Origin: Rhodothermales bacterium | GTDB taxonomy: Bacteria > Bacteroidota > Rhodothermia > Rhodothermales > UBA10348 | Length of the DNA stretch: 64,000 bases | Assembly (NCBI GenBank): GCA_017643395.1 | Contig: JAEPNP010000001.1 | Span: forward strand, 1,137,806 to 1,201,805 | Direction: 5' to 3' | Shown: piece by piece, positions 1 to 64,000 of the stretch | Position numbering within the stretch: position 1 is the stretch's first letter | Layout of the letters: each line of letters opens with the position of its first letter | Position numbers and translations under genes: made by a program | Notes under the pieces: model-generated | The model's input: the letters and a program-made list of their open reading frames with translations, nothing else | Databases searched by the model: none | Told to the model about the DNA's origin: nothing

Positions 1-1
1 T

Positions 2-2134
2 CTCGATGCGGCCGGCGGACTCGTCACCGGCACCGCGACGGATGCCGACGGTTTCTACGCCCTCTCTCGGGTGACGCCGGGCTCGTACACCCTGCGGGCG
101 ACATTCATCGGGTTCGAGACCTATGTGGAAGAGGTAACCCTGGCCGAGGGCATCGTCACGAACAACTTTGCTCTGGAGGAGGCCGCAGCCGAGCTGGAGG
201 GCGTGGTCGTGGAGGTCGAGCGAGAAACCGCGGGGGCGGCGAACATCACGGCCGGACTGCAAACCGTGCGCCCGGCCGACATCGACCTCGTGCCGGCACC
301 GGATATCTCAGCCGACCTGGTCAACTACCTGACGGCTTTGCCCGGTATCGTCTCCCAGGGCGACCGGGGCGGCCAGCTCTTTGTGCGCGGTGGGGAGCCG
401 ACCCAAAACCTGGTACTGCTCGACGGCATGATGGTGTATCAGCCGTTTCACGTCGTCGGGTTCTTTTCCGCCTTTCCCTCCGAGATCATCAATACGGCCG
501 ACGTATATGCGGGCGGCTACGGGGGCAAGTACGGCGGGCGATTGTCCTCCGTGATCGAAGTGGCCGCGCGAACGGGCAACAAGCAGCGCTTCGCCGCGAG
601 CTTCTCGGCCGCCCCGTTTGTGAGCACCGCGCGCATCGAGGGTCCCATTGTCCCCGGCAAGGTTTCGCTGCTGGCCTCCGTGCGTGAGTCCGTAATCGAG
701 CAGGGCGCATCGAAAATCGTCGATGAGCCCCTGCCGTTCTCGTTTGGCGACCAGTTTGCAAAGCTGCACGCCAACCTTGGCCAAAGCAGCCAGCTCTCGA
801 TTACAGCCATCCACACCAACGACACGGGTCGCCTGGGTCTGGATCCGCTGTCTGAGGATGCGGCCCTCACCGAAGAAGAGGTGCAGTGGGAGAACCTGGC
901 AGTCGGAACGCGCTTCATCTTCCTGCCGGCCACACTTCCCATTTTTGCCGAAGTGCTGGCTTCGATGTCGCAGCTGGAAAACGATTTCGGCCTTCCGGAC
1001 GCACCCGTGCGCTCCACCATGGCTCAGCGGTACAACTTCGCTGCCAACGTGACCCACTATCTGGGCAACACTGATTTTGCCTGGGGCATCTTCCTCTCTT
1101 CGGTCACGCTGGAAAGCGATCTGGGTGGCCAGTTCCAGAATCTGGACCTGAAGAAGGAGTTCGTAACGGAGGTCGGTGCCTACATGGAGCCCGAGTTCCG
1201 ATTGGCCGGTGGCTTGCGGATCCAGCCCGGAATCCGTCTCCAGTCCTTCCCGAGCAAGGGCCTCACGTTCTTCGAGCCCCGCCTTCGCGCGGTATGGAAT
1301 CTTGGCATCCATCGATTCAGCGCAGCCGGCGGCGTCTACCACCAGGAAATCGTCGGCCTGAACGACCGTCGCGATGCCGGCGACGTGTTTACCGCGTGGG
1401 TCGCCTCCCCGGACGGCATCATTCCGGAGGCCATCCACGGCATCGCCGGGTGGTCCATTCGGCCCACGCCGTGGCTGACGTTTTCCGCGGAAGGCTTCTA
1501 CAAGCAGTTGAAGGACCTGATCGTGCCTGAATGGACGGCATTCCCGCGCTTCACCACTCGCATACAGGGCGCAGACGGCGAGGCCCTTGGTGCCGACATC
1601 CGCCTGGAGGTCGGTTCGGGCGATGCTTTCTATGGAGTGGTCAGCTACGGCCTCTCGGACGTGCGGTACAACGCTGAAATCCGGGCCCTGCAGATTCTCA
1701 CCGGCGAAGAGTCCATCGACTACGCACCGCCCCACGACCGGCGCCACCAGCTGAATGCCATGACGAGTATTTCGGCCCGTGGGTTCAATCTGAACGTGCG
1801 CTGGCAGTTCGGCTCCGGCCTGCCCTACAACCAGTCGCTGGGCTTCGACCGCTACGTGCTGATGGATACACTGGTCAACGTGGTGGAGACCCCCGGAGAC
1901 GAACGGGTGCTTTACGGCCGTCCCTACACGGGGCGCCTGCCCACCTACCATCGACTCGATGTCTCGCTGGACAGGGAGTTCGAGTTCTCGCGGAACGCTA
2001 CGGCCACGCTGCAACTGGGTCTGATCAACGCCTACGACCGGCCCAACCTGTTCTACCTGGACCTGTTTACACTGCGTCGGGTGAACCAGCTTCCGATGAT
2101 CCCTACGGTCGGCATCAAAGTAGACATCAACTGA
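2..2134 (+). CDS. TonB-dependent outer-membrane receptor with carboxypeptidase-regulatory-like domain (5' end outside window)
   Basis: Outer-membrane active transporter. The frame is open to the left edge, so the signal peptide and true start lie upstream; the GTG at 71 is internal to the domain. The first ~55 residues form the end of a CarboxypepD_reg-like beta-sandwich (TGTATDADGFYAL, then PGSYTLRATFIGF). A plug domain follows (FVRGGEPTQNLVLLDG, then YAGGYGGKYGGRLSSVIEV), and the rest is beta-barrel-like alternating sequence ending at PTVGIKVDIN. The DUF4249-like lipoprotein starts 2 nt after the stop, the usual pairing for this receptor type in Bacteroidota-like genomes. Substrate is unknown; no SusD partner is present, so a polysaccharide locus is not indicated. 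Confidence 0.9.
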   Translation, partial: LDAAGGLVTGTATDADGFYALSRVTPGSYTLRATFIGFETYVEEVTLAEGIVTNNFALEEAAAELEGVVVEVERETAGAANITAGLQTVRPADIDLVPAPDISADLVNYLTALPGIVSQGDRGGQLFVRGGEPTQNLVLLDGMMVYQPFHVVGFFSAFPSEIINTADVYAGGYGGKYGGRLSSVIEVAARTGNKQRFAASFSAAPFVSTARIEGPIVPGKVSLLASVRESVIEQGASKIVDEPLPFSFGDQFAKLHANLGQSSQLSITAIHTNDTGRLGLDPLSEDAALTEEEVQWENLAVGTRFIFLPATLPIFAEVLASMSQLENDFGLPDAPVRSTMAQRYNFAANVTHYLGNTDFAWGIFLSSVTLESDLGGQFQNLDLKKEFVTEVGAYMEPEFRLAGGLRIQPGIRLQSFPSKGLTFFEPRLRAVWNLGIHRFSAAGGVYHQEIVGLNDRRDAGDVFTAWVASPDGIIPEAIHGIAGWSIRPTPWLTFSAEGFYKQLKDLIVPEWTAFPRFTTRIQGADGEALGADIRLEVGSGDAFYGVVSYGLSDVRYNAEIRALQILTGEESIDYAPPHDRRHQLNAMTSISARGFNLNVRWQFGSGLPYNQSLGFDRYVLMDTLVNVVETPGDERVLYGRPYTGRLPTYHRLDVSLDREFEFSRNATATLQLGLINAYDRPNLFYLDLFTLRRVNQLPMIPTVGIKVDIN

Positions 2135-2136
2135 TC

Positions 2137-3027
2137 ATGCCAAAGCGACTGCACCTGGTTGCGGCACTGACCGCTGTTCTGCTCTGGTCCGGCTGCGAGA
2201 CGAATGTGGACCCGTTCATCGAGGACGATCGGTTCTATACGATTTTTGGCTATCTGGACACTGCGACCGATCTCCAGGCACTGCGTGTGGTGCCGCTGCG
2301 GCAGGTCATCGGTGAGGAATCCCAGACCATTGATGCCACTGTCCTGAGCACCGAGTTGGAGACGGGCGCCACGGTAGAATGGCAGCCGGAGCGCATCGAG
2401 TATTCAGACGGCAGTTCGGGGTTTGTATTTCGAGGCGCCCTGCGACCCATCCCGGGCTTTACCTACAGGATAGACGTCGTTCGGAGTGACGGAGCCTCCG
2501 CCTCGGCCCAGACGACCATTCCGCCGGCCCCGGGGATTGCAGTTTCGGAGCCCGAGATAGCCGTAGCAGACGTGTTTCAGCGCGTGTTCTGGGAGGACAT
2601 CCCCGCTGCGCCGTTCCGAGTAGAGATCTGGTACCGCTTCATGGGAGTCACTCCCAGCGACCCCTTTCTGGATGCCGTGCTCACGTATCAGGACGTCAAG
2701 TTCGGCCAGGCCCGCAATGGCGGCTGGGAGGCCATCGTCAGGCTGACGGAAGACCGCCTGCTGGTCGCGCAGGAGCTGGACGTTTCGGAGGACGCCGCAC
2801 TCACGCTTCTGGGCGTCGGCGCGCGCCTGACCATGTCCGACGATGCCTGGCGGCCTCCGGGAGGCGTGTTTGACCGGGAGGTGCTCGTGCAGCCGGGCAC
2901 CTTCTCCAACGTCGATAACGGCTTTGGCTTCCTGGGTGCTGTAAACCAGTTTACCGCCGAGTGGACGCTTACTCCCGAGCTGACGGAGCGCATCGGGTAC
3001 TCTTTCCCGGGCAGCGCGGCAGACTGA
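2137..3027 (+). CDS. DUF4249-like lipoprotein partnered with TonB receptor
   Basis: A 296-residue protein with a lipoprotein signal peptide (hydrophobic LVAALTAVLLWSGC, lipobox Cys at about residue 20), so it should be anchored in an envelope membrane. The body is beta-rich: an early VEWQPERIEYSD segment, then IPGFTYRIDVVRSDG and TTIPPAPGI, which resembles the DUF4249 family often encoded just after CarboxypepD_reg TonB receptors. It begins 2 nt after the receptor stop and the glycosyltransferase starts 1 nt after its own stop, so all three are probably co-transcribed. Molecular function is not known; a surface-exposed accessory role to the receptor is inference. Family assignment is by resemblance and neighbourhood. 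Confidence 0.7.
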   Translation: MPKRLHLVAALTAVLLWSGCETNVDPFIEDDRFYTIFGYLDTATDLQALRVVPLRQVIGEESQTIDATVLSTELETGATVEWQPERIEYSDGSSGFVFRGALRPIPGFTYRIDVVRSDGASASAQTTIPPAPGIAVSEPEIAVADVFQRVFWEDIPAAPFRVEIWYRFMGVTPSDPFLDAVLTYQDVKFGQARNGGWEAIVRLTEDRLLVAQELDVSEDAALTLLGVGARLTMSDDAWRPPGGVFDREVLVQPGTFSNVDNGFGFLGAVNQFTAEWTLTPELTERIGYSFPGSAAD

Positions 3028-3028
3028 G

Positions 3029-3772
3029 GTGGCTGCCCGAGGCAGGGGCAGAGCTCGGCAGGTGGTGGCCGTTGTCATTCCCGCGTTGAACGAGGAGGCG
3101 TCCATCGGCCTCGTGCTGGCGGATATCCCACAAGGCCTGGTCGATGTGGTGGTCGTGGTTGACAACGGCTCGACAGATCGCACGGCCGAAGTCGCCGCAG
3201 AGGCCGGGGCTCTGTTGGTCAGGGAGGATCGCCGCGGCTACGGGTTCGCGTGTCTCGCCGGAATTGCGGCTGCCCGAGAGGCTGGCGCCACAGTGTTGGT
3301 CTTTCTGGATGGGGACTACTCCGACTACCCGGAGCAGCTGGACCAGGTGGTGGGTCCGATTCTCGATGGGCAGGTCGATTTTGTCGTCGGGTCCCGCATG
3401 CGAGGCAGACGATCCCGGGGGGCACTGCTGCCGCAGGCCCGATTTGGCAACTGGTTGGCGGGATTTCTTCTCAAAGCCGGTTGGGGTGCGGAGTTCACCG
3501 ATCTCGGGCCATTCCGCGCTGTCCGCCTTGCTGCCCTGGACCGCCTGCGCATGCAGGATGAGACCTACGGCTGGACCGTGGAGATGCAAATCAAGGCGGT
3601 CGAGGCGGGACTGCGGTACACGGAGGTTCCGGTGGACTATCGTGCGCGCATCGGCGAGTCGAAAATCACGGGTACCGTGCGCGGAACCGTGCTCGCTTCC
3701 TATCGCATCCTGCAACTCCTCGCCGGCTACTGGATGACTCGGGGCAGCCGTGAATATCCGGCCGAAGCCTGA
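3029..3772 (+). CDS. Family 2 glycosyltransferase (polyprenyl-phosphate sugar transferase type)
   Basis: A 247-residue GT-A enzyme. Visible motifs are [13 protein letters not shown] near the N-terminus, [12 protein letters not shown] for nucleotide-sugar binding, and the metal-binding [11 protein letters not shown]. The mid-region VGSRMRG and [11 protein letters not shown], followed by [10 protein letters not shown], match the dolichyl/undecaprenyl-phosphate mannosyl- or glucosyltransferase subgroup, which loads a sugar onto a lipid carrier at the inner face of the membrane. The C-terminus has only a weak hydrophobic stretch ([13 protein letters not shown]), so it may be peripheral. The start is GTG, 1 nt after the lipoprotein stop. 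Acceptor and donor sugar cannot be told from sequence. Confidence 0.88.
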
Positions 3773-3858
3773 GGCGGTCACGGACCCAAATCGGGGCGGC
3801 GCCGTTTCCCCCTACTCCCCGAAACCGGGCGCATAGGCCCCTAGACCCATCGGCATTC

Positions 3859-4797
3859 ATGCAGAAGCACGACATCTGGTTTAACGGCGAATTTGTCGCG
3901 TTCGACGAGGCGAAGGTCCACGTTCTGAGTCACGTTCTGCACTACGGATCCTCGGTATTCGAGGGCGTGCGGTGCTATCACACGGAAGAGAAAGGTCCGG
4001 CCGTATTCCGGTTGCGCGAGCACACGCAGCGCCTGATCGACTCTGCCCGCATTTACCGCATGGAGGTGCCGTACAGTCTGGATGTGCTGGACAATGCACA
4101 GCTGGATACGATTCGCCGCTCGGGACTGGAGGCCTGTTACATCCGGCCCCTGGTATTTCGTGGCATGGGACCGATGGGCGTGAATCCGCTCAACAACCCG
4201 GTCGAGACCATCATCGCGGTTTGGGAGTGGGGTGCATACCTGGGCCAGGAGGCGCTGGAGCAGGGCGTGTCAGTGGAAGTCGCCAACTGGCAGCGCATGA
4301 AGCCCAACACGTTCCCGGCCATGGCGAAGGCGGGCGGCAACTACCTGAACGCGAGCCTGGTGAAGATGAACGCCATTCTGAATGGCTACACCGAGGGCAT
4401 CATGCTCAGTCATGACGGTCACGTGGCCGAGGGTTCGGGTGAGAACCTCTTCATGGTCAAGAACGGTCGTCTGTACACGGCACCGACCTCGCTCTCGATC
4501 CTTCCGGGGATTACCCGCGCCTCCATCATCCGGCTGGCGCAGGACATGGGCCTGGTCGTCGAGACGGCGCAGATTCCACGAGAAGCCCTGTATATCGCGG
4601 ACGAATTGTTCTTTACGGGCACGGCCGCGGAGGTCACCCCGATCAAGTCCGTGGACAACTATGTGATCGGTTCAGGTGCCCGTGGTCCCGTGACCAAGGC
4701 CATCCAGGATGCCTACTTCAATGTGATCCATAGGGGCATCGACCCGTACGGATGGCTCACACCGGTGCATGTTGCCGAGCAGGTAGCTGCTGACTGA
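3859..4797 (+). CDS. ilvE: Branched-chain amino acid aminotransferase
   Basis: Class IV PLP-dependent transaminase of 312 residues, the normal IlvE length. It interconverts Leu, Ile and Val with their 2-keto acids using 2-oxoglutarate/glutamate, in the cytoplasm. The N-terminus ([20 protein letters not shown], then [11 protein letters not shown]) is typical. The Schiff-base lysine is K157 in AKAGGNYL; the cofactor and substrate loops are EGSGENLF and [12 protein letters not shown]. There is an 86-nt gap upstream, so it probably has its own promoter. It faces the FG-GAP gene with a 47-nt gap in which no clear terminator hairpin was seen. Confidence 0.96.
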
Positions 4798-4844
4798 GGC
4801 GATCAGGTCGGCTCGCGCGCTTGCCGCTCAACGCGCAGATCTGA

Positions 4845-6119
4845 CTAGCGCTGAATCAGCCCGGGTGGAATGGGTTCGGGGAAAATCCTGTTCATGAAGA
4901 AGTTCAGGAACAGGCGGCCCTCGTCATTGACACCCAGCACGACAATGTCGTCGTCGCCGTCGCCGTTGTAGTCGCCCACGGACATGTCACCCAGGGTCAG
5001 ACCGGCAAGCGTGTATTCATTGCGGAATTGCCCATCGCGATTGAGTACTACCCACCCGGATCGCCCCCCGAGCACCGTTTCGGCACCCGCGTAGACGATG
5101 TCGGGATCGCCGTCCACGTCAAAGTCCGTGAACGCGATGCCTCCCGCCACCACGGGTTGCATGCCGGGCACCTCGCTGATCTGCGCAGAACCGTTCCACT
5201 GCATCATGACGGCGTGGCCCCTCAGGAGCTCGGGATCGAGCAGGCCTCCTGAGGCGACAAGTTCGTCGCGTCCGTCCTGATTGGCATCGGCCCAGTCCAG
5301 CGTGGCCAGCGACAGCTTCGGGAGGTCTGCCGGCAGGCGGGTCAACGTTCCCGCGGTGTTCAGGTACACCCGCGTGATGGTGCCTTCTTCTTCGGACTCG
5401 CCGGCCACAGCAAGGTCGGGTAACCCGTCACCGTTCAGGTCGCCCCAGGCCAGGTCACACATCATGACGCCCGGCACAGGGTGCGACACAGACGTGAATC
5501 CGCCGCGCCCGTTGTTGCGGAAGAGCACGGTGCGGGGCCGGAAGGGGGAGGACAATTCGCTGGCTCCGCAGGCAGCGAAGTCCAGGTCTCCATCTCCGTC
5601 CATGTCTGCCCAGGCCGCATCGCCCGAGTAGAGTCCCGGCAACTGCACGCCGCTATTGAAGAGCAGACCATTCTCGCTGCGGTACAGGTTGCCCACGGTT
5701 TCGGTAGTGAACTCGCCGACAATGCGCTCCACCCGGGTCAGGCCGAAAATCAGCAGGTCCTCGTCCCCATCGCCGTCGGCATCGCCCCATTCGGTGCTGC
5801 CCTGCCAGACATTGTTGATGACAATCGGGGTGGGGCGATAGACCTTGAAGCTGAGGGGCGTCGGGTAGCCGCCCACTACCTGCAGGTACAGCGAGTCATC
5901 AAGCACATACACCCTGCTGACGGGGTCTTCGGTATCCCGCAGTCCGGTCAGAACCAGGTCCAGGTCGCCGTCGCCGTCCAGATCACCGAAGTCGACCGTG
6001 CCCTCCTGCAACAGCGGCAGCTTGTAAGGAATGAGCAGCGGTGCTGCCGCATCAAACTGCGCTTGCACGGAGTCTGCGCAAATCCAGGCGAGAATGCCCG
6101 TCAGCAGGAGAAGACGCAC
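4845..6119 (-). CDS. Secreted FG-GAP/VCBS-repeat protein without sorting domain
   Basis: Exported protein of 424 residues made of repeated DADGDGD-type calcium-binding blades (DLDGDGDLDLVLTG, DMDGDGDLDFAACG, DLNGDGLPDLAVAG, DYNGDGDDDIVVLG), which form an integrin-alpha-like beta-propeller. The start chosen is GTG at 6119, giving RLLLLTGILAWICADSVQAQ as a signal peptide; it lies 2 nt after the stop of the upstream paralogue. Longer in-frame starts would overlap the end of the other gene and lack a signal peptide. Unlike its neighbour it ends shortly after the last blade (FPEPIPPGLIQR) with no type IX sorting domain, so it may stay periplasmic or work with the paralogue. Biological role unknown. 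Confidence 0.82.
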   Translation of the reverse strand: MRLLLLTGILAWICADSVQAQFDAAAPLLIPYKLPLLQEGTVDFGDLDGDGDLDLVLTGLRDTEDPVSRVYVLDDSLYLQVVGGYPTPLSFKVYRPTPIVINNVWQGSTEWGDADGDGDEDLLIFGLTRVERIVGEFTTETVGNLYRSENGLLFNSGVQLPGLYSGDAAWADMDGDGDLDFAACGASELSSPFRPRTVLFRNNGRGGFTSVSHPVPGVMMCDLAWGDLNGDGLPDLAVAGESEEEGTITRVYLNTAGTLTRLPADLPKLSLATLDWADANQDGRDELVASGGLLDPELLRGHAVMMQWNGSAQISEVPGMQPVVAGGIAFTDFDVDGDPDIVYAGAETVLGGRSGWVVLNRDGQFRNEYTLAGLTLGDMSVGDYNGDGDDDIVVLGVNDEGRLFLNFFMNRIFPEPIPPGLIQR

Positions 6120-6121
6120 GC

Positions 6122-7939
6122 TCAGCGGACCAGCGTTACCGGTCGGGTCTCCAGGTAGGTGCCGGCCCGCATGCGGATGAAGTAGACGCCGCCCGCGAGG
6201 CCGGTTGTGGCACGCCACTCGGCCGTGTGATACCCCGGCTCGCTGGCACCGTGCTCGAGAACCGCCACCTGCCTGCCGAGAACGTCAAAAACCCGAATGT
6301 CTACCTCTGTAACGGTGGGTACATCGAAGCGGATGCTGGTTGAAGCCGCAAAAGGGTTCGGGAAGATGCTTTCCAGGGCGAATTCGCTGGGCAGATCCGG
6401 GTTCGAGGTCGAGGTCGCCGTAGACGTCACGTCAAACGTGCCTTCCTGAGCGAACCCCGAAGCCAGAAACGCGGGTCCCACGGCCTGAACCGACCAGTAG
6501 TAGGTGCCGGGAGGCAGATCCTGCACAAAGGTCATCGTGCCGCTCTGTGTGCCGGGCCGCCCCAGCCGCCGCTGTCCGGACGCCGGGTCGGCTGGAACCG
6601 AGCGCACGTCTGCGGACCCAGGTCTGGTGCCGATGCGCACATCGTACGTAACCAGGCCTTCGTCACCAGCCGCCCACTCCAGGGTGACGCGATTCCCCTC
6701 GACGGAAGCCCGTGCCGAGAGCGGCGTGGCCGGCCCCCCGGGAATCACCTGCCGGTTGTTCTCATAGAGATTCAGGATGTCGACGCCGTAGGATGTGGCG
6801 CCCGAGGTAAGCAGGTCCAGGTCTCCGTCACCGTCGAAGTCACCCCAGTCGGCCGAGGCGAAAATCGCGCCCACCAGCAGTGAGGAGTTCTCAAACTGAC
6901 CGTCTACCAGCCGGTATACCCGGGCCGTGCGACGGCCCAACGCCGTTTCCGCCCCAAGGGAAAGCAGGTCCAGATCCCCGTCGTTGTCGTAGTCGCCCCA
7001 GGTGACGGCTCCGGCCAACACCCCATCGACACCCAGGTCCACGCGGCTGAAGGAGCCGTTGTCGTTTCGGTACACTCCGGCGGTGCCTTCAAAGATGCGC
7101 GGCGTCACCTGCCCGCCCGAGACCACCACGTCCAGGTCGCCATCGGCATCATAATCTCCCCAGTCCACGCTCGAGAAGGCGAGCGGAGTGAGATTGGCAC
7201 CGGAGTCCGTCAGCGTCCCGTTCTGGTTTGCGTAGATCCGGGTCCGGAACCCCTCTGGCGTGGCACCGCTGATCAGCAGATCGGCATCCCCGTCGTTGTC
7301 GTAGTCGCCCCACTTGGCGTCGGCAAAGGCGAAGCCGGGCAGTCCGGGATCGACAACCCGAAACACGCCGGCGTCATACTCGACAATGCGGGTCACGTAT
7401 TCCCCGGCCGCGTCCTGCCCCGTGACCAGCAGGTCTGCGTCACCGTCGTTGTCCACGTCGCCCCACGCCAGTGCGCCAGAGTGCAGAGCCGGCAGAGCGC
7501 CCGAGTCCAGGGCCGCGAACGTGCCGCCGTCATTGCGATAGAGCTGGATGACCGGTTCGTAAGGTGGTTGGGTGCGCGCGCTTCCGGTGAGCGCAAGGTC
7601 CAGATCTCCGTCTCCGTCCATGTCGGTCCACGCAGCCCTAGAGTAGGCCAGCGCCCTGATGGAACCCGGGACCGCCACAAAGCTGACGTTGGCCGCGTCG
7701 GAGCCCTCGTTGCGCCAAATTCCGCCGACGAGGCCCGACTCACCACGGCCGGATACCAGCGCGTCCAGGTCGCCGTCATTGTCGATGTCGGCCCAGGTAA
7801 CCGTTGCGTTCCGTACCGCAGGCAGGTTCTGGGATTTGACGTTGAACGTGAAGGGCTGGGTGACCGGCTGGGCCGAGACAGGCCCGACGGCCAGCAGGCA
7901 CGCGCCTAGAACAGAGAGCACGAGTCGCATCACGCGCAT
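6122..7939 (-). CDS. Secreted FG-GAP/VCBS-repeat protein with type IX secretion C-terminal domain
   Basis: About 605 residues. A signal peptide (MRLVLSVLGACLLAVGPVSAQ, from ATG 7939 or 7930) is followed by about eight FG-GAP blades with DIDNDGDLDALVSG-type calcium loops. Next is a fibronectin-III-like segment (PGGPATPLSARASVEGNRV to GTYYWSVQAVGP), and the end is a Por/T9SS sorting domain (FPNPFAASTSIRFDVP, VFDVLGRQVAVLEHG, GGVYFIRMRAG). This implies export through the inner membrane by Sec and across the outer membrane by type IX secretion, with the protein then released or attached to the surface. The downstream paralogue begins 2 nt after the stop, so they form an operon. An adhesive or structural role is inference. 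Confidence 0.9.
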   Translation of the reverse strand: MRVMRLVLSVLGACLLAVGPVSAQPVTQPFTFNVKSQNLPAVRNATVTWADIDNDGDLDALVSGRGESGLVGGIWRNEGSDAANVSFVAVPGSIRALAYSRAAWTDMDGDGDLDLALTGSARTQPPYEPVIQLYRNDGGTFAALDSGALPALHSGALAWGDVDNDGDADLLVTGQDAAGEYVTRIVEYDAGVFRVVDPGLPGFAFADAKWGDYDNDGDADLLISGATPEGFRTRIYANQNGTLTDSGANLTPLAFSSVDWGDYDADGDLDVVVSGGQVTPRIFEGTAGVYRNDNGSFSRVDLGVDGVLAGAVTWGDYDNDGDLDLLSLGAETALGRRTARVYRLVDGQFENSSLLVGAIFASADWGDFDGDGDLDLLTSGATSYGVDILNLYENNRQVIPGGPATPLSARASVEGNRVTLEWAAGDEGLVTYDVRIGTRPGSADVRSVPADPASGQRRLGRPGTQSGTMTFVQDLPPGTYYWSVQAVGPAFLASGFAQEGTFDVTSTATSTSNPDLPSEFALESIFPNPFAASTSIRFDVPTVTEVDIRVFDVLGRQVAVLEHGASEPGYHTAEWRATTGLAGGVYFIRMRAGTYLETRPVTLVR

Positions 7940-8081
7940 CGAGAAAGCAGAGTTACAGGGGTGCCGAATGTACGGACACATGCTGCTCGTGACCCACCCT
8001 AAATCCGAACTGTGCGTGGAGGTGGGCGGACGGAGGCCCGGCGCCCGTCGGAACGCGATCAACCACATTCCGTTAACAGTT

Positions 8082-8104
8082 GTTCTAACGACTTCCGTCA
8101 GAAC
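8082..8104. promoter_or_regulatory. Inverted repeat abutting the MarR start codon (candidate operator)
   Basis: Arms GTTCTAACG (8082-8090) and CGTCAGAAC (8096-8104) are complementary at 8 of 9 positions and separated by ACTTC. The right arm ends at the base before the ATG at 8105. Size and symmetry suit a MarR-family dimer, so autoregulation of the MarR-transporter operon is likely. No direct evidence for binding. Confidence 0.5.
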
Positions 8105-8569
8105 ATGAAGCTTGAGGAACTGATCAAACAGGACCGTTTTGCGGACGGGAGTCAGCGCGCGATGCTGAACATTCTGGTCACCAGTTCCTGGGTCACCTCA
8201 CAGTTGAGTGCGACCATGTCGCGCTTTGGACTCACGCCCGCCCAGTACAACGTGCTGCGCATCCTTCGCGGCTCCCATCCCGGGCGCATGACCTGCTCGG
8301 ATATCGGAAGTCGGCTGCTTGATCGAACGCCGGACGTGACCCGTCTGTTGAACCGGCTGGAGTCCGCCGGTCACATCGAACGAAACCGATCCACCTCGGA
8401 CCGAAGAGTCGTCGAAGTAGGCATCACGCAGGAGGGCCTCAATCTGCTCACCGCCATGGACCCGGAGACGACCTCCATCCAGGATCGCCTCTCGCGGCAC
8501 CTTACCGAGGACGAGCTCCATCGGCTGAGCGACCTGCTCGAGCGCTACCGCTCCGACCAGATAGACTGA
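8105..8569 (+). CDS. MarR-family transcriptional regulator
   Basis: A 154-residue winged-helix regulator. The core reads LTPAQYNVLRILRG (helix 2), CSDIGSRLLDRTPDVTRLLNRLE (helix-turn-helix with recognition helix) and GHIERNRSTSDRRVVEVGIT (wing), with dimerisation helices at both ends. Such proteins usually repress their own operon and lose DNA affinity on binding a small ligand. The ATG at 8105 was chosen because it matches the family N-terminus; a longer in-frame start at 8012 would translate through the palindrome. The YhhQ-like transporter begins 1 nt after the stop, so the regulator probably controls uptake by that transporter. The ligand is unknown. Confidence 0.92.
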   Translation: MKLEELIKQDRFADGSQRAMLNILVTSSWVTSQLSATMSRFGLTPAQYNVLRILRGSHPGRMTCSDIGSRLLDRTPDVTRLLNRLESAGHIERNRSTSDRRVVEVGITQEGLNLLTAMDPETTSIQDRLSRHLTEDELHRLSDLLERYRSDQID

Positions 8570-8570
8570 C

Positions 8571-9305
8571 ATGACCCGCAGTGCCTATCGCCTGACGCGA
8601 CCGCAGAAGCTGTATGTGGTATGCGCCGGCATATTCCTCACGGCACTGGTCGTTGCGGAGGCTACCGCTTCCAAGCTTTTCACGGTAGTCACCCTGCCAT
8701 TCAGCCTGAACATTCTGGGTCAGGAGTTCAATGAAGTGGTGATGACAGCAGGCGTGATCGCATTCCCGATCACGTTCATCATCACCGACCTGCTGAACGA
8801 GTACTTCGGCAAGCCCGGCATCAAGTTCGTCACCTACCTCGGCATGGTGATGATCATGTTCGAGTTTGCGATCATCCAGGTCGCGATGGCGGTGCCCACA
8901 GCCTCCATTTCGCCGGTGCCGGGCGAGGCCTTCGACACCGTCTTCGGAGCTTCGGGCCGCATCATTATCGGTAGCCTGATCGCCTACCTGATCGGCCAGC
9001 TGGTGGACATCTCGCTATTCCACTGGCTCCGCAACCTGACCGAGGGCCGCCACCTCTGGCTTCGCGCTACAGGCTCCACGTTCGGATCTCAGTTCATCGA
9101 CACGTTCGTGGTGCTGTTCGTGGCGTTTTACGGCGAGATGACCCTGCAGACGATTATCGCCGTCACGCTGTTCAACTACATCTACAAGTTCCTGGTCGCC
9201 ATCGTGATTACTCCGGTGATCTACGGTGCCCACTGGGTGATGGACCGCTATCTGGGCGATGAACTGTCCGACGAGTTAACCGGAGCAGCCGCCGCGGCCG
9301 GCTGA
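8571..9305 (+). CDS. yhhQ: Queuosine precursor transporter (YhhQ/VUT family)
   Basis: Inner-membrane protein of 244 residues with about six transmembrane helices. Family signatures are VAEATASKLF at the end of helix 1, GVIAFPITFIITDLLNEYFGK in the second third, FDTVFGASGRIIIGSLIAYLIGQ in the middle, and STFGSQFIDTFVVLFVAF near the C-terminus. Known members import preQ0/preQ1 for queuosine tRNA modification. In many bacteria this gene is controlled by a preQ1 riboswitch; here it follows a MarR gene by 1 nt, leaving no room for one, which points to protein-based control. Its 3' end overlaps the end of the convergent histidine kinase by 58 nt. Confidence 0.93.
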   Translation: MTRSAYRLTRPQKLYVVCAGIFLTALVVAEATASKLFTVVTLPFSLNILGQEFNEVVMTAGVIAFPITFIITDLLNEYFGKPGIKFVTYLGMVMIMFEFAIIQVAMAVPTASISPVPGEAFDTVFGASGRIIIGSLIAYLIGQLVDISLFHWLRNLTEGRHLWLRATGSTFGSQFIDTFVVLFVAFYGEMTLQTIIAVTLFNYIYKFLVAIVITPVIYGAHWVMDRYLGDELSDELTGAAAAAG

Positions 9306-10390
9306 CCGGAACCCGGCCCGGTGCGCGGGGTGGCGGCCGGAAGCGAAAATCCGAACGTGGATCCCTTGCCTTCCTGGCTCTCGACCTGCAAGGCGCGGCT
9401 GTGCGCTCCCAGGATATGCTTCACGATGGCAAGGCCGAGACCGGTGCCGCCCTGGGAACGACTCCGACTCTTGTCCACCCGGAAAAACCGTTCGGTGATG
9501 CGTGGCAACAAGGCTTCCGGAATGCCGATGCCGTTGTCGATGACTGAAATCCCGACTTCACCCCCGGGGAGGAGACGTGCCCAGAGCTCCACCCGACCTC
9601 CTTCGTGGTTGTACTTGATGGCATTTTCGACCAGGTTGACCACCACCTGACGAATGTGCTCCTGATCACCAATGACGGGTGGCAGGTCAAGCTGGAATGC
9701 CGGGATGAGCACAACATTACGTCGAGCGGCAATCGGCTCCAGGCTCTCAAGCGTCTCCGAGAGCATCTGTCGCAGATTGAACGGAGCCGGCTGCATTTTG
9801 AGTTCACCCTGCTCGATGCGGGCAATCTCTCCCAGGTCGCGGGCCAGGTTCTCCAGGCGGTCCGCATTGCGCAGAATCTTGCGCACGAAGTTCCGGTTCA
9901 CCTTGTGGTCTTCGAGCGCCCCGCCCTCGAGGGTCTCTGCGAACCCCCTGATCGCGAAGATCGGGGTTTTCAGTTCGTGTGAGACGTTGCCGATGAACTC
10001 TCTGCGATAGTCTTCCATGCGTCGCAAGTCACTCATCTCGCGCTCCAGCACCTGGCCCGTGCGATAGACCTGCCAGACGAGATCGTTCATTTCGTCGCCC
10101 TGCGGCAGGTGCGCCGCGGACAGATTCTCGAACTGATGTCGCCTGATCTGGCGGAGGATGGTCGTAGCGAGCCGCAGGCGTCGCGCGAGAATGCGCGTGC
10201 ACGCCAGAAACACGCCCAGGAACGTGAGCCCGGGCACGGCGAGAAGGCCGAGTACACTCCAGGCACCCGTCAGGGCCTGGACCACAAGGGTTGCGGCAAG
10301 AGCGGTCCCGGCACCAAGAGACGCAATCTTGCTTGCGATGCGGGTGTGCCGGAGTACGGGCCGGTCAGGCCCGGAATCTGTATCCGACAC
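9248..10390 (-). CDS. PhoR-like sensor histidine kinase
   Basis: A 380-residue membrane kinase. Two transmembrane helices lie at about residues 22-40 and 44-65 with almost no periplasmic loop. A short linker leads to the HisKA domain (FIGNVSHELKTPIFAIRGF, phospho-acceptor H138) and the HATPase domain (N box NLVENAIKYN, G1 DNGIGIP, G2 GGTGLGLAIVKHI). The DHp sequence resembles PhoR, but no PAS domain is visible. The start chosen is GTG at 10390, inside the last codons of the response-regulator gene (26-nt overlap), because more upstream frames lie deep within that gene. The Ala/Pro-rich tail overlaps the end of yhhQ. The signal sensed is unknown; phosphate is only a possibility. Confidence 0.9.
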   Translation of the reverse strand: MSDTDSGPDRPVLRHTRIASKIASLGAGTALAATLVVQALTGAWSVLGLLAVPGLTFLGVFLACTRILARRLRLATTILRQIRRHQFENLSAAHLPQGDEMNDLVWQVYRTGQVLEREMSDLRRMEDYRREFIGNVSHELKTPIFAIRGFAETLEGGALEDHKVNRNFVRKILRNADRLENLARDLGEIARIEQGELKMQPAPFNLRQMLSETLESLEPIAARRNVVLIPAFQLDLPPVIGDQEHIRQVVVNLVENAIKYNHEGGRVELWARLLPGGEVGISVIDNGIGIPEALLPRITERFFRVDKSRSRSQGGTGLGLAIVKHILGAHSRALQVESQEGKGSTFGFSLPAATPRTGPGSGQPAAAAAPVNSSDSSSPR

Positions 10391-11054
10391 CCTTGATGGT
10401 CTCAATGAGCTCTTCGCCAACCTTCTCCCTGATCTTTCTGACGTGGACGTCCACCGTGCGATCCACAACGTACACATCGCGTCCCCAGACCTCGTCGAGC
10501 AGCTGTTGTCGCGAGAAGACCCGTCCGGGGCTGGAGGCAAAGTGCCGCAGTAGCTCAAATTCCTTGCGAGGGAGATGAAGCGGCTCGCTTTGCCCGCTGA
10601 CCTCCACCACGTACCGCGTGCGGTCAATCGTGATGCCGTGCACCTGTATGACATCCGGCGCCTCCTCCAGCCTGCGGGATCCACGGAGCGTGGCCCGCAC
10701 CTGGCTCATGAGGACCGGGATGGAAATCGGTTTCGTGAGGTAGATGTCGGCACCTACATCCAGTCCGGCTACCTGATCCTCTTCTCCATCCCGAGCCGTC
10801 AACATGACGATCGGGACCGACTTCAACACGGGATGGCCTCTGAGTCTCCGGCATGTTTCGAGCCCGTCCATACGTGGCATCATGACGTCGAGCACGATCA
10901 GGTCAGGCGGCTCCGCCTCCGCGAGTCGAAGGGCTTCGGCCCCATCCCTCGCTTCACCCACGACAAACCCCTCCGACTCGAGATTGTATCGAATCAGTTC
11001 GAGGATATCATCCTCGTCGTCGACGACGAGGACCCGTGGTGGTGCGTCGGGCAT
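10365..11054 (-). CDS. OmpR/PhoB-family response regulator
   Basis: A 229-residue two-domain regulator. The receiver has the acidic pocket D12-D13, the phospho-acceptor D56 in LIVLDVMMPRMDG, the conserved Thr in IVMLTARDGEED and the Lys in YLTKPISI. The winged-helix effector ends with LDEVWGRDVYVVDRTVDVHVRKIREKVG and IETIKGVGYRF, typical of PhoB/PhoP. It is the partner of the overlapping downstream kinase. The layout (regulator first, PhoR-like kinase second) matches phoBR operons, yet no phosphate transport genes are nearby in the window, so the regulon is left open. It is divergent from the Gfo/Idh/MocA operon across 122 nt. Confidence 0.94.
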   Translation of the reverse strand: MPDAPPRVLVVDDEDDILELIRYNLESEGFVVGEARDGAEALRLAEAEPPDLIVLDVMMPRMDGLETCRRLRGHPVLKSVPIVMLTARDGEEDQVAGLDVGADIYLTKPISIPVLMSQVRATLRGSRRLEEAPDVIQVHGITIDRTRYVVEVSGQSEPLHLPRKEFELLRHFASSPGRVFSRQQLLDEVWGRDVYVVDRTVDVHVRKIREKVGEELIETIKGVGYRFRA

Positions 11055-11176
11055 GAAATCAGGGGGCCACTGGCGGCAATAGCAAAGCTAGGGCGCGGCA
11101 ATTACCGTAGTATTACCACCTTCGATTCAACTCTTTCCATGCTCGCGGCAGATGCCACGGGCAAGCAGTACGCTCT

Positions 11177-12343
11177 ATGCCTCTGAACAGAAAACTGCGC
11201 TACGGGATGGTCGGTGGCGGCCCAGGCGCCTTCATCGGCGCGGTGCACCGCATGGCGGCCGCTCTGGACGGCGAGATGGAGCTCGTTGCCGGGGCCTTTT
11301 CGTCCAACCCCGAGAAGTCGCAGGCTCAGGGCAAGGCTCTTCACCTGGATCCGTCCCGGGTCTACGGGACCTTCGCCGAGATGGCGAAGCAGGAAGCGGC
11401 TCGTGATGACGGCATCGACTTTGTCTCCATCGTGACACCAAACCACGTGCACTTCCCGGCGGCGAAAGCATTCATAGAAGCCGGCATTCATGTGGTCTGT
11501 GACAAGCCCATGACGAACACGCTCGAGGACGCGGAGGAACTCTGCCGACTGGTGGCGAAGCATCGTGTCGTGTTTGCCCTGACCCACAACTACACCGGCT
11601 ACCCGATGGTCAAGCAGGCCAGGGCGATGGTTGCCGATGGCTCGCTGGGCACGCTGCGCAAAGTGGTCGTCGAGTATCCGCAAGGGTGGCTCTCCGAGCT
11701 CATCGAAGCCGAAGGGCAAAAGCAGGCCGCCTGGCGCACGGACCCGACGCGAGCGGGTGTTTCTTCCGCCATGGGCGACATAGGCTCGCACGCCGAGAAC
11801 CTGGCGCGCTACATCACAGGCCTGGACATGGCCGAGATGCATGCGGATCTCGGCACGGTGGTCGAGGGCAGGCTGCTTGAGGACGACGGCAACGTGCTGG
11901 TACACTATGACCAGGGCGTGCGGGGCATTCTTTACGCGTCGCAGATCTCCGTGGGCGAAGAAAACAACCTGCGCATTCGGGTCTACGGATCGAAGGCTTC
12001 GCTGGAATGGAAGCAGGAGCACCCCAACTGGCTCCATGTGCGCTATCAGGACCGTCCCGAAGAAGTCTTCAAGCGCGGCAATCCGTACCTGAGCGAAAGT
12101 GCCGCACACGCTACCCGCATCCCCTCGGGCCATCCGGAAGCGTTTCTGGAAGCATTCGCCAACATCTACCGGAACGCCGGTCGCACGATCGCGGCCCGCA
12201 TAGCCGGTGAAGAACCAAACCCGCTGGACCTGGACTTCCCGACCGTGCAGGACGGGGCCCGCGGCGTGCATTTCATCCACACGGCCGTGAAGAGCAGTCG
12301 CGAGCGCGCCTGGGTCGACGCGTCCTACAGTCCTCCCGCCTGA
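11177..12343 (+). CDS. Gfo/Idh/MocA-family NAD(P)-dependent oxidoreductase
   Basis: A 388-residue cytoplasmic dehydrogenase. The Rossmann nucleotide-binding site is [15 protein letters not shown] near residue 8; the family signatures [14 protein letters not shown] and [11 protein letters not shown] (the catalytic EKP-type lysine) follow. The C-terminal alpha/beta domain includes [17 protein letters not shown], whose His is the usual substrate-binding residue. Substrates in this family are sugars, inositols and sugar acids, so oxidation of a polyol or sugar is expected but not identified. Its stop overlaps the start of the isomerase gene (TGATG), and the Rieske-GltS gene follows 2 nt after that, indicating one pathway. 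Confidence 0.92.
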
Positions 12344-13344
12344 TGGCCCGTCCTGTCACTCTGTTCACCGGCCAATGGGCCGATCTACCGCTGGAAACGC
12401 TGGCCGCCAAGGCCTCCCAATTCGGTTACGACGGGCTGGAGTTGGCCTGTTGGGGCGATCACTTCGATGTCCAGCGTGCCCTGCAGGACGAGGCCTACTG
12501 CAGAGGCCGACATGAGCTGCTGGCTGATCACGGCCTGAAAGTGTGGGCCGTTTCAAATCACCTGGTCGGGCAGGCCGTCTGTGATCTCATCGACGAACGG
12601 CACCAAAGCATCCTGCCGCCCGACGTCTGGGGGGACGGGGATCCGGAGTCCGTTCGGCAGCGCGCGGCAAAGCGCATGCAGGACACGGCCCGAGCAGCCG
12701 CCAGATTGGGAGTCGGCGTGGTAAACGGCTTTACCGGCTCCAGCATCTGGCATCTGCTCTATTCGTTCCCCCCGGTCACCCCGGCCATGATTGAAGAGGG
12801 CTTCGCCGATTTCGCGAGGCGCTGGAATCCAATCCTGGATGTCTTCGACGAGGTGGGCGTGCGCTTCGGGCTCGAAGTCCACCCCACGGAGATTGCCTTC
12901 GACATCGGCAGCGCGGAGCGCGCGCTGGCCGCACTCGACCACCGGGAGGCGTTCGGTTTCAACTACGATCCCAGTCACTTCGGCTATCAGGGCGTGGACT
13001 ATGTGGGTTTCATCCACCGGTTCGCTGACCGGATTTACCACGCGCACATGAAAGACGTGTGGTGGAGCCCGAACCACGCCGAGGTCGGTGTCTTCGGGGG
13101 CCACACGGATTTTGGAGACCGCAGGCGATTCTGGGATTTCCGATCGCTGGGACGAGGCTCGATCGACTTTGAAGAGGTGATTCGGGCACTCAACCGGGCC
13201 GGCTACGACGGCCCGCTCTCGGTGGAATGGGAGGACTCGGGCATGGACCGGGAGCACGGTGCCGCAGAGGCTTGCGACTTTGTGCGCGCCGTCGACTTCC
13301 CGGCATCAGAGATCGCGTTCGACGCAGCCTTCGCCGAGGAGTAG
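12343..13344 (+). CDS. Sugar phosphate isomerase/epimerase (xylose-isomerase-like TIM barrel)
   Basis: A 333-residue AP-endonuclease-2-like TIM barrel. Metal and catalytic residues sit in [12 protein letters not shown] (Glu), [13 protein letters not shown] (Asp, His), [10 protein letters not shown] (His, Lys, Asp) and [13 protein letters not shown] (Glu) at successive strand ends. Such enzymes isomerise or epimerise sugars, keto-inositols or dehydro-sugars and are very often paired with Gfo/Idh/MocA dehydrogenases, as here, where the two genes overlap by one base. The product of the dehydrogenase is therefore the likely substrate. The insert around [17 protein letters not shown] is common in the longer members. 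Exact reaction not determinable. Confidence 0.9.
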
Positions 13345-13346
13345 CC

Positions 13347-14969
13347 ATGGAAGCTCCAAGACGGACCGAGGTTGCGCGCTTTTCTGAACTGGAAGACCGA
13401 CAGCCCGCCTATGCATTGGTTGCAGGAGTGGATCTGGTCGTGACCCGCTTTGACGATGAGGTCTCCGTGTTGTACGGGCGCTGTCTGCATCGGGGGGCCT
13501 TGCTCTCTGACGGATACGTGGACGGCGACAACCTCATCTGTGGGCTGCACAACTGGGACTACCGGTTGGCGACGGGTGTGTCGGAGTACAACAACGAAGA
13601 GGCTCTGCGGCGATTCTCGACAGTGATCGAGAACGATGTGGTCTACGTAGACGAAGCCGAAATTGAGGCGTGGCGGGTTGACCATCCCCAGCCTTTCGAC
13701 AGGGATGCGTATCTGGGTCTCTATCAGGATCCCCACGGCGCGCCGGAGGAACCGTTCAATCGTCACATTCAGACGCTGGCGCGGGACGGGCTGTCGAAAA
13801 CTGGCCACCACGGACCGGTCTCGGCGATGGGTGTGCCGCTTACCGAGCTGCCCCGCTGGTCCGACATCCAGATCCTGACCGGGCAGTTGGCCCGTCGGCC
13901 CCTGTTGGACCATGCGGACGTCGGCACGGAAACCGTTATTGGGCCTGGTGCCGCAAAACCGTTGCGGCTGGGCATTCCGCTGTTCGTCTCGGACATGAGT
14001 TTCGGCGCGCTTAGCGAGGAGGCCAAAGTGGCGCTGTCCCGCGGCGCTGAGCTTGCCGGCACGGGTATCTGTTCGGGCGAGGGAGGCATGCTGCCGGAGG
14101 AGCAGGCGGCAAACAATCGCTACTTCTACGAACTCGCCTCCGGGAAATTCGGCTGGGACCTCGCCAAGGTCGCCCGATGCCAGGCCTTCCATTTCAAGGG
14201 CGGGCAGGGCGCCAAAACCGGTACGGGCGGCCACCTTCCAGGTGAGAAGGTCGTGGGCAAGATCGCGGAGGTGCGCGGCCTCGACCCCGGCCAGCCGGCG
14301 GTAAGTCCGGCCGTGTTTCCTGATCTGGAGACCGTGGAGGACTTCAAGTCGGTTGCGGCCGACGTACGGCGGGTCTCGGGCGGAATCCCGGTAGGCTTCA
14401 AGTTGTCCGCGCAGCACATTGAGGATGACATCGACTTTGCCCTGGAGGCCGGGGCGGACTATATCATCCTGGACGGCCGCGGTGGTGGCACGGGGGCCGC
14501 GCCCGAGGTGTTCAAGCAAAACATCTCGGTCCCGACGATTCCGGCCCTGGCCCGGGCACGCCGTCATCTGGACGTGCGAGGGGCCGACCAGGTGTCCCTG
14601 ATCATCACCGGGGGTCTGCGAACCGAGGCCGACTTTGTGAAGGCGCTCGCGCTGGGGGCGGACGCGGTGGCAATCTCCAACGCGGCGCTCCAGGCGATAG
14701 GCTGCCTCGGTATGCGAGCCTGTCACACGAACAACTGCCCGGTAGGCATCGCGACGCAAAAGGATCATCTCAGGCAGCGGCTCGAGGTCGTGAAGTCAGC
14801 CCATCGTCTGAAGAACTGGTTCGACGCGACGGTTTCGCTCATGCAGGTACTGGCCCGCGCCTGCGGTCATGACCATCTGGGCAAATTCACCGGGGCCGAT
14901 CTGTCCACGTGGAGTCGGGACATGGCTGCCCTTTCCGGAGTGCGCTTTGCCGGCGTAGGAAAGGCGTAG
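13347..14969 (+). CDS. Rieske [2Fe-2S] domain fused to FMN-binding glutamate-synthase-like domain
   Basis: A 540-residue protein from ATG 13347 (2 nt after the isomerase stop). Residues 1-105 form a Rieske ferredoxin-like domain with all four ligands: C46-x-H48, then 16 residues, C65-x2-H68. Residues ~130-540 are the GltB-type synthase barrel: FVSDMSFGALSEEAKVALS, GEGGMLPEEQ, FHFKGGQGAKTG, the FMN loop ILDGRGGGTGAAP, and the 3Fe-4S motif C453-x5-C459-x4-C464 in a CHTNNCPVGIATQ context. No glutaminase domain is present, so ammonia or another amine donor would be needed, as in GlxD/MgsC-like subunits. The Rieske cluster could feed electrons to the 3Fe-4S/FMN centre. Reaction unknown. Confidence 0.88.
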   Translation: MEAPRRTEVARFSELEDRQPAYALVAGVDLVVTRFDDEVSVLYGRCLHRGALLSDGYVDGDNLICGLHNWDYRLATGVSEYNNEEALRRFSTVIENDVVYVDEAEIEAWRVDHPQPFDRDAYLGLYQDPHGAPEEPFNRHIQTLARDGLSKTGHHGPVSAMGVPLTELPRWSDIQILTGQLARRPLLDHADVGTETVIGPGAAKPLRLGIPLFVSDMSFGALSEEAKVALSRGAELAGTGICSGEGGMLPEEQAANNRYFYELASGKFGWDLAKVARCQAFHFKGGQGAKTGTGGHLPGEKVVGKIAEVRGLDPGQPAVSPAVFPDLETVEDFKSVAADVRRVSGGIPVGFKLSAQHIEDDIDFALEAGADYIILDGRGGGTGAAPEVFKQNISVPTIPALARARRHLDVRGADQVSLIITGGLRTEADFVKALALGADAVAISNAALQAIGCLGMRACHTNNCPVGIATQKDHLRQRLEVVKSAHRLKNWFDATVSLMQVLARACGHDHLGKFTGADLSTWSRDMAALSGVRFAGVGKA

Positions 14970-14981
14970 GAGCGCTCCCGG

Positions 14982-16109
14982 TCACCGCAATGTGACCTGG
15001 GTGCCGTCGGGCAGCCGGATCGTCGCTTCCAGAAACGCTTCCGAAGACGGTTCGACCGGTGGCGCGATATCGATGCGGTGGAGCGCTTCGCGCAAGACGT
15101 CCGGATTCGGGTGCCCCAGACGCAACGCCTGCAGTTCTCCTGCAGGAGGAGCATCGGCCCCAGGGTGGCGGGAGTCACCCCAGTCGATCAGGAACGGAAC
15201 GCTGCCACCCATGCGGTCGGCGAAAATGTCGGTCATGGACCAAACGAGCTCACTGCCGTCGGGCCGCTGACGGCGCCCTGTTTGTGTCTCGCCCAGCGGC
15301 ACTACGCTGCCATGGGCGTCTTCGACGAGTTGGTCTGATGCCACGCACCACGAGGCGATGCCCGGGCGGTGCCAGCGGTCCGTTAGCCGCCCACGCTGCG
15401 GCGCGGCCAGATCCGGATCAGGCGCGATCACCTCGAAATAACAGGTGTCACCCAGGCTGAGCAACGCATTGTGGGTGCCGAACGCCGGGTGACGTCCGCC
15501 CACCCTCGGTTTGCACCCGAGGAGCTCTGCGACGCGCGACGATCCTGACTTCAGGTTCGGGGCAAAGAATATCAGGTGGTCGACCCGAAGCACTGTCAGG
15601 GCATGAAGGTGGTGATCCGCCTCCTGAACTCCCGCCGACACGCCAAAGCCGCCGTACAGCGCCCGGGCCCGCAGCCAGAGCCGGATGGCCGCACGCACTT
15701 GTCCGCAAGCCGCCTGAATGATCGCCCCGGCCCGCAATGCGTTTGCGTGGTCGGGCGATCCTGGGTCGTGGTCGTCGTACAGCTGCAGCGCCTCTTCCGA
15801 AGGCGTTCTCGCAGCGTCCGGATTCTCGTCCGCGAGCGCCTGCGCATGGTGCCGAAGGGCATGCGCGACCGCGGTTGGTTGACCGTGTCGACGGGCTTCG
15901 CGAACGGCCTCCTCCGCCAGCCTCAACCGCTCGCGACTCCGGCCTTCGTCTTCAGCCAGATGCGCTTGCCGTGTGATGACTGCGGAAAGCAGTGGAGAAT
16001 CGTCGCGGCGCCCCAACGTCTCCGCCTGTTTCAGGAGCTCCCCGGCAAGCGGGGTATTCCCCTCCCTCCTGGCCGCCCATGCGGCTTCCATCAGTTCCCT
16101 GATTTTCAT
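14982..16109 (-). CDS. TPR-like repeat region fused to glyoxalase-like (VOC, Glyoxalase_3) domain
   Basis: A 375-residue cytoplasmic protein. Residues ~1-165 are all-helical with tetratricopeptide-like pairs (AAWAARREGNTPLAGELLKQAE, RLRLAEEAVREARRHG, EEALQLYDDHDPGSPDHANAL). Residues ~174-375 resemble the Glyoxalase_3 branch of the VOC superfamily: LRVDHLIFFAPNL, then GGRHPAFGTHNALLSLGDTCYFEVIAPDP and WSMTDIFADRMGG. The ATG at 16109 was chosen because it overlaps the OsmC stop (ATGA) and starts directly on the first helix. The pairing with OsmC suggests detoxification of reactive carbonyl or peroxide species, but no catalytic activity is proven, and the TPR half may recruit a partner. Confidence 0.8.
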   Translation of the reverse strand: MKIRELMEAAWAARREGNTPLAGELLKQAETLGRRDDSPLLSAVITRQAHLAEDEGRSRERLRLAEEAVREARRHGQPTAVAHALRHHAQALADENPDAARTPSEEALQLYDDHDPGSPDHANALRAGAIIQAACGQVRAAIRLWLRARALYGGFGVSAGVQEADHHLHALTVLRVDHLIFFAPNLKSGSSRVAELLGCKPRVGGRHPAFGTHNALLSLGDTCYFEVIAPDPDLAAPQRGRLTDRWHRPGIASWCVASDQLVEDAHGSVVPLGETQTGRRQRPDGSELVWSMTDIFADRMGGSVPFLIDWGDSRHPGADAPPAGELQALRLGHPNPDVLREALHRIDIAPPVEPSSEAFLEATIRLPDGTQVTLR

Positions 16110-16561
16110 CGCGGCGTCAGTCGAATCTCCGAACGAACGGACCTGGCCAGGAAGCACGCCGCATGACTACGATGGTGGAGGTCGTCTATTTCGCGCGAGG
16201 AAGGCTGCGTGCCTTCGAACCGAACGAGCGGTCGCAGCTCCACGCGACTCATCCACATCCCCTCGGGGCCATTCTCCATGGTGCCACGGGCGTCATCGGT
16301 GTAGCTCTCGACCGTCCAGCCGTCCCGAGCCGCAAAGGAGAGAAAGAAGAGCATGTGGCAGCTTGCCAGAGAGGCCACGAATGCCTCTTCGGGATCGACG
16401 GCCGCCGGATCCGACATGGGGAATGGCACGATGTGCGGAGAGGCAGACGCGGGCACCGTTTGTCCGCCATCAAAGCGCCAGGTGTGTGCCCGGCTGTACC
16501 GGTTATCCGCGAATGATTCCCCCTTGCGTTCCCAGTGTACTTCGGCCCCGTATGTGGCCAT
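16106..16561 (-). CDS. OsmC-family peroxiredoxin-like protein
   Basis: A 151-residue OsmC/Ohr-fold protein. The first reactive cysteine is in EAFVASLASCHMLFFLSFAARDGW and the second in HHRSHAACFLARSV, the two-cysteine arrangement used for reduction of organic hydroperoxides. The N-terminal YGAEVHWERKGESF and DPAAVDPEEAF are typical. ATG 16561 fits the family N-terminus; a longer frame to 16651 runs into the tRNA-proximal intergenic region without resembling protein. Translation is coupled to the downstream TPR-glyoxalase gene through an ATGA overlap. The tRNA-Pro gene lies divergently 92 nt upstream. Confidence 0.92.
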   Translation of the reverse strand: MATYGAEVHWERKGESFADNRYSRAHTWRFDGGQTVPASASPHIVPFPMSDPAAVDPEEAFVASLASCHMLFFLSFAARDGWTVESYTDDARGTMENGPEGMWMSRVELRPLVRFEGTQPSSREIDDLHHRSHAACFLARSVRSEIRLTPR

Positions 16562-16653
16562 GTCAATTCCCGTCTGCTTCACTTGGGCTGTGTTACGGAC
16601 GATAATACCTTTGGAACTTATGTGGCTACTTCCCGCGTTGGAGGGCGCCATTT

Positions 16654-16727
<74 letters not shown>

Positions 16728-16747
16728 CACCTGAGACTCGGTCTCGC

Positions 16748-16783
16748 AAAAAACGCCGACGGATGTGATCCGCCGGCGTTTTT
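16748..16783. terminator. Bidirectional rho-independent terminator
   Basis: A-tract 16748-16753, then stem CGCCG-a-CGGAT, loop GTG, stem ATCCG-c-CGGCG, then T-tract 16779-16783. It lies between the plus-strand tRNA-Pro and the end of the minus-strand phosphoesterase gene, and works for both because A and T tracts flank the stem. Confidence 0.88.
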
Positions 16784-16794
16784 CAGTTTCCTGC

Positions 16795-17697
16795 CTATCG
16801 CATGGAGAATGTTTGCTCAGGCCGGAGTCTGAATATGGTCAACTCGGGTCGGGTGAACAGCCTCACAGGGAGGTTGCTGAACCCGATGCCGCGGTTCACA
16901 TACAGGTTGTTGCCTTCGGGGGTCTGCTCCTCTGATGCCCATCCGTCTGCAACCACCTCTTCCTTTCCGACAATGTCCAGCCAGCTGGTGGACTTCAACA
17001 TCGGCAGGCGTATCTGCCCCCCGTGCGTGTGGCCGGCCAGGGCCAGTGGCGCTGTACCCGCGGGCACGTCTTCAAATGCCTCGGCATTGTGCATCAATAC
17101 GATGCGTGGAGCTCCCTCGGGCACCTGCTCCAGGGCCGTGGCCGGGTGCGCATGATGCGCCCACACTGAGCCGATGCCGACCACATACAGCGGGGACGAG
17201 TCCTCAATGGCCACCCGGGCCGCCTGATTCTTGAGCACCTGGATACCCTCTTGCTCAAGGACCTGCTCCAGGTAGCCGGCCAGATCCGGGCGTGCGTCAC
17301 TCTTCTCCTTCATCAGCGAGTAGTCATGATTGCCGAGAACCGCGAACGTCTGCACTCCGGCCTCCGGCAGCGGCTTCACCAGCTCGACGGCCTCGAGTAT
17401 CCTGCTGGAGTCGGGCCGATACATGAAGTCTCCGGCGATGAGCGCGACCTCCACGTCGCGGTCGATGATCTCTCGGACCGCCTTGCTCACCATGCCCTTG
17501 TTGTCCAGCCACATGCCTACCTGGAAATCAGCGAGCAGGGCCACCTCCTGACCTTCCCAGTCCTGCGTCAGGCCGGGTAACGGCGCATCGAACTCATTAA
17601 CGTCCAACAGATAGCGCGGCTCGATGATACCTGCCCACACAACGAGCAGGACGGCCAGGGCCGCGACAGCCTGGCCGGTAGTCCTGAATACAGACAT
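16795..17697 (-). CDS. Membrane-anchored metallophosphoesterase (YaeI-like)
   Basis: A 300-residue calcineurin-like phosphoesterase. An N-terminal transmembrane helix ([18 protein letters not shown]) anchors the catalytic domain outside the cytoplasm. The metal motifs are [39 protein letters not shown] and [13 protein letters not shown]. The first motif has Gln where most family members have His (D-x-H), a substitution worth noting. ATG 17697 is preceded by GGAG at a suitable distance and places the hydrophobic helix at the start. Related proteins act on lipid A or phospholipid precursors, but the substrate here is unknown. It ends at the bidirectional terminator shared with tRNA-Pro. Confidence 0.9.
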
Positions 17698-17758
17698 ACC
17701 AAATCTCCGAATACTTGAACCTTGTGGGCTCCTCCCGTGCGCTGATCTATAGCGCCCT

Positions 17759-17778
17759 GATTCCGAAAACATGGAATC
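17759..17778. repeat. Short inverted repeat between two minus-strand genes
   Basis: GATTCC (17759-17764) and GGAATC (17773-17778), separated by 8 A-rich bases, in the 141-nt gap between mmuM and the phosphoesterase. No T-tract follows on either strand, so it is a weak operator or weak terminator candidate. Just after it, GCATATAC occurs twice, about 22 nt apart. Nothing else was recognised in this gap. Confidence 0.3.
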
Positions 17779-17838
17779 GGAAGAGCATATACCCACTATT
17801 TATAGGCATATACACCAGAAAAGGTCCCGAGAGGTTCG

Positions 17839-18798
17839 CTACGCCTCTACGGTCTCAAACAACGGCCCACAAGCCAGAGCAATCTGCTCCACGTGCCGGC
17901 AGTCCGTGCCACAGCACCCGCCGAACACCGTAAGTCCAGGCAGTCTGCGCTTGAGCGCCGCGTGCTCCACCGCCAGCACGGCCGGGTTTCCGGTGTCCAA
18001 ACGATCGGCGGCATTCAGTTCGGCGTGGCTCCGCATCGAGGCGTTGGCCCGCACTCCCTTCAATCGACTGGTCCATGGCTTTGCCACATCCAGTACGAAC
18101 TCGAAGTGGGTCGGGTGTGCGCAGTTGATCATGTAGTACTCCGGCCAGTTTCGGGTCGCCGCGTCCACCTCGGCCACGGCCTCTTCCAGGGACTGCCCAG
18201 TCGGCAGCCTGCCGTTGGTCTCCACGGTAAATGCGAGGGCGATGGGCATGTTGGCCTTCCGGGCGGCGCGTGCCATGCCGATGGCCTCTTCGCTGTAGGC
18301 GATCGTGAGGGCGCAGACCATGTCCACGTCTGTTTCGGCCAATACGTCGATCTGCCAACTGTGGTAGGCCTCGGCAGCCGCGGGCGTCATGGTCTCTCCG
18401 GGATCGTACCCGTCAGCCCGGGGCCCGATGCACCCACTGAGCACTACCGGCAGTTCCTGCGGCATGCTCTCCCTGATTTCGACCAGCAGTTCGACGGCTT
18501 TTCGGTTCGCTTGGGCGAGCTCGGCCTCCGAGTACCCAAGGCGCGCGCCCCAGTCGGGATTGGCTCGCCAGGTGGCTGACTCCAGAATCAGTCCCGTGCG
18601 CAGTCGGGTTGCGATGCCGGCATAGCCGCGGAAGTAGCGTTCCAGCGCTGCGGTTCCTTCCGCGGTTTTGAGCAGGTCGAAGGCCGCGAAGTGCGGCAAC
18701 TCGAGCCCGTCATGGAAGATGAGCGTGGTCTCGATGCCACCGTCGGTGAGGAACAGTCGCTCACCATGCTGCGGTAGCGCGTGCCGATAGCGGGGCAT
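17839..18798 (-). CDS. mmuM: Homocysteine S-methyltransferase
   Basis: A 319-residue TIM-barrel zinc enzyme that transfers a methyl group from S-methylmethionine (or SAM) to homocysteine to give methionine. The N-terminus FLTDGGIETTLIFHDG is the family start; the zinc ligands are the Cys of YYMINCAHPTHF and the cysteine pair of VFGGCCGTDCRH near the C-terminus. It is single-domain, without the cobalamin or folate modules of MetH, so it is of the MmuM type. ATG 18798 was chosen over an upstream extension because it is preceded by GGAGG, one of the few strong ribosome-binding sites here. It is divergent from the mutasome operon across 197 nt. Confidence 0.93.
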   Translation of the reverse strand: MPRYRHALPQHGERLFLTDGGIETTLIFHDGLELPHFAAFDLLKTAEGTAALERYFRGYAGIATRLRTGLILESATWRANPDWGARLGYSEAELAQANRKAVELLVEIRESMPQELPVVLSGCIGPRADGYDPGETMTPAAAEAYHSWQIDVLAETDVDMVCALTIAYSEEAIGMARAARKANMPIALAFTVETNGRLPTGQSLEEAVAEVDAATRNWPEYYMINCAHPTHFEFVLDVAKPWTSRLKGVRANASMRSHAELNAADRLDTGNPAVLAVEHAALKRRLPGLTVFGGCCGTDCRHVEQIALACGPLFETVEA

Positions 18799-18925
18799 GG
18801 TCACCTCCAGGGAGGTCGGGTGGGACCTGAATGTACGACACCTCGTGGCGCATCGGACATTCCGCACGCCTTGCCCTGCTCCACAAACTGCGACGACCGG
18901 CAGTCAATTTTGCTATAGCAGGGCG

Positions 18926-18955
18926 TTGACACACATATCTCACACATGTTATTGT
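18926..18955 (+). promoter_or_regulatory. Candidate sigma-70-type promoter of the ImuB-DnaE2 operon
   Basis: A perfect -35 hexamer TTGACA (18926-18931), an 18-nt spacer, and TATTGT (18950-18955) as -10. It sits 41 nt before the GTG of the ImuB-like gene. The -10 lies inside the 20-bp inverted repeat described next. Confidence 0.55.
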
Positions 18956-18961
18956 ATGTGT
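18942..18961. promoter_or_regulatory. 20-bp inverted repeat overlapping the -10 (candidate SOS/LexA-type operator)
   Basis: Perfect arms ACACAT (18942-18947) and ATGTGT (18956-18961) with an 8-nt AT-rich spacer that contains the putative -10. Placement on the promoter of an SOS-type mutasome operon suggests repressor binding. The motif differs from the proteobacterial CTG-N10-CAG and the Bacillus GAAC-N4-GTTC boxes, so the repressor is inferred. Confidence 0.5.
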
Positions 18962-18995
18962 CCCACCTGCCCCAACGGGGCACAACACCCTATTC

Positions 18996-20192
18996 GTGGT
19001 CGGCTGTCTCACCATCAAGCAGTATCCCGCCTGGGCACTTTCCCTGGTCAAACGCTGTGACCCCACACGTGCCCTGATGGTGCAGGAAGACGCGCACATC
19101 ATCGCCGTAAATCGGCATGCGGTGCGGGCCGGAATCGAAACGGGCATGACAGCGGCCCGGGCGCGCTCGCTGTGCCCGGAGGCACTTCTTCTGATTCGCG
19201 ATGCGGTCTCCGAATACTGCGCGTGGGAGTACGTGGTCGAACACCTGCACCGCACCACGCCGTTCCTGGAAAGCAGTCAGCCGGTGGCGTGGTTCTCTGC
19301 GCGTCCCCGAGAGGTACGAGACACCGCACGGCATCTGCGAGCCTGTGTCGGGTTTGCACCCGACCGATCCACGGCCCACCTGGCTGCGGTGCGGTCCAAT
19401 CCCGGAGGCACGACAGTCGTGCGGCCCGAAGAGATGGAAGCGTTTCTGGATGCGTTCCCATCCCCTCTCTTGCTTGATGCCGGGTTCAGTGAGGACCTGG
19501 TTGACGGGCTTGAGCTGCTGGGATGCAGCACACTCGGTCCGGCACGCAAACTCAACAGCAGGCAGCTGAAGTTGGCGTTCGGCAAGGAAGGCGTTGCCCT
19601 CTACCCGCTCCTGCACCCCGGGGTATCCGGGCGCATCGGGGTCTACCACCCCCCTCCCTCCATCCGCAGCCACTTCGAATTGGAGGCCCCCTGCAGCCAG
19701 CCGGGGGACCTGATGCCCATCGTTTGTCAACTCAATGAGCGTGCGGCCCTGGCCATGAATGACCAGTTTGCCGGCCAGGTGCGCATCATCCTCCGGCCCG
19801 AGGGACGCGACCCGGTACACGGGTCCAGGGTGTTGCCACACCCAACCAGCCGAGCGGATACGCTGGAGCGGTATGGACTCCGCCTGGCCGGTGAGATGCT
19901 GCAGTCCCTGCATGTAGAGGCACGAAAGGCCCAGAGTCGCCCGATCGACATCGACCGGATAGACTATGTGTTGGCTAGCCTGATGACGGGCGACCTGGTG
20001 CAGGCGTCGCTGTTTGGTGAGCGGCTTCGCAAGGTGACGAGCGCCGTCGGTGAGGTGCATCGACGCTACCCAAACAGCATCAAGCGTGGGCTTGTACGCG
20101 CGGGAGCGCACTTTCATGAGGACCGGATCAGCCTGAGGACCTGGGAAGCCAGCGACACTTCCGGAAGTGCAAGGAGCACTGGAAGAGGATGA
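18996..20192 (+). CDS. imuB: ImuB-like catalytically inactive Y-family polymerase
   Basis: A 398-residue DinB/UmuC-fold protein, shorter than many ImuB proteins. The N-terminus VVGCLTIKQYPAWALSL takes the place of the D-x-D motif of active Y polymerases, and the usual DE pair is not seen around PFLESSQPVAWFS, so it is probably non-catalytic. GMTAARARSLCPE and RYGLRLAGEMLQSL match fingers and little-finger regions. Q336-ASLF340 near the C-terminus fits a beta-clamp-binding motif (QxxLF). In mutasomes ImuB bridges the clamp and the error-prone DnaE2. GTG 18996 directly precedes the conserved N-terminus. Its stop overlaps the next start (ATGA). No ImuA gene precedes it. Confidence 0.86.
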   Translation: MVGCLTIKQYPAWALSLVKRCDPTRALMVQEDAHIIAVNRHAVRAGIETGMTAARARSLCPEALLLIRDAVSEYCAWEYVVEHLHRTTPFLESSQPVAWFSARPREVRDTARHLRACVGFAPDRSTAHLAAVRSNPGGTTVVRPEEMEAFLDAFPSPLLLDAGFSEDLVDGLELLGCSTLGPARKLNSRQLKLAFGKEGVALYPLLHPGVSGRIGVYHPPPSIRSHFELEAPCSQPGDLMPIVCQLNERAALAMNDQFAGQVRIILRPEGRDPVHGSRVLPHPTSRADTLERYGLRLAGEMLQSLHVEARKAQSRPIDIDRIDYVLASLMTGDLVQASLFGERLRKVTSAVGEVHRRYPNSIKRGLVRAGAHFHEDRISLRTWEASDTSGSARSTGRG

Positions 20193-20428
20193 AGCGCCGG
20201 ACTGTACCTGTCGAAATCTGGTTTGATGGAAACCAGCCGGTCATCCTGCAGCGGGAAGGATGGGCAGAGCCGGTACACGAAGTCATCGAGCGCTGGGATG
20301 TACGCGGAAGGTGGTGGTCACAGGACACCCAACGTCACTACATGACCGTGCGTACCCAGCGAGGTACGTTTGAGGTTTGTGGTGACCGTCGCACGCAGAA
20401 ATGGGCGATTACAGGCACTTTTGACTGA
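20189..20428 (+). CDS. Small DUF6504-like protein between ImuB and DnaE2
   Basis: A 79-residue protein, rich in Trp and Arg: VEIWFDGNQPVILQREG, then VIERWDVRGRWWS and HYMTVRTQRGTFEVCGD. This pattern resembles the small DUF6504 protein found inside some ImuB-DnaE2 operons. It is coupled at both ends: ATGA overlap with ImuB and TGATG overlap with DnaE2, so the three are made together. It may be a mutasome accessory subunit; no biochemical role is known. Family assignment rests on context and motif resemblance. Confidence 0.7.
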   Translation: MKRRTVPVEIWFDGNQPVILQREGWAEPVHEVIERWDVRGRWWSQDTQRHYMTVRTQRGTFEVCGDRRTQKWAITGTFD

Positions 20429-23400
20429 TGTTTGCCCATCTGCATACCCGAAGCTGGTTTTCCTTCCAGGCAGCTGGGTCATCACCGGAAGCGTTGCCGG
20501 AAGCGGCAATCGCCCAAGGTGTCGGAGCGGTCGCGCTGACCGAACGACACGGGGTTTACGGCGTCGTACGTTTCCAGCGTGCCTGCCAGGAACTGGGCAT
20601 ACAGCACATTTTCGGAGCCGAGGTGCCGGTCGATGGCCGCGATCTCGTACTGCTGGCACAGAACAGGGAAGGCTACGCCAATATCTGCTGGTTGCTCACG
20701 CAGGCGCATCTGCGCTCGCGGGAAGAGCCGAGCGCCACCCTGGACGAGTTGGCCGAGCACTGCAGTGACGTCTTCTGCCTCACGGGCACGGAAGCGGGAC
20801 CTCTGTACCCCCTGATCGACGCATTCCAGCCCCGTGAGGCCGCACAGTGGGTACACACTCTGCATGACCTGTTTGGCGAGCGGCTTTCAATCGAGGTCAC
20901 GCACCAGCGGAGAAAGGGAGATGACCGCCGCCTTGCCCACCTCCTGCAGCTGGCCCGTCAGACCGGTGTGCCCCCGGTGGCCACGGGCGATGTACGCTAT
21001 GCCGTACCCGGCGACTACTGGCGCTATGACCTGCTGACATGCGCACGGCACGGCATCACGGTGTTTGACGACCACCCCGACCGGCCATGCAATGCCATGG
21101 CCTATCTGCAGCCGGAAGCGGAGTTGAAGCGCAGGGGCCTGCCGGCGGCGGCCATCCATCGGGCTGGAGAGATCGGGCAGATGTGCAAGGTGGACCTGAT
21201 ACCCGGACACATCATCCCGCCCGGCACCCGCCTTCCGGCCGGCAAAACGTCGGTGGAGGTCTTTCGGGAGCACGTGTTTGCGGCATTCGATCTGAAGTAC
21301 CCACCCGGTTCTGTGCATCGGGAGGCGGCCGAAGAGCGCCTGGCAAAGGAGGTGGGTGTCATCAGCGGGCTGGACGTGCAGGAGTTTTTCCTGGTTGTGC
21401 ATGAAGTGGTAGAGGAGGCGCGTCGGCGCGGTATTCGCTGCCTGGGGCGCGGATCTGCCGCAAACTCCATCGTCACCTATCTGCTGGGTATCACTGTGGT
21501 ATGCCCCATCGAACACAACCTGCTGTTCGAGCGCTTCTTGCACCGGGGCAGGAAGGGCACGCCGGACATCGACCTCGACTTCGACTCCAGCAGGCGACTC
21601 GAGATCGTGGAGTGGATGGAGGAGCGGTTCGGTGTGAACCACACAGGCATGGCGGCGACAATAGACCGCTATCTGACCAAGTCAGCTGTTCAGGATACCG
21701 CCAAAGCGCTCGGCTGGCCGGCAGAAATGGCCATCCAGATGTCCAAGGGGTGCGGGTACGGGCCTCCGGATGACGAGCATAACGCGGCCCATATTCGTAG
21801 CGTGGCCGGCGGGGATTCGCCGCTCGTGGAGACGCTGATCAAGGCATCAGCCAACCTGGTAGGCTGTCCGCGGCATCTGGGTCAGCACTCGGGTGGTATG
21901 GTGCTTACCCGGGACGCCATGCGCTACTTCACACCGCTTCAGGTGTCGGCGAACGGTGTGCGTGTGGTACAGTTTGACAAGGACGACCTGGAGTGGCTGG
22001 GGCTCGTCAAGCTGGATGTGCTGGGACTGCGCATGCTGGGAACGGTATCAGAGGCCACGGTGGTCGTGAATGACATGCGGCCTGCGGATGACCCGGTGGT
22101 GCTGGATGAGTTGCCGCTGAACGATCCCGACGTCTACGACATGATCTGTGAGGGTGATGTACTCGGGCTCTTCCAGATCGAATCGCCGGCTCAAATGAGC
22201 GCAGGCTCGCGCATCCAGTCACGCAGCATGCAGGATCTGATCAAGCAGATCTCGCTGGTGCGCCCAGGCCCTATTCAGGGGGGACTGATGCATCCGTTCA
22301 TTCGGCGACACCGGGGTCTTGAGAAGGTGCGCTACGACCATCCGATCCTGGAACGCATTCTGGAGGACACGTACGGGGTGATCATCTTCCAGGAGCAGGT
22401 TCTGGAAGTGGTGCACCAGTTTGCGGGATGGGACCTGGATCGGGCCGACTCCTTTCGCCGGCTGATGTCCAAATTCCGCGACCCGGTGGAGATGGAGTCG
22501 ATGCGGGACGGCTTTGTGCAATCGGCCATGGAAACGAATGATGTGCCGGAGCCGGTGGCGAACCGCGTGTTCGACCAGGTCTCCAAGTTCGTCGGCTATG
22601 GCTTCTGTCGGTCTCACGCAGCGTCATTTGCGCTGACGGTCTACCACAGTGCCTATCTGAAACGGCATCATCCCGAGGCCTTCTTTGCCGGCCTGATGCA
22701 GCACAGGCCGGGCATGTATGCCCAGATGACGCTGGAACAGGATGCGCGGCGACATGGCGTGCTCGTACTGGTGCCGGACATCAATGCGTCCGGGCTGCGC
22801 TTCCAGCTGGAACGGGTGGAGGGCAGATTGGCGATTCGCAAGCCGTTGACCTCCGTCAAGGGCGTACAGGAAACGCTGGCACAGGTCACGGTACTGGAGC
22901 GCGAAATGGGGGCGTTCTCCTCCATCGAAGACTTCTTCCACCGGGTGCCGGTGGACGAGAAGCAGCTCACCGCGCTGGTGCAGTCCGGGGCTTTTGACCT
23001 GTTGGAGGGCTCAAACCGCACGGCCTTGTTCAAGATGAAGGTGCTGCTTGAGCAGTACGAGGAGGGAGGAGGCACCGAGCAGATGACGCTGCTGGACACG
23101 ACGTCATTGCGTGCGGCCGACATTCCCGCACTGCCGGGCATTACGCTCAGAACCCGCCTGGAGTGGGACCTGAAAACGCACAGCGGGCCGCGGGTGCACC
23201 CTATGGTGGTGATCCGGAGAAGCCTGCGGTACAACGAGATTCGCTCGATCGAATTCGTGAAGCAGTTTGGTACCACACTGCCCTATGACGAACACAAGCC
23301 GCCGGTGGTGACCATTGCCGGACTGGTAATGTTCAGACAGCGTCCGGGTACTGCCAAGGGGACCATGTTCCTGTTTCTGGAAGACGAGTCGGCACACATA

Positions 23401-23667
23401 CAGTGTATCTGCAGGCCTGATGTGCGGGCGCGGTTTGAGGAGGAACTGCGGCAGAGTGCGCTCATCGTCAAGGGCAGGGTGCAGGTCACCGGACCCTGGC
23501 GGGGCATCATGGTCGATGAGGTTGTGACTCTCGGTGGGGTGATCGGAGGCTACAAGGGCCAGCACGGCGGTCCGACGTACGGCCGGGAGCATAGGGTGAC
23601 CGCCTTTGGCGAGCGGGCCGAACGATCGGATGCGAGGGTGGTGGAGGTGCGTGACGACGCGGGTTAA
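20428..23667 (+). CDS. dnaE2: Error-prone DNA polymerase III alpha subunit DnaE2
   Basis: A 1079-residue C-family polymerase, about 100 residues shorter than replicative DnaE. The PHP domain (FAHLHTRSWFSF to about residue 200) is followed by the palm, with catalytic acidic residues in TPDIDLDFD (residues 378-386) and the upstream GRGSAANSIVTYLLG loop. Fingers carry LVRPGPIQGG and IIFQEQVLEVVHQFAGW; FVGYGFCRSHAASFA is highly typical. The C-terminus has helix-hairpin-helix (VKGVQETL) and OB-fold regions (VTIAGLVMFRQRPGTAKGTMFLFLED). With ImuB it performs damage-induced mutagenic translesion synthesis. The TGATG overlap couples it to the DUF6504-like gene. Confidence 0.96.
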   Translation: MFAHLHTRSWFSFQAAGSSPEALPEAAIAQGVGAVALTERHGVYGVVRFQRACQELGIQHIFGAEVPVDGRDLVLLAQNREGYANICWLLTQAHLRSREEPSATLDELAEHCSDVFCLTGTEAGPLYPLIDAFQPREAAQWVHTLHDLFGERLSIEVTHQRRKGDDRRLAHLLQLARQTGVPPVATGDVRYAVPGDYWRYDLLTCARHGITVFDDHPDRPCNAMAYLQPEAELKRRGLPAAAIHRAGEIGQMCKVDLIPGHIIPPGTRLPAGKTSVEVFREHVFAAFDLKYPPGSVHREAAEERLAKEVGVISGLDVQEFFLVVHEVVEEARRRGIRCLGRGSAANSIVTYLLGITVVCPIEHNLLFERFLHRGRKGTPDIDLDFDSSRRLEIVEWMEERFGVNHTGMAATIDRYLTKSAVQDTAKALGWPAEMAIQMSKGCGYGPPDDEHNAAHIRSVAGGDSPLVETLIKASANLVGCPRHLGQHSGGMVLTRDAMRYFTPLQVSANGVRVVQFDKDDLEWLGLVKLDVLGLRMLGTVSEATVVVNDMRPADDPVVLDELPLNDPDVYDMICEGDVLGLFQIESPAQMSAGSRIQSRSMQDLIKQISLVRPGPIQGGLMHPFIRRHRGLEKVRYDHPILERILEDTYGVIIFQEQVLEVVHQFAGWDLDRADSFRRLMSKFRDPVEMESMRDGFVQSAMETNDVPEPVANRVFDQVSKFVGYGFCRSHAASFALTVYHSAYLKRHHPEAFFAGLMQHRPGMYAQMTLEQDARRHGVLVLVPDINASGLRFQLERVEGRLAIRKPLTSVKGVQETLAQVTVLEREMGAFSSIEDFFHRVPVDEKQLTALVQSGAFDLLEGSNRTALFKMKVLLEQYEEGGGTEQMTLLDTTSLRAADIPALPGITLRTRLEWDLKTHSGPRVHPMVVIRRSLRYNEIRSIEFVKQFGTTLPYDEHKPPVVTIAGLVMFRQRPGTAKGTMFLFLEDESAHIQCICRPDVRARFEEELRQSALIVKGRVQVTGPWRGIMVDEVVTLGGVIGGYKGQHGGPTYGREHRVTAFGERAERSDARVVEVRDDAG

Positions 23668-23829
23668 GAGCACGAGTAGTCAGAGGACACGAGACGCGGC
23701 TTAACGGTGTTAATGGCCTCCATCGGCTCGGATTCACAGTCTTTCAATAGCGAACGGGGACCTCATGGCCGCGATATACCGTTGGCTGACTTCGACCCCC
23801 CCGTTCCTAGAACTATAGTTTTTTTAGTT

Positions 23830-24516
23830 ATGAAACGGGTACCCTATTTCTTTACAGTAGTTGGCCTGTCTCTGAGTCTGACCGCGTGTGAAATCGAACG
23901 CGGCCAGATGGACGGAGACGACGAATTGGAGACGTACGTCGTAGCCGACGCCGATCTTCAGCAGTTTCGGAGCGACATTCGTTCCGAGCTGAGCGAACTC
24001 GAAGGTGAGATTGACGAGCTCGAGGCGCGCGCAGCCCAGGCGGGCGACGAAATGCGCGAGGCCTACAATGAGCAGGTGGCTGAGCTTCGCGAGGAGTACC
24101 GCGAGGCCGCGGCACGACTGGATCGCGTCGAAGCCGAGTCCGAGCAGGAATGGAATGAATTCCAGTCCGACGTGAGGGCAACAGTGCGTGAGGTGGATGA
24201 CGCAATCGATCATGCACAGATCGAGTTTGCCGAAGACATGAACGAGCTTCAGGCTGTGGCAGCCGCCCAGCTCGATGAACTCGACCGGGACATCGAAGCG
24301 CTCGAAGCGCGCGCCGACCAGGAAGCCCGCGAAGCCGTAGCCGAACTGCGGGAAGAGCGAGCAGAGCTGGCCAGCAACCTCGAGCAGCTCGGAAACGCTA
24401 CGGCTGAGGAGTTCCGTGAGGCGCGTGCGGAGGTAGCCGAGGGATTCAACAACCTCTGGTCAAGTCTGCGCGACATTGACGTACCGCACGTGCATGTGAC
24501 CGTGCACGACGCCTGA
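23830..24516 (+). CDS. Coiled-coil lipoprotein
   Basis: A 228-residue lipoprotein with signal sequence FFTVVGLSLSLTAC (lipobox Cys at about residue 20). Almost the whole mature part is heptad-like coiled coil rich in Glu, Ala, Arg and Leu (RSELSELEGEIDELEARAAQ, AVAELREERAELASNLEQLG), with a short DVPHVHVTVHDA tail whose three His could bind metal. No enzyme motif is seen. It may span the periplasm as a rod, much as Lpp or LPP20-like proteins do. ATG 23830 was chosen because it is the only start giving a signal peptide. It is a single-gene unit: a 162-nt gap upstream and a strong terminator 32 nt downstream. Confidence 0.82.
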   Translation: MKRVPYFFTVVGLSLSLTACEIERGQMDGDDELETYVVADADLQQFRSDIRSELSELEGEIDELEARAAQAGDEMREAYNEQVAELREEYREAAARLDRVEAESEQEWNEFQSDVRATVREVDDAIDHAQIEFAEDMNELQAVAAAQLDELDRDIEALEARADQEAREAVAELREERAELASNLEQLGNATAEEFREARAEVAEGFNNLWSSLRDIDVPHVHVTVHDA

Positions 24517-24548
24517 TCGGCGATAGTCGATCGGTCAAACCAGTCATT

Positions 24549-24582
24549 CGGGCCGGGAGCGCTGCTTCCGGCCCGTTTTTTT
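24549..24582 (+). terminator. Rho-independent terminator after the coiled-coil lipoprotein gene
   Basis: A 12-bp GC-rich stem (24549-24560 with 24564-24575, one G-T wobble), triloop GCT, then seven T (24576-24582). It separates the lipoprotein gene from the hydroxyproline operon. Confidence 0.95.
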
Positions 24583-24641
24583 GGGTAGATGCATGCAATG
24601 TCGATCAGTGATATATTATCCGTACACAAACGACCAGGACC

Positions 24642-25553
24642 ATGCATTGGGAAGGGGTTTTCCCGGCCGTAACCACCAAGTTCACCGACACGCTTGCGAT
24701 CGACACGCACTGGATGCGCATCAATCTGGAAGCACAGCTGGATGCCGGGGCAACAGGGATCATCGTATCCGGCTCGCTGGGGGAGGCATCAACGCTGAGC
24801 ATGGATGACAAGGAAGCGCTGGTGAACATGACCGTGGAGATCGTAGAGGGGCGGGCGCCCGTGGTCTGTGGCGTGGCCCAGCGCACGACAGCGGATGCCT
24901 GTCGCATGGCCGAGCGGGTGGCCCGCGCGGGAGGAAGCGGCTTGATGCTTCTCCCACCGATGCTCTACACGAGTGATCGGAGGGAAACGGTCACCTTCCT
25001 GCGCGCAGTTGCCAACGCGACGGACCTGCCGATCATGCTCTACAACAATCCTGTGGCGTACAACGTGGACGTGACGCCCTCGATGCTGCAGGAGCTGGCT
25101 GACGAGCCAAAGTTCGAGGCGATCAAGGAGTCCAGCGACGACGTGAGGCGGATCACGGACATCATCAATCTCGTCGGCGACCGTTACCGCATCTTTACCG
25201 GCGTCGACAACATTGCACTTGAGGCCTTGATGCTGGGCGCCGTTGGCTGGGTGGCAGGACTCGTCTGCGCATTCCCCCGAGAAACCGTCGCGATCTTCCG
25301 GTTGGCCAAAGCGGGCCGATTTGACGAAGCGGTGGCGCTTTACCGGTGGTTCATGCCGCTATTGCACCTCGACGTGAATACAAAGCTGGTACAGAACATC
25401 AAGCTCGCGGAGGCCATGGTAGGACTCGGCACGGAAACCGTGCGCCCGCCGAGACTCCCCCTGGTCGGCGAAGAACGAGAGGCCGTGATGGCCACCATCC
25501 AGAGAGCGCTGGACACAAGACCGGCCGAGGCCGTACAGGCCGTGCTGGCGTAA
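24642..25553 (+). CDS. DapA-family 1-pyrroline-4-hydroxy-2-carboxylate deaminase
   Basis: A 303-residue class I aldolase/lyase barrel of the DHDPS superfamily. The Schiff-base lysine is K162 in FEAIKESSDD, and the catalytic Tyr is in MLYNNPVAYNVD. GSLGEASTL replaces the GTTGE loop of true DapA, so lysine synthesis is unlikely. In this operon the expected reaction is conversion of 1-pyrroline-4-hydroxy-2-carboxylate to 2-oxoglutarate semialdehyde and ammonia. It is the first gene after a terminator; the 59 nt before the start hold an AT-rich TATATT (24612-24617) that could be a -10, but no -35 is clear. The GntR gene follows 15 nt after. Confidence 0.87.
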   Translation: MHWEGVFPAVTTKFTDTLAIDTHWMRINLEAQLDAGATGIIVSGSLGEASTLSMDDKEALVNMTVEIVEGRAPVVCGVAQRTTADACRMAERVARAGGSGLMLLPPMLYTSDRRETVTFLRAVANATDLPIMLYNNPVAYNVDVTPSMLQELADEPKFEAIKESSDDVRRITDIINLVGDRYRIFTGVDNIALEALMLGAVGWVAGLVCAFPRETVAIFRLAKAGRFDEAVALYRWFMPLLHLDVNTKLVQNIKLAEAMVGLGTETVRPPRLPLVGEEREAVMATIQRALDTRPAEAVQAVLA

Positions 25554-25568
25554 CCAGATCCTCGAACG

Positions 25569-26204
25569 GTGGTACCGCAAACCCAACCCACGCTCGCCGA
25601 GGCCGCCTACGGGCGCATCGAGCACCTGATCGCTACTCTGGAACTCGGGCCAGGTAATGTGTTCTCCGAGGCCGATCTCTGCGCCCTGCTGGAGCTGGGG
25701 AGAACGCCGGTCCGTGAAGCGCTGCAGCGTCTGGCTTCTCAGGGACTCATCCGGGTCATGCCACGTCGGGGGATGATGGTCGCCCCCGTGGATCTGCGGG
25801 ACATGCTGGCGATCATCGAAACCAGAAAAGCATTGGACCGGCTCGTGGCCCGAGGGGTCGCGGAGAGGGCGTCCGGGCCACAGCGCGCACGAATCAGGGC
25901 CGCGCTGCAGGATCTTGCCGGGGAGGGCTCGACGTTCATGGAAGCAGACGGACGCCTGGACGAGGCCATCTGGACTGCTGCACCGAATCAGTTCGCGGTG
26001 CAGGCTGTTCGCCCCCTTCACACACATTGCAGACGCCTCTGGTATCGCTACCATGAAGCGGAGGACGCTGCCCGCTCGGCGGAACTGCACAAGGCAGTAG
26101 TGCACGCTATCCTGGAGGGCGACGGCCTCGCGGCCGAGCAGCGCTCGGACAAACTCATGGACTATCTGGCCCTGTTTACCAAACACATCCTGATTTCCGC
26201 CTGA
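25569..26204 (+). CDS. GntR-family (FadR/FCD type) regulator of the hydroxyproline operon
   Basis: A 211-residue regulator. The N-terminal winged helix shows VFSEADLCALLELGRTPVREALQRLASQGLIRVMPRRGMMV, the standard GntR DNA-binding signature. The C-terminal half is an all-helical FCD ligand domain (IIETRKALDRLVARGVAERA, RLDEAIWTAA, ELHKAVVHAIL). It sits inside the catabolic operon, so it most likely represses or activates that operon in response to hydroxyproline or an intermediate. The start is GTG at 25569, 15 nt after the deaminase stop. The aldehyde dehydrogenase starts 1 nt after its stop. Confidence 0.92.
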   Translation: MVPQTQPTLAEAAYGRIEHLIATLELGPGNVFSEADLCALLELGRTPVREALQRLASQGLIRVMPRRGMMVAPVDLRDMLAIIETRKALDRLVARGVAERASGPQRARIRAALQDLAGEGSTFMEADGRLDEAIWTAAPNQFAVQAVRPLHTHCRRLWYRYHEAEDAARSAELHKAVVHAILEGDGLAAEQRSDKLMDYLALFTKHILISA

Positions 26205-26205
26205 T

Positions 26206-27819
26206 ATGGCCACTACGATCACTCTGCAAGGCTGCAACCTTATCGGCGATGCGGATTCCTCGGAGGGACGCGCCGCGATTGCCGGCGTGAATCCAAAGGA
26301 CGGACGTCCACTCGCGCCCTTCTTTCATGAAGCGACCCAACAGGAAATATCCCGGGCTGTCCACCTCGCCAGGGAGGCCTTCGAGTCCGATTCCGGTCGT
26401 GGCCCGGGCGATCGCGCAGATCTCCTGGAGGCCATCGCCGACGAGATCGAGGGATTGGGAGACGTGCTCGTAGATCGTGTTCAGCTGGAGACCGGGCTTC
26501 CCGAAGGAAGGGTGAGGGGTGAGCGCGGGCGCACATGCGGCCAGCTGCGGATGTTCGCGGGCCTGCTCCGCGAGGGATCCTGGCAAGACGCACGCATCGA
26601 AACAGCGCTCCCCGACAGGAGCCCGATGCCGAGACCGGATATCCGGACCATTTCGGTCCCACTGGGCCCCGTGGCGGTTTTTGGGGCGTCCAACTTTCCG
26701 CTCGCGTTTTCGGTAGCGGGGGGAGACACGGCATCCGCGCTCGCGGCGGGATGTCCGGTGGTATGCAAGGCGCATCCGGCCCATCCGGGCACGTCCGAGC
26801 TGGTGGGACGCGCCGTCAATCAGGCGGTGAGGCGAACCGGGTTCCACGCGGGCACTTTCTCCCTGCTGCATGGAGCCGGGGCCGAAGTCGGCCAGCAGCT
26901 GGTCAATCACCAGCAGATCGCAGCGGTCGGGTTCACGGGTTCGCTGGCGGCAGGCAGATCCCTGTTCGACGCGGCCAACTCACGGCCGCATCCCATCCCG
27001 GTTTACGCGGAAATGGGAAGTGTCAATCCGGTTTTTGTGATGGCCGGGGCCCTGCAGGAACGAGGGGGAGAGATTGCAGATGGCCTGGCCGGGTCGGTCA
27101 CACTGGGCAGTGGGCAGTTTTGCACGAACCCGGGCCTGGTCTTCGTCGAGCAGTCCCCCATGCGGGAAAGCTTTGTCAATGCACTCAGGACCTCACTGGA
27201 ACAGGCAGGTCCGCAAATCATGCTCCATGCCGGCCTCGCGTCCGGCTACGCCCATGGCGTGCAGAAACTGGGCGACACAGCCGGTGTCACTGGAGGCTCG
27301 CGGGCCAACCCTGGCGGGGACGGCGCCGCCGTCGCGACTCCCGCGCTCTTCCTAGCCGATCTCGAGACGTTCAAGAGCAATCCCCACCTGCATGAGGAAG
27401 TGTTTGGCCCTTCGACCGTGGTGGTGCTGTGTGACGCCGGCAAGTTGGCTGACGCCGCCGGGCTGCTGGACGGCAATCTGACCGGGACCATTCATTGCGA
27501 CTCCGGTGATGATGCCGGCGCGTTGATGACAACCCTGTCCAGGCGAGTTGGCCGGGTGATCTTCAACGGATTTCCCACCGGCGTCGAAGTGTGCCACGCC
27601 ATGCATCACGGAGGGCCCTACCCGGCCACGACTGCACCGTCAACCACCTCAGTGGGCACCGCGGCGGTTCGGCGGTGGGTGCGACCCGTGTGTTTTCAGA
27701 ACAGCCCCGATGAATTGCTCCCGGAGGATCTCAGGGACGAGAACCCGAGGGGCATCCTCCGTCTGGTAAACGGTGAGTACTCCCGGGACGCCATCGCACA
27801 CTCGGAAACGGTCGGCTGA
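26206..27819 (+). CDS. 2-oxoglutarate semialdehyde dehydrogenase (ALDH family)
   Basis: A 537-residue NAD(P)-dependent aldehyde dehydrogenase. The cofactor segment is GPVAVFGASNFPLAFSVAGGD; the general-base Glu is E269 in VYAEMGSVNP and the catalytic nucleophile is C306 in GSGQFCTNPG. This longer form with a C-terminal VEVCHAMHHGGPYPATT segment matches 2,5-dioxopentanoate dehydrogenases (EC 1.2.1.26). Here it would oxidise the semialdehyde made by the DapA-like deaminase to 2-oxoglutarate, which feeds the TCA cycle. Its stop overlaps the epimerase start (TGATG). Confidence 0.92.
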   Translation: MATTITLQGCNLIGDADSSEGRAAIAGVNPKDGRPLAPFFHEATQQEISRAVHLAREAFESDSGRGPGDRADLLEAIADEIEGLGDVLVDRVQLETGLPEGRVRGERGRTCGQLRMFAGLLREGSWQDARIETALPDRSPMPRPDIRTISVPLGPVAVFGASNFPLAFSVAGGDTASALAAGCPVVCKAHPAHPGTSELVGRAVNQAVRRTGFHAGTFSLLHGAGAEVGQQLVNHQQIAAVGFTGSLAAGRSLFDAANSRPHPIPVYAEMGSVNPVFVMAGALQERGGEIADGLAGSVTLGSGQFCTNPGLVFVEQSPMRESFVNALRTSLEQAGPQIMLHAGLASGYAHGVQKLGDTAGVTGGSRANPGGDGAAVATPALFLADLETFKSNPHLHEEVFGPSTVVVLCDAGKLADAAGLLDGNLTGTIHCDSGDDAGALMTTLSRRVGRVIFNGFPTGVEVCHAMHHGGPYPATTAPSTTSVGTAAVRRWVRPVCFQNSPDELLPEDLRDENPRGILRLVNGEYSRDAIAHSETVG

Positions 27820-28820
27820 TGGCGCGTCACACGTTCTTCTGTGTGGATGCCCACACCTGCGGCAACCCGGTGCGGCTTGTCGCTGGTGGGGGTCCGTCAC
27901 TGGAGGGCACGACCATGCTGGAGCGCCGGGCACACTTTCTGGAGCACCACGACTGGGTTCGCCAGAGCCTGATGTTCGAGCCCCGGGGGCACGACATGAT
28001 GTCTGGCTCGATCCTGTATCCGCCCACTCGGGAGGATTGTGATGTGGGCGTCTTGTTCATAGAGACCTCCGGATGCCTGCCCATGTGTGGTCATGGCACC
28101 ATCGGCACGGTGACGATCGCGCTCGAACACGGCTTGATCTCGCCGTCCGACCCCAATCTGGTCCGGCTGGATACCCCGGCCGGTCGCGTGGACGCCCATG
28201 TGTACAGAGACGGAGACCGAGTTACGTCCGTACGCCTTGTCAACGTGCCGTCTTTCCTGGCGGCGGAGGGCCTTGAAGTGGAGTGCCCGGACCTCGGCCG
28301 GCTTACGGTCGACGTCGCCTATGGAGGCAACTTCTATGCGATCGTCGACCCACAGGAGAACTATCGCGACCTCTCAGACCACTCGGCCACGGACCTCGTG
28401 CGCTGGAGCCCGGTAGTGCGAAGGCGACTGAATGAACGCTACACCTTCCGGCATCCTGAGGACCCTCGCATCGGCGGCCTGTCCCACATGCTCTGGACAG
28501 GTGCCCCCGGCCAGGACGGGTCACACGCACGAAATGCCGTCTTCTATGGCGAAAAGGCCATCGATCGCTCGCCATGTGGCACCGGGACGAGTGCCCGTAT
28601 GGCGCAGTGGGCTGCGCAAGGCAAGCTCGCGGTGGGGGACGCCTTCGTGCATGAGAGCATCATCGGAAGCCGTTTCACAGGCCGCGTGGAAAGCGAGACC
28701 CGAGTCGGCGATCGTGCTGCCATCGTGCCGAGCATTGAGGGTTGGGCACGCATCACCGGGATCAATACGATCATGGTCGATGACGACGACCCCTTCGCAC
28801 ACGGATTCACAGTCCGATGA
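27819..28820 (+). CDS. 4-hydroxyproline 2-epimerase (proline racemase family)
   Basis: A 333-residue cofactor-independent racemase. Two catalytic cysteines are present, C90 in CLPMCGHGTIG and C253 in DRSPCGTGTSARMA; a Thr in place of the first or second would have indicated a trans-3-hydroxyproline dehydratase, so epimerase is favoured. HTFFCVDAHTCGNPVRLV is the family N-terminus. It converts trans-4-hydroxy-L-proline to cis-4-hydroxy-D-proline, the first step of the pathway. Overlaps both neighbours by 1 and 4 nt, so translation is coupled to the dehydrogenases on either side. Confidence 0.93.
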   Translation: MARHTFFCVDAHTCGNPVRLVAGGGPSLEGTTMLERRAHFLEHHDWVRQSLMFEPRGHDMMSGSILYPPTREDCDVGVLFIETSGCLPMCGHGTIGTVTIALEHGLISPSDPNLVRLDTPAGRVDAHVYRDGDRVTSVRLVNVPSFLAAEGLEVECPDLGRLTVDVAYGGNFYAIVDPQENYRDLSDHSATDLVRWSPVVRRRLNERYTFRHPEDPRIGGLSHMLWTGAPGQDGSHARNAVFYGEKAIDRSPCGTGTSARMAQWAAQGKLAVGDAFVHESIIGSRFTGRVESETRVGDRAAIVPSIEGWARITGINTIMVDDDDPFAHGFTVR

Positions 28821-30037
28821 GTACGTCGAGTAGCGACGTCGTCATTGTGGGAGGGGGCGTAGTGGGGCTTTGCGTAGCCCTGAGCCTGCAACGCATGGGG
28901 CGATCGGTGACCGTGATCTCCAAGGAGGCTGCCGGTCAGGGTGCCTCCGCCGGCAATGCGGGCATGATCGTTCCCAGCCATGTAGTACCCCTCTCCGCGC
29001 CTGGCGTCATCGCGCAGGGCCTGCGGTGGATGACTCGTCGCGACGCGCCATTCCATATAAAACCTTCCGCCCTGCCCGGCATGGCGCCGTGGTTGTGGCA
29101 GTTTCGCAAGCACTGTACGGCCGCTCACGTAGCCGCGTCCGTGCCCGTCCTCCGGGATTTCAGCCTTGAGGGTGTCGAGGGGTTCCGGCGCCTGGCAGCG
29201 CACGAAAACGACTTTGCCTGGAAGCAGACGGGGTTGCTGATGGTGTATCGCACGCCGCAACTGGCAGAATCGCTGCGACACGAAGCGAAGGTCGCGGAAA
29301 AAGCAGGTCTGCGCGTACAGGTACTCGACGCTGCCGGCACCGCCGCCCAGGTCCCCAGGCTGCAATCGCAGGCGCTTGGTGCCTTGCTGTTTGAGGACGA
29401 TGGACGGGTGGACCCGGACGCCCTTCTCGCGAGCCTGCAACGGCGCATCGAGGCGGGCGGCGGTACAGTGCGATACGGGCTGCGGGTCCAGAGCCTGGGG
29501 CCGAGGGAGGTCGTCACGGAGCGGGGTACCCTTACGGCGCACGATGTCGTCGTGGCGGCCGGTGCCTGGTCCGGCAGGTTGCATCGAAGTCTGAAAGTGC
29601 AGCCGGCGAAGGGGTACAGTGTGACAGTGCGGGGGGAAGGCCCGCAGATTCCCATGATTCTGATGGAAGAGCGGGTCACCATCACGGCGTTGCCCGGCCG
29701 CATGCGCTATGGAGGCACGCTATCCCTCTCCGGGTTTGACGGCAGCGTGGATCGGCGCCGCGTGGCGCCGATCCTGCGCGAAGCAGCACGCTATCACGGC
29801 GAGCAGGCCGTGCAGGCTCCGGACATCTGGACGGGATTCCGGCCGGCGTCGCCGGACGGACTGCCGTTCGTAGGCCGACTGGCACCCGGGCTCTGGGCTG
29901 CGACAGGCCACGGCATGATGGGGGTGTCGCTCGCACCGGCCACAGGTCGCTTGCTGTCGGAGCTGATGTCGGGTTCGACCCCGTTCATGGATCCGGCGCC
30001 CTTCGATCCGTTGCGCTTTACGCGCCGGCGGGACTGA
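28817..30037 (+). CDS. FAD-dependent D-hydroxyproline dehydrogenase (DAO family)
   Basis: A 406-residue flavoprotein. The dinucleotide-binding fold is DVVIVGGGVVGLCVALSLQRMG, and the FAD-contacting region near the end is WTGFRPASPDGLPFVGRL followed by GLWAATGHGMMGVSLAPATG, both typical of D-amino-acid dehydrogenase/DadA-like enzymes. In this operon it would oxidise cis-4-hydroxy-D-proline to 1-pyrroline-4-hydroxy-2-carboxylate and pass electrons to the respiratory chain. It starts within the epimerase gene (ATGA). It is the last gene of the operon; the acyl-CoA synthetase gene ends 9 nt away on the other strand, with no clear terminator between. Confidence 0.9.
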   Translation: MSTSSSDVVIVGGGVVGLCVALSLQRMGRSVTVISKEAAGQGASAGNAGMIVPSHVVPLSAPGVIAQGLRWMTRRDAPFHIKPSALPGMAPWLWQFRKHCTAAHVAASVPVLRDFSLEGVEGFRRLAAHENDFAWKQTGLLMVYRTPQLAESLRHEAKVAEKAGLRVQVLDAAGTAAQVPRLQSQALGALLFEDDGRVDPDALLASLQRRIEAGGGTVRYGLRVQSLGPREVVTERGTLTAHDVVVAAGAWSGRLHRSLKVQPAKGYSVTVRGEGPQIPMILMEERVTITALPGRMRYGGTLSLSGFDGSVDRRRVAPILREAARYHGEQAVQAPDIWTGFRPASPDGLPFVGRLAPGLWAATGHGMMGVSLAPATGRLLSELMSGSTPFMDPAPFDPLRFTRRRD

Positions 30038-30046
30038 GCGCGGCGG

Positions 30047-31891
30047 TCACACGACGGCGGCGTACATCTCGTCGATCAGGCCCGCGTGGTGGGCTTCAAT
30101 GGCTTTGCGCCGCAATTTGAGGGTCGGTGTCATCATTCCGTTGTCGACCGAGAAGGCCTCCGACACCAGCCGGAAGTCACGGATTTTCTCGGGAGCGGCG
30201 GCCTCGCGCGAATAGGAACGGAACGCCGCTTTCAGGGCGGTCTGCAATTCCTCCTCGCCCCCGGCGAGCGAGACGGCATCTTCGCTGGGCACCACCAGGG
30301 CGGTCAGAAACTCTCGACCCTCTCCGACGACCATGATCTGGTCGATGAGCGGCTCGGTCTTGAACAGCTCCTCGATGGGACCGGGGTAGATGTTCTTTCC
30401 GCCCTTGGACACAATCATGTGCTTGATGCGGTCGGTAATGCGCAGGTATCCGTTCTCAAACCGCCCCACATCGCCCGTATGATACCATCCATTGTCGTCG
30501 ATGGACTCTCGGGTGGCCTGATCGTTCTGCCAGTAGCCCTGCATGATATTGGGACCCTTGGCCACGATCTCACCGGGCTCGGAACTGAGCGATGTCGGGT
30601 AGTCCTCGCCGGAGATCTGCGCCATGATCTCGCCGGACTCCAGGTTCATGATGCCAACGGTAACCCGGTCGATGACATGCCCGACAGTGCCGTAGCGAGG
30701 TCCGGCGATGGGGTTGATCGTCAGGACCGGCGAGGTTTCGGTCAGCCCGTACCCCTCGATGATCGTGACACCGGCGGCCTGAAAGAACTCACCGACCGCG
30801 GCCGGCAGCGCGGCGCCGCCTGAGACGGCAAAACGCAGGTTGCCGCCCAGCTTCTCGTGCAGCTTGGAGAAGACCAGTTTGTCGGCCACGCCCTTCTTCC
30901 ACTGGGTGACCATACCGGCGCCTCCGTTGGTCATGGCGTGTGCATACGCCTTGCCGGCATCCACGGACCAGTAGAAGATCTTCTTCTTGATGCTGGAGCC
31001 TTCTTCTACCGATTTGGCGATGACGTTGTAGACCCGTTCGAACAGTCGCGGCACCGAGATCATGACCGTCGGTTTGACCGTCATCAGGTCGCGATTGACC
31101 GTATCGATGCTCTGCGCGTACGTGATGCGCGCGCCACATGCCAGCACGCACAGGTATCCGGCCATGCGCTCAAACGAGTGGCAGAGCGGCAGGAAGGAGA
31201 GGTGGTGATCGGTCTCATCAAACGGAACCCTGGAAAGGGCGGCCTGCGCATTGGTGCAGAAGTTCTCGTGAGAGAGCCGCACCCCCTTGGGATTGCCGGT
31301 CGTGCCGCTGGTGTAGATGAGTGCTGAGATGTCCGAGGGGGTGACGGCTTTGCCGAAAGCGCGGATCTCATCCTCATGCGCCTCCCAGGCCGTGGCACCG
31401 GCCTCCATACAGTCTGCCCAGGCATGCACGTAGCCGGGATGTTCCTTGCGCATTTCGGACATGGTCACAATCGTGTCCAGGTCCGGACAATCGTCAAAGA
31501 TGGCCTCGGCCTTCTTCAGCTGAATACCGGTCGAAACCACGAATACCTTCGCCGCGGAATCCTTCACGATATACCCGGCCTGCGAGGCCGGCAGCGACGT
31601 ATACAGCGAGACGTTGATCGCCCCCAGGTACTGCGTGGCCAGGTCCGTCACCGCCCATTCCGGGCGGTTTTCTGACAGGATGGCTACCCGGTCCCCCGGC
31701 CGGACCCCGACCGAGTACAGGTAGCCGGCCATGGCACGTACCTGACCCCGGAAGCCGTCCCAATCGATGTCGATCCACTGGCCGGCGGGCCGATCGTAGT
31801 ACGAGAGAGCGGGGCGGCTTTGACCTTCATAGCGATCAAAGAGCCCATCGAACAATTGGGGGACAGTTTCGAAAGAGACGACTGCCGGCAT
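30047..31891 (-). CDS. Long-chain acyl-CoA synthetase (AMP-forming)
   Basis: A 614-residue adenylate-forming enzyme that activates fatty acids to acyl-CoA via acyl-AMP. The P-loop-like A3 motif is LIYTSGTTGNPKGVRLSH; A5 is IIEGYGLTETSPVLT, A7 GWYHTGDVGRFENGYLRITDR and A8 HMIVSKGGKNIYPGPIEE. The N-terminal YLYSVGVRPGDRVAIL and length match the bacterial long-chain (FadD15-like) group. Monocistronic by layout: the pyrD gene upstream on the same strand is 134 nt away and its neighbour on the other side is convergent. Chain-length preference cannot be read from sequence. Confidence 0.94.
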   Translation of the reverse strand: MPAVVSFETVPQLFDGLFDRYEGQSRPALSYYDRPAGQWIDIDWDGFRGQVRAMAGYLYSVGVRPGDRVAILSENRPEWAVTDLATQYLGAINVSLYTSLPASQAGYIVKDSAAKVFVVSTGIQLKKAEAIFDDCPDLDTIVTMSEMRKEHPGYVHAWADCMEAGATAWEAHEDEIRAFGKAVTPSDISALIYTSGTTGNPKGVRLSHENFCTNAQAALSRVPFDETDHHLSFLPLCHSFERMAGYLCVLACGARITYAQSIDTVNRDLMTVKPTVMISVPRLFERVYNVIAKSVEEGSSIKKKIFYWSVDAGKAYAHAMTNGGAGMVTQWKKGVADKLVFSKLHEKLGGNLRFAVSGGAALPAAVGEFFQAAGVTIIEGYGLTETSPVLTINPIAGPRYGTVGHVIDRVTVGIMNLESGEIMAQISGEDYPTSLSSEPGEIVAKGPNIMQGYWQNDQATRESIDDNGWYHTGDVGRFENGYLRITDRIKHMIVSKGGKNIYPGPIEELFKTEPLIDQIMVVGEGREFLTALVVPSEDAVSLAGGEEELQTALKAAFRSYSREAAAPEKIRDFRLVSEAFSVDNGMMTPTLKLRRKAIEAHHAGLIDEMYAAVV

Positions 31892-32025
31892 GGGTGCATT
31901 CGGTAGGTGGGACCGGAAAAGCTACACGAAGGGGCCTCGGGCTGCAATGTGCGCTCACATGCCGCTGGATACCAGGCAACGAGACGTTGGGCCGCCGGGC
32001 TCGGAATGGCGGGCCAGGGACCGAT

Positions 32026-33132
32026 TTAGTCCCAGGCGTCGGCCCCGACGGCCTCCTGAACGGACGCAAACCCATCTCGCTCCAACAGCTGGTCCAGGTC
32101 CATCTTCAACTGCCTGAACACGCCTGGCCCCTGATAGACAAGGCTGGTATAGAGCTGCACCAGGGAGGCGCCGGCGCGGATTTTGGCGTACGCGTCCAGG
32201 CCGGTGCCAACGCCCCCCACGCCGATAATGGGCGTACTGCCCTCCGTCTTTCTGTACAGGTACCGCACGAGTTGCGTGGAGCGGGAGCGCAGAGGCAGAC
32301 CGGACAGTCCGCCCGGGCCGATGCGCTTGACAACCTCGGGTGAGGTGTGCTGCAACAACTCTCGGCCGGGGTCCGTGTTGGTGGCCACGTAGCCGTCCAC
32401 GCCGTGGAGCGCGGCGACCGCCAGGATTTCATCCACTTCGCTGTCCAGGACCACCCGGTCCGTAATGGGCGGCGAGAGCTTGAGCAGCACTGGTGGCGCC
32501 GGCTCCAGCGCGGCCCGAAGTGGCATGATGTACTTCAGCAAATCGTCCAGCGCGTTGGGATCCTCGAAGGTTCTTCCCTCCCTGGTATTGGGACAGGAGA
32601 GGTTCAGCACGACCATCGACACATGCGGTGCGCAGCGACTGAACGTCGTGGTGAAGTCCTCCACGGCATCCTGGCCCTCGATGGCCGGGTCGTGCGTCTT
32701 GGCGATGCTGACGGCCAGGGGCAGGGGTGCCGGGTCATACCTGGCCAGTCGCTTCCCGATGCGCTTCGAGCCGTCATTGTTGAGCCCCATCCGGTTAATG
32801 ATGGCCTTTTCCTCAGGAAGCCTGAACGCGCGCGGCCTGGGATTGCCTCGTGACTTCTTGCCGGTGACAGAGCCTACCTCCGCGAATCCGCAGCCGAGGG
32901 CCTGCCAGAAAGGAATCAGGAGGGCATTCTTGTCGAAACCGGCCGCGATACCGAACGGGTTCGCCATGGGGATCCCGAAGAGCTCGGTGCGCAGCCGGTC
33001 CGATTCAAATTCGAACTGCCGCGAGAGGTAACCATGGGCCCAGCGCTGGCCCGTGCGAGCTATCGCACTGCCGATATTGTGGGCCCGCTCGGCTTCTAGC
33101 CGGAACAGGAATGCGTGCAGTCGTTCGAACAT
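32026..33132 (-). CDS. pyrD: Dihydroorotate dehydrogenase (quinone, class 2)
   Basis: A 368-residue FMN enzyme of pyrimidine synthesis that oxidises dihydroorotate to orotate and reduces membrane quinone. The N-terminal amphipathic membrane-association helices (MFERLHAFLFRLEAERAHNIG) define class 2. NPFGIAAGFDKNA, GFAEVGSVTGKKSRGNPRPRAFRL, VLNLSCPNTREG (catalytic Ser in this segment) and PIIGVGGVGTGLDAYAKIRAGASLVQLYT are all characteristic. It is divergent from the PhzF-like gene across 81 nt. Confidence 0.97.
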   Translation of the reverse strand: MFERLHAFLFRLEAERAHNIGSAIARTGQRWAHGYLSRQFEFESDRLRTELFGIPMANPFGIAAGFDKNALLIPFWQALGCGFAEVGSVTGKKSRGNPRPRAFRLPEEKAIINRMGLNNDGSKRIGKRLARYDPAPLPLAVSIAKTHDPAIEGQDAVEDFTTTFSRCAPHVSMVVLNLSCPNTREGRTFEDPNALDDLLKYIMPLRAALEPAPPVLLKLSPPITDRVVLDSEVDEILAVAALHGVDGYVATNTDPGRELLQHTSPEVVKRIGPGGLSGLPLRSRSTQLVRYLYRKTEGSTPIIGVGGVGTGLDAYAKIRAGASLVQLYTSLVYQGPGVFRQLKMDLDQLLERDGFASVQEAVGADAWD

Positions 33133-33213
33133 CGCTGAGTGCGGAGACAGGCGGCCAAACTACGCGCCTCCCGCTCCGCCTGGAAACGCGCACTGCTTTT
33201 TAACGAGTTGCCG

Positions 33214-34017
33214 ATGCCGCTGCCATTTACGCAGGTTGATGCCTTTGCCCACGGACCGTTCTCGGGAAACCCCGCTGCTGTCTATGTGCTGGAGTCCTAT
33301 CCGTCTGACGATTTCCTGGCCAAGGTGGCCTGCGAGATGAATCTGTCCGAGACTGCCTTTGTGGTGCGGACCGGGCCGAGCTCGTTCGACCTGCGGTGGT
33401 TTACGCCGAATACCGAGGTGGATCTCTGCGGACACGCCACGTTGGGGGCGGCCCATGCGCTGTTCGAAGATGGGGAAATCGAGGGCGATGAGGTGTCTTT
33501 CCACACGCGCAGTGGAGCACTGGCCGTGACCCGGAATCAGGACAGGTCCCTGACCATGAACTTCCCGACGGAGGAGCCCCGGGGCAGGCCCCGGCCGGCC
33601 GATCTGGAGACCATGCTCGGCGCTCCCGTGGCCTGGTACGGCGAGAACCGCATGGACGCTTTCGTGCAGCTGGACCAACCTGGCTGGGTGCGATCGCTGG
33701 ACCCGGACATGAGCAGCATCGCTCGGTTGCCCGTACGTGGCCTGATAGTCACGGCAACGGGCGATGCGCCGGAGTACGATTTCATTTCACGGTTCTTCGC
33801 GCCCCAAAGCGGCGTGCCGGAGGACCCGGTGACCGGATCCGCGCACTGCGCGCTGGCCCCGTTCTGGCATGATCGCCTCGGTTCGCCGAAACTGACCGGT
33901 TTCCAGGCGTCAGCGAGGGGAGGTCGTGTTCAGGTCGAGCACGACGGAGACCGCGTCCTCCTGACCGGGAGAGCCGTTACCGTACTCCGCGGAGAACTGC
34001 TGGTAGACCCGGAGTGA
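33214..34017 (+). CDS. PhzF-family isomerase/epimerase-like protein
   Basis: A 267-residue diaminopimelate-epimerase-fold protein. FTQVDAFAHGPFSGNPAAVYVL is the family N-terminus and the catalytic Glu is in NLSETAFVVR. DLCGHATLGAAHALF and EDPVTGSAHCALAPFWHDRLG complete the two half-domains. Most genomic PhzF proteins have no phenazine locus around them, and none is present here, so a housekeeping isomerase of unknown substrate is the safest view. ATG 33214 fits the conserved N-terminus; an upstream frame to 33139 is non-homologous. A hairpin terminator follows directly. Confidence 0.92.
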   Translation: MPLPFTQVDAFAHGPFSGNPAAVYVLESYPSDDFLAKVACEMNLSETAFVVRTGPSSFDLRWFTPNTEVDLCGHATLGAAHALFEDGEIEGDEVSFHTRSGALAVTRNQDRSLTMNFPTEEPRGRPRPADLETMLGAPVAWYGENRMDAFVQLDQPGWVRSLDPDMSSIARLPVRGLIVTATGDAPEYDFISRFFAPQSGVPEDPVTGSAHCALAPFWHDRLGSPKLTGFQASARGGRVQVEHDGDRVLLTGRAVTVLRGELLVDPE

Positions 34018-34026
34018 AGTCCATTG

Positions 34027-34057
34027 AAAAGGCCGACCCCGTGAGGAGTCGGCCTTT
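34027..34057. terminator. Bidirectional rho-independent terminator
   Basis: Four A, stem GGCCGAC (34031-34037), 10-nt loop, stem GTCGGCC (34048-34054), then TTT. It lies between the convergent PhzF-like gene and the large protease-barrel gene. The T-tract is short on both strands. Confidence 0.8.
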
Positions 34058-34083
34058 CCGGAAATCGGTTGGAGTAAGCTCGG

Positions 34084-37000
34084 CTACCAGCCCGGAACGA
34101 TCTGGAATCCAAAGTGCGCCCCCTTGCCCGGACGCTGCCAGGGCTTGGCGTAAAAAATCTCCAGCACGGTGTATCCGAACAGGTTGAATCGCGTGGTGAC
34201 ACCGGTAGAGAACACGGGCACACGCTCCGCGCTCTCGCGCTCCCACTTCAGCGTCGGCTGATCTTCGGCTGTCCAGGCAAGGCCCGCGTCTGCGAACAGA
34301 GAAATCTCGGTCGGCAGGTACGGGAAGTTGATCAGGCCGAACTGCTCGGTCCCGAAGAACGGTACACGAAGCTCGGCGGAAGCCAGAGCGATTCTGCTCC
34401 CTCGAAGACGGTCAAACTCGGCGCAGGTGCCGTTGTCCGTGACAGTGCACTCCCGGAAGCTGTTGAAGGAGGAGAACGAGTAGCCCCTCAGGAACCCTCT
34501 GCTGTTTGCGTAGCCGAGGTATTCCTGGGTGAACAGGTTGTCGGAGTCTCCATCCAGCTTGGCGCCGTAGTTGCCGACATGCAGCCCTCTGATGGCCAGT
34601 GTCACGGGATTCGCCTGCAGGTACCGGCGATAGTCCACGGTGGCACGAAGGAAGGTTGCCGACCCTACGAAGGGCGAGAGCTCGAATCGAGACCGTCCCC
34701 CTCGCACCGGTGACGTGAAGCCGAAGAACGAGAAGTCATTGACGATGGCGAGTCCGCCAGAACCGAAAAACACCGGATCCGGCTCCTGATCATTGAGCTG
34801 CGTGCGCTCCCGTCGCACTCCGAAGTTCGAGAAGTAGTAGTTGTCTACCTCATAGTCGAACCCGTACCGGGTGAATCCGCCGGAGAACTCCAGACGACGA
34901 GTCTGGGTGAACGGGTAGCTCGCGATACCCTGCACCTGGTCTATGTAGATGCGTTGCTTGAACTGGCTGACCACCTGGGACGGGATATTGGTCTCCGGAT
35001 CCACGGTGAAGCCGACACCGGTTCCAATCAGCAGGATCGGTATGTGGCCCACAAGGCCCCCGTAGTTGAGCCGATTCTCGCGATTCAGGTAGTACGCCTG
35101 TCCACCGACATCCTTGAACGAGCCGTTTGCCTGAGCCACAATGGACAGGTTGTGATTTCCCAGCATGTCTGAGAAGAAGAAGCCGACGCCCCCCACAAGT
35201 CCTGACCCGTAGGGCCCTCCGGCGGTCACCCCGATAGTCGGCGGTGCGACGTAGTCCAGCGTCAGTTTCGCGCCGTACTCGCTGACTTCATAGTCCTGAT
35301 CCGGAGGCAGTCCGGTCAGCGGATCTGCGAGGTAGTTGGCAACCAGACCCTGATTCTGCTCCCGATACGGCGGCAGCACGCCGGCAATAGCACGCGTGTT
35401 TTCATCCGGCACCACATAGGGCTCGCCGACCGTCTCGTCTGCCTCCAGCGCGTGCACGTTGTAGCGATTGTTGCCGAAGACTGAGAACACCATGCGGCCG
35501 CTCTGTCCGGCAACGGTCATCGCGGGTGACATGGTGGTAATGCCACTGACACCCGTCTGCAGGTACGTCAGGCGGCTGATGGTCTGATCCACCAGACCGT
35601 ACCGGTACACGTCCTTGAACCCATCGTGGTCGGATATAAAGAAGATGCTGCGTCCATCCGGCGAGAACTGCGGGTTGGTATGCACGCCGTCAAACACCTT
35701 GACGATGTCGATTTCGCCGGTGTCCACCCGGTACAGGCCGATGCGCTCTTTGGCGTAGTCGAGCGTCGCGAAGTTGGTGCCGTCTTCGCCGCGGTCGGTC
35801 ACGAAGGCGATGGTGCGCGAGTCAGGGGCCCACGCAGGCTGCAGGTCCGAAAAGCGATCATTGGTCAGCTGAGTGACCTGGTCCGTCTCGAGATTGAGCA
35901 GGTACAGGTCACTGATCCCGCCGTCGAGGCCGGAGAAGACAATCGACTGTCCGTCCGGCGACCACGCCGGGTTGGTAATTGCCGAGACTCCATCGACCGA
36001 AATCCTCCGCGTGATGCTGCCGGACCGCCAGTCCAGAATGGAGATTTCGTTGTCGCCCTGCACAAAGGTGACAAACGCAAAGCGTTGTCCGTCCGGCGAC
36101 CAGGATCCTGCCGAATTGATGAACCGGATGGCGTCAAAATGCGAGTTACCGTTGGCGGCCTTCAGCTTCTTGACCACCTCACCGGTTTCGGCGTCGGCAA
36201 TGAACAGGTTGATGTTGAACAGATCACGCTCAGAAAGGAACGCCACGTACTGGCCGTCCGGGGAGACCACCGGCGACACGTTCATGTCTCCGGCGTCGAT
36301 GTCAGAGGCCAGGACCACGCGCCCGACGCTGTCGGCCGGCATGCGGTCTTCCACCAGCGGCAGATAGGCCTCTTTCAGCGAGGAAATCCATTCGTTGGAC
36401 AGAGAGTCCGGCTTGATGCCGAGCGTGTACACGACGGCCGAGTCTACGCCTACGCGACCGCCGAGCTTGAACAGGTTGGCCACGGCAGCATCGCCGTACT
36501 TGCCCCCCACGTATGCCAGAAGGGCCTGTCCGTATCGATACGGGAAGTACTGGTAGCCGCGGCTGAGTTTTTCGATCGTAGGCACATCGTCGCGAATGGC
36601 GGCATCGCGCATCCACATGGCCGTGTGCGGGTCATCCCGCCCCACGGAGAAATACTCGGCCATACCCTCGACAAGCCAGAGTGGCATGAGGCCCAGCGCA
36701 AAGCGCGAACTGTCCGTCCGGTTGAGTGCGATGTCGTACTGAAACGAGTGCACCAGCTCATGGCCCAGGACGTGGTCCGTATCGGCATAGCTGCCCGTGA
36801 GCGGCATAATGACGCGCTCCTTGAGCGCCTCGGTTACGCCCCCCGTTCCCTGGCCCAAACTGCCCTGAATGGCGTTCGTCTGCTGGAAATCCGCATCGTT
36901 CGCATAGAAAATGATGGGCTTGCGTTCGGCGAACTCGCGAAGGAAGGTGCGTGAGTGGCGCTGGTACCAGCGCTCGGCCATACGGGCCGCGTCCTTGACG

Positions 37001-37218
37001 GCGACTTCTTCTTCCGGATAGAAGTAGAACTCAAAGTGGTCGGTACGGAATTTCTGGAAGTCAAAATCGTCGTACTGGACCTTGTTTCGCCCGAAATACT
37101 GGGCGCTGGCCGGCAGGGCAGACAGGAACATGCCGGCGAAAATCACGGTAAAGACGATGAGCCGTCCGGTAGTGGTGTGGTACCGGAATCGGCCCGGTCG
37201 ACGCCTTTCGTCTTGCAT
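34084..37218 (-). CDS. HExxH metalloprotease-TolB propeller-outer-membrane barrel fusion protein
   Basis: A 1044-residue exported protein. A signal peptide (cleavage after SALPASAQ, residue 40) precedes a peptidase-MA-like domain with H153-E154-x2-H157 in HVLGHELVHSF and the further Glu region WLVEGMAEYF (~184-188). From about 300 to 610 are WD40-like TolB blades (SPDGQYVAFLSERD, SPDGQRFAFVTF, SPDGQSIVFSG, APDSRTIAFVTD, SPDGRSIFFISD). From about 660 to 1044 the alternating aromatic pattern, GFFFSDMLGNHNL, LRGYSFSSFNSF, LASAELRVPFFG and the C-terminal FGFQIVPGW resemble the BamA/Omp85-type barrel. The protease and propeller should face the periplasm or the surface. Function unknown. Confidence 0.87.
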   Translation of the reverse strand: MQDERRRPGRFRYHTTTGRLIVFTVIFAGMFLSALPASAQYFGRNKVQYDDFDFQKFRTDHFEFYFYPEEEVAVKDAARMAERWYQRHSRTFLREFAERKPIIFYANDADFQQTNAIQGSLGQGTGGVTEALKERVIMPLTGSYADTDHVLGHELVHSFQYDIALNRTDSSRFALGLMPLWLVEGMAEYFSVGRDDPHTAMWMRDAAIRDDVPTIEKLSRGYQYFPYRYGQALLAYVGGKYGDAAVANLFKLGGRVGVDSAVVYTLGIKPDSLSNEWISSLKEAYLPLVEDRMPADSVGRVVLASDIDAGDMNVSPVVSPDGQYVAFLSERDLFNINLFIADAETGEVVKKLKAANGNSHFDAIRFINSAGSWSPDGQRFAFVTFVQGDNEISILDWRSGSITRRISVDGVSAITNPAWSPDGQSIVFSGLDGGISDLYLLNLETDQVTQLTNDRFSDLQPAWAPDSRTIAFVTDRGEDGTNFATLDYAKERIGLYRVDTGEIDIVKVFDGVHTNPQFSPDGRSIFFISDHDGFKDVYRYGLVDQTISRLTYLQTGVSGITTMSPAMTVAGQSGRMVFSVFGNNRYNVHALEADETVGEPYVVPDENTRAIAGVLPPYREQNQGLVANYLADPLTGLPPDQDYEVSEYGAKLTLDYVAPPTIGVTAGGPYGSGLVGGVGFFFSDMLGNHNLSIVAQANGSFKDVGGQAYYLNRENRLNYGGLVGHIPILLIGTGVGFTVDPETNIPSQVVSQFKQRIYIDQVQGIASYPFTQTRRLEFSGGFTRYGFDYEVDNYYFSNFGVRRERTQLNDQEPDPVFFGSGGLAIVNDFSFFGFTSPVRGGRSRFELSPFVGSATFLRATVDYRRYLQANPVTLAIRGLHVGNYGAKLDGDSDNLFTQEYLGYANSRGFLRGYSFSSFNSFRECTVTDNGTCAEFDRLRGSRIALASAELRVPFFGTEQFGLINFPYLPTEISLFADAGLAWTAEDQPTLKWERESAERVPVFSTGVTTRFNLFGYTVLEIFYAKPWQRPGKGAHFGFQIVPGW

Positions 37219-37500
37219 AGCGGTACGGGTTTGAAATGCCTGCGCGCCAGCGGACCGGCCGGCGGCGACACGCTTTCAATGTAAGACCGGCTCTCAGGAG
37301 TGGGACCGGTGTCGAAAAACAATGCCTGACTGTCACCATAGCAACAAACAGTCCGGACACCGCACCCCGAGCGCCGAGTCGGCACCGGTTTACGGCCAGC
37401 GGAGTCCTTGGGTTGCCGAACGGGATGTAGCATTACCCCGCGCAAGCAGCCCATGTGACGGATCGGGCACCATTCAGGACGCTTTGCGAGGGATCTGTCG

Positions 37501-39327
37501 ATGATTGGGGACACAGGAGCGGACATCCACTCCAGCCGGGGTAGAATCTTTTCGGTTGCCGTGGTGCTGGTGCTCGGCATGTTGATTGGCCGGCTTGCCC
37601 AACTTCAACTGGTCAATGCTTCCGAGTACTCCGGCGAATCGCGCACCAATTCCATGCGCGAGAAGCGCGTACTCGCGGCGAGGGGCACGCTCATGGATCG
37701 CAATGGTGTAGTCCTGGTCGACAACCAGCCGGCCTACGCCATCACGCTGACCCCCATGTACTTCGACTCCACGCGCACGCTGGCGCTGGCAGAAGTTCTG
37801 GAGATGCCTCTCGAAGTCCTGGAGCAGCGCATTGCGGAAGCGCGCGACTTCAGCACCTTCCTGCCATCGCCCATTCTGAACGGCGTCACCTTCGACAGAC
37901 TGGCGCGCATGCTGGAACGCTCAGACGAGTTCCGTGGCGTGTCCTATCACGCCACGCAGAGGCGTCGCTATCCGTCCAGCGTTCGCGCCTCCCACGCACT
38001 GGGCTACGTGCGCGAGATCTCGAGCGAGGACCTGGCGGAATTCGAGGATCTGGGCTACCGGCCGGGAGATCGACTCGGTCAGCGAGGTATCGAGCGTATC
38101 TACGAACAGGAACTACGCGGCCGTATAGGCAGCGAGTTTCGCATGGTGAACGTTCATGGCCAGGACGTGGACGCGTTTCGGGGCGGAGTGGAAGACATTG
38201 ACCCGGTTCCGGGCAGCGACCTGATCCTGACGATTGATGCCGACATGCAGGCGCTCGCCGAAAGCCTGTTCGTAGGCAAGCGGGGCGCGGCTGTAGCTCT
38301 CGATCCGAACAATGGTGAGATCCTGGCGCTGGTATCGAAGCCGGATTTCAGCCTGGACCAGTTCACCCGGCAGATTTCTGCCGAGGGGTGGGCGGCCTTG
38401 AACGCGAGTGTAGAAAAGCCGCTGTTCAACCGGGCCACCATGTCCGGTCAGATGCCGGGTTCCACGTGGAAACCACTTATCGGGCTGATTGCGCTCCAGG
38501 AGGGCGTCATCACGCCGGACGAGTCGTTCTACTGTCCGGGATACCACGAGATGGGTCGTGGAAATTTCTTTCGCTGCATGCACGTGCACGGCTCGATCGC
38601 AGTGGTAGAGGCCATTCAGGAGTCCTGCAATACGTTCTTTTTTGAGATGATGCGGCGGGTAGACGTGAACACGTTTGCCAGCTATGCCAGGTCCTTTGGC
38701 TTCGGCAAACGCATCGATACCGACCTCACCGAGCAGGACCCCGGTCTGATTCCTGATTCCAGCTGGTACAACGAGACGTACGGTCGCTGGACCGTGGGCT
38801 ATCAGATGAACCTGGGCGTGGGGCAGGGCGAACTCAAGGTTACGCCCATACAGCTGGCCCGCTACATGGCCACCGTCGCGAACGGTGGTACCTCGTACGT
38901 CCCACATTTGATCAAGGCCCACGTTGATCCAACGACCGGAGAACATGTCCGTCCGGACATCCCGCCCGGCGAGACCGCGGGCATACGCAGCGACTATGTG
39001 GACCTGGCCCGGGAGGCCATGCGACGGGTCATGACTGCCGGCACCGGCGTGGCCCTGCAGATACCGGGCATTGAGAGCGGTGCCAAAACGGGCACTGCCG
39101 AGAACAGCCGCGGTCGGGACGATTCCGTGTTCATCATGTTCGCCCCGTTCGAAAACCCGCAGATCGCGTTGGCCGTGGCGGTTGAAAACGCCGGCTTCGG
39201 CGGGTCGGCCGCAGGTCCCATCGCCAGTCTGATGGCCGAACAATACCTGACCGGAGAAGTCACCCGGCCCATCCTGGTGAACCGCATGCTGAACCTGAAG
39301 TCGGATCCGCTTCCGGGTACGGACTGA
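37501..39327 (+). CDS. mrdA: Penicillin-binding protein 2 (cell-elongation transpeptidase)
   Basis: A 608-residue class B PBP. One N-terminal membrane helix (VAVVLVLGMLIGRLAQLQLV), a pedestal/dimerisation domain (AARGTLMDRNGVVLVDNQPAYAIT), and a transpeptidase domain with S321-x2-K324, S375-x-N377 and K529-T-G. It cross-links peptidoglycan during rod elongation together with RodA, whose gene overlaps the stop (TGATG). mreBCD are not directly upstream, so the usual elongasome cluster is split. The 282 nt upstream hold no gene; nothing convincing was seen there beyond short GC-rich sequence. Confidence 0.96.
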   Translation: MIGDTGADIHSSRGRIFSVAVVLVLGMLIGRLAQLQLVNASEYSGESRTNSMREKRVLAARGTLMDRNGVVLVDNQPAYAITLTPMYFDSTRTLALAEVLEMPLEVLEQRIAEARDFSTFLPSPILNGVTFDRLARMLERSDEFRGVSYHATQRRRYPSSVRASHALGYVREISSEDLAEFEDLGYRPGDRLGQRGIERIYEQELRGRIGSEFRMVNVHGQDVDAFRGGVEDIDPVPGSDLILTIDADMQALAESLFVGKRGAAVALDPNNGEILALVSKPDFSLDQFTRQISAEGWAALNASVEKPLFNRATMSGQMPGSTWKPLIGLIALQEGVITPDESFYCPGYHEMGRGNFFRCMHVHGSIAVVEAIQESCNTFFFEMMRRVDVNTFASYARSFGFGKRIDTDLTEQDPGLIPDSSWYNETYGRWTVGYQMNLGVGQGELKVTPIQLARYMATVANGGTSYVPHLIKAHVDPTTGEHVRPDIPPGETAGIRSDYVDLAREAMRRVMTAGTGVALQIPGIESGAKTGTAENSRGRDDSVFIMFAPFENPQIALAVAVENAGFGGSAAGPIASLMAEQYLTGEVTRPILVNRMLNLKSDPLPGTD

Positions 39328-40592
39328 TGCGACGGTGGTATCAAACCCTGGATTATCCCACGCTGTTGCTGTGGTTGGCGCTGGTCGGCATCGGCCTCGT
39401 GGCCATCTACAGCACCACGCACGGACCGGCCGCAGAATTCCTGAAAGACTCGGTACGGCAGAACTACTACCGACAGTTCACCTGGCTCGGCATCTGCCTC
39501 GTGATGCTTGGTGTGGCGCTGCTCCTGCCGGTGCGGTTCTATCAGAAGACGGCGTATCTGGCCTATGCGGGCAGCATCCTGCTCCTGGTCGCTGCGCTCC
39601 TGTTCGGACGGGAAATAAACGGAGCCAAGTCCTGGCTGAACTTTGGTCCGGTCGGCCTGCAGGTATCGGAAGTTGCAAAAATCGGCTGTGTGCTCGGGCT
39701 CGCACAGTTGGTGGCGAGTCGGCGGGGAACGCAGAGTGATCTCAGGTTTGCGGCGACCATGACCGCCATGATCCTGTTGCCGGCGGCCCTGGTGGTGCTG
39801 CAGAACGATACCGGCACGGCTCTGGTGTTTATCGGATTGATTCCCGTCATGCTGTTCTGGAGCGGCGTGCCCTACCAGATCCTGTTGCTGCTGCTGGCTC
39901 CGGCCGTGGCAGGCTACCTGTCGGTGGTATCGCTCCAGACGGGAATCGCGTTCAGCGTCGTGTTCGGCGGAATCCTGTGGTGGCGTACCGGAGACCGCAA
40001 GATGGGGCTCCTGGGAGCAGGAGTGTCCGGGTTGTCTGTGGCTCTGGTATCCGTAGCGCTGCTACAGGTGCTCAAGCCGCACCAGGTGGCCCGCATCCTG
40101 AGCTTCACAGACCCCAGTGCCCAGGAGTTCAGGCACGGCGTCGGCTTTCACCTGGTGCAATCGCTCGCTGCGATCGGATCGGGCGGCGTGACCGGCAAGG
40201 GCTTCATGCAGGGCACCCAGACGCAGGGTCGCTACGTGCCTGAGCAGTCCACCGACTTTGTCTTCTCCGTCATCGGGGAGGAATTCGGCTTCGTGGGTTC
40301 GGCGCTGGTGCTGGTGCTGTTCATCCTGCTTCTGGTGCGCATTGTGCGGCTCGGGGCACTCATGAAGCACCCCTTCGGCATGATGGTCGCGGCTGGCGCT
40401 GCCGGCGTCTACCTGATCCACATCGTGATTAACGTCGGCATGGCCACGGCGGTCCTGCCGGTGATCGGGATTCCGCTCCCATTTATTTCCTACGGCGGAT
40501 CAGCGCTACTGGCACACTCCGCGCTCATCGCTGTCGTGCTGTCCCTGCACATGCGCCGGGACGATTTGTCCATCTACGGCTTCTACACGTAG
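39327..40592 (+). CDS. rodA: RodA peptidoglycan glycosyltransferase (SEDS family)
   Basis: A 421-residue SEDS polymerase with about ten transmembrane helices. Landmarks are INGAKSWLNFGPVGLQVSEVAKIG, GFMQGTQTQGRYVPEQSTDFVFSVIGEEFGFVGS with the catalytic-region Asp, and the C-terminal LPFISYGGSALLAHSALIAVVLSLHMRR. It polymerises lipid II glycan strands with its partner PBP2. A TGATG overlap makes the two translationally coupled. Confidence 0.96.
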   Translation: MRRWYQTLDYPTLLLWLALVGIGLVAIYSTTHGPAAEFLKDSVRQNYYRQFTWLGICLVMLGVALLLPVRFYQKTAYLAYAGSILLLVAALLFGREINGAKSWLNFGPVGLQVSEVAKIGCVLGLAQLVASRRGTQSDLRFAATMTAMILLPAALVVLQNDTGTALVFIGLIPVMLFWSGVPYQILLLLLAPAVAGYLSVVSLQTGIAFSVVFGGILWWRTGDRKMGLLGAGVSGLSVALVSVALLQVLKPHQVARILSFTDPSAQEFRHGVGFHLVQSLAAIGSGGVTGKGFMQGTQTQGRYVPEQSTDFVFSVIGEEFGFVGSALVLVLFILLLVRIVRLGALMKHPFGMMVAAGAAGVYLIHIVINVGMATAVLPVIGIPLPFISYGGSALLAHSALIAVVLSLHMRRDDLSIYGFYT

Positions 40593-40705
40593 CGGACACG
40601 CCCTGCCCGCGGCGGGACCAGGCAGGGAGAGACTCGGGCGGCCACCATGGTCTGTGCGTCGCTCCGTCCCGCGATCGATACAGGATTCATTGATGTTGCT
40701 TTGAA

Positions 40706-42292
40706 ATGCGTGCAGTCCAGCGATTCGCACTATTTGTTGTATTGATTCTCGGCGGCCTGTGGGCCGGCTGCTCGGATCCGCCTGTCGGAGAGGTGATCGT
40801 GCAGATTCCGGACCCCATCGAACGTGACCTGGACGAGATCCAGGCTCGGGACACGCTCGTCGTGCTGACGCAGTACAACTCCACATCGTACTTCCTCTAC
40901 AGGGGAGAGCCGATGGGTTTCGAGTTCGAACTCCTGGATTGGTTCGCGAGGGCCAACGACCTGTATCTGCAGCCACTGGTGGTCAGAGACCGGGACAGTC
41001 TGCTGGTCCTCCTCAATCAGGGCGTGGGCGATGTGGTCGCTGCACGCCTGAGCGCCACTGCGGAGGATTCGGTGTGGGTGGGGTTCACCCGTCCGCTCTA
41101 CCGGACCAACCCGGTTGTCGTGCAGAGGGAGGCACCCCTTGAGGAGGCCGACGTGCCGCCCGAACTCAACTCGCTGATAGACAGTGTCGCCGGCGCGGCG
41201 CCCCCCGAAACCGAGCTTCAGGATGCGGCGAGAGGGGCCGTCATCCGACCCGCGGCGCCGGGAGATCCTGTGACTGTGAGGGCGCGGTTGGTCACCCGGC
41301 CGGGGGACCTGGCCGGCAGGGAGGTGCACGTGCTCGAGGGCACACGCATCGAGGACCGGTTGCTGGAACTGAGCGACGGCCTTACCGGCGACATCCACGT
41401 CGTTGAGGTCGATTCGGGTTCCGTGGAGATGCTCATTCGCGAAGTGGCGGAGGAAACCATCAATTTCACGGTGGGGCACGAGAACGTGGCCGAGCTGCAG
41501 GAATCCTACTACTCGAACCTGGTCATCTATCCCACCGTGGACGACCCCTATGAGGTTTCGCTGGCCGTGCGCAGAAACGCGCCCGACCTCTGGCAGGCCC
41601 TCAACGCCTGGATCGAGGAGAACCCCGGTCTTCGCGCCAACCTGTATCGCAAGTACTTCGAGGATCGTCGAGGCTATCGGGAGCGGGTCAGTGATGAGTA
41701 CCTGACCTCCGAGACAGGCGTGCTCAGCCCCTATGACAGCCTGTTCAGGCAGCACGCTCCGATAGTGGGATGGGATTGGCGCCTGTTGGCCTCCCAGGCC
41801 TTTCAGGAGTCGCGATTCGACCCACGCGCCAGGTCCTGGGCCGGTGCCATGGGTCTGCTCCAGCTCATGCCGGCAACGGCGCGCGAGGTGAATGTCGCCG
41901 ACCCGTATGATCCTGTCGAGAATGTGGAGGGTGCAGCGCGATACCTGATCTGGCTGACTTCCGTCTGGGAGGACGAGATCCCCGACCCCGGTGAGCGCCT
42001 GAAGTTCATTCTGGCGTCCTACAACGCAGGAGCCGGACACGTTGGGGACGCTCGACGCCTGGCTAAGAAGTACGGCGGAGATCCCAATGACTGGGAAAGT
42101 GTAGCCTACTGGCTGCTTCGCAAGTCAGAGCGTTCGGTCTATCGCGACCCGGTGGTTCGTTATGGCTTCTGCCGGGGTCTCGAGCCGGTCACCTACGTGG
42201 CCAAGATCCTCGATCGATTCGCGCACTACTCGCAGTTTGTGGACCCGGAGGCGACGCCCTTGATCAGCGATCCCCCGGTCGAGGCGCCCTGA
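40706..42292 (+). CDS. mltF: Membrane-bound lytic murein transglycosylase MltF-like
   Basis: A 528-residue lipoprotein (LILGGLWAGC, lipobox Cys about residue 22). An N-terminal solute-binding (SBP family 3) domain spans about 40-300 (GFEFELLDWFARANDLYLQPL, DVVAARLSATAEDSVWVGFTRPL). The C-terminal SLT domain follows, with catalytic E368 in AFQESRFDPRARSWAGAMGLLQLMPATA and then YNAGAGHVGDARRLAKKYG. It cleaves glycan strands with anhydromuramic product formation. It lies 113 nt after rodA. An unusual insert (about residues 160-200, PPETELQDAARGAVIRPAAPG) interrupts the binding domain. Its 3' end overlaps a convergent gene by 67 nt. Confidence 0.93.
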   Translation: MRAVQRFALFVVLILGGLWAGCSDPPVGEVIVQIPDPIERDLDEIQARDTLVVLTQYNSTSYFLYRGEPMGFEFELLDWFARANDLYLQPLVVRDRDSLLVLLNQGVGDVVAARLSATAEDSVWVGFTRPLYRTNPVVVQREAPLEEADVPPELNSLIDSVAGAAPPETELQDAARGAVIRPAAPGDPVTVRARLVTRPGDLAGREVHVLEGTRIEDRLLELSDGLTGDIHVVEVDSGSVEMLIREVAEETINFTVGHENVAELQESYYSNLVIYPTVDDPYEVSLAVRRNAPDLWQALNAWIEENPGLRANLYRKYFEDRRGYRERVSDEYLTSETGVLSPYDSLFRQHAPIVGWDWRLLASQAFQESRFDPRARSWAGAMGLLQLMPATAREVNVADPYDPVENVEGAARYLIWLTSVWEDEIPDPGERLKFILASYNAGAGHVGDARRLAKKYGGDPNDWESVAYWLLRKSERSVYRDPVVRYGFCRGLEPVTYVAKILDRFAHYSQFVDPEATPLISDPPVEAP

Positions 42293-43152
42293 TCGAGGTC
42301 TTTCAGGATGCTGCGATAGGCATCGATCAGCCGCGCGCGCAGCTGCAGCGAGCGCTGATGGAAATCCTTCTGGTACGCCCGGTAGGTCTCCTTGCCTGAT
42401 GCTGTTTCGAGGGCGATGGGCTCGTAACCAAGCGCCCGAAGGTCGTATGGGCTGGCCCGCATGTCGACGGCACGGATCTCAGCAGCGAGCAGGAACGCGT
42501 CCGCGACAAGCTCCCCGGGGATCAGCGGGTAGCGCTTCATGGCCCATCGGTAGATGTCCATGTTGACATGGAGGCATCCTGGTTGCTCCAGGTGCTGAAC
42601 CGTGTGGGCCTGCGGACGATGCAGATTCAGCGGGACGGCGTCCGGGGTAAAGAAGCGAAAGGCATCATAATGGGTGCACACAACGGGTCCTGCCTGCACG
42701 ACCTCTCGAATCACCTCCATTGACACCCTCAACGGGGTCTGCGTGTGACGCACCTTGCCGGCTTTGTAGACCATGGCCCACTCATGCAGGCCGTGACAGG
42801 CGAGCAGGGGAGGGCGTGCCTGCACGGCCTCCAGCAGGCTGAGAATCCAGCGGGTGGACGAGCGGAGTTTGGCACTCAGCAGGCTCGCACGAAACACCGC
42901 ATCGTCACCGAGTCTGAGGGCATACTGGCGATCGCCGAATTTCCAGGCTCCGCCTTCCAGCCGCACCCCGACTCCGGGAGACCAGGCCAGTAGCGCAGAC
43001 GGCCGGAAGCGGTAGTATTCGAACAGGAAGTCCATTACCGGGTGTTTTTTACCCCGGGAGCGCCGGTCAAGATGGGCCTGAACCGTTGCCTGGAGACGCC
43101 GACGGTGTGTGTCTGCCCGAGCCTGCCACACCTCGGTCTTCAGCGTGTTCAC
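42226..43152 (-). CDS. Conserved protein annotated elsewhere as 3-methyladenine DNA glycosylase-like
   Basis: A 308-residue soluble protein, GTG start at 43152. Its N-terminus (ARADTHRRRLQATVQAHLDRRSRGKKHPVMDFLFEYYRFRP) and the central ACHGLHEWAMVYKAGKVRHTQTPLRV and THYDAFRFFTPDAVPLNLHRP recall a family often labelled 3-methyladenine DNA glycosylase in actinobacterial genomes. No helix-hairpin-helix glycosylase motif is visible, so that label may be historical and should not be trusted. The last 67 nt overlap the mltF 3' end on the other strand. The region 43153-43296 upstream carries no recognised gene. Confidence 0.6.
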   Translation of the reverse strand: MNTLKTEVWQARADTHRRRLQATVQAHLDRRSRGKKHPVMDFLFEYYRFRPSALLAWSPGVGVRLEGGAWKFGDRQYALRLGDDAVFRASLLSAKLRSSTRWILSLLEAVQARPPLLACHGLHEWAMVYKAGKVRHTQTPLRVSMEVIREVVQAGPVVCTHYDAFRFFTPDAVPLNLHRPQAHTVQHLEQPGCLHVNMDIYRWAMKRYPLIPGELVADAFLLAAEIRAVDMRASPYDLRALGYEPIALETASGKETYRAYQKDFHQRSLQLRARLIDAYRSILKDLDQGASTGGSLIKGVASGSTNCE

Positions 43153-43296
43153 AGTGACCGCCGTGGATCCGTCGGTTGCACAGTCCCTTTGGGGCGCCGG
43201 TGCATGGTCGGTATGTCCTGCGGTCTGGTTGATCGGTGCGGATGGCCTGCGTAATGTGCGCCCGCCCCATTCACCCTTTCGCAGAGCCCCCGTTCC

Positions 43297-43494
43297 ATGT
43301 TTGAGAAGTTCACCAGGGCCATCCTCATCACGGCGGTGGCGACGGCCGGGGCGGCATGGGTGTTGTCGGTGCTGCAGGACCGCAAGCAGGGCCCTCGTGG
43401 TCTGCTCGGGCCGGGGGCCGCCGAAGTGGATGCAGACGCGCTACCCGACGAGCAGCGTCGCGCGATGCTGGACGAACTGGAGGCCCAGCTATGA
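43297..43494 (+). CDS. Small single-pass membrane protein
   Basis: A 65-residue protein with one hydrophobic helix (AILITAVATAGAAWVLSVL), then a basic stretch QDRKQGPRGLLG and an acidic tail ALPDEQRRAMLDELEAQL. It resembles short Twin-Arginine/TMEM-like tail proteins but no family was recognised. It is the first gene of a four-gene coupled unit; the ATGA overlap with the DJ-1-like gene supports it being translated. Confidence 0.6.
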   Translation: MFEKFTRAILITAVATAGAAWVLSVLQDRKQGPRGLLGPGAAEVDADALPDEQRRAMLDELEAQL

Positions 43495-44216
43495 TTCGTT
43501 TTCTGCTGATCGGCCTGCTGCTTGTCGCCGGATGCGTGGCTCCAGAGGCTGCAGAACAGCCGATACCCCGGCCCAGCATTCCGGAGCGCCCCGAGGGAGC
43601 CCGCGTGCTGACGGCGGGGTTCGTGATCACGCCGCAGGTCTTCAACTCGGAGCTGATGGCCCCGTACGATGTTTTTCAGCACTCGATCTTTCGAGATGAA
43701 TCCGATTACATCGAGACGTTTGTGGTCAGCGAGACAGGCGGTCCGATCGAGACATTTGAGGGGATTCTGGTCACGCCACACTACAGTTTTGCGGATGCAC
43801 CTGATATCGACATCCTTGTGATCCCGAGCGCAGGAGGCAGTATGACTGCCGACCTGGAGAACGCCGCGTTGCTAAACTGGCTGGGTCAGGCCGTCGAGGA
43901 TGCGGATTGGGTGATTACCGTGTGCGACGGTGCATTCCCCCTGGCGGCCACCGGCGCACTGAATGGAAGGAAAGCCACTACGTTTCCAGCCGACCGGCAG
44001 GCGCTGCAGGAGCAGTTTCCCGAGGTCGAGGTGCTGTTTGACCAGCGCATCGTTGTCGATGGGAAGTTTATCACGTCTGTCGGAGGCGCCATGAGCTACG
44101 AGCCGGCCTTCTACCTGGTAGAGAGGCTCTACGGCAAACAGCACGCCGACCTGACAGCCGAGGGCCTGGTCTGGCCCTGGGATATCACCCAGGTCCCCAT
44201 GCTGGAGGTACCCTGA
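43491..44216 (+). CDS. DJ-1/PfpI-family lipoprotein
   Basis: A 241-residue class I glutamine-amidotransferase-like protein. A lipobox signal peptide (FLLIGLLLVAGC, from ATG 43491) places it in the envelope, unusual for this mostly cytosolic family. The nucleophile-elbow Cys is in WVITVCDGAFPLAATG, and AAADAPDIDILVIPSAGG-like and ITSVGGAMSYEPAFYLVERLYG segments complete the fold. The domain is of the AraC-N-terminal/ThiJ type, so it could be an amidase, glyoxalase or protein deglycase; the activity is unknown. ATGA couples it to the small membrane protein and TGATG to the zinc-ribbon gene. Confidence 0.85.
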   Translation: MIRFLLIGLLLVAGCVAPEAAEQPIPRPSIPERPEGARVLTAGFVITPQVFNSELMAPYDVFQHSIFRDESDYIETFVVSETGGPIETFEGILVTPHYSFADAPDIDILVIPSAGGSMTADLENAALLNWLGQAVEDADWVITVCDGAFPLAATGALNGRKATTFPADRQALQEQFPEVEVLFDQRIVVDGKFITSVGGAMSYEPAFYLVERLYGKQHADLTAEGLVWPWDITQVPMLEVP

Positions 44217-44383
44217 TGGAGTGTCCATCCTGTGCGCTGGAGGCGCCGGACGATGCCGAGGAGTGTCCCTACTGCGGGTATGAGTTTCCGCGGCAGAAAC
44301 GCTCCGTGATGACGATGGCGGTGGTCATGGCACTGCTGCTTGCATGGCCGCTCTTCAAGCTGATTCAGATGCTGGCATCGTGA
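44216..44383 (+). CDS. 55-residue zinc-ribbon membrane microprotein
   Basis: A very short gene with start and stop overlapping both neighbours (TGATG at 44214-44218 and GTGA at 44380-44383). The protein begins with a zinc ribbon, MECPSCALEA then EECPYCGYEFP (C3, C6, C17, C20), followed by RQKRS and a single transmembrane helix (MAVVMALLLAWPLFKLI). The ribbon would be cytoplasmic by the positive-inside rule. Similar ribbon-plus-helix proteins are common but uncharacterised. Reality is supported by coupled overlaps and clear motifs. Confidence 0.7.
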   Translation: MECPSCALEAPDDAEECPYCGYEFPRQKRSVMTMAVVMALLLAWPLFKLIQMLAS

Positions 44384-45474
44384 GCATGCTTGGGGACATG
44401 CCCCTGCACACCTTCATGGCTGAGTGCTGGCAGAAACGGCCCGTACTGCTGCGGGGTGTCTTTCCGGGCGACTTCTGTCCCATCGGCCAGGAAGATCTCA
44501 TGGCAGCCGCCATGTTGGATGATGCCGATTCACGGCTGATCGTTGCGGACGAGTGGCCACCCGAGCTCTACTACGGGCCTTTTGAGCAGGATGATTTTGC
44601 AGACCTGCCGGAAGGCGATTGGACTCTGCTCGTGCAGGAGATGGATCGTCTCCGCCCGGAAGTCGCCGAGGTACTGAATCACTTCCGCTTCCTGCCCAAT
44701 TGGAGGGTTGACGACCTCATGGTTAGTTGGGCGGCACCCGGCGGTGGCGTGGGAGCCCACACGGATCAGTACGATGTCTTCCTGATCCAGGGACTCGGTT
44801 CACGCAGGTGGGAGATCGATCCGCGTCCCATCGACGATCCCGTCTGGCGGGACGACTCTGAAGTGGCCGTGCTGAAGGACTTCGAGGCCGTCGAGTCCTG
44901 GGTGCTCGAGCCGGGAGACGTGCTGTATCTGCCGCCCCGCGTCGCGCACAACGGAGTCGCACTGACAGGGTGCATGACGCTCTCAGTCGGATTCCGGGCG
45001 CCCGCGCCGCTGGAACTGATCGAGTCTGCCCTGGAGGCACTCAGGGAAGCCGGACGCGGCCTGACGCGCCACGTCGAGGAGTCCGGGTCAACCGACGATC
45101 CGGGGCGGATCTCTGAAGATACCCTGGCGTCGCTGAGGGGGCAGATGAGGGCCGTCTTTGCGGACGATGCGATGCTGAATCGGCTGATCGCACAAAGCCT
45201 GAGCCAGCCTGTGCGCGGTCGCTCGGGTGGCGTGGACGAGAGTGGCGGCTCCCGCCTGGTGCCTTGCTCGGCCTCTCAACTGCTCTACTACCGGCAGGAA
45301 GACCAGGTTGTGCTTTGTGCAGGAGGAGAATCCTGGACGCTTCCGGTTGTCTGCTTGGGCGCGATTGCCGCGCTGACCGGAACCGAGGGACTGGAAGCGG
45401 AGAGCGTGGCGCATGCCGAGTTGCGCCGGTTGCTGGACGAGCTGGAAGGATCAGGGCTGATCAGGCGGGTCTGA
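44380..45474 (+). CDS. roxA: RoxA/YcfD-type ribosomal protein arginine hydroxylase (JmjC domain)
   Basis: A 364-residue Fe(II)/2-oxoglutarate oxygenase. FMAECWQKRPVLLRGVFPG is the family N-terminus; FRFLPNWRVDDLMVSWAAPGGGVGAHTDQYDVFLIQG holds the H-x-D iron ligands and LYLPPRVAHNGVAL the second His. A C-terminal winged-helix tail follows (LGAIAALTG, HAELRRLLDELEGSGLIRR), as in E. coli YcfD, which hydroxylates an arginine of ribosomal protein L16. GTG 44380 overlaps the zinc-ribbon stop (GTGA); ATG 44386 is an alternative. A strong terminator follows. The gene is best known from proteobacteria, so transfer is possible. Confidence 0.92.
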   Translation: MSMLGDMPLHTFMAECWQKRPVLLRGVFPGDFCPIGQEDLMAAAMLDDADSRLIVADEWPPELYYGPFEQDDFADLPEGDWTLLVQEMDRLRPEVAEVLNHFRFLPNWRVDDLMVSWAAPGGGVGAHTDQYDVFLIQGLGSRRWEIDPRPIDDPVWRDDSEVAVLKDFEAVESWVLEPGDVLYLPPRVAHNGVALTGCMTLSVGFRAPAPLELIESALEALREAGRGLTRHVEESGSTDDPGRISEDTLASLRGQMRAVFADDAMLNRLIAQSLSQPVRGRSGGVDESGGSRLVPCSASQLLYYRQEDQVVLCAGGESWTLPVVCLGAIAALTGTEGLEAESVAHAELRRLLDELEGSGLIRRV

Positions 45475-45504
45475 GTCCGGCAGTTCCAGACAGCCACACA
45501 AAAC

Positions 45505-45539
45505 GAAAGGGCGGGCCCGCGTTGCAGGCCCGCCCTTTC
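45505..45539. terminator. Strong bidirectional rho-independent terminator
   Basis: A perfect 13-bp stem (45505-45517 with 45527-45539) with AAA and TTT at its ends and a 9-nt loop. It lies between the convergent roxA-like gene and the OmpA/PKD gene. Confidence 0.92.
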
Positions 45540-45560
45540 TGAAGCGTAAGCTCGGAAGCG

Positions 45561-47078
45561 CTAGTTGCGAACCGGGATCGTATCGACCCGGCGGAACTGG
45601 GCAAGACCCTCCTTCTTGGAGGTGACTCCCTGCGCACGGCCCATGCCGGCCGTCACGAGGCGGCTGGCAGCGATGCCGTTGTCGATGTAGAACTGCTCTA
45701 CAGCTCGCGCCCTGTCTTCAGACAGCTGCTGCGGACGACGCTCGCCAGGAGCGGCCCAGCCTTCCACGCGGGCGTTGAGGTTCGGGCACTCGAGCAGGAT
45801 GGCCAGATTCTCCTGCAGCGACTCGCGGGCCTCGGCGGTGAGGACGGACGAGTTCGGAGCGAAGAAGACGCTGTTCATCTCCTCGATTTCGCGGCAGATG
45901 GCGGCCTCGTAAGGCACAACCGTAATCGTCATCGTACGGCTCACCGTACCGCCACAATTGGTCACTTCCAGCGTCACCGTGTAGGTGCCGGCCTCGTCAT
46001 AGGTGTGAGACGGGTTGGCAGACGATGAGGTGTTGCCGTCACCGAAGTTCCAGCTGTACGTCACCGGCTGCGTGCCACTGGTGTTGGCCGAGAACCGGAT
46101 ACTCGTCTGGGTGTCCGGGGCCATGTTGGAGGCGGTCATCGACGTGATGACGGCATCCTCACACGGATCCTCTACCGTGACCATGCATGTGCGGGAGTCC
46201 ATGCCCTTGCCGTTCCCGTTGGAGACCGCAAACTGCACGGTGTACATGCCTTCCTGCGCGAAGGAGTGCGTAGCCGTCATGCCGTCAGCGGTCGAACCGT
46301 CTCCGAAGTCCCAGCTCGCTGCGACGACAGGCGTGGCGTCTGCGTTCACCGAACCGGTAAACGTAACTGGAGCGCCTGTATCGATGACGTCAACCGGACA
46401 GATCAGATCGGTGACCATGACCGGGATGAACTTCTTCAGGTCATAGGAGATCGAGGCGGCGGTCCAGCCCAGCCAGTCGGCGAGGTCATCCCCGGCGCCG
46501 TCAGCGGCATCATCCGGGAATACGTAAATGCCCCCGGTCTCCAGACCGAAGGAAGTCCGGTCGTTGATGCGGTAGTCGATGCCATATCCAAGCACCGGGC
46601 CGAATCCGAGGCGGGTTTCTTCGCTACCAAGACCATCCGCGCGCACGTCGGTTTTCGCGGCGTTGATGCCGGCCCCAAGTTGGACAAACGGTTGCAGGCG
46701 ACCCGATCCAAAACTGCGCTTGCCGATCATCTGCAGACTGATCGCCGATCCTTCCTCGCCATCGCGGAAGGTGTCGTCCTGCGCAAAGTCGTTCAGGTTG
46801 CCCCACTGGCTCCATGCCAGGGCGATGCCAGCAGTCCATTTCTGGCCGTAACGGTGACCTACCTCGAGCCCCAGGTGCAGCGGGGTCTTCTCAAAGAGGT
46901 CGCCGTTGCTCGAAAGGGCAAACTGCGCATCATTGGTTCCAGTGTAGTAGGAAAGGCCAACTCGCGGGCGAAGGTACCAGGTGTCCTCGCCGCGGTCCTG
47001 GGCCTGCACGGGCGTAGCGAACAGCATCGGGAGGGCTGTCAGCGCCGTGAGAAGGAGTACCGGTAGCCGGTTAATCAT
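45561..47078 (-). CDS. OmpA-family outer-membrane protein with two PKD domains
   Basis: A 505-residue envelope protein. Signal peptide (LLLTALTALPMLFATPVQAQ), then an eight-stranded barrel-like region (~30-210; YLRPRVGLSYYTG, GLEVGHRYGQKW, GFGPVLGYGIDYRIN). Two PKD domains follow: ASWDFGDGSTADGMTATHSFAQEGMYTVQFAVSN and YSWNFGDGNTSSSANPSHTYDEAGTYTVTLEVTN. The C-terminal OmpA domain (RVEGWAAPGERRPQQLSEDRARAV) would hold peptidoglycan. Cysteines near ICPVD, SRTC, DPCED and TNCGG flank the PKD units and may form disulfides. The insertion of PKD domains between barrel and OmpA domain is common in Bacteroidota-like phyla. It ends at the shared terminator. Confidence 0.92.
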   Translation of the reverse strand: MINRLPVLLLTALTALPMLFATPVQAQDRGEDTWYLRPRVGLSYYTGTNDAQFALSSNGDLFEKTPLHLGLEVGHRYGQKWTAGIALAWSQWGNLNDFAQDDTFRDGEEGSAISLQMIGKRSFGSGRLQPFVQLGAGINAAKTDVRADGLGSEETRLGFGPVLGYGIDYRINDRTSFGLETGGIYVFPDDAADGAGDDLADWLGWTAASISYDLKKFIPVMVTDLICPVDVIDTGAPVTFTGSVNADATPVVAASWDFGDGSTADGMTATHSFAQEGMYTVQFAVSNGNGKGMDSRTCMVTVEDPCEDAVITSMTASNMAPDTQTSIRFSANTSGTQPVTYSWNFGDGNTSSSANPSHTYDEAGTYTVTLEVTNCGGTVSRTMTITVVPYEAAICREIEEMNSVFFAPNSSVLTAEARESLQENLAILLECPNLNARVEGWAAPGERRPQQLSEDRARAVEQFYIDNGIAASRLVTAGMGRAQGVTSKKEGLAQFRRVDTIPVRN

Positions 47079-47144
47079 TTCTAAGACCTCCGAAATCGGG
47101 GTGTGGGTTATTGGAATTTACTGTTGCAACGGAAAAAAACAGCG

Positions 47145-48437
47145 TCAAGCCGCCGAAACCGCTCCGCGCTCCTCGATTGGCACATACCGCCGCTCGTTCT
47201 CGCCGGTATATACCTGCCTCGGACGATAAATGCGCGTCGTTGGATCGTTGCGCATCTCCAGCCACTGCGCAATCCAGCCCGGAAGGCGGCCGAGAGCGAA
47301 CATGACCGTAAACATGTTGGTCGGGATGCCCATCGCCCGATAGAGGATTCCGCTGTAGAAATCGACGTTCGGGTACAGGCGACGAGCTGCGAAGTACTCG
47401 TCCTCAAGGGCAACCCGCTCCAGTTTCTTTGCAATGTCCAGCAGCGGATCGTCAATGCCAAGCTGGCCGAGCACCGCGTCTGCGGAAGACTTGATCACGC
47501 GAGCGCGCGGATCAAAGTTCTTGTATACGCGGTGCCCAAAGCCCATCAGACGAAAGTCTGACGACTTGTCTTTGGCAAGATCGATGTACTTGTCGACATT
47601 GCCGCCGTCCTCAGCGATCATTTCCAGCTGCCGGATCACGGCAGAGTTGGCCCCCCCGTGGAGCGGGCCGGAGAGGGCACTGATGCCCGCCGAAATGGAG
47701 CCGAACAGGTTGGCGCCACTCGAGCCCACCATGCGCACGGTGGACGTCGAGCAATTCTGCTCGTGATCCGCATGCAGGATCAGCAGCTTGTCCAGCGTAC
47801 TGGCGACCACCGGCGAAATCTCGTATTCCTCCGACGGCACAGCGAACATCATGTGCAGGAAATCGGACGAATAGTCCAGGTCATTCCGCGGATAGATGTA
47901 GGGTTGGCCGATGGACTTCTTGAATGCGAAGGCCGCGATGGTTTTGATCTTGGCGATGAGCCGGATCACATTGAGTTCCAGCTCTTCCGAATTCTCGGAC
48001 TCGTCGTAGTACGCCGAGAGGCTTGCCACGATGGTGGACAGCACACTCATCGGCGGCGCATTCGCCGGGTAGCCCTCGAAGAACTTTTTCATGTCCTCGT
48101 GAAGCAGGCTGTGATTGGTCAGCCGCTCCTCGAACGTGGCCAGCTGATCCTCCGACGGCAGTTCGCCGTAGATCAGCAGGTAGGCCACCTCCGTGAAGGT
48201 GGAGTTCTCCGCAAGGTCCTCAATGCCGTATCCGCGATGTCGAAGAACTCCCTTCTCACCATCGATAAACGTGATTCCGCTCTGGCAGGAACCCGTATTG
48301 CCGTAGCCAGAGTCCAGGGTAATCGTACCGGACTGGCCGCGCAGCTTGCGAATGTCGACGGCCCGCTCGCCCTCGGATCCTTCGATGACGGGCAGGTCGT
48401 ATTCGCTGCCTCCAAGTATGAGTTTTGCTGTTTCCAT
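47145..48437 (-). CDS. gltA: Citrate synthase
   Basis: A 430-residue type II citrate synthase; it condenses oxaloacetate and acetyl-CoA to citrate. Hallmarks are DGEKGVLRHRGYGIEDLAENSTFTEVAYLLIYGELP, LILHADHEQNCSTSTVRMVGSSGANLFGSISAGISALSGPLHGGAN with catalytic His, and LMGFGHRVYKNFDPRARV with catalytic His; the Asp is in PNVDFYSGILY. ATG 48437 matches the family N-terminus (AKLILGGSEYDLPV); an in-frame extension to 48581 would add the tandem repeats as peptide and is unlikely. The OmpA gene is 66 nt downstream on the same strand. Confidence 0.97.
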   Translation of the reverse strand: METAKLILGGSEYDLPVIEGSEGERAVDIRKLRGQSGTITLDSGYGNTGSCQSGITFIDGEKGVLRHRGYGIEDLAENSTFTEVAYLLIYGELPSEDQLATFEERLTNHSLLHEDMKKFFEGYPANAPPMSVLSTIVASLSAYYDESENSEELELNVIRLIAKIKTIAAFAFKKSIGQPYIYPRNDLDYSSDFLHMMFAVPSEEYEISPVVASTLDKLLILHADHEQNCSTSTVRMVGSSGANLFGSISAGISALSGPLHGGANSAVIRQLEMIAEDGGNVDKYIDLAKDKSSDFRLMGFGHRVYKNFDPRARVIKSSADAVLGQLGIDDPLLDIAKKLERVALEDEYFAARRLYPNVDFYSGILYRAMGIPTNMFTVMFALGRLPGWIAQWLEMRNDPTTRIYRPRQVYTGENERRYVPIEERGAVSAA

Positions 48438-48470
48438 GTAATCTCGGGGGTACTGCGCTTGATCTCTGCC

Positions 48471-48530
48471 GTGCTGGGTAACACCGCGCTGGGTGACACC
48501 GCGCTGGATGTAACCGCGCCGGATGAGACG
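48471..48530. repeat. Four tandem 15-bp direct repeats upstream of gltA
   Basis: Units start at 48471, 48486, 48501 and 48516, each 15 bp. The first two read GTGCTGGGTAACACC and GCGCTGGGTGACACC; the last two diverge (GCGCTGGATGTAACC, GCGCCGGATGAGACG). A fifth, more degenerate unit may precede at 48456. The array lies 34-93 bp before the gltA start on the minus strand, a position fit for repeated regulator binding or a phase-variable leader. Confidence 0.7.
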
Positions 48531-48700
48531 GATCGGAATATCCACTCTCCGCACTTCTCCGGCAGTAGGACCGAACCGCAACAGCGGGCCGGAGTTTTCC
48601 TACACGATTATATACCACGAAAATTCGCCGTTAGACCCCTGCAGGGGCCGATTCCTTTGTACTCTGAGCCCCCGGCACTACCCTGTCCAGCCCGTCCGGA

Positions 48701-49513
48701 ATGAGCTCCCAGAAGAACTCCTGGCGCGAGCGCCTGCACGAGATCATCTTCGAGGCCGACACCCCCATGGGGAAGGCGTTCGACGTCGCGCTCATCATGA
48801 CCATTTTGGCCAGCGTGGTCGTGGTCATGCTCGACAGCGTTCCGTCCATCCGGGCACGCTACGCCAGCCTGCTCTTCACGCTGGAGTGGTACTTCACGCT
48901 GCTGTTCACCATCGAGTACGTGCTGAGGCTCGTTCTGGTGAAACGACCGATGCAGTATGCGCTGAGCTTCTTCGGACTGGTGGACCTGTTCGCCGTCCTG
49001 CCCACCTACCTGGCTCTGCTTTTCCCCGGCACACAGTACCTGCTCGTGATCCGGCTGCTGCGCCTCCTGCGTGTGTTCCGCGTGCTCAAGTTGGTGACCT
49101 ACCTGGACGAGGCCGACACCCTGTATCGAGCCATGCGGGCGAGTCGCCGCAAGATCACGGTCTTCCTGCTGGCCGTTTCCATCCTGGTCGTGCTGCTGGG
49201 CAGCGTGATGTATTTCATAGAGGGAGAGGAGAACGGCTTTACCTCCATTCCGCAGTCGATCTACTGGGCTGTCGTAACCCTGACAACTGTCGGCTATGGT
49301 GACATGGCCCCGCAGAGTCCCATCGGCCAGGCCGTCGCCTCTGTGGTAATGATTATCGGATACGGCATCATCGCCGTGCCGACGGGTATCGTTACGGCTG
49401 AGCTGACCCGCGTCGAACGCAGGGGCACGAGCACAAAGAACTGCCGCAACTGCGCACATGAAATCCACCGGGACGATGCAGTCTATTGCCGGATTTGTGG
49501 GGAGAAACTGTGA
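48701..49513 (+). CDS. Voltage-gated potassium channel-like protein with C-terminal zinc ribbon
   Basis: A 270-residue six-helix channel subunit. The S4 sensor carries regularly spaced Arg (IRLLRLLRVFRVLKL), and the selectivity filter is T196-V-G-Y-G-D201 in TLTTVGYGDMAPQSPIGQA. S1 to S3 include FDVALIMTILASVVVVMLDSV and FFGLVDLFAVLPTYLALLF. After S6 a short linker leads to a cytoplasmic zinc ribbon with C248-x2-C251 and C263-x2-C266. The ribbon is not part of the usual channel fold and could act in regulation or assembly. It overlaps the next start by 4 nt (GTGA). Potassium selectivity is inferred from the filter. Confidence 0.93.
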   Translation: MSSQKNSWRERLHEIIFEADTPMGKAFDVALIMTILASVVVVMLDSVPSIRARYASLLFTLEWYFTLLFTIEYVLRLVLVKRPMQYALSFFGLVDLFAVLPTYLALLFPGTQYLLVIRLLRLLRVFRVLKLVTYLDEADTLYRAMRASRRKITVFLLAVSILVVLLGSVMYFIEGEENGFTSIPQSIYWAVVTLTTVGYGDMAPQSPIGQAVASVVMIIGYGIIAVPTGIVTAELTRVERRGTSTKNCRNCAHEIHRDDAVYCRICGEKL

Positions 49514-50163
49514 CTCCGCAGGAGCGGGCCTTCAACCTGGTAGCGCGGGCGCTGTTTGACCGGGCGCCGAGCCCTGACGCGTTCAATCCGTACGCAGACA
49601 GAAATCCGGAAGTGGACCGGCCGGACGCGGTGACCCTGCGCCGAGCCAACCTGAACGCGTACTTCAACGCGTGTCAGGCGCGCCCGGCGCTCTTCCTGCT
49701 GGCAGAAGCTCCCGGTCCATGGGGCTGTCGGTTCTCGGGCGTACCCATCACCGCTGAGGATCAGCTGGTTGATCCGGCCTTTCCGATCAGCGGTAGACAA
49801 TCCAGCCTGCAGGCGGAGCCGTACAAGGAGTACAGTGCCGGCATATTCTGGCGATTGCTGGCAGACGCGTTTCCAGCGTTCGTGGTCTGGAATGCCTGTC
49901 CCCTGCACCCCTACAAGCCGGGCGATCCCTTCTCGATTCGGGCACCGAGAGCCTCTGAGCTGCGGGAGTTTCAGGGCCTGACGCACGATCTTGTCGAAAC
50001 GTTCGCTCCTGCACGGGTGCTGGCCGTAGGCCGTAAGGCGGAGCGCACACTGGAAAACGCGGGCATTGAAGCGACGTATGTGCGCCATCCGTCACAGGGC
50101 GGAGCCACCGCATTCCGTGCCGGCGTGCAGACGGCGCTCGCTGAGGTAGGCTACCATGGATGA
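49510..50163 (+). CDS. Uracil-DNA glycosylase superfamily protein (family 4/UDGX-like)
   Basis: A 217-residue protein from GTG 49510, which overlaps the channel stop. FLLAEAPGPWGCRFSGVPIT resembles motif I (G-E-x-P-G-x-x-E/D) with Ala in place of the first Gly, and the final HPSQGGATAFRAG resembles motif II (H-P-S). FVVWNACPLHPYKPG holds the catalytic-site Asn region. No cluster of cysteines typical of the iron-sulfur family 4 enzymes is present, so it may be a non-Fe-S member. Uracil excision or binding in DNA repair is expected. Its last 8 nt overlap the rarA start, suggesting a repair operon. Confidence 0.8.
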   Translation: MTPQERAFNLVARALFDRAPSPDAFNPYADRNPEVDRPDAVTLRRANLNAYFNACQARPALFLLAEAPGPWGCRFSGVPITAEDQLVDPAFPISGRQSSLQAEPYKEYSAGIFWRLLADAFPAFVVWNACPLHPYKPGDPFSIRAPRASELREFQGLTHDLVETFAPARVLAVGRKAERTLENAGIEATYVRHPSQGGATAFRAGVQTALAEVGYHG

Positions 50164-51589
50164 TCTGTTTGATGCCGCGTCGCCGCGCAGAAGCAACGCC
50201 CCGCTCGCGGACCGGATGCGACCGCGAACCCTGGATGAGTTCATTGGTCAGGATCACATCCTCGGGCCTGGCGCACTGCTGCGGCGAGCCATTGAGGCGG
50301 ACCGCATCAAGTCGGTACTGTTCTACGGGCCGCCCGGCACCGGCAAGACCACCCTTGCCCGCATCATTGCGAACACCACGCGCGCCCGGTTCCTGTCACT
50401 GAACGCGGTTCTGGCGGGCGTAAAGGACATCAGAAGCGCCATCTCGGCAGCCGAGGATGCGCTTCGCTATCACCACCAGCGCACCATCCTCTTTGTGGAT
50501 GAGGTGCATCGGTTCAACAAGGCCCAGCAGGACGCCCTGTTGCCGCACGTGGAGAACGGCACGGTGACGCTGATCGGAGCGACGACCGAGAATCCCTACT
50601 TCGAAGTGATCAAGGCGCTCGTCAGCCGCTCACGCGTGTTCGAGCTGCATAGCCTTACGGACGATGACCTCGCCGCCGTCGTGCACGCCGCCATCGCTGA
50701 CAGCGAACGGGGCTATGGAGATCGACAGGTTCGCATGGACCCTGATGCCGGACGGCATCTGGTTTCGACGGCCAACGGCGACGCCCGCTCCCTCTTGAAC
50801 GCGCTGGAGTTGGCGGTGGAAACCACTCCTCCGGACGAGAGCGGAGTGATCCATGTCACCCTGGGAGTGGCCGAGGAGTCTATTCAGCAGCGCGCCGTGC
50901 TGTACGACAAAGAGGGCGATGCGCACTTCGACACAATCAGCGCGTTCATCAAAAGCCTGCGAGGCTCAGATGCAGACGCGGCTCTCTACTGGCTGGCCCG
51001 CATGGTGTACGCCGGAGAAGACCCACGCTTCATTCTCCGGCGCATGCTGATTTTTGCCTCCGAGGACGTCGGCCTGGCTGATCCCAACGCCGTGAGGGTT
51101 GCCGTGGCGTGCCAGCAGGCCTTCGACATGGTGGGCATGCCGGAAGGCCGCTTTCATCTGGCGCAGTGCTGCCTCTATCTGGCCACCGCCCCAAAGAGCA
51201 ATACCACCCTCAGCTTCTTCAGCGCGCTGGAGTTCGTTGAGAAGGAACTTAGCGGCGATGTGCCCAACCCGCTGAAGGACGGCAACCGCGACGGAAAAGC
51301 CCTTGGTCATGGTCAGGGCTATCTGTACCCGCACGCCTACCACAACCACTACGTGCCGCAGCAATACCTGCCCGATCAGATGCAGGGCACGTATTTCTAC
51401 GAGCCGTCCGATGTGGGCTACGAGCGGCGCATCAAGGAGCGGCTGGACTACTGGCGGTCCCGAGACGAGGCGGAGTCGCTGGAGAAGAGGCTGAAGCGCT
51501 ACGGGGCGCCCGAGCACGAGGTCAACACCGGCGCGGACGGCGAGCCCGGGCAATCAGTGAAAGAGGCAGCCCCGGACAGCGACACGTAA
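50156..51589 (+). CDS. rarA: Replication-associated recombination protein RarA (MgsA, AAA+ ATPase)
   Basis: A 477-residue AAA+ ATPase related to clamp loaders and Mgs1/WRNIP1. Walker A is G58-P-P-G-T-G-K-T65 and Walker B is [16 protein letters not shown]; the sensor-1 region is [26 protein letters not shown]. The C-terminal tetramerisation domain is intact ([38 protein letters not shown]). It acts at stalled forks. It overlaps the glycosylase-like gene by 8 nt, and the TRAP DctQ gene starts 24 nt after its stop, so that transporter may be co-transcribed. Confidence 0.96.
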
Positions 51590-51613
51590 GGGCCCGCGTA
51601 CTATTTTCGACCC

Positions 51614-52162
51614 ATGCAGGCCCTCCTCCGCATCGCCGACCGCATCGACCGCATGAGCAGGTTCACGGGTCGATGGCTGTCCTGGTTGACCCTGGCGATG
51701 GTACTGATCGGGTCCTACAACGCCGTGGTGCGCTATCTGGCGCGATACACAGGGACCAGCCTCAGTTCGAACCTGTACATCGAGTTGCAGTGGTACCTGT
51801 TCGCCGCACTGTTCCTGCTTGGCGCGGCCTACACGCTGCAGGCAGATGCCCACGTACGCGTGGACGTTCTCTACGGGCGTCTCTCCCGAAAGGGGAAAGC
51901 CTGGATCAATCTTCTGGGCACGGTCCTGTTTCTGATTCCCTTCTGTGTGCTGATGCTCTGGGTTTCCTGGCCGGCCGTGGCCAACTCCTGGGCGGTGATG
52001 GAGATTTCTCCGGATCCCGGGGGCTTGCCGCGGTATCCGATAAAGACGGTCATCCCGGTCGCATTTGTGCTTCTGATGATCCAGGCCTGCTCGATGCTCA
52101 TCCGTTCGCTTGCCGTGGTCCTCGGACACGACGCAGACCCGGTTGACGGGGCGCCGGCATAA
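51614..52162 (+). CDS. dctQ: TRAP transporter small permease (DctQ)
   Basis: A 182-residue inner-membrane protein with four predicted helices. The typical DctQ sequence WQTLTVFVFVLLGFGA-like region is seen as LYIELQWYLFAALFLLGAAYTLQADAHVRVDVLYGRLS, with the conserved DxHVRVD segment, followed by WINLLGTVLFLIPFCVLMLWVSWP. It pairs with DctM (1-nt overlap) to form the sodium-driven permease of a TRAP system. The binding protein is encoded away from here. Confidence 0.93.
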   Translation: MQALLRIADRIDRMSRFTGRWLSWLTLAMVLIGSYNAVVRYLARYTGTSLSSNLYIELQWYLFAALFLLGAAYTLQADAHVRVDVLYGRLSRKGKAWINLLGTVLFLIPFCVLMLWVSWPAVANSWAVMEISPDPGGLPRYPIKTVIPVAFVLLMIQACSMLIRSLAVVLGHDADPVDGAPA

Positions 52163-53478
52163 TGGAGGAGTATCTGGGGCCACTCATGTTCGTGGGAGCG
52201 CTGCTCCTGATTTTCTCCGGCTTCCCCGTGGCGTTTGCGCTGGGCGGAACCGCCATCATTTTCGCCTTCATCGGCGTCGAGGCCGGCATGTTCGATTGGA
52301 ACCTGCTCCTGGCGATGCCGGATCGCACGTTCGGCGTCATGTCGAACTACGTGTTGTTGGCGGTGCCCTTCTTCATCTTCATGGGCACCATGCTGGAGAA
52401 GTCCCGGCTGGCCGAAGACCTGCTGACCACAATCGGTCAACTCTTTGGTCATCTGAGGGGAGGGCTTGCGCTGGCCGTGGTGTTTGTCGGCGCGTTGCTG
52501 GCTGCTGCGACCGGCGTGGTTGGCGCCTCTGTGGTGGCGATGGGCATGATCTCCCTTCCGGTCATGCTGCGCTACGGATACGGCAAGGAACTCGCGACGG
52601 GAGTCATCACGGCCTCCGGCACGCTCGGTCAGATTATTCCGCCCTCGGTGGTCCTGGTAGTGCTTGCCGATCAACTCGGGGTCTCGGTCGGGGACCTGTT
52701 CATCGGCGCGCTGGTGCCGGGTGTCGTGCTGGCGGGGCTTTACGCCCTTTATGCAGCGGGCGTGGCCTGGTTGAAGCCCGCCGAGGCGCCGGCCCTTCCC
52801 GAGGAGGCCCAGGTGACGGATCGCAAGGCCCTCATGCGCAGGGTCGCTTTTGTGATGATGCCCCCGTTGATCCTGATCCTGCTTGTGCTCGGGAGCATCT
52901 TCGCAGGCGTGGCGACGCCTACGGAAGCGGGGGCACTGGGTGCGCTCGGAGCGATCGGACTTGCGGCCGCGAACAGGCGCCTCACGCTCGACGCCCTCAA
53001 GGCCACGATGGACGAAACGACGCGCCTGACGGTCATGGTGATGTTCCTGCTCATCGGTTCCACGGCGTTCGCGCTGGTATTCCGGGGATTGAACGGGGAT
53101 CTGTGGATCCATGACCTGCTGACCGGACTGCCGGGTGGCGTGGTAGGTCTGTTGATCGCGGCGAACCTGGCCATCTTCGTGCTGGGCTTCTTCATCGACT
53201 TCTTCGAGATCGCCTTCATCGTGATCCCGTTGCTTGCGCCCGCCGCTGCGTTCCTGGGGATCGACCTGGTCTGGTTCGGGGTGATGATCGGCATGAACCT
53301 GCAGATGTCGTTCCTCACGCCACCCTTCGGCTTTGCCCTCTTCTACCTGCGCGGCGTCGCGCCGCCGGAGGTCAGCACGGCAGAGATTTACCGGGGCGCG
53401 GTGCCGTTCATCGTGATCCAGGCCATCGGCCTGCTGCTGATCATTCTCTTCCCGGTTCTGGTGCTCTGGAGCTTCTAG
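52162..53478 (+). CDS. dctM: TRAP transporter large permease (DctM)
   Basis: A 438-residue protein with about 12 transmembrane helices. Family markers are LLIFSGFPVAFALGGTAIIFAFIG, LLAVPFFIFMGTMLEKSRLAEDLL, GVITASGTLGQIIPPSVVLVVLADQLGVSVGDLFIGALVPG and the C-terminal LVWFGVMIGMNLQMSFLTPPFGFALFYLRGVAP. It carries out the sodium-coupled transport step. The start overlaps the DctQ stop (TAATG). It runs up to the convergent hydrolase gene with a 3-nt gap. Confidence 0.96.
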   Translation: MEEYLGPLMFVGALLLIFSGFPVAFALGGTAIIFAFIGVEAGMFDWNLLLAMPDRTFGVMSNYVLLAVPFFIFMGTMLEKSRLAEDLLTTIGQLFGHLRGGLALAVVFVGALLAAATGVVGASVVAMGMISLPVMLRYGYGKELATGVITASGTLGQIIPPSVVLVVLADQLGVSVGDLFIGALVPGVVLAGLYALYAAGVAWLKPAEAPALPEEAQVTDRKALMRRVAFVMMPPLILILLVLGSIFAGVATPTEAGALGALGAIGLAAANRRLTLDALKATMDETTRLTVMVMFLLIGSTAFALVFRGLNGDLWIHDLLTGLPGGVVGLLIAANLAIFVLGFFIDFFEIAFIVIPLLAPAAAFLGIDLVWFGVMIGMNLQMSFLTPPFGFALFYLRGVAPPEVSTAEIYRGAVPFIVIQAIGLLLIILFPVLVLWSF

Positions 53479-53481
53479 GGC

Positions 53482-54096
53482 TCAGAGTTCCGCCAGCAGC
53501 GTGTCATCCAGCCGGTGGCCGCCTGAAAAGGTGCGCACTTCGTAGGTCATTCCGGCCTCGTCCATACGGTTCAGAAAGGCGTCACGTCGGGCCGGCGTGA
53601 TGAGTGCATCGCGGTCGCCGAGCACCATCAGCACGCGGGTGTGGGCCAGGGCTACCGCCGGGTCCGGAATGTCGTGGGCCACATCGCCCGCCCAGCAGAC
53701 GAGCCGATCCGGCTCTACCGATCCGAGCGCCGCCCAGCGACTGGCCGTCGCGGCACCCTGCGAGAAACCAAGCACGTTCACCCTGGCACCTGCGGGGACT
53801 TCCCGATCCGCGACCCGGTCCAGATACGCCACGTAGTCCCGGATTTCGGCCTCACGGTCCGCCCGGGTCATCCACGATGCGCCGGGTTGCTCATGGAACC
53901 CCTTCCCGTAGAAGCGGGACAGGCCCTCGGGTGCTACGAGCTTTCGGTCGGGCCGCTCCAGGGGCGCGCACATGGCCAGAAAATCTGATGCCAGCTGCCC
54001 ATACCCATGCAGGCAGAACCAGACCTCGGTCGGCTTCTCCGGCCCGGCCAGGAAATAGCGGGCCGTGCGGGTGACCTCAATGTGCTGTTCGCGCAT
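53482..54096 (-). CDS. Alpha/beta hydrolase (phospholipase/carboxylesterase type)
   Basis: A 204-residue serine hydrolase. The nucleophile elbow is NVLGFSQGAATA, the acid is in VLGDRDALITPAR and the His in TFSGGHRLDD. CLHGYGQLASDFLAM and VAPEGLSRFYGKGFHEQPGASWMTR suit the esterase/phospholipase group. ATG 54096 overlaps the DinB-fold stop (TGATG), so the two are coupled. No signal peptide; a cytoplasmic esterase of unknown substrate. Confidence 0.88.
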   Translation of the reverse strand: MREQHIEVTRTARYFLAGPEKPTEVWFCLHGYGQLASDFLAMCAPLERPDRKLVAPEGLSRFYGKGFHEQPGASWMTRADREAEIRDYVAYLDRVADREVPAGARVNVLGFSQGAATASRWAALGSVEPDRLVCWAGDVAHDIPDPAVALAHTRVLMVLGDRDALITPARRDAFLNRMDEAGMTYEVRTFSGGHRLDDTLLAEL

Positions 54097-54626
54097 CAGG
54101 CGCCGTCGATCTCCCGGATAATCGCGAAGTGGTGATCCGCATGCACGATGGCCAGCTTCATCCACTGGTCCGGACCCATCCAGCCGAAGTAGGGGTGCTC
54201 GGTGCGCCATGCCGAAGGCGCGGCCAGCTCAAACGTCTCCGGAATGGAATCGTACACCCGGCGGCTTCGGGCCACGGCAACTTCCAGATCCTCGCGCGCG
54301 AAGCTTTCCGGAGGCACCGTGCGCTGAGGGGCCTTGGCGCGGCCCCGGGGCATGCGCCGACTGAAGAGCACGGCGCGTCCGATGGCGTTTATTGTTCCAC
54401 CCTCCTGCGCCGGGCTCTTTTGTTTGGCGATGCGGTCCACAGCGACCAGCATGAGCGCAGTCGCGCCGGCGGTGTGGTGCAACTGGTTGGCTACGGACCA
54501 GCCAGAGACCGCGGGTGCGAGCTTGAACAGCGAGTCGTCCTCCCGCTGGAGGAGGTCTTCCATGTGCGCGTAGGTGCGGGCAAGCTCACCGTGTAGCTTC
54601 GTCAGTCTCGCGATGGTGGTTGACAC
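54096..54626 (-). CDS. DinB-fold (DUF1569/YfiT-like) protein
   Basis: A 176-residue four-helix-bundle protein with the three-His metal site typical of DinB/YfiT relatives: VANQLHHTAGATALML near the start and IVHADHHFAIIREI at the end. Related proteins are metal-dependent thiol transferases or damage-inducible proteins of unknown function. GTG 54626 is supported by AAGGAG at a good distance. The hydrolase follows with a one-base overlap, so the pair is probably one operon. Confidence 0.82.
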   Translation of the reverse strand: MSTTIARLTKLHGELARTYAHMEDLLQREDDSLFKLAPAVSGWSVANQLHHTAGATALMLVAVDRIAKQKSPAQEGGTINAIGRAVLFSRRMPRGRAKAPQRTVPPESFAREDLEVAVARSRRVYDSIPETFELAAPSAWRTEHPYFGWMGPDQWMKLAIVHADHHFAIIREIDGA

Positions 54627-54670
54627 GGATCGATGCTCCTTATTCTGTTTGGTGAAATCAATGGTTTGCC

Positions 54671-55153
54671 ATGCTCGATTCGCTGGACACTACGGATCGC
54701 AGAATTCTGAACATCCTTCAGGAAGAAGGAGGCATCTCCAACGTCGAGCTCTCCCGCCGCATAGGCCTGGCGCCCCCCACGACGCTGGAGAGAGTACGAA
54801 AGCTGCGGCATCAGGGTTTTATCACGCGAACGGTGACGCTTGTGGATCCTGAAAAGGTGGGCCAGTCCACGCTGGTATTCGTGCACGTCTCGCTGACCCG
54901 ACACGGAGCCGAGCGGGTAACGGCGTTCCAGAACGCGGTGCAGGGAATCGCGGAGGTCCTGGAGTGCCACCACATCAGCGGGGACAGCGACTTTCTTCTG
55001 AAAGTGCGTGCCCCGGATATCTCACGGTACGAGGCGTTTTTGCTCGACGAGTTCAGCAGCTTGCCGCACGTAGGCCGCGTGCATACCTCCTTTGTGCTCT
55101 CGACGGTGAAGAGCGAGACTCGAATCCCGATTCCCGAGGCTACCGACGGCTGA
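54671..55153 (+). CDS. Lrp/AsnC-family transcriptional regulator
   Basis: A 160-residue regulator. The winged helix is LDTTDRRILNILQEEGGISNVELSRRIGLAPPTTLERVRKLRHQGFI, and the RAM effector domain is VFVHVSLTRHGAERVTAFQNAVQGIAEVLECHHISGDSDFLLKVRAPDISRYEAFL. Such proteins sense amino acids and act as octamers. It is divergent from the DinB-hydrolase pair across 44 nt and its stop overlaps the end of the convergent amidohydrolase by 14 nt. Target genes unknown; the divergent pair is the nearest candidate. Confidence 0.94.
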   Translation: MLDSLDTTDRRILNILQEEGGISNVELSRRIGLAPPTTLERVRKLRHQGFITRTVTLVDPEKVGQSTLVFVHVSLTRHGAERVTAFQNAVQGIAEVLECHHISGDSDFLLKVRAPDISRYEAFLLDEFSSLPHVGRVHTSFVLSTVKSETRIPIPEATDG

Positions 55154-56834
55154 ACCGGACGTCTCCGCCTACAATCGTATAGTCGACCTGTACGGTTCGG
55201 ATTTCGTCTTCGGGAATGGTCAGAATGTCGGCCGACAGCACGGTGATGTCTGCCAACTTGCCTGGCGTCAGGGATCCCTTGAGGTCCTCCTCGAAGGCCG
55301 CAACCGCGTTGCTGAGTGTATAGCTCTCAAGCGCTTCTATGCGGGTCATGGCCTGATCAGGATAGAACCGTGATCCGTCCCTGACCTGGCGGGTGACCGA
55401 AGCGTGGTAGGAGGCGATGGGGTCCACATCCTCGACCGGGGCGTCTGTGCCGTTGGTCACCATAGCCCCCGAATCGAGCAGTGTACGCCACACATAGGCG
55501 CCCTCGCGGGCACGCTGCTCGCCCAGTTTCGCATGCACCCAGGGGCCGTCCGATGTGGCATGCACCCCCTGCATCGAAGCGATCACGGCCAGTTCGGCAA
55601 ACCGGGGGATGTCGTCCGGGTGCAGATGCTGGGCGTGTTCAACGCGCCAGCGACGATCCTCCGTGTCCGGGCCCCCGAAGGCCGCTTCAAAGATGTCCAG
55701 CACCTCGCGGTTGGCGCGGTCGCCGATGGCATGCACGTTGAGTTGGTACCCGTGCTCCAGAGCCAAACGTGCCGTTTCAGTGACGTCGCCGACCTCGGAG
55801 GTGTTGAGTCCGGCGCTCTCCGGCTTGTCGGAGTACGGTTCCAACAACCAGGCGCCGTGGGGCCCAAGAGCCCCGTCAATCGAACGCTTGATGGAACGCA
55901 CGGTCAGGTGGTGGTCCCCGTAGCCGATCATGCGGTAGGCGTCCAGATTCTCGGCCAGGCGCTCGTTGGAGGCGCGGATCATGACGTACAGCCGAACGGG
56001 AAGTTGGCCCTCGTCCGCCAACCGCCGGAAACGGTCGATGGTGCCGAATCCCGAACCAGCGTCCTGGAAAGAGGTGATGCCCTTGGACAGGGCCTCCTCG
56101 GCCGCCAACCGAGCCTGCTCCAGGGCCCGGGCCTCCGCCTCTTCTTCCGTCATGCTGCGCTGTGCCTGCGAGCGGGCCCGCGAAACAAGGCCCTGTGCCG
56201 TTTCCCGAAGCAGGCCGGTTGCTTCACCTCGGGCATCGCGCACGATCTCGCCGCCCGCAGGGTCGGGCGTCTCCGAACTGATGCCACCCAGCCGCATTGC
56301 TTCGGCGTTGGCGAACGCCGCGTGCCCGCTGGCGTGCCCCAGATAGACCGGGTTTCTGGGGGACACCTCACTGAGGGTGTGATGGGTCGGGACGCCGTCT
56401 ATGGACCCGGGCGGTGTTTCGTCCCATTTCTCCTGGTGCCAGCCCCTGCCCAGAATCCACTCCCCGGGCTCTGCCTCGGCTACGGCATCCTCCACCTGGC
56501 CTACGATATCCCCCCAGGTGCCGGCATTGTTCAGATCCAGGATCATCTTCGCATTGCCCATCGACATGAAATGACCGTGACCTTCTATGAACCCGGGTAT
56601 GGCCAGACGCCCGTCCAGTTCGATCACCTCGGTTTCAGGCCCGATCATGTCCCGCACCTCGCTGTCGGAGCCAACATGCAGGATGCGACCTCCTGACACG
56701 GCAAGGGCGGTTCCGTCCGGAACGTCTGCATCGACCGTTACGACTTTGCCGCCGACCAGTACCAGGTCGGCCTGTTCGGAAGGGCCGCAGGCCGTAAGCA
56801 GCACGGCACAGGCAAGCGTCAGAAATCGATTCAT
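55140..56834 (-). CDS. Amidohydrolase-family lipoprotein (YtcJ-like)
   Basis: A 564-residue amidohydrolase-3 family protein with a lipoprotein signal peptide (FLTLACAVLLTAC, from ATG 56834). The metal ligands are in FIEGHGHFMSMG, the central carboxylate-Lys/His region is NVHAIGDRANREVLDIFE, VEHAQHLHPDDI, and the late Asp is in TNGTDAPVEDVDP. Family members hydrolyse formamides, exoenzyme-type amides or related compounds; the substrate is not known. It is 11 nt from the LOG gene and together with DctP forms an operon, so uptake of an organic acid or amide product is a reasonable link. Confidence 0.9.
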   Translation of the reverse strand: MNRFLTLACAVLLTACGPSEQADLVLVGGKVVTVDADVPDGTALAVSGGRILHVGSDSEVRDMIGPETEVIELDGRLAIPGFIEGHGHFMSMGNAKMILDLNNAGTWGDIVGQVEDAVAEAEPGEWILGRGWHQEKWDETPPGSIDGVPTHHTLSEVSPRNPVYLGHASGHAAFANAEAMRLGGISSETPDPAGGEIVRDARGEATGLLRETAQGLVSRARSQAQRSMTEEEAEARALEQARLAAEEALSKGITSFQDAGSGFGTIDRFRRLADEGQLPVRLYVMIRASNERLAENLDAYRMIGYGDHHLTVRSIKRSIDGALGPHGAWLLEPYSDKPESAGLNTSEVGDVTETARLALEHGYQLNVHAIGDRANREVLDIFEAAFGGPDTEDRRWRVEHAQHLHPDDIPRFAELAVIASMQGVHATSDGPWVHAKLGEQRAREGAYVWRTLLDSGAMVTNGTDAPVEDVDPIASYHASVTRQVRDGSRFYPDQAMTRIEALESYTLSNAVAAFEEDLKGSLTPGKLADITVLSADILTIPEDEIRTVQVDYTIVGGDVRFSRR

Positions 56835-56845
56835 CGCAGTGGGGG

Positions 56846-57421
56846 TCAATCGGCTGCAGAGCGCATCGCCCGATCCAGGATGGCCAAAGCCTCCCCGGCA
56901 TCACGGGCTACGTGAAACAGCCTGTCCAGAGGTGGGGAAAAACCCGTATCCACGGTGTGCTGCAGGAAGCGAAGGAAGTCATCCCAGAAGCCCGCCGTGT
57001 TCACGAGAACGATGGGTTTGTCATGGTAGTCCAGCTTGCGCAGCGTGGCAACTTCCATGAACTCCTCGATGGTGCCCAGGCCGCCGGCCAACGCCACGAA
57101 GGCATGCGCCCGGCTGAAGATGGAGCGCTTGCGCTCCTGCATGGTGGCGGTGACCACCAGCTCATCGGAGATGTCGTAGGCCCGGCCTTCGATGGCCATC
57201 AGCTTCTCGGGGATGTACCCTGCCACGTGGCCGCCGTGGGCATGCACGGCGCGGGCCACCTCTCGCATCAGACCGACATCACCACCGCCATACACAAGTC
57301 CGAAACCCAGCTCCGCCAACCCGCGGCCGAGCCGGGCGGCATCATTCCGGTAGACCGCGTCGAGATGCTGCGCCGACGCACAGTAGACGGCGACCTCAGG
57401 CATGCGATCAGACTCGCTCAT
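56846..57421 (-). CDS. LOG-family phosphoribohydrolase-like protein (TIGR00730)
   Basis: A 191-residue Rossmann-fold protein. VAVYCASAQHL is the N-terminal strand, GLVYGGGDVGLMREVARAVHAHGG the nucleotide-binding loop, MQERKRSIFSRAHAFVALAGGLGTIEEFMEV the catalytic motif. The family signature is PGGxGTxxE; here the Pro is Ala (AGGLGTIEEF), a mild deviation. LOG proteins release the base from nucleoside 5'-monophosphates. The gene overlaps DctP by 14 nt and lies 11 nt before the amidohydrolase start. Confidence 0.9.
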   Translation of the reverse strand: MSESDRMPEVAVYCASAQHLDAVYRNDAARLGRGLAELGFGLVYGGGDVGLMREVARAVHAHGGHVAGYIPEKLMAIEGRAYDISDELVVTATMQERKRSIFSRAHAFVALAGGLGTIEEFMEVATLRKLDYHDKPIVLVNTAGFWDDFLRFLQHTVDTGFSPPLDRLFHVARDAGEALAILDRAMRSAAD

Positions 57422-58514
57422 AGGCGAAGTCGTTGAACGACAGCTCCGAGGTGCCCAGCCAGCGATTTGATTGCGTCATGAACCGCCGATAGGAATCAAG
57501 CATGGTCGCGTAGGCAGGGTCGCGGGCGGCTTCCTCCTGTAGCAACTCCTCGGACGCGTCATGCGCAGCCTGCATGATCTCGGAGGAGAACTGGCGCAGC
57601 TCCACCCCATTGTCCAGCAGACGCTGCAGCGCGGGCGGATTCTTGGCGTCGTAGTCGGACATCATGTCCACGTTGGCCTCCGCGGCGGCCGCTCCGATGG
57701 CAGCCTGATACTCAGCCGGGAGGGCATCCCAGGACTCCCGGTTCACATAGAACGACAGGTTGGGCCCCGGCTCCCACCAGCCCGGATAGTAGTAGTAGGG
57801 TGCTACCTGATAGAAGCCGAGCTTCTCGTCGTCGTAGGGTCCGGCCCACTCCGTGGCGTCTATGACTCCGCGCTCCAGAGCGGGGTAGATGTCGCCGCCG
57901 GCCAGGACCTGGGCAGTGACGCCCAGGCGATCCATGACGCGTCCGCCCATACCCGGAATGCGCATCGTCAATCCGCGCAGATCACTCAGGGTGCTGATCT
58001 CCCTGCGAAACCAGCCGCCCATCTGGACGCCGGTGTTGCCGCCCGGGAAATTGATGATGTTGAAGTCGGCGAACAGCGAGCGCAGCAAGTCCTTGCCCTC
58101 GCCGTAGTAGAACCAGGCGTTGTACTGGCGCGCGCTCATGCCGAAGGGCACCGTGCAGTCGAAGGCAAGAGCCGGGTTGAGGCCGGTGAAATAGTAGCTG
58201 GCCGCATGTCCCATCTGCACCGTGCCTTTCTGCACGGACTCCAGAACCTGGTCGAAGGGGACCATCTCCCCAGCGGGGAAGACTCGAATGGTGAAGCGTC
58301 CGCCGGTTATCTCGGAGACCCGGTTGGCCAGCGTTTCCGCCGCGCCGAAAATGGTGTCGAGCGACCTCGGAAACGTGGAGGCAAGGCGCCAGGAAACCCG
58401 AGGGCTGGTCTGTACGGCGGCCGCGCCGCCTGATTCGGAACTGCCGCAACCGGTTGCCAGCGCTCCGCCGGCAGTCAGAAGGGCACCCTGCTTGATGAAC
58501 TTGCGTCGCTGCAT
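57408..58514 (-). CDS. dctP: TRAP transporter substrate-binding protein (DctP, TakP-like)
   Basis: A 368-residue periplasmic binding protein. RRKFIKQGALLTAGGALATGC is a Tat-type signal followed by a lipobox Cys; the mature part starts with SWRLASTFPRSLDTIFGAAETLANRVSEITGG. VQMGHAASYYFTGLNPALAFDCTVPFGM, MRIPGMGGRVMDRLG and IDATEWAGPYDDEKLGFY match the 2-keto-acid binding group known from TakP. So pyruvate-like 2-oxo acids are the likely ligands. Its permease genes (dctQM) are 4 kb away on the other strand; the LOG and amidohydrolase genes follow in the same operon. ATG 58514 gives the signal peptide. Confidence 0.93.
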   Translation of the reverse strand: MQRRKFIKQGALLTAGGALATGCGSSESGGAAAVQTSPRVSWRLASTFPRSLDTIFGAAETLANRVSEITGGRFTIRVFPAGEMVPFDQVLESVQKGTVQMGHAASYYFTGLNPALAFDCTVPFGMSARQYNAWFYYGEGKDLLRSLFADFNIINFPGGNTGVQMGGWFRREISTLSDLRGLTMRIPGMGGRVMDRLGVTAQVLAGGDIYPALERGVIDATEWAGPYDDEKLGFYQVAPYYYYPGWWEPGPNLSFYVNRESWDALPAEYQAAIGAAAAEANVDMMSDYDAKNPPALQRLLDNGVELRQFSSEIMQAAHDASEELLQEEAARDPAYATMLDSYRRFMTQSNRWLGTSELSFNDFAYERV

Positions 58515-58590
58515 GGGGGATGCGGATGGTGGGACCGATGATGATAGACCCACGCTGTCCGTCGGGCAAGCGTGTGCTGGCTGCCGCCTC

Positions 58591-59310
58591 CTAGCCCCGG
58601 GGTCGCAGGGGACGCATAACCACTTCTGAAATCAGGTAGTTGTCGGGGGCCTGCAGCGTGTGCACGATGGTGCCCGCGACGTCATCGGCCGTCATGGGAT
58701 TGGCCGAAATATCGATGCCGGCGACGTCGAAGAACTCCGTTTCGATACTTCCCGGGTACAAACAGGTCACCTTGATGCCGTCGTCGCGTACTTCCTTCAT
58801 CAGGGACTCGCTGAGGCCGCGCAGCCCGAATTTGGTGGCGTTGTAGGCACCCACCCTCGGGTTACCCAGCAAACCGGCCACCGACGCGACATTCACGATG
58901 TGGCCTCCAAAACCGCTTTGGCTGTTCTGCGCTTTCATCCGGGGCAGCACGGCCCGCGTGCAGAGGAAAACGCCTCGCAGATTGGTCGCCATCTGCAGGT
59001 CCCAATCGTCCAGCGACAGGTCGTCAAGCAATCCGAATCGACCCAGCCCGGCATTGTTGATGAGGATGTCCACGGTATCAGCCGACTTCCCGACCTGATC
59101 CATGGCGCGACCTACGGCGGATTCGTCCGTGACATCACACACGACCGGAACGAACGCGTCCCCCATCTGGGCACGCGCCTCTGCCAGACGCTCCTTGCGG
59201 CGGGCAAGACCAAACACTCGCGCACCCCGATCGGCGAGCTGTCTGGACACGGCAAGGCCCAGCCCGGCCGAAGCTCCTGTTACGATCGCATTCTTCTCCT
59301 TCAGATCCAT
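58591..59310 (-). CDS. Short-chain dehydrogenase/reductase
   Basis: A 239-residue classical SDR. NAD(P) binding: AIVTGASAGLGLAVSRQLA; active-site tetrad N in DILINNAGLG, S in IVNVASVAGLL, Y-x3-K in AYNATKFGLRG; CLYPGSIETEF completes the cofactor loop. The Arg pair following the first strand (LARRKERL) suggests NADP preference. ATG 59310 fits the N-terminus. Substrate unknown; neighbours give no strong hint. It is divergent from the TrmH-like gene across 58 nt. Confidence 0.92.
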   Translation of the reverse strand: MDLKEKNAIVTGASAGLGLAVSRQLADRGARVFGLARRKERLAEARAQMGDAFVPVVCDVTDESAVGRAMDQVGKSADTVDILINNAGLGRFGLLDDLSLDDWDLQMATNLRGVFLCTRAVLPRMKAQNSQSGFGGHIVNVASVAGLLGNPRVGAYNATKFGLRGLSESLMKEVRDDGIKVTCLYPGSIETEFFDVAGIDISANPMTADDVAGTIVHTLQAPDNYLISEVVMRPLRPRG

Positions 59311-59368
59311 GGCACTCGCTTGGTTTGACCTCAAGATAGCTTCGAGACCCGGTGGGTTATCTTGCGAC

Positions 59369-60112
59369 ATGACGCACAACACTGCCGGTCCTCGCGCGAT
59401 GGAGGCCCTCCTGCGTGGAGCCACGCGCCTTCCGCGCGAATTCAGGTCCCGGGAGCACCTGCTCGATCCTGCAACGGTCTGCGAGGTTCTGGACCCATTT
59501 CTCTCCGATGAGCGACGCGAACGCATCGAGCGGGTGGTGTCGGAGCGCTGCGGAAGTGTTGCGGTGGTAGTCGATGGGCTGGCCAACAGCGGAAACGTGG
59601 CCGCTGTCATGCGCACCGCTGAGGGCCTGGGCTTTCTGAACTTCCACGTGATCCAGCGGCAGCTGCCCTACAAGCATTCACGGCGCACCACGCAAGGCAC
59701 CGACAAGTGGCTCGACGTGCATGTATGGGACGGGCCGGCGGAGTGTGTGCGGGTCGCCCGAGCGGCCGGCATGCGCATCGTGGCTGCCCATCTCGATCGA
59801 CGCTCTCGGCCCCTGGACGACTTTGATTTCACCATTCCAACCGCCCTGGTCTTTGGCAACGAGCTTGGCGGGGTCTCGGAGGATCTGCTGGAGATGGCCG
59901 ATGCGACCTGCATCATTCCGATGACCGGATTCGCACAGAGTTTCAATATTTCGGTTGCTGCTGCCACCTGCCTCTATCACGCCCGATCAGACCGGATGCG
60001 CAGGCAGGGGCGGCACGGTGACCTGGGCCTCGCCGACCAGGCCTGGCTGCGGGCGGCCTATACGTACCTCTCCGTGCAGGCAGCTCAGCCGATTCTGGAC
60101 CGCGGGGCGTGA
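59369..60112 (+). CDS. trmH: SPOUT-family tRNA/rRNA 2'-O-methyltransferase (TrmH-like)
   Basis: A 247-residue SPOUT methyltransferase that uses SAM to methylate ribose 2'-OH in RNA. The knot motifs are NSGNVAAVMRTAEGLGF, TALVFGNELGGVSEDLLEMAD and IPMTGFAQSFNISVAAATCLYHA; the catalytic Arg is in the first. An N-terminal extension (FLSDERRERIERVVSERC) and C-terminal helical tail match the TrmH (Gm18) group more than RlmB. ATG 59369 gives the compact family length. Confidence 0.87.
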   Translation: MTHNTAGPRAMEALLRGATRLPREFRSREHLLDPATVCEVLDPFLSDERRERIERVVSERCGSVAVVVDGLANSGNVAAVMRTAEGLGFLNFHVIQRQLPYKHSRRTTQGTDKWLDVHVWDGPAECVRVARAAGMRIVAAHLDRRSRPLDDFDFTIPTALVFGNELGGVSEDLLEMADATCIIPMTGFAQSFNISVAAATCLYHARSDRMRRQGRHGDLGLADQAWLRAAYTYLSVQAAQPILDRGA

Positions 60113-60183
60113 TCGCCAACACGCTCTTCATGGACCGCAGCGCATGACTCCCGCGTTGGCTGAACGCACCGACTTCACGACCC

Positions 60184-61329
60184 ATGCGCCTGTTCGTCCT
60201 GATTCTTCCACTCCTACTGACTGCCTGCGCGGCTCCCGCCCCGGTCATTACCCCCGAGCCCGAGGAGCCGGAGGAGACGGGCCCGGCCTTCACGGCACTT
60301 CGGCTTCAGGGTGAAGTGATCGCGGGCGACGAAGGTACAGTCATGCAGGGCGTGCAGGCGGTCCGCGGTGTCTTTGCCGGTCCGGTCGAGACGCTGTTTG
60401 CGCTGTCAACCGGCGACTCCACCCATCTCTACTCCACTTCGGCGCCCGAGGCACCCGTGTACGGGGTCGCGGGCGATGCGGTCTTCACCGTGGCCTGGGC
60501 AGCGGACGGCACGTCGGCCGGAGTCGGGCACTACCTGCCTGCCGGCGAGGCCTCGCAGGGTCGCGAGCGCATGGGGGCCGGCGATATTCTGGTGTACGCC
60601 GCTGGAGCGGTCTCCCGGGTCGGGTGCTCGGCCTCACGCGCGGTATTGGCCTGGTCGTCGGACGGCGGATTGCTGGTGCGCAATACGGACAATCTGTATG
60701 TGGTGGACCGGGACGGCTGCGACACGCGAGCAACGGTGGACGCGCGCCGCATGCTGCGTCTGACCGTGTCGCCAAACGCCCGGCACCTGGCATTTGTGCA
60801 CCGGGAGCTGGAGTACGATCGGGCCAGCCGCTCCTACGTGGCCGATTCCACGTTTCGGCTTACCGATCTGGACGGTGGCAACCCCAAAACCATAGTCTCT
60901 TTCCGCTATCGACCCGAGCGTCTCGCGTGGCGGCCGGACGGGCTGGAGCTGGCTTTCGACGTGCAGGCGTCGGATGACGCAGGTCGCGCCATCTCGATCT
61001 TCGACGTCGCATCCGGCACCACCGCCTTCCTGCACCCGCCTGCGTCGGACCGAGACGAGTGGGCGCCGCACTGGTCCCCGGACGCCGCCCGAATCGCCTA
61101 CTATCGGGGCAGTGAGCCGGCAGATCGCGCCATCTGGGTGCGCACGTTCAGCTCCAGTTTTCCGGAAGGACTGCCCGACAGCGAAGGCGCGGAAATCGCC
61201 GCATGGGTAGATGCGGACGCGCTGATGTACTTCTCGGCCGAGGGCGCTCTGCGGGTCTACGACTTCCGAACGCGCCAGACAACCGATCTGGGTCCGGCCG
61301 ACGCGGTCATTGAGGCACGCCGCCGGTAA
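60184..61329 (+). CDS. TolB-like beta-propeller lipoprotein
   Basis: A 381-residue lipoprotein (LFVLILPLLLTAC, then a Pro/Glu-rich linker PVITPEPEEPEE). The rest is WD40-like repeats typical of TolB-type propellers, for example LRLTVSPNARHLAFVHREL, RLAWRPDGLELAFDVQ and WAPHWSPDAARIAYYRG. Probably an envelope scaffold or binding protein; function unknown. No enzyme motif. It is followed by a 68-nt gap and the convergent glnS gene. Confidence 0.86.
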   Translation: MRLFVLILPLLLTACAAPAPVITPEPEEPEETGPAFTALRLQGEVIAGDEGTVMQGVQAVRGVFAGPVETLFALSTGDSTHLYSTSAPEAPVYGVAGDAVFTVAWAADGTSAGVGHYLPAGEASQGRERMGAGDILVYAAGAVSRVGCSASRAVLAWSSDGGLLVRNTDNLYVVDRDGCDTRATVDARRMLRLTVSPNARHLAFVHRELEYDRASRSYVADSTFRLTDLDGGNPKTIVSFRYRPERLAWRPDGLELAFDVQASDDAGRAISIFDVASGTTAFLHPPASDRDEWAPHWSPDAARIAYYRGSEPADRAIWVRTFSSSFPEGLPDSEGAEIAAWVDADALMYFSAEGALRVYDFRTRQTTDLGPADAVIEARRR

Positions 61330-61397
61330 TTGGCTGGCGGGCCTGCCGGGCGCCCGGCGTCCCGGGAATGAGCCCGCGCGCCGGTTACCACAGGCAC

Positions 61398-63680
61398 TCA
61401 GTCAAGCAGCGCGAGCAGGCTCTTGCGTGCCATTTCCGGGTTGGCCTTGCCCCCGGTCTCGCGCATGAGTTGCCCCATGAAAAAGCCGATCAGGCCTTTT
61501 TTGCCGGCGCGGTAGGCCTCGGCTTTCCCCGGGTTGGCTTCCACGACTTTTCTGGCGGCCTGCTCCAGGGCGCCGGAATCGGCGATCTGCGCCAGGCCAC
61601 GGGACTCGACCAGGACGGCCGGGTCGTCTCCTGAAACTGCAACTTCGTCCAGCAATTCCTTGGCGGTGCGGATAGAAATCACGTCGTCGGCGACGAGCCT
61701 GATCAGCGTCGAGAGCGCCGGTGCAGTCAGCACAAGCTCCTTGCGACTCGCCTTGCGCACACGCTGAACCTCGTGCAGCACCCAGTTTGCTGCGGTGCGT
61801 CCATCGCCCCTCTCGGCCGTGGCCTCGAAGAGCTCAAGCAGCCAGGGGTCGGAGGCGAGGATGGCCCCATCGTCCGGATCCAGGCCGTGGCTGGCTACCA
61901 GCGCCGTCGCCGTTGCTTCCTGTTCGGGGGAAAGCGTGGGCACCGCCGGTCCTTCCTGTACCACGTGCTGCCGCTCTTTCCTGGGCTTCGGTCTCTGTGG
62001 CTCCGGCTCCGTGGTGAGCTTGGCCCAGGTGTCGCGAAGCGTAATCGTGCGGTTGAAGACGACCGCCTCGGTGTCTTCCCGGATGAAATAGCCCTGTCGC
62101 TCGAACTGGAAGCGTTCGCCGGGACTCACGTTTCGCAGCGCGTGCTCAACGTACCCGTGGCTGACCTGCAGGCTGTCGGGATTCAGGTTGTCCAGAAAAT
62201 CCTGGCCTTCGGGCACGTCCTCGGGATCGGGCGACCTGAAGAGCCGATCGTACAGGCGCAGCTCTGCAGGCACCGCATGGGAAGCCTCCACCCAGTGGAT
62301 GGTGCCCTTCACACGGCGACCTCCTGAGCCGCCACTGCGAGTTTCCGGATCGTAGGTGCACCGAAGTTCGACCACGTTGCCTTCGTCGTCGGTGACCACC
62401 TCATCGCACCGAATGACGTACGCATAGCGCAGGCGCACCTCCTGACCGGGGGCAAGCCGATGAAACTTCGGCGGCGGATCCAGGCGGAAATCCTTCCGGT
62501 CGATATACAGCTCACGGCCGAAGGGAACGGGACGACTACCCTCGCGCGGCACGTCGTGTGGCCAGTGGCTTGCGTCAATCCATTCCAGGTCACCCTCCCA
62601 ATTGGTAATCGTGACCTTCAGCGGCTCGAGGACCGCCATGACCCGGGGGGCCTTGTGGTTCAGATCGTCCCGAATCGCGTACTCCAGCAGCGAAATGTCC
62701 ACGCGGTTGTCCGCCTTGGCCACACCGATGAGATCACAGAAGCGTCGAATGGCCTCCGGAGTGATCCCGCGGCGCCGCATGCCGGAGAGCGTCGGCATGC
62801 GCGGGTCATCCCAACCATCCACCAGCTGTTCCTGTACCAGTCGGAGCAGCTTGCGCTTGCTCATCACGGTGTAGTCCAGGTTCAGGCGGGCGAACTCATA
62901 CTGATGCGGTCTGGGCTCGTCATAGAGCGCATCGACCAGCCAGTCATACAGCGGGCGATGCACCTCAAACTCGAGTGAGCAGAGCGAATGTGAGATGCCC
63001 TCTATGGCGTCCGACAGGGGATGCGCGAAGTCGTAGAGCGGATAGATGGGCCAGTCGTTGCCGGTGCGGTAGTGCTCCGCGTGTTTGATGCGGTAGAGGA
63101 CAGGGTCCCGCAACAGCATGTTGTTCGAGGCCATGTCGATCCGGGCCCGAAGCACGTGGGTACCGTCAGGGAATTCCCCCGCCCGCATGCGTGCGAAGAG
63201 GTCCAGATTCTCCTCCACCGAACGATCGCGGAAGCGGCTGTCGACCCCCGGCTCGGTCACCGTGCCCCGGTTCTCGCGGATTTCCGTATCGGACTGCGAG
63301 TCCACGTAGGCCAGTCCCTTTCGGATCAGCGTTCTCGCGTGCTCATACAGCTGGTCGAAGTAGTCCGACGCGTAGAACTGGTAATCGCCCCAGTCAAACC
63401 CCAGCCACCGCACGTCACGCTCCATGGCGCGCACGTACTCCATGTCTTCGGTTTCCGGGTTGGTGTCGTCAAACCGGAGGTGGCAGCGCCCCTTGTAGTC
63501 GTTGGCGATCCCGAAGTTGATGCAAATGGCCTTCGCATGGCCGATGTGCGGGTAGCCGTTCGGTTCGGGCGGAAATCGTGTGACCACGTGCTGCACGGCA
63601 CCCGAATCAAGATCGCGTTCCACGATCTGCTCGAGGAAGTTGAGTCCGCCGGAGCGGTCGTTGCTGGATTCGGAGGCCAT
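61398..63680 (-). CDS. glnS: Glutaminyl-tRNA synthetase with C-terminal YqeY/GatB-like domain
   Basis: A 760-residue class I synthetase, about 200 residues longer than the E. coli enzyme. The catalytic core has [22 protein letters not shown] (HIGH) and [13 protein letters not shown] (KMSKS-like), [12 protein letters not shown] and the anticodon-binding beta-barrels (about 350-560). The C-terminal extension (about 600-760; [62 protein letters not shown]) resembles the YqeY/GatB tail. Similar GlnRS-YqeY fusions are known in Deinococcus. It charges tRNA-Gln directly, so a GatCAB route is not needed for Gln. Confidence 0.96.
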
Positions 63681-63766
63681 GCGCGGGGATCAGGAATTTG
63701 AGGCCGCCTGATACGCCGGCTCAGCGCAAAATTTCCCGGGTCCCGGCCCCGAGTACAAACCAGCAA

Positions 63767-63800
63767 AAACGGCAGAGCCGGTGGACCGACTCTGCCGTTT
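63767..63800 (-). terminator. Terminator downstream of the DUF4097-like gene
   Basis: An 11-bp stem (63767-63777 with 63790-63800), preceded by A and followed by T on the plus strand. It lies just after the stop of the minus-strand gene at 63824 and before the glnS promoter region. Confidence 0.8.
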
Positions 63801-63823
63801 CTGGTTCAGAAAAGTGGGCCGTA

Positions 63824-64000
63824 CTAGCGATCGGCCAGGATGCGCACGTTGCCGTTCACAGTGCGGATGCGCACTTCGTTGGCACCGTTACCGACGCTGC
63901 CGACGGCCATCAGGCGCGTGCGCTCACCGCGCCGCGCATTTGCCGGCACGCTAACATTCAGGTCGAAGTCGCTCTCGATGACGTAGTCCGAGGGGTCCTT
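63824..64000 (-). CDS. DUF4097-like protein, C-terminal fragment (5' end outside window)
   Basis: The last 58 residues of a minus-strand gene that continues beyond the right edge. The visible part is beta-rich: FDLNVSVPANARRGERTRLMAVGSVG, then ANEVRIRTVNGNVRILADR and the stop. The SVP segment and the VRIRTVNGNVRI end resemble DUF4097/putative adhesin proteins, which form a right-handed beta-helix of repeated GxVxI turns. The rest of the protein is not in view, so family assignment is tentative. Confidence 0.6.
   Translation of the reverse strand, partial: KDPSDYVIESDFDLNVSVPANARRGERTRLMAVGSVGNGANEVRIRTVNGNVRILADR

Follow-up and report, generated by a model that had tools for sequence, protein, structure and literature searches.

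The three genes at positions 18996-23667 of the window, the 64,000-nt stretch of Rhodothermales DNA analysed here, are very probably the ImuA-less mutasome in its Rhodothermales form, composed of ImuY/iPolY, ImuB-C and DnaE2, working with RecA and switched by LexA (the literature behind this reading is PMC8072749, PMC6511836, PMC12926913 and PMC7739468). They form a translationally coupled operon for error-prone copying over damaged DNA. All lie on the + strand: imuB-like/imuY (18996-20192, GTG start, 398 aa), a standalone ImuB-C (DUF6504) gene (20189-20428, 79 aa) and dnaE2 (20428-23667, 1079 aa), encoding an error-prone C-family polymerase. The stop/start overlaps ATGA (20189-20192) and TGATG (20426-20430) join the first gene to the second and the second to the third, confirming the three coupled genes that a preliminary description had placed behind a promoter. 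That description had also reported no ImuA gene upstream, and the divergent neighbour there indeed encodes a homocysteine S-methyltransferase family protein.

No imuA was found in the genome examined (4.5 Mb, 98.4% complete), RecA being the sole match of three separate searches. Two of them used PF00154 and NF033429. Used alone, NF033429 lacks the sensitivity for this test, since it stays below its cut-off in Caulobacter as well; a profile was therefore built from five ImuA proteins. It retrieved RecA (E 6e-19) and nothing else from the genome, and essentially RecA only across the family genomes. DnaE2 retains its catalytic aspartates (PDIDLD, KLDVLG) and scored 835 bits against NF004225, short of the 939 cut-off of this model. 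In the DnaE2 tree, the window protein fell in a clade with Deinococcus, Thermus and Abditibacteriota (support 96/96), outside the separate clade of ImuA-linked DnaE2 proteins (DnaE2A, support 97/97), a phylogeny that agrees with the predicted assignment to the ImuA-less class. A diverged ImuA encoded elsewhere and completing a canonical mutasome is very unlikely: the weakness of NF033429 used alone and the roughly 2% of the genome that is missing leave some room for it, but the five-member profile recovered only RecA, DnaE2 groups with the ImuA-less clade, and published surveys report no imuA in genomes with the same architecture (PMC6511836, PMC12926913). The mutasome proposed earlier as ImuA-independent is thus upheld by the absence of imuA and the position of DnaE2, and RecA probably stands in for ImuA, in line with what has been published on mutasomes of this class.

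The protein encoded at 18996-20192 matched PF00817 in the Pfam search, its profile matched Y-family polymerases in the PDB, and its AF2 model resembled Y-family structures (Foldseek best E 1.2e-19). The active-site acids are absent; it has CLTIKQYPAWALS and TTPFLE where active relatives have HIDMDAFYASVE and SLDE. Judged by these residues the protein is catalytically dead, and the loss of the Y-polymerase acidic motif noticed earlier is borne out. The beta-clamp-binding motif QASLF (20001-20015, + strand, residues 336-340), likewise proposed before, is supported by conservation, with Q..[LF]F retained in 13/13 aligned homologues. Directly C-terminal of it lies a putative RecA-NT-like segment, RLRKVTSAVGEVHRRYPNSIKRGL (20022-20093, + strand, residues 343-366). 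In mycobacterial ImuB, the RecA-NT segment also directly follows the clamp motif (PMC11791113); position and hydrophobic pattern agree with that report, and VHRRYP is conserved in the alignment of homologues. Pairwise and profile comparisons of the ImuB tail with the RecA N-terminus gave no significant similarity (11/100 column shuffles scored equally high). The protein ends about 60 residues past the clamp motif, and ImuB-C is not fused to it. Matches of the Y-family protein to Deinococcus ImuY and to its Abditibacteriota counterpart were closer (E 3e-13 to 4e-24) than those to canonical ImuB, none of which was better than E 7e-6.

Judging from homology, with support from alignment and conservation, the 79-aa protein corresponds to the C-terminal domain of ImuB (ImuB-C, DUF6504), encoded here as a chain of its own. 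The window protein itself stayed below the Pfam thresholds, including that of DUF6504, while six of nine homologues matched PF20114 weakly (best E 0.0027) and the standalone counterparts of Deinococcus and Abditibacteriota scored above its cut-off. The assignment follows from these standalone proteins together with the presence of PF20114 at the C-termini of ImuA-linked, canonical ImuB proteins (residues 538-607 and 432-504). At the family level the DUF6504 name given in the preliminary description is therefore valid, through the PF20114 matches of the homologues. The AF2 model is beta-barrel-like (pLDDT 85.9). Foldseek against the PDB returned nothing under E 0.8, which agrees with the published view of a barrel without a close solved relative; the literature search on DUF6504 found nothing relevant.

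The promoter reads directly as a -35 element TTGACA (18926-18931, + strand) and a -10 element TATTGT (18950-18955, + strand) with an 18-nt spacer. About ten family members share TTGACA and this spacer in their imuB promoters, and TAnnnT is conserved in relatives at the same spacing from the -35. Between the two elements lies the predicted LexA operator, ACACATATCTCACACATGTTA (18931-18951, + strand), a direct repeat ACACATAT/ACACATGT with an 11-bp period, the second half of which includes ACACATG. Orthologous imuB promoters conserve the element, and it is akin to the motif found in the lexA promoters of relatives. A weight matrix trained on 43 lexA and imuB promoters, all from outside the window genus, gave ACACATATCTCACACATGTTA the top score in the 64-kb window, 26.0 bits against 11.8 for the next unrelated site, and a matrix from lexA promoters alone also placed the imuB site first. 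The only exact genomic copy of the pattern ACACATATN4YACATR is the one at the imuB promoter; at up to two mismatches there were six further sites, a number similar to the controls (2-4), none before an obvious repair gene. The split dnaE2 genes of three other genomes (G003, G008 and G014) also have the box (24.7-27.3 bits). The published LexA consensus of Balneolaeota is TTACACATATTTTWTACATA, a direct repeat proven by EMSA (PMC7739468).

The single S24-peptidase gene found in the genome is lexA, and the N-terminus of its product is LexA-like. Its promoter has a related but variant site, ACACATGATACATGTATGTGA, and scored moderately with the matrix (14.5 bits), while the recA promoter scored weakly (7.9 bits); for this reason the case for LexA draws on the relatives. 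The moderate resemblance between the lexA and imuB sites, together with a separate dyad in the promoters of recA and further repair genes that may indicate more than one damage regulator, would fit binding of the conserved element by another repressor. We regard this as unlikely, given that the matrix from lexA promoters alone still selects the imuB site, that the motif is the same as the LexA site proven by EMSA in Balneolaeota (PMC7739468), and that no second S24-peptidase gene was found. The conserved element of the imuB promoter is thus best taken as a predicted LexA operator, of a type known from sister bacteria.

The preliminary description had placed the -10 inside an inverted repeat, ACACAT-N8-ATGTGT, read as a non-canonical SOS box. 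The promoter and the repeat are present as described, the latter without mismatches at 18942-18961 (+ strand). An SOS-type operator does lie in the promoter, but the site is the ACACATAT/ACACATG direct repeat and not the inverted one, which is not a conserved element: its left arm falls within the conserved element and its right arm does not. The right arm was missing in both promoters from the same genus and throughout the 21 orthologous promoters examined, with at least 3 of 12 positions mismatched. At up to two mismatches, chance would produce 1.22 such repeats in 64 kb. A reading in which this repeat serves as SOS operator and the small protein stands in for ImuA is very unlikely. In its favour, the match is exact, sits on the -10 and is the sole exact copy in 4.5 Mb. 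The repeat was nevertheless rejected as operator, since it recurs at no other SOS promoter and its right arm is unconserved; the small protein is all-beta, and its homology is to the C-terminal domain of ImuB and not to RecA/ImuA. Since no orthologous promoter preserves it, the repeat, taken as an operator, is best read as partly coincidental. A simple dyad common to lexA and imuB, CACAT-N9-ATGTG, was suggestive but too loose (60 sites at up to one mismatch vs. 24 for the reversed control); the direct-repeat motif was preferred as it performs better.

A second dyad, GTGACA-N6-TGTCAC, unrelated to the LexA-type box, was observed upstream of recA, radA, rmuC, ruvB, recR and further genes of DNA repair in many of the genomes examined. 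The literature search on GTGACA/TGTCAC with recA found nothing relevant. Tentatively, the Rhodothermales damage response may be split in two, LexA controlling only itself and the mutagenic genes imuB/imuY, imuB-C and dnaE2, and an undescribed GTGACA-N6-TGTCAC regulator controlling error-free repair (recA, radA, rmuC, recR, ruvB, sbcD-like, tag and ssb/mazG). This would parallel DdrO/IrrE vs. LexA in Deinococcus. If true, the RecA thought to be needed by the mutasome would come under another regulator than the one controlling the mutasome, and the dyad could lead to an unknown damage-response regulator.

In the proposed mechanism, LexA bound to the direct-repeat box between the -35 and -10 would block the promoter. 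DNA damage would lead to RecA filaments, LexA self-cleavage and expression of the three coupled genes. DnaE2 would then carry out the error-prone, mutagenic bypass, with the predicted dead Y-family protein as adaptor, holding the beta clamp through QASLF. The C-terminal segment of the adaptor probably docks on RecA, the replacement of ImuA, and the ImuB-C barrel, which is normally a domain of ImuB itself, probably forms a bridge to the PHP domain of DnaE2. This reading extends into Rhodothermales a RecA-dependent, ImuA-less mutasome type regarded as ancestral to ImuA-ImuB-DnaE2, here accompanied by a clear predicted LexA operator, and directly answers the identity of the small DUF6504 protein. 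The order of the cassette varies naturally (coupled operon, loosened operon, or imuB and dnaE2 at separate loci, each with a box), which makes the group useful for studying cassette assembly.

The same gene order was found in Deinococcus sp. QL22, D. deserti and Abditibacteriota. The Deinococcus ImuY-ImuB-C-DnaE2 system likewise combines a dead Y-family protein, an 80-aa DUF6504/ImuB-C and DnaE2 in one operon without imuA; it is under LexA control, and UV mutagenesis in Deinococcus requires ImuY, DnaE2 and RecA. There, however, the operon begins with lexA, whereas here lexA lies elsewhere (G000:C1, about 252 kb), the Rhodothermales operator is of the Balneolaeota type, and the proteins share only about 26-38% identity. 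The DnaE2X-iPolY-ImuB-C-RecA type, a split ImuB with RecA replacing ImuA (PMC12926913; Kyrpidia tusciae, PMC6511836), has the same composition as the Rhodothermales operon. Of the features of this type, those found here are DnaE2 with its aspartates and clade, the apparently dead Y-family protein with a clamp motif, the standalone ImuB-C and the absence of imuA. The putative RecA-NT segment of the Rhodothermales protein has the expected position and hydrophobic pattern, its similarity to RecA N-termini not rising above shuffles; Rhodothermales has no occurrence in the main text of PMC12926913. The canonical ImuA-ImuB-DnaE2 mutasome (Caulobacter, Mycobacterium, Pseudomonas) shares a dead ImuB with clamp motif, DnaE2, the ImuB-C domain and SOS control (predicted for the Rhodothermales operon), but it has ImuA, a fused ImuB-C and a DnaE2 of a different clade, whereas the Rhodothermales operon lacks ImuA and encodes ImuB-C as a separate 79-aa protein. 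The Balneolaeota LexA operator, which sits in the promoters of lexA and translesion polymerases, has the same layout as the site described here, ACACATAT, four bases and YACATR with an 11-bp period (PMC7739468); the differences are that the present site is in Rhodothermales and that the lexA of this genome has the variant ACACATGATACATGTATGTGA.

Three coupled genes on the + strand form the operon: an imuB-like (imuY) gene with a GTG start and a Pfam IMS domain (18996-20192), a 79-codon imuB-C ORF (20189-20428), and dnaE2 (20428-23667), which has PHP, C-family polymerase, HHH and OB domains by Pfam. They are joined by ATGA and TGATG overlaps respectively, confirming the ImuB-DUF6504-DnaE2 operon of the preliminary description. 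Direct reading also confirmed its promoter: the -35 TTGACA (18926-18931) is followed after an 18-nt spacer by the -10 TATTGT (18950-18955), lying within an inverted repeat, ACACAT-N8-ATGTGT (18942-18961, zero mismatches). The source genome (4.5 Mb, 21 contigs, 98.4% completeness) was compared with named relatives that are Rhodothermales metagenome genomes.

The inverted repeat was rejected as an operator because it has one exact copy in the whole genome, at the imuB promoter, and is not kept in 21 orthologous imuB promoters of relatives, where even the best match had 3 of 12 positions wrong (4 and 5 in the two promoters from the window's own genus). At up to 2 mismatches, about 1.2 sites per 64 kb are expected by chance. 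The element that relatives keep, between -35 and -10, is TTGACACACATATnnn(n)CACATgTTA. When the regions upstream of 27 lexA and 22 imuB genes were analysed by expectation-maximisation, a single motif common to both emerged, acACATATatTacAcATAT. With a matrix trained on 43 promoters from outside the genus, 18931-18951 reached 26.0 bits, against 11.8 for the best unrelated site in the window. With a lexA-only matrix, built without any imuB sequence, the best window matches were at 18929-18951 (14.6-16.1 bits; the best of 60 simulated strand scans reached 18-20, with a mean of about 7). The pattern ACACATAT-N4-YACATR, its Y and R relaxed from the published consensus with knowledge of this site, occurs at zero mismatches only once in the genome, in the imuB promoter. 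The Balneolaeota LexA site, demonstrated by gel shift and described as a direct repeat, is TTACACATATTTTWTACATA (PMC7739468); it shares an 11-bp repeat period with the predicted window site. The conserved element at 18931-18951 is therefore a predicted LexA-type SOS box, of a kind already known from this sister group. The non-canonical SOS box proposed previously was thus right in placing an SOS-type box in this promoter, but it was positioned about 10 bases too far downstream and its type is not new. The only S24-peptidase gene of the genome encodes a LexA of 210 aa, with ACACATGATACATGTATGTGA upstream (14.5 bits). Just upstream of lexA, a GC-rich unit of ~240 bp (GAGCCCATCGCCCGTATCCGGCCCGACATGGAAAACGGGG...) is also repeated in tandem about three times, and every copy has GTGTAAAAC/GTTTTACAC-like arms (L032:467-1140; G000:C1, ~251.2-251.9 kb).

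A different palindrome, TGACA-N6-TGTCA (up to 1 mismatch), lies upstream of recA in most Rhodothermales examined, and many of these recA genes have only a weak LexA motif or none. Exact copies of the longer GTGACA-N6-TGTCAC number 71, spread over 28 of the 41 genomes (reversed control, 0); the genes beside them include radA, rmuC, mazG/ssb, recR, ruvB, tag, an sbcD-like nuclease, DEDDh exonucleases and recA. Sites were located in the source genome at recA (G000:C2:280451-280468), radA (locus L194), rmuC (L195) and mazG/ssb (L196), and in relatives at recR (L205), ruvB (L210), sbcD-like (L207), tag (L218), DEDDh exonuclease (L217, L220 and L224) and recA (L228). No known regulator was identified for it; the DriD consensus, ATACGAC-N7-GTCGTAT (PMC12340889), has a similar half-site but different spacing. 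The element possibly marks a second DNA-damage or recombination regulon apart from LexA and, although outside the given finding, may exceed the mutasome operon in novelty.

As previously noted, ImuA is missing, and this extends to the rest of the genome. Searches with PF00154 and with NF033429, a weak model, found only the same RecA locus, and a profile built from five ImuA proteins matched RecA (6e-19) and nothing else; in nearly every relative it also found RecA alone. On these profile searches, imuA is judged absent from the genome. The preliminary description had suggested the small protein for the ImuA role, which is contradicted by its homology to the ImuB C-terminal domain (PF20114/DUF6504). 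PF20114 lies at residues 538-607 and 432-504 of canonical, ImuA-linked ImuB from Sphingomonas and Methylocella; Deinococcus and Abditibacteriota have it as separate proteins, of 81 and 111 aa, that exceed the model's cut-off, and 6 of 9 Rhodothermales homologues match it weakly. The AF2 model of the small protein (seven strands, zero helices, pLDDT 85.9), for which no close solved structural relative was found, agrees with the published ImuB-C, a beta-barrel of new fold (PMC12926913). The small protein is thus identified, by homology, as the ImuB C-terminal domain encoded as its own chain; ImuB-C is fused in canonical ImuB, whereas here it is a separate coupled gene and ImuB ends about 60 residues past the QASLF clamp motif.

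The Y-family protein is catalytically dead by its sequence: where active relatives, among them the second Y-family polymerase of this genome, read HIDMDAF and SLDE, it has other residues. Its structural model matches Y-family structures and its clamp motif is kept (13 of 13 aligned homologues); DnaE2 retains PDIDLD and KLDVLG. In mycobacterial ImuB, the RecA-NT segment right after the clamp motif holds ImuA' (PMC11791113). The corresponding window segment, RLRKVTSAVGEVHRRYPNSIKRG, has the same position and hydrophobic spacing. As its similarity to RecA N-termini was no higher than that of shuffles, we only infer that RecA would dock there. ImuB-C would bridge to the DnaE2 PHP domain, following the published mycobacterial model (PMC12926913).

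imuB is directly followed by imuB-C in its own genus and in genera g5 and g6. In genus g10 (L125-L128), inserted genes on both strands separate imuB, imuB-C and dnaE2, so that the operon is broken with all three genes kept. imuB stands alone in a second group within the family, of eight genomes (G003, G004, G005, G008, G010, G012, G014 and G016; loci L129-L132 and L180-L187), with no imuB-C or dnaE2 within the fetched flanks. Six of these eight harbour, at another locus, a DnaE2 of the window protein's clade; in G003, G008 and G014 the distant dnaE2 has its own strong LexA-type box (24.7-27.3 bits). In one relative, an ORF starting MCGRIVNR directly after dnaE2 (L124:12143-12835) looks by eye like an SOS-response-associated peptidase (SRAP/YedK). 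Distant ImuB-like proteins (MIGYLYIQDFPAW...) occur in family f4 and Longimonas halophila (L024-L026, L134), with no recognisable imuB-C or dnaE2 nearby; the L024 and L025 promoters carry ACATATGTG-like sequences.

Deinococcus has the order lexA-imuY-imuB-C-dnaE2, with an 80-residue ImuB-C and no imuA, and its UV mutagenesis depends on ImuY, DnaE2 and RecA (PMC8072749). We also read this arrangement from loci L191 and L151, and an Abditibacteriota plasmid has the same gene order. Timinskas and Venclovas described an inactive PolY with standalone ImuB-C and DnaE2, without ImuA (PMC6511836), a type that a later survey named DnaE2X-iPolY-ImuB-C-RecA (PMC12926913). In a maximum-likelihood tree the window DnaE2 grouped with Deinococcus, Thermus and Abditibacteriota proteins (96/96), set apart from ImuA-linked DnaE2 (97/97), and the Y-family protein matched ImuY better than canonical ImuB. 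The operon is therefore assigned, from sequence comparison, to this already described ImuA-less mutasome type.
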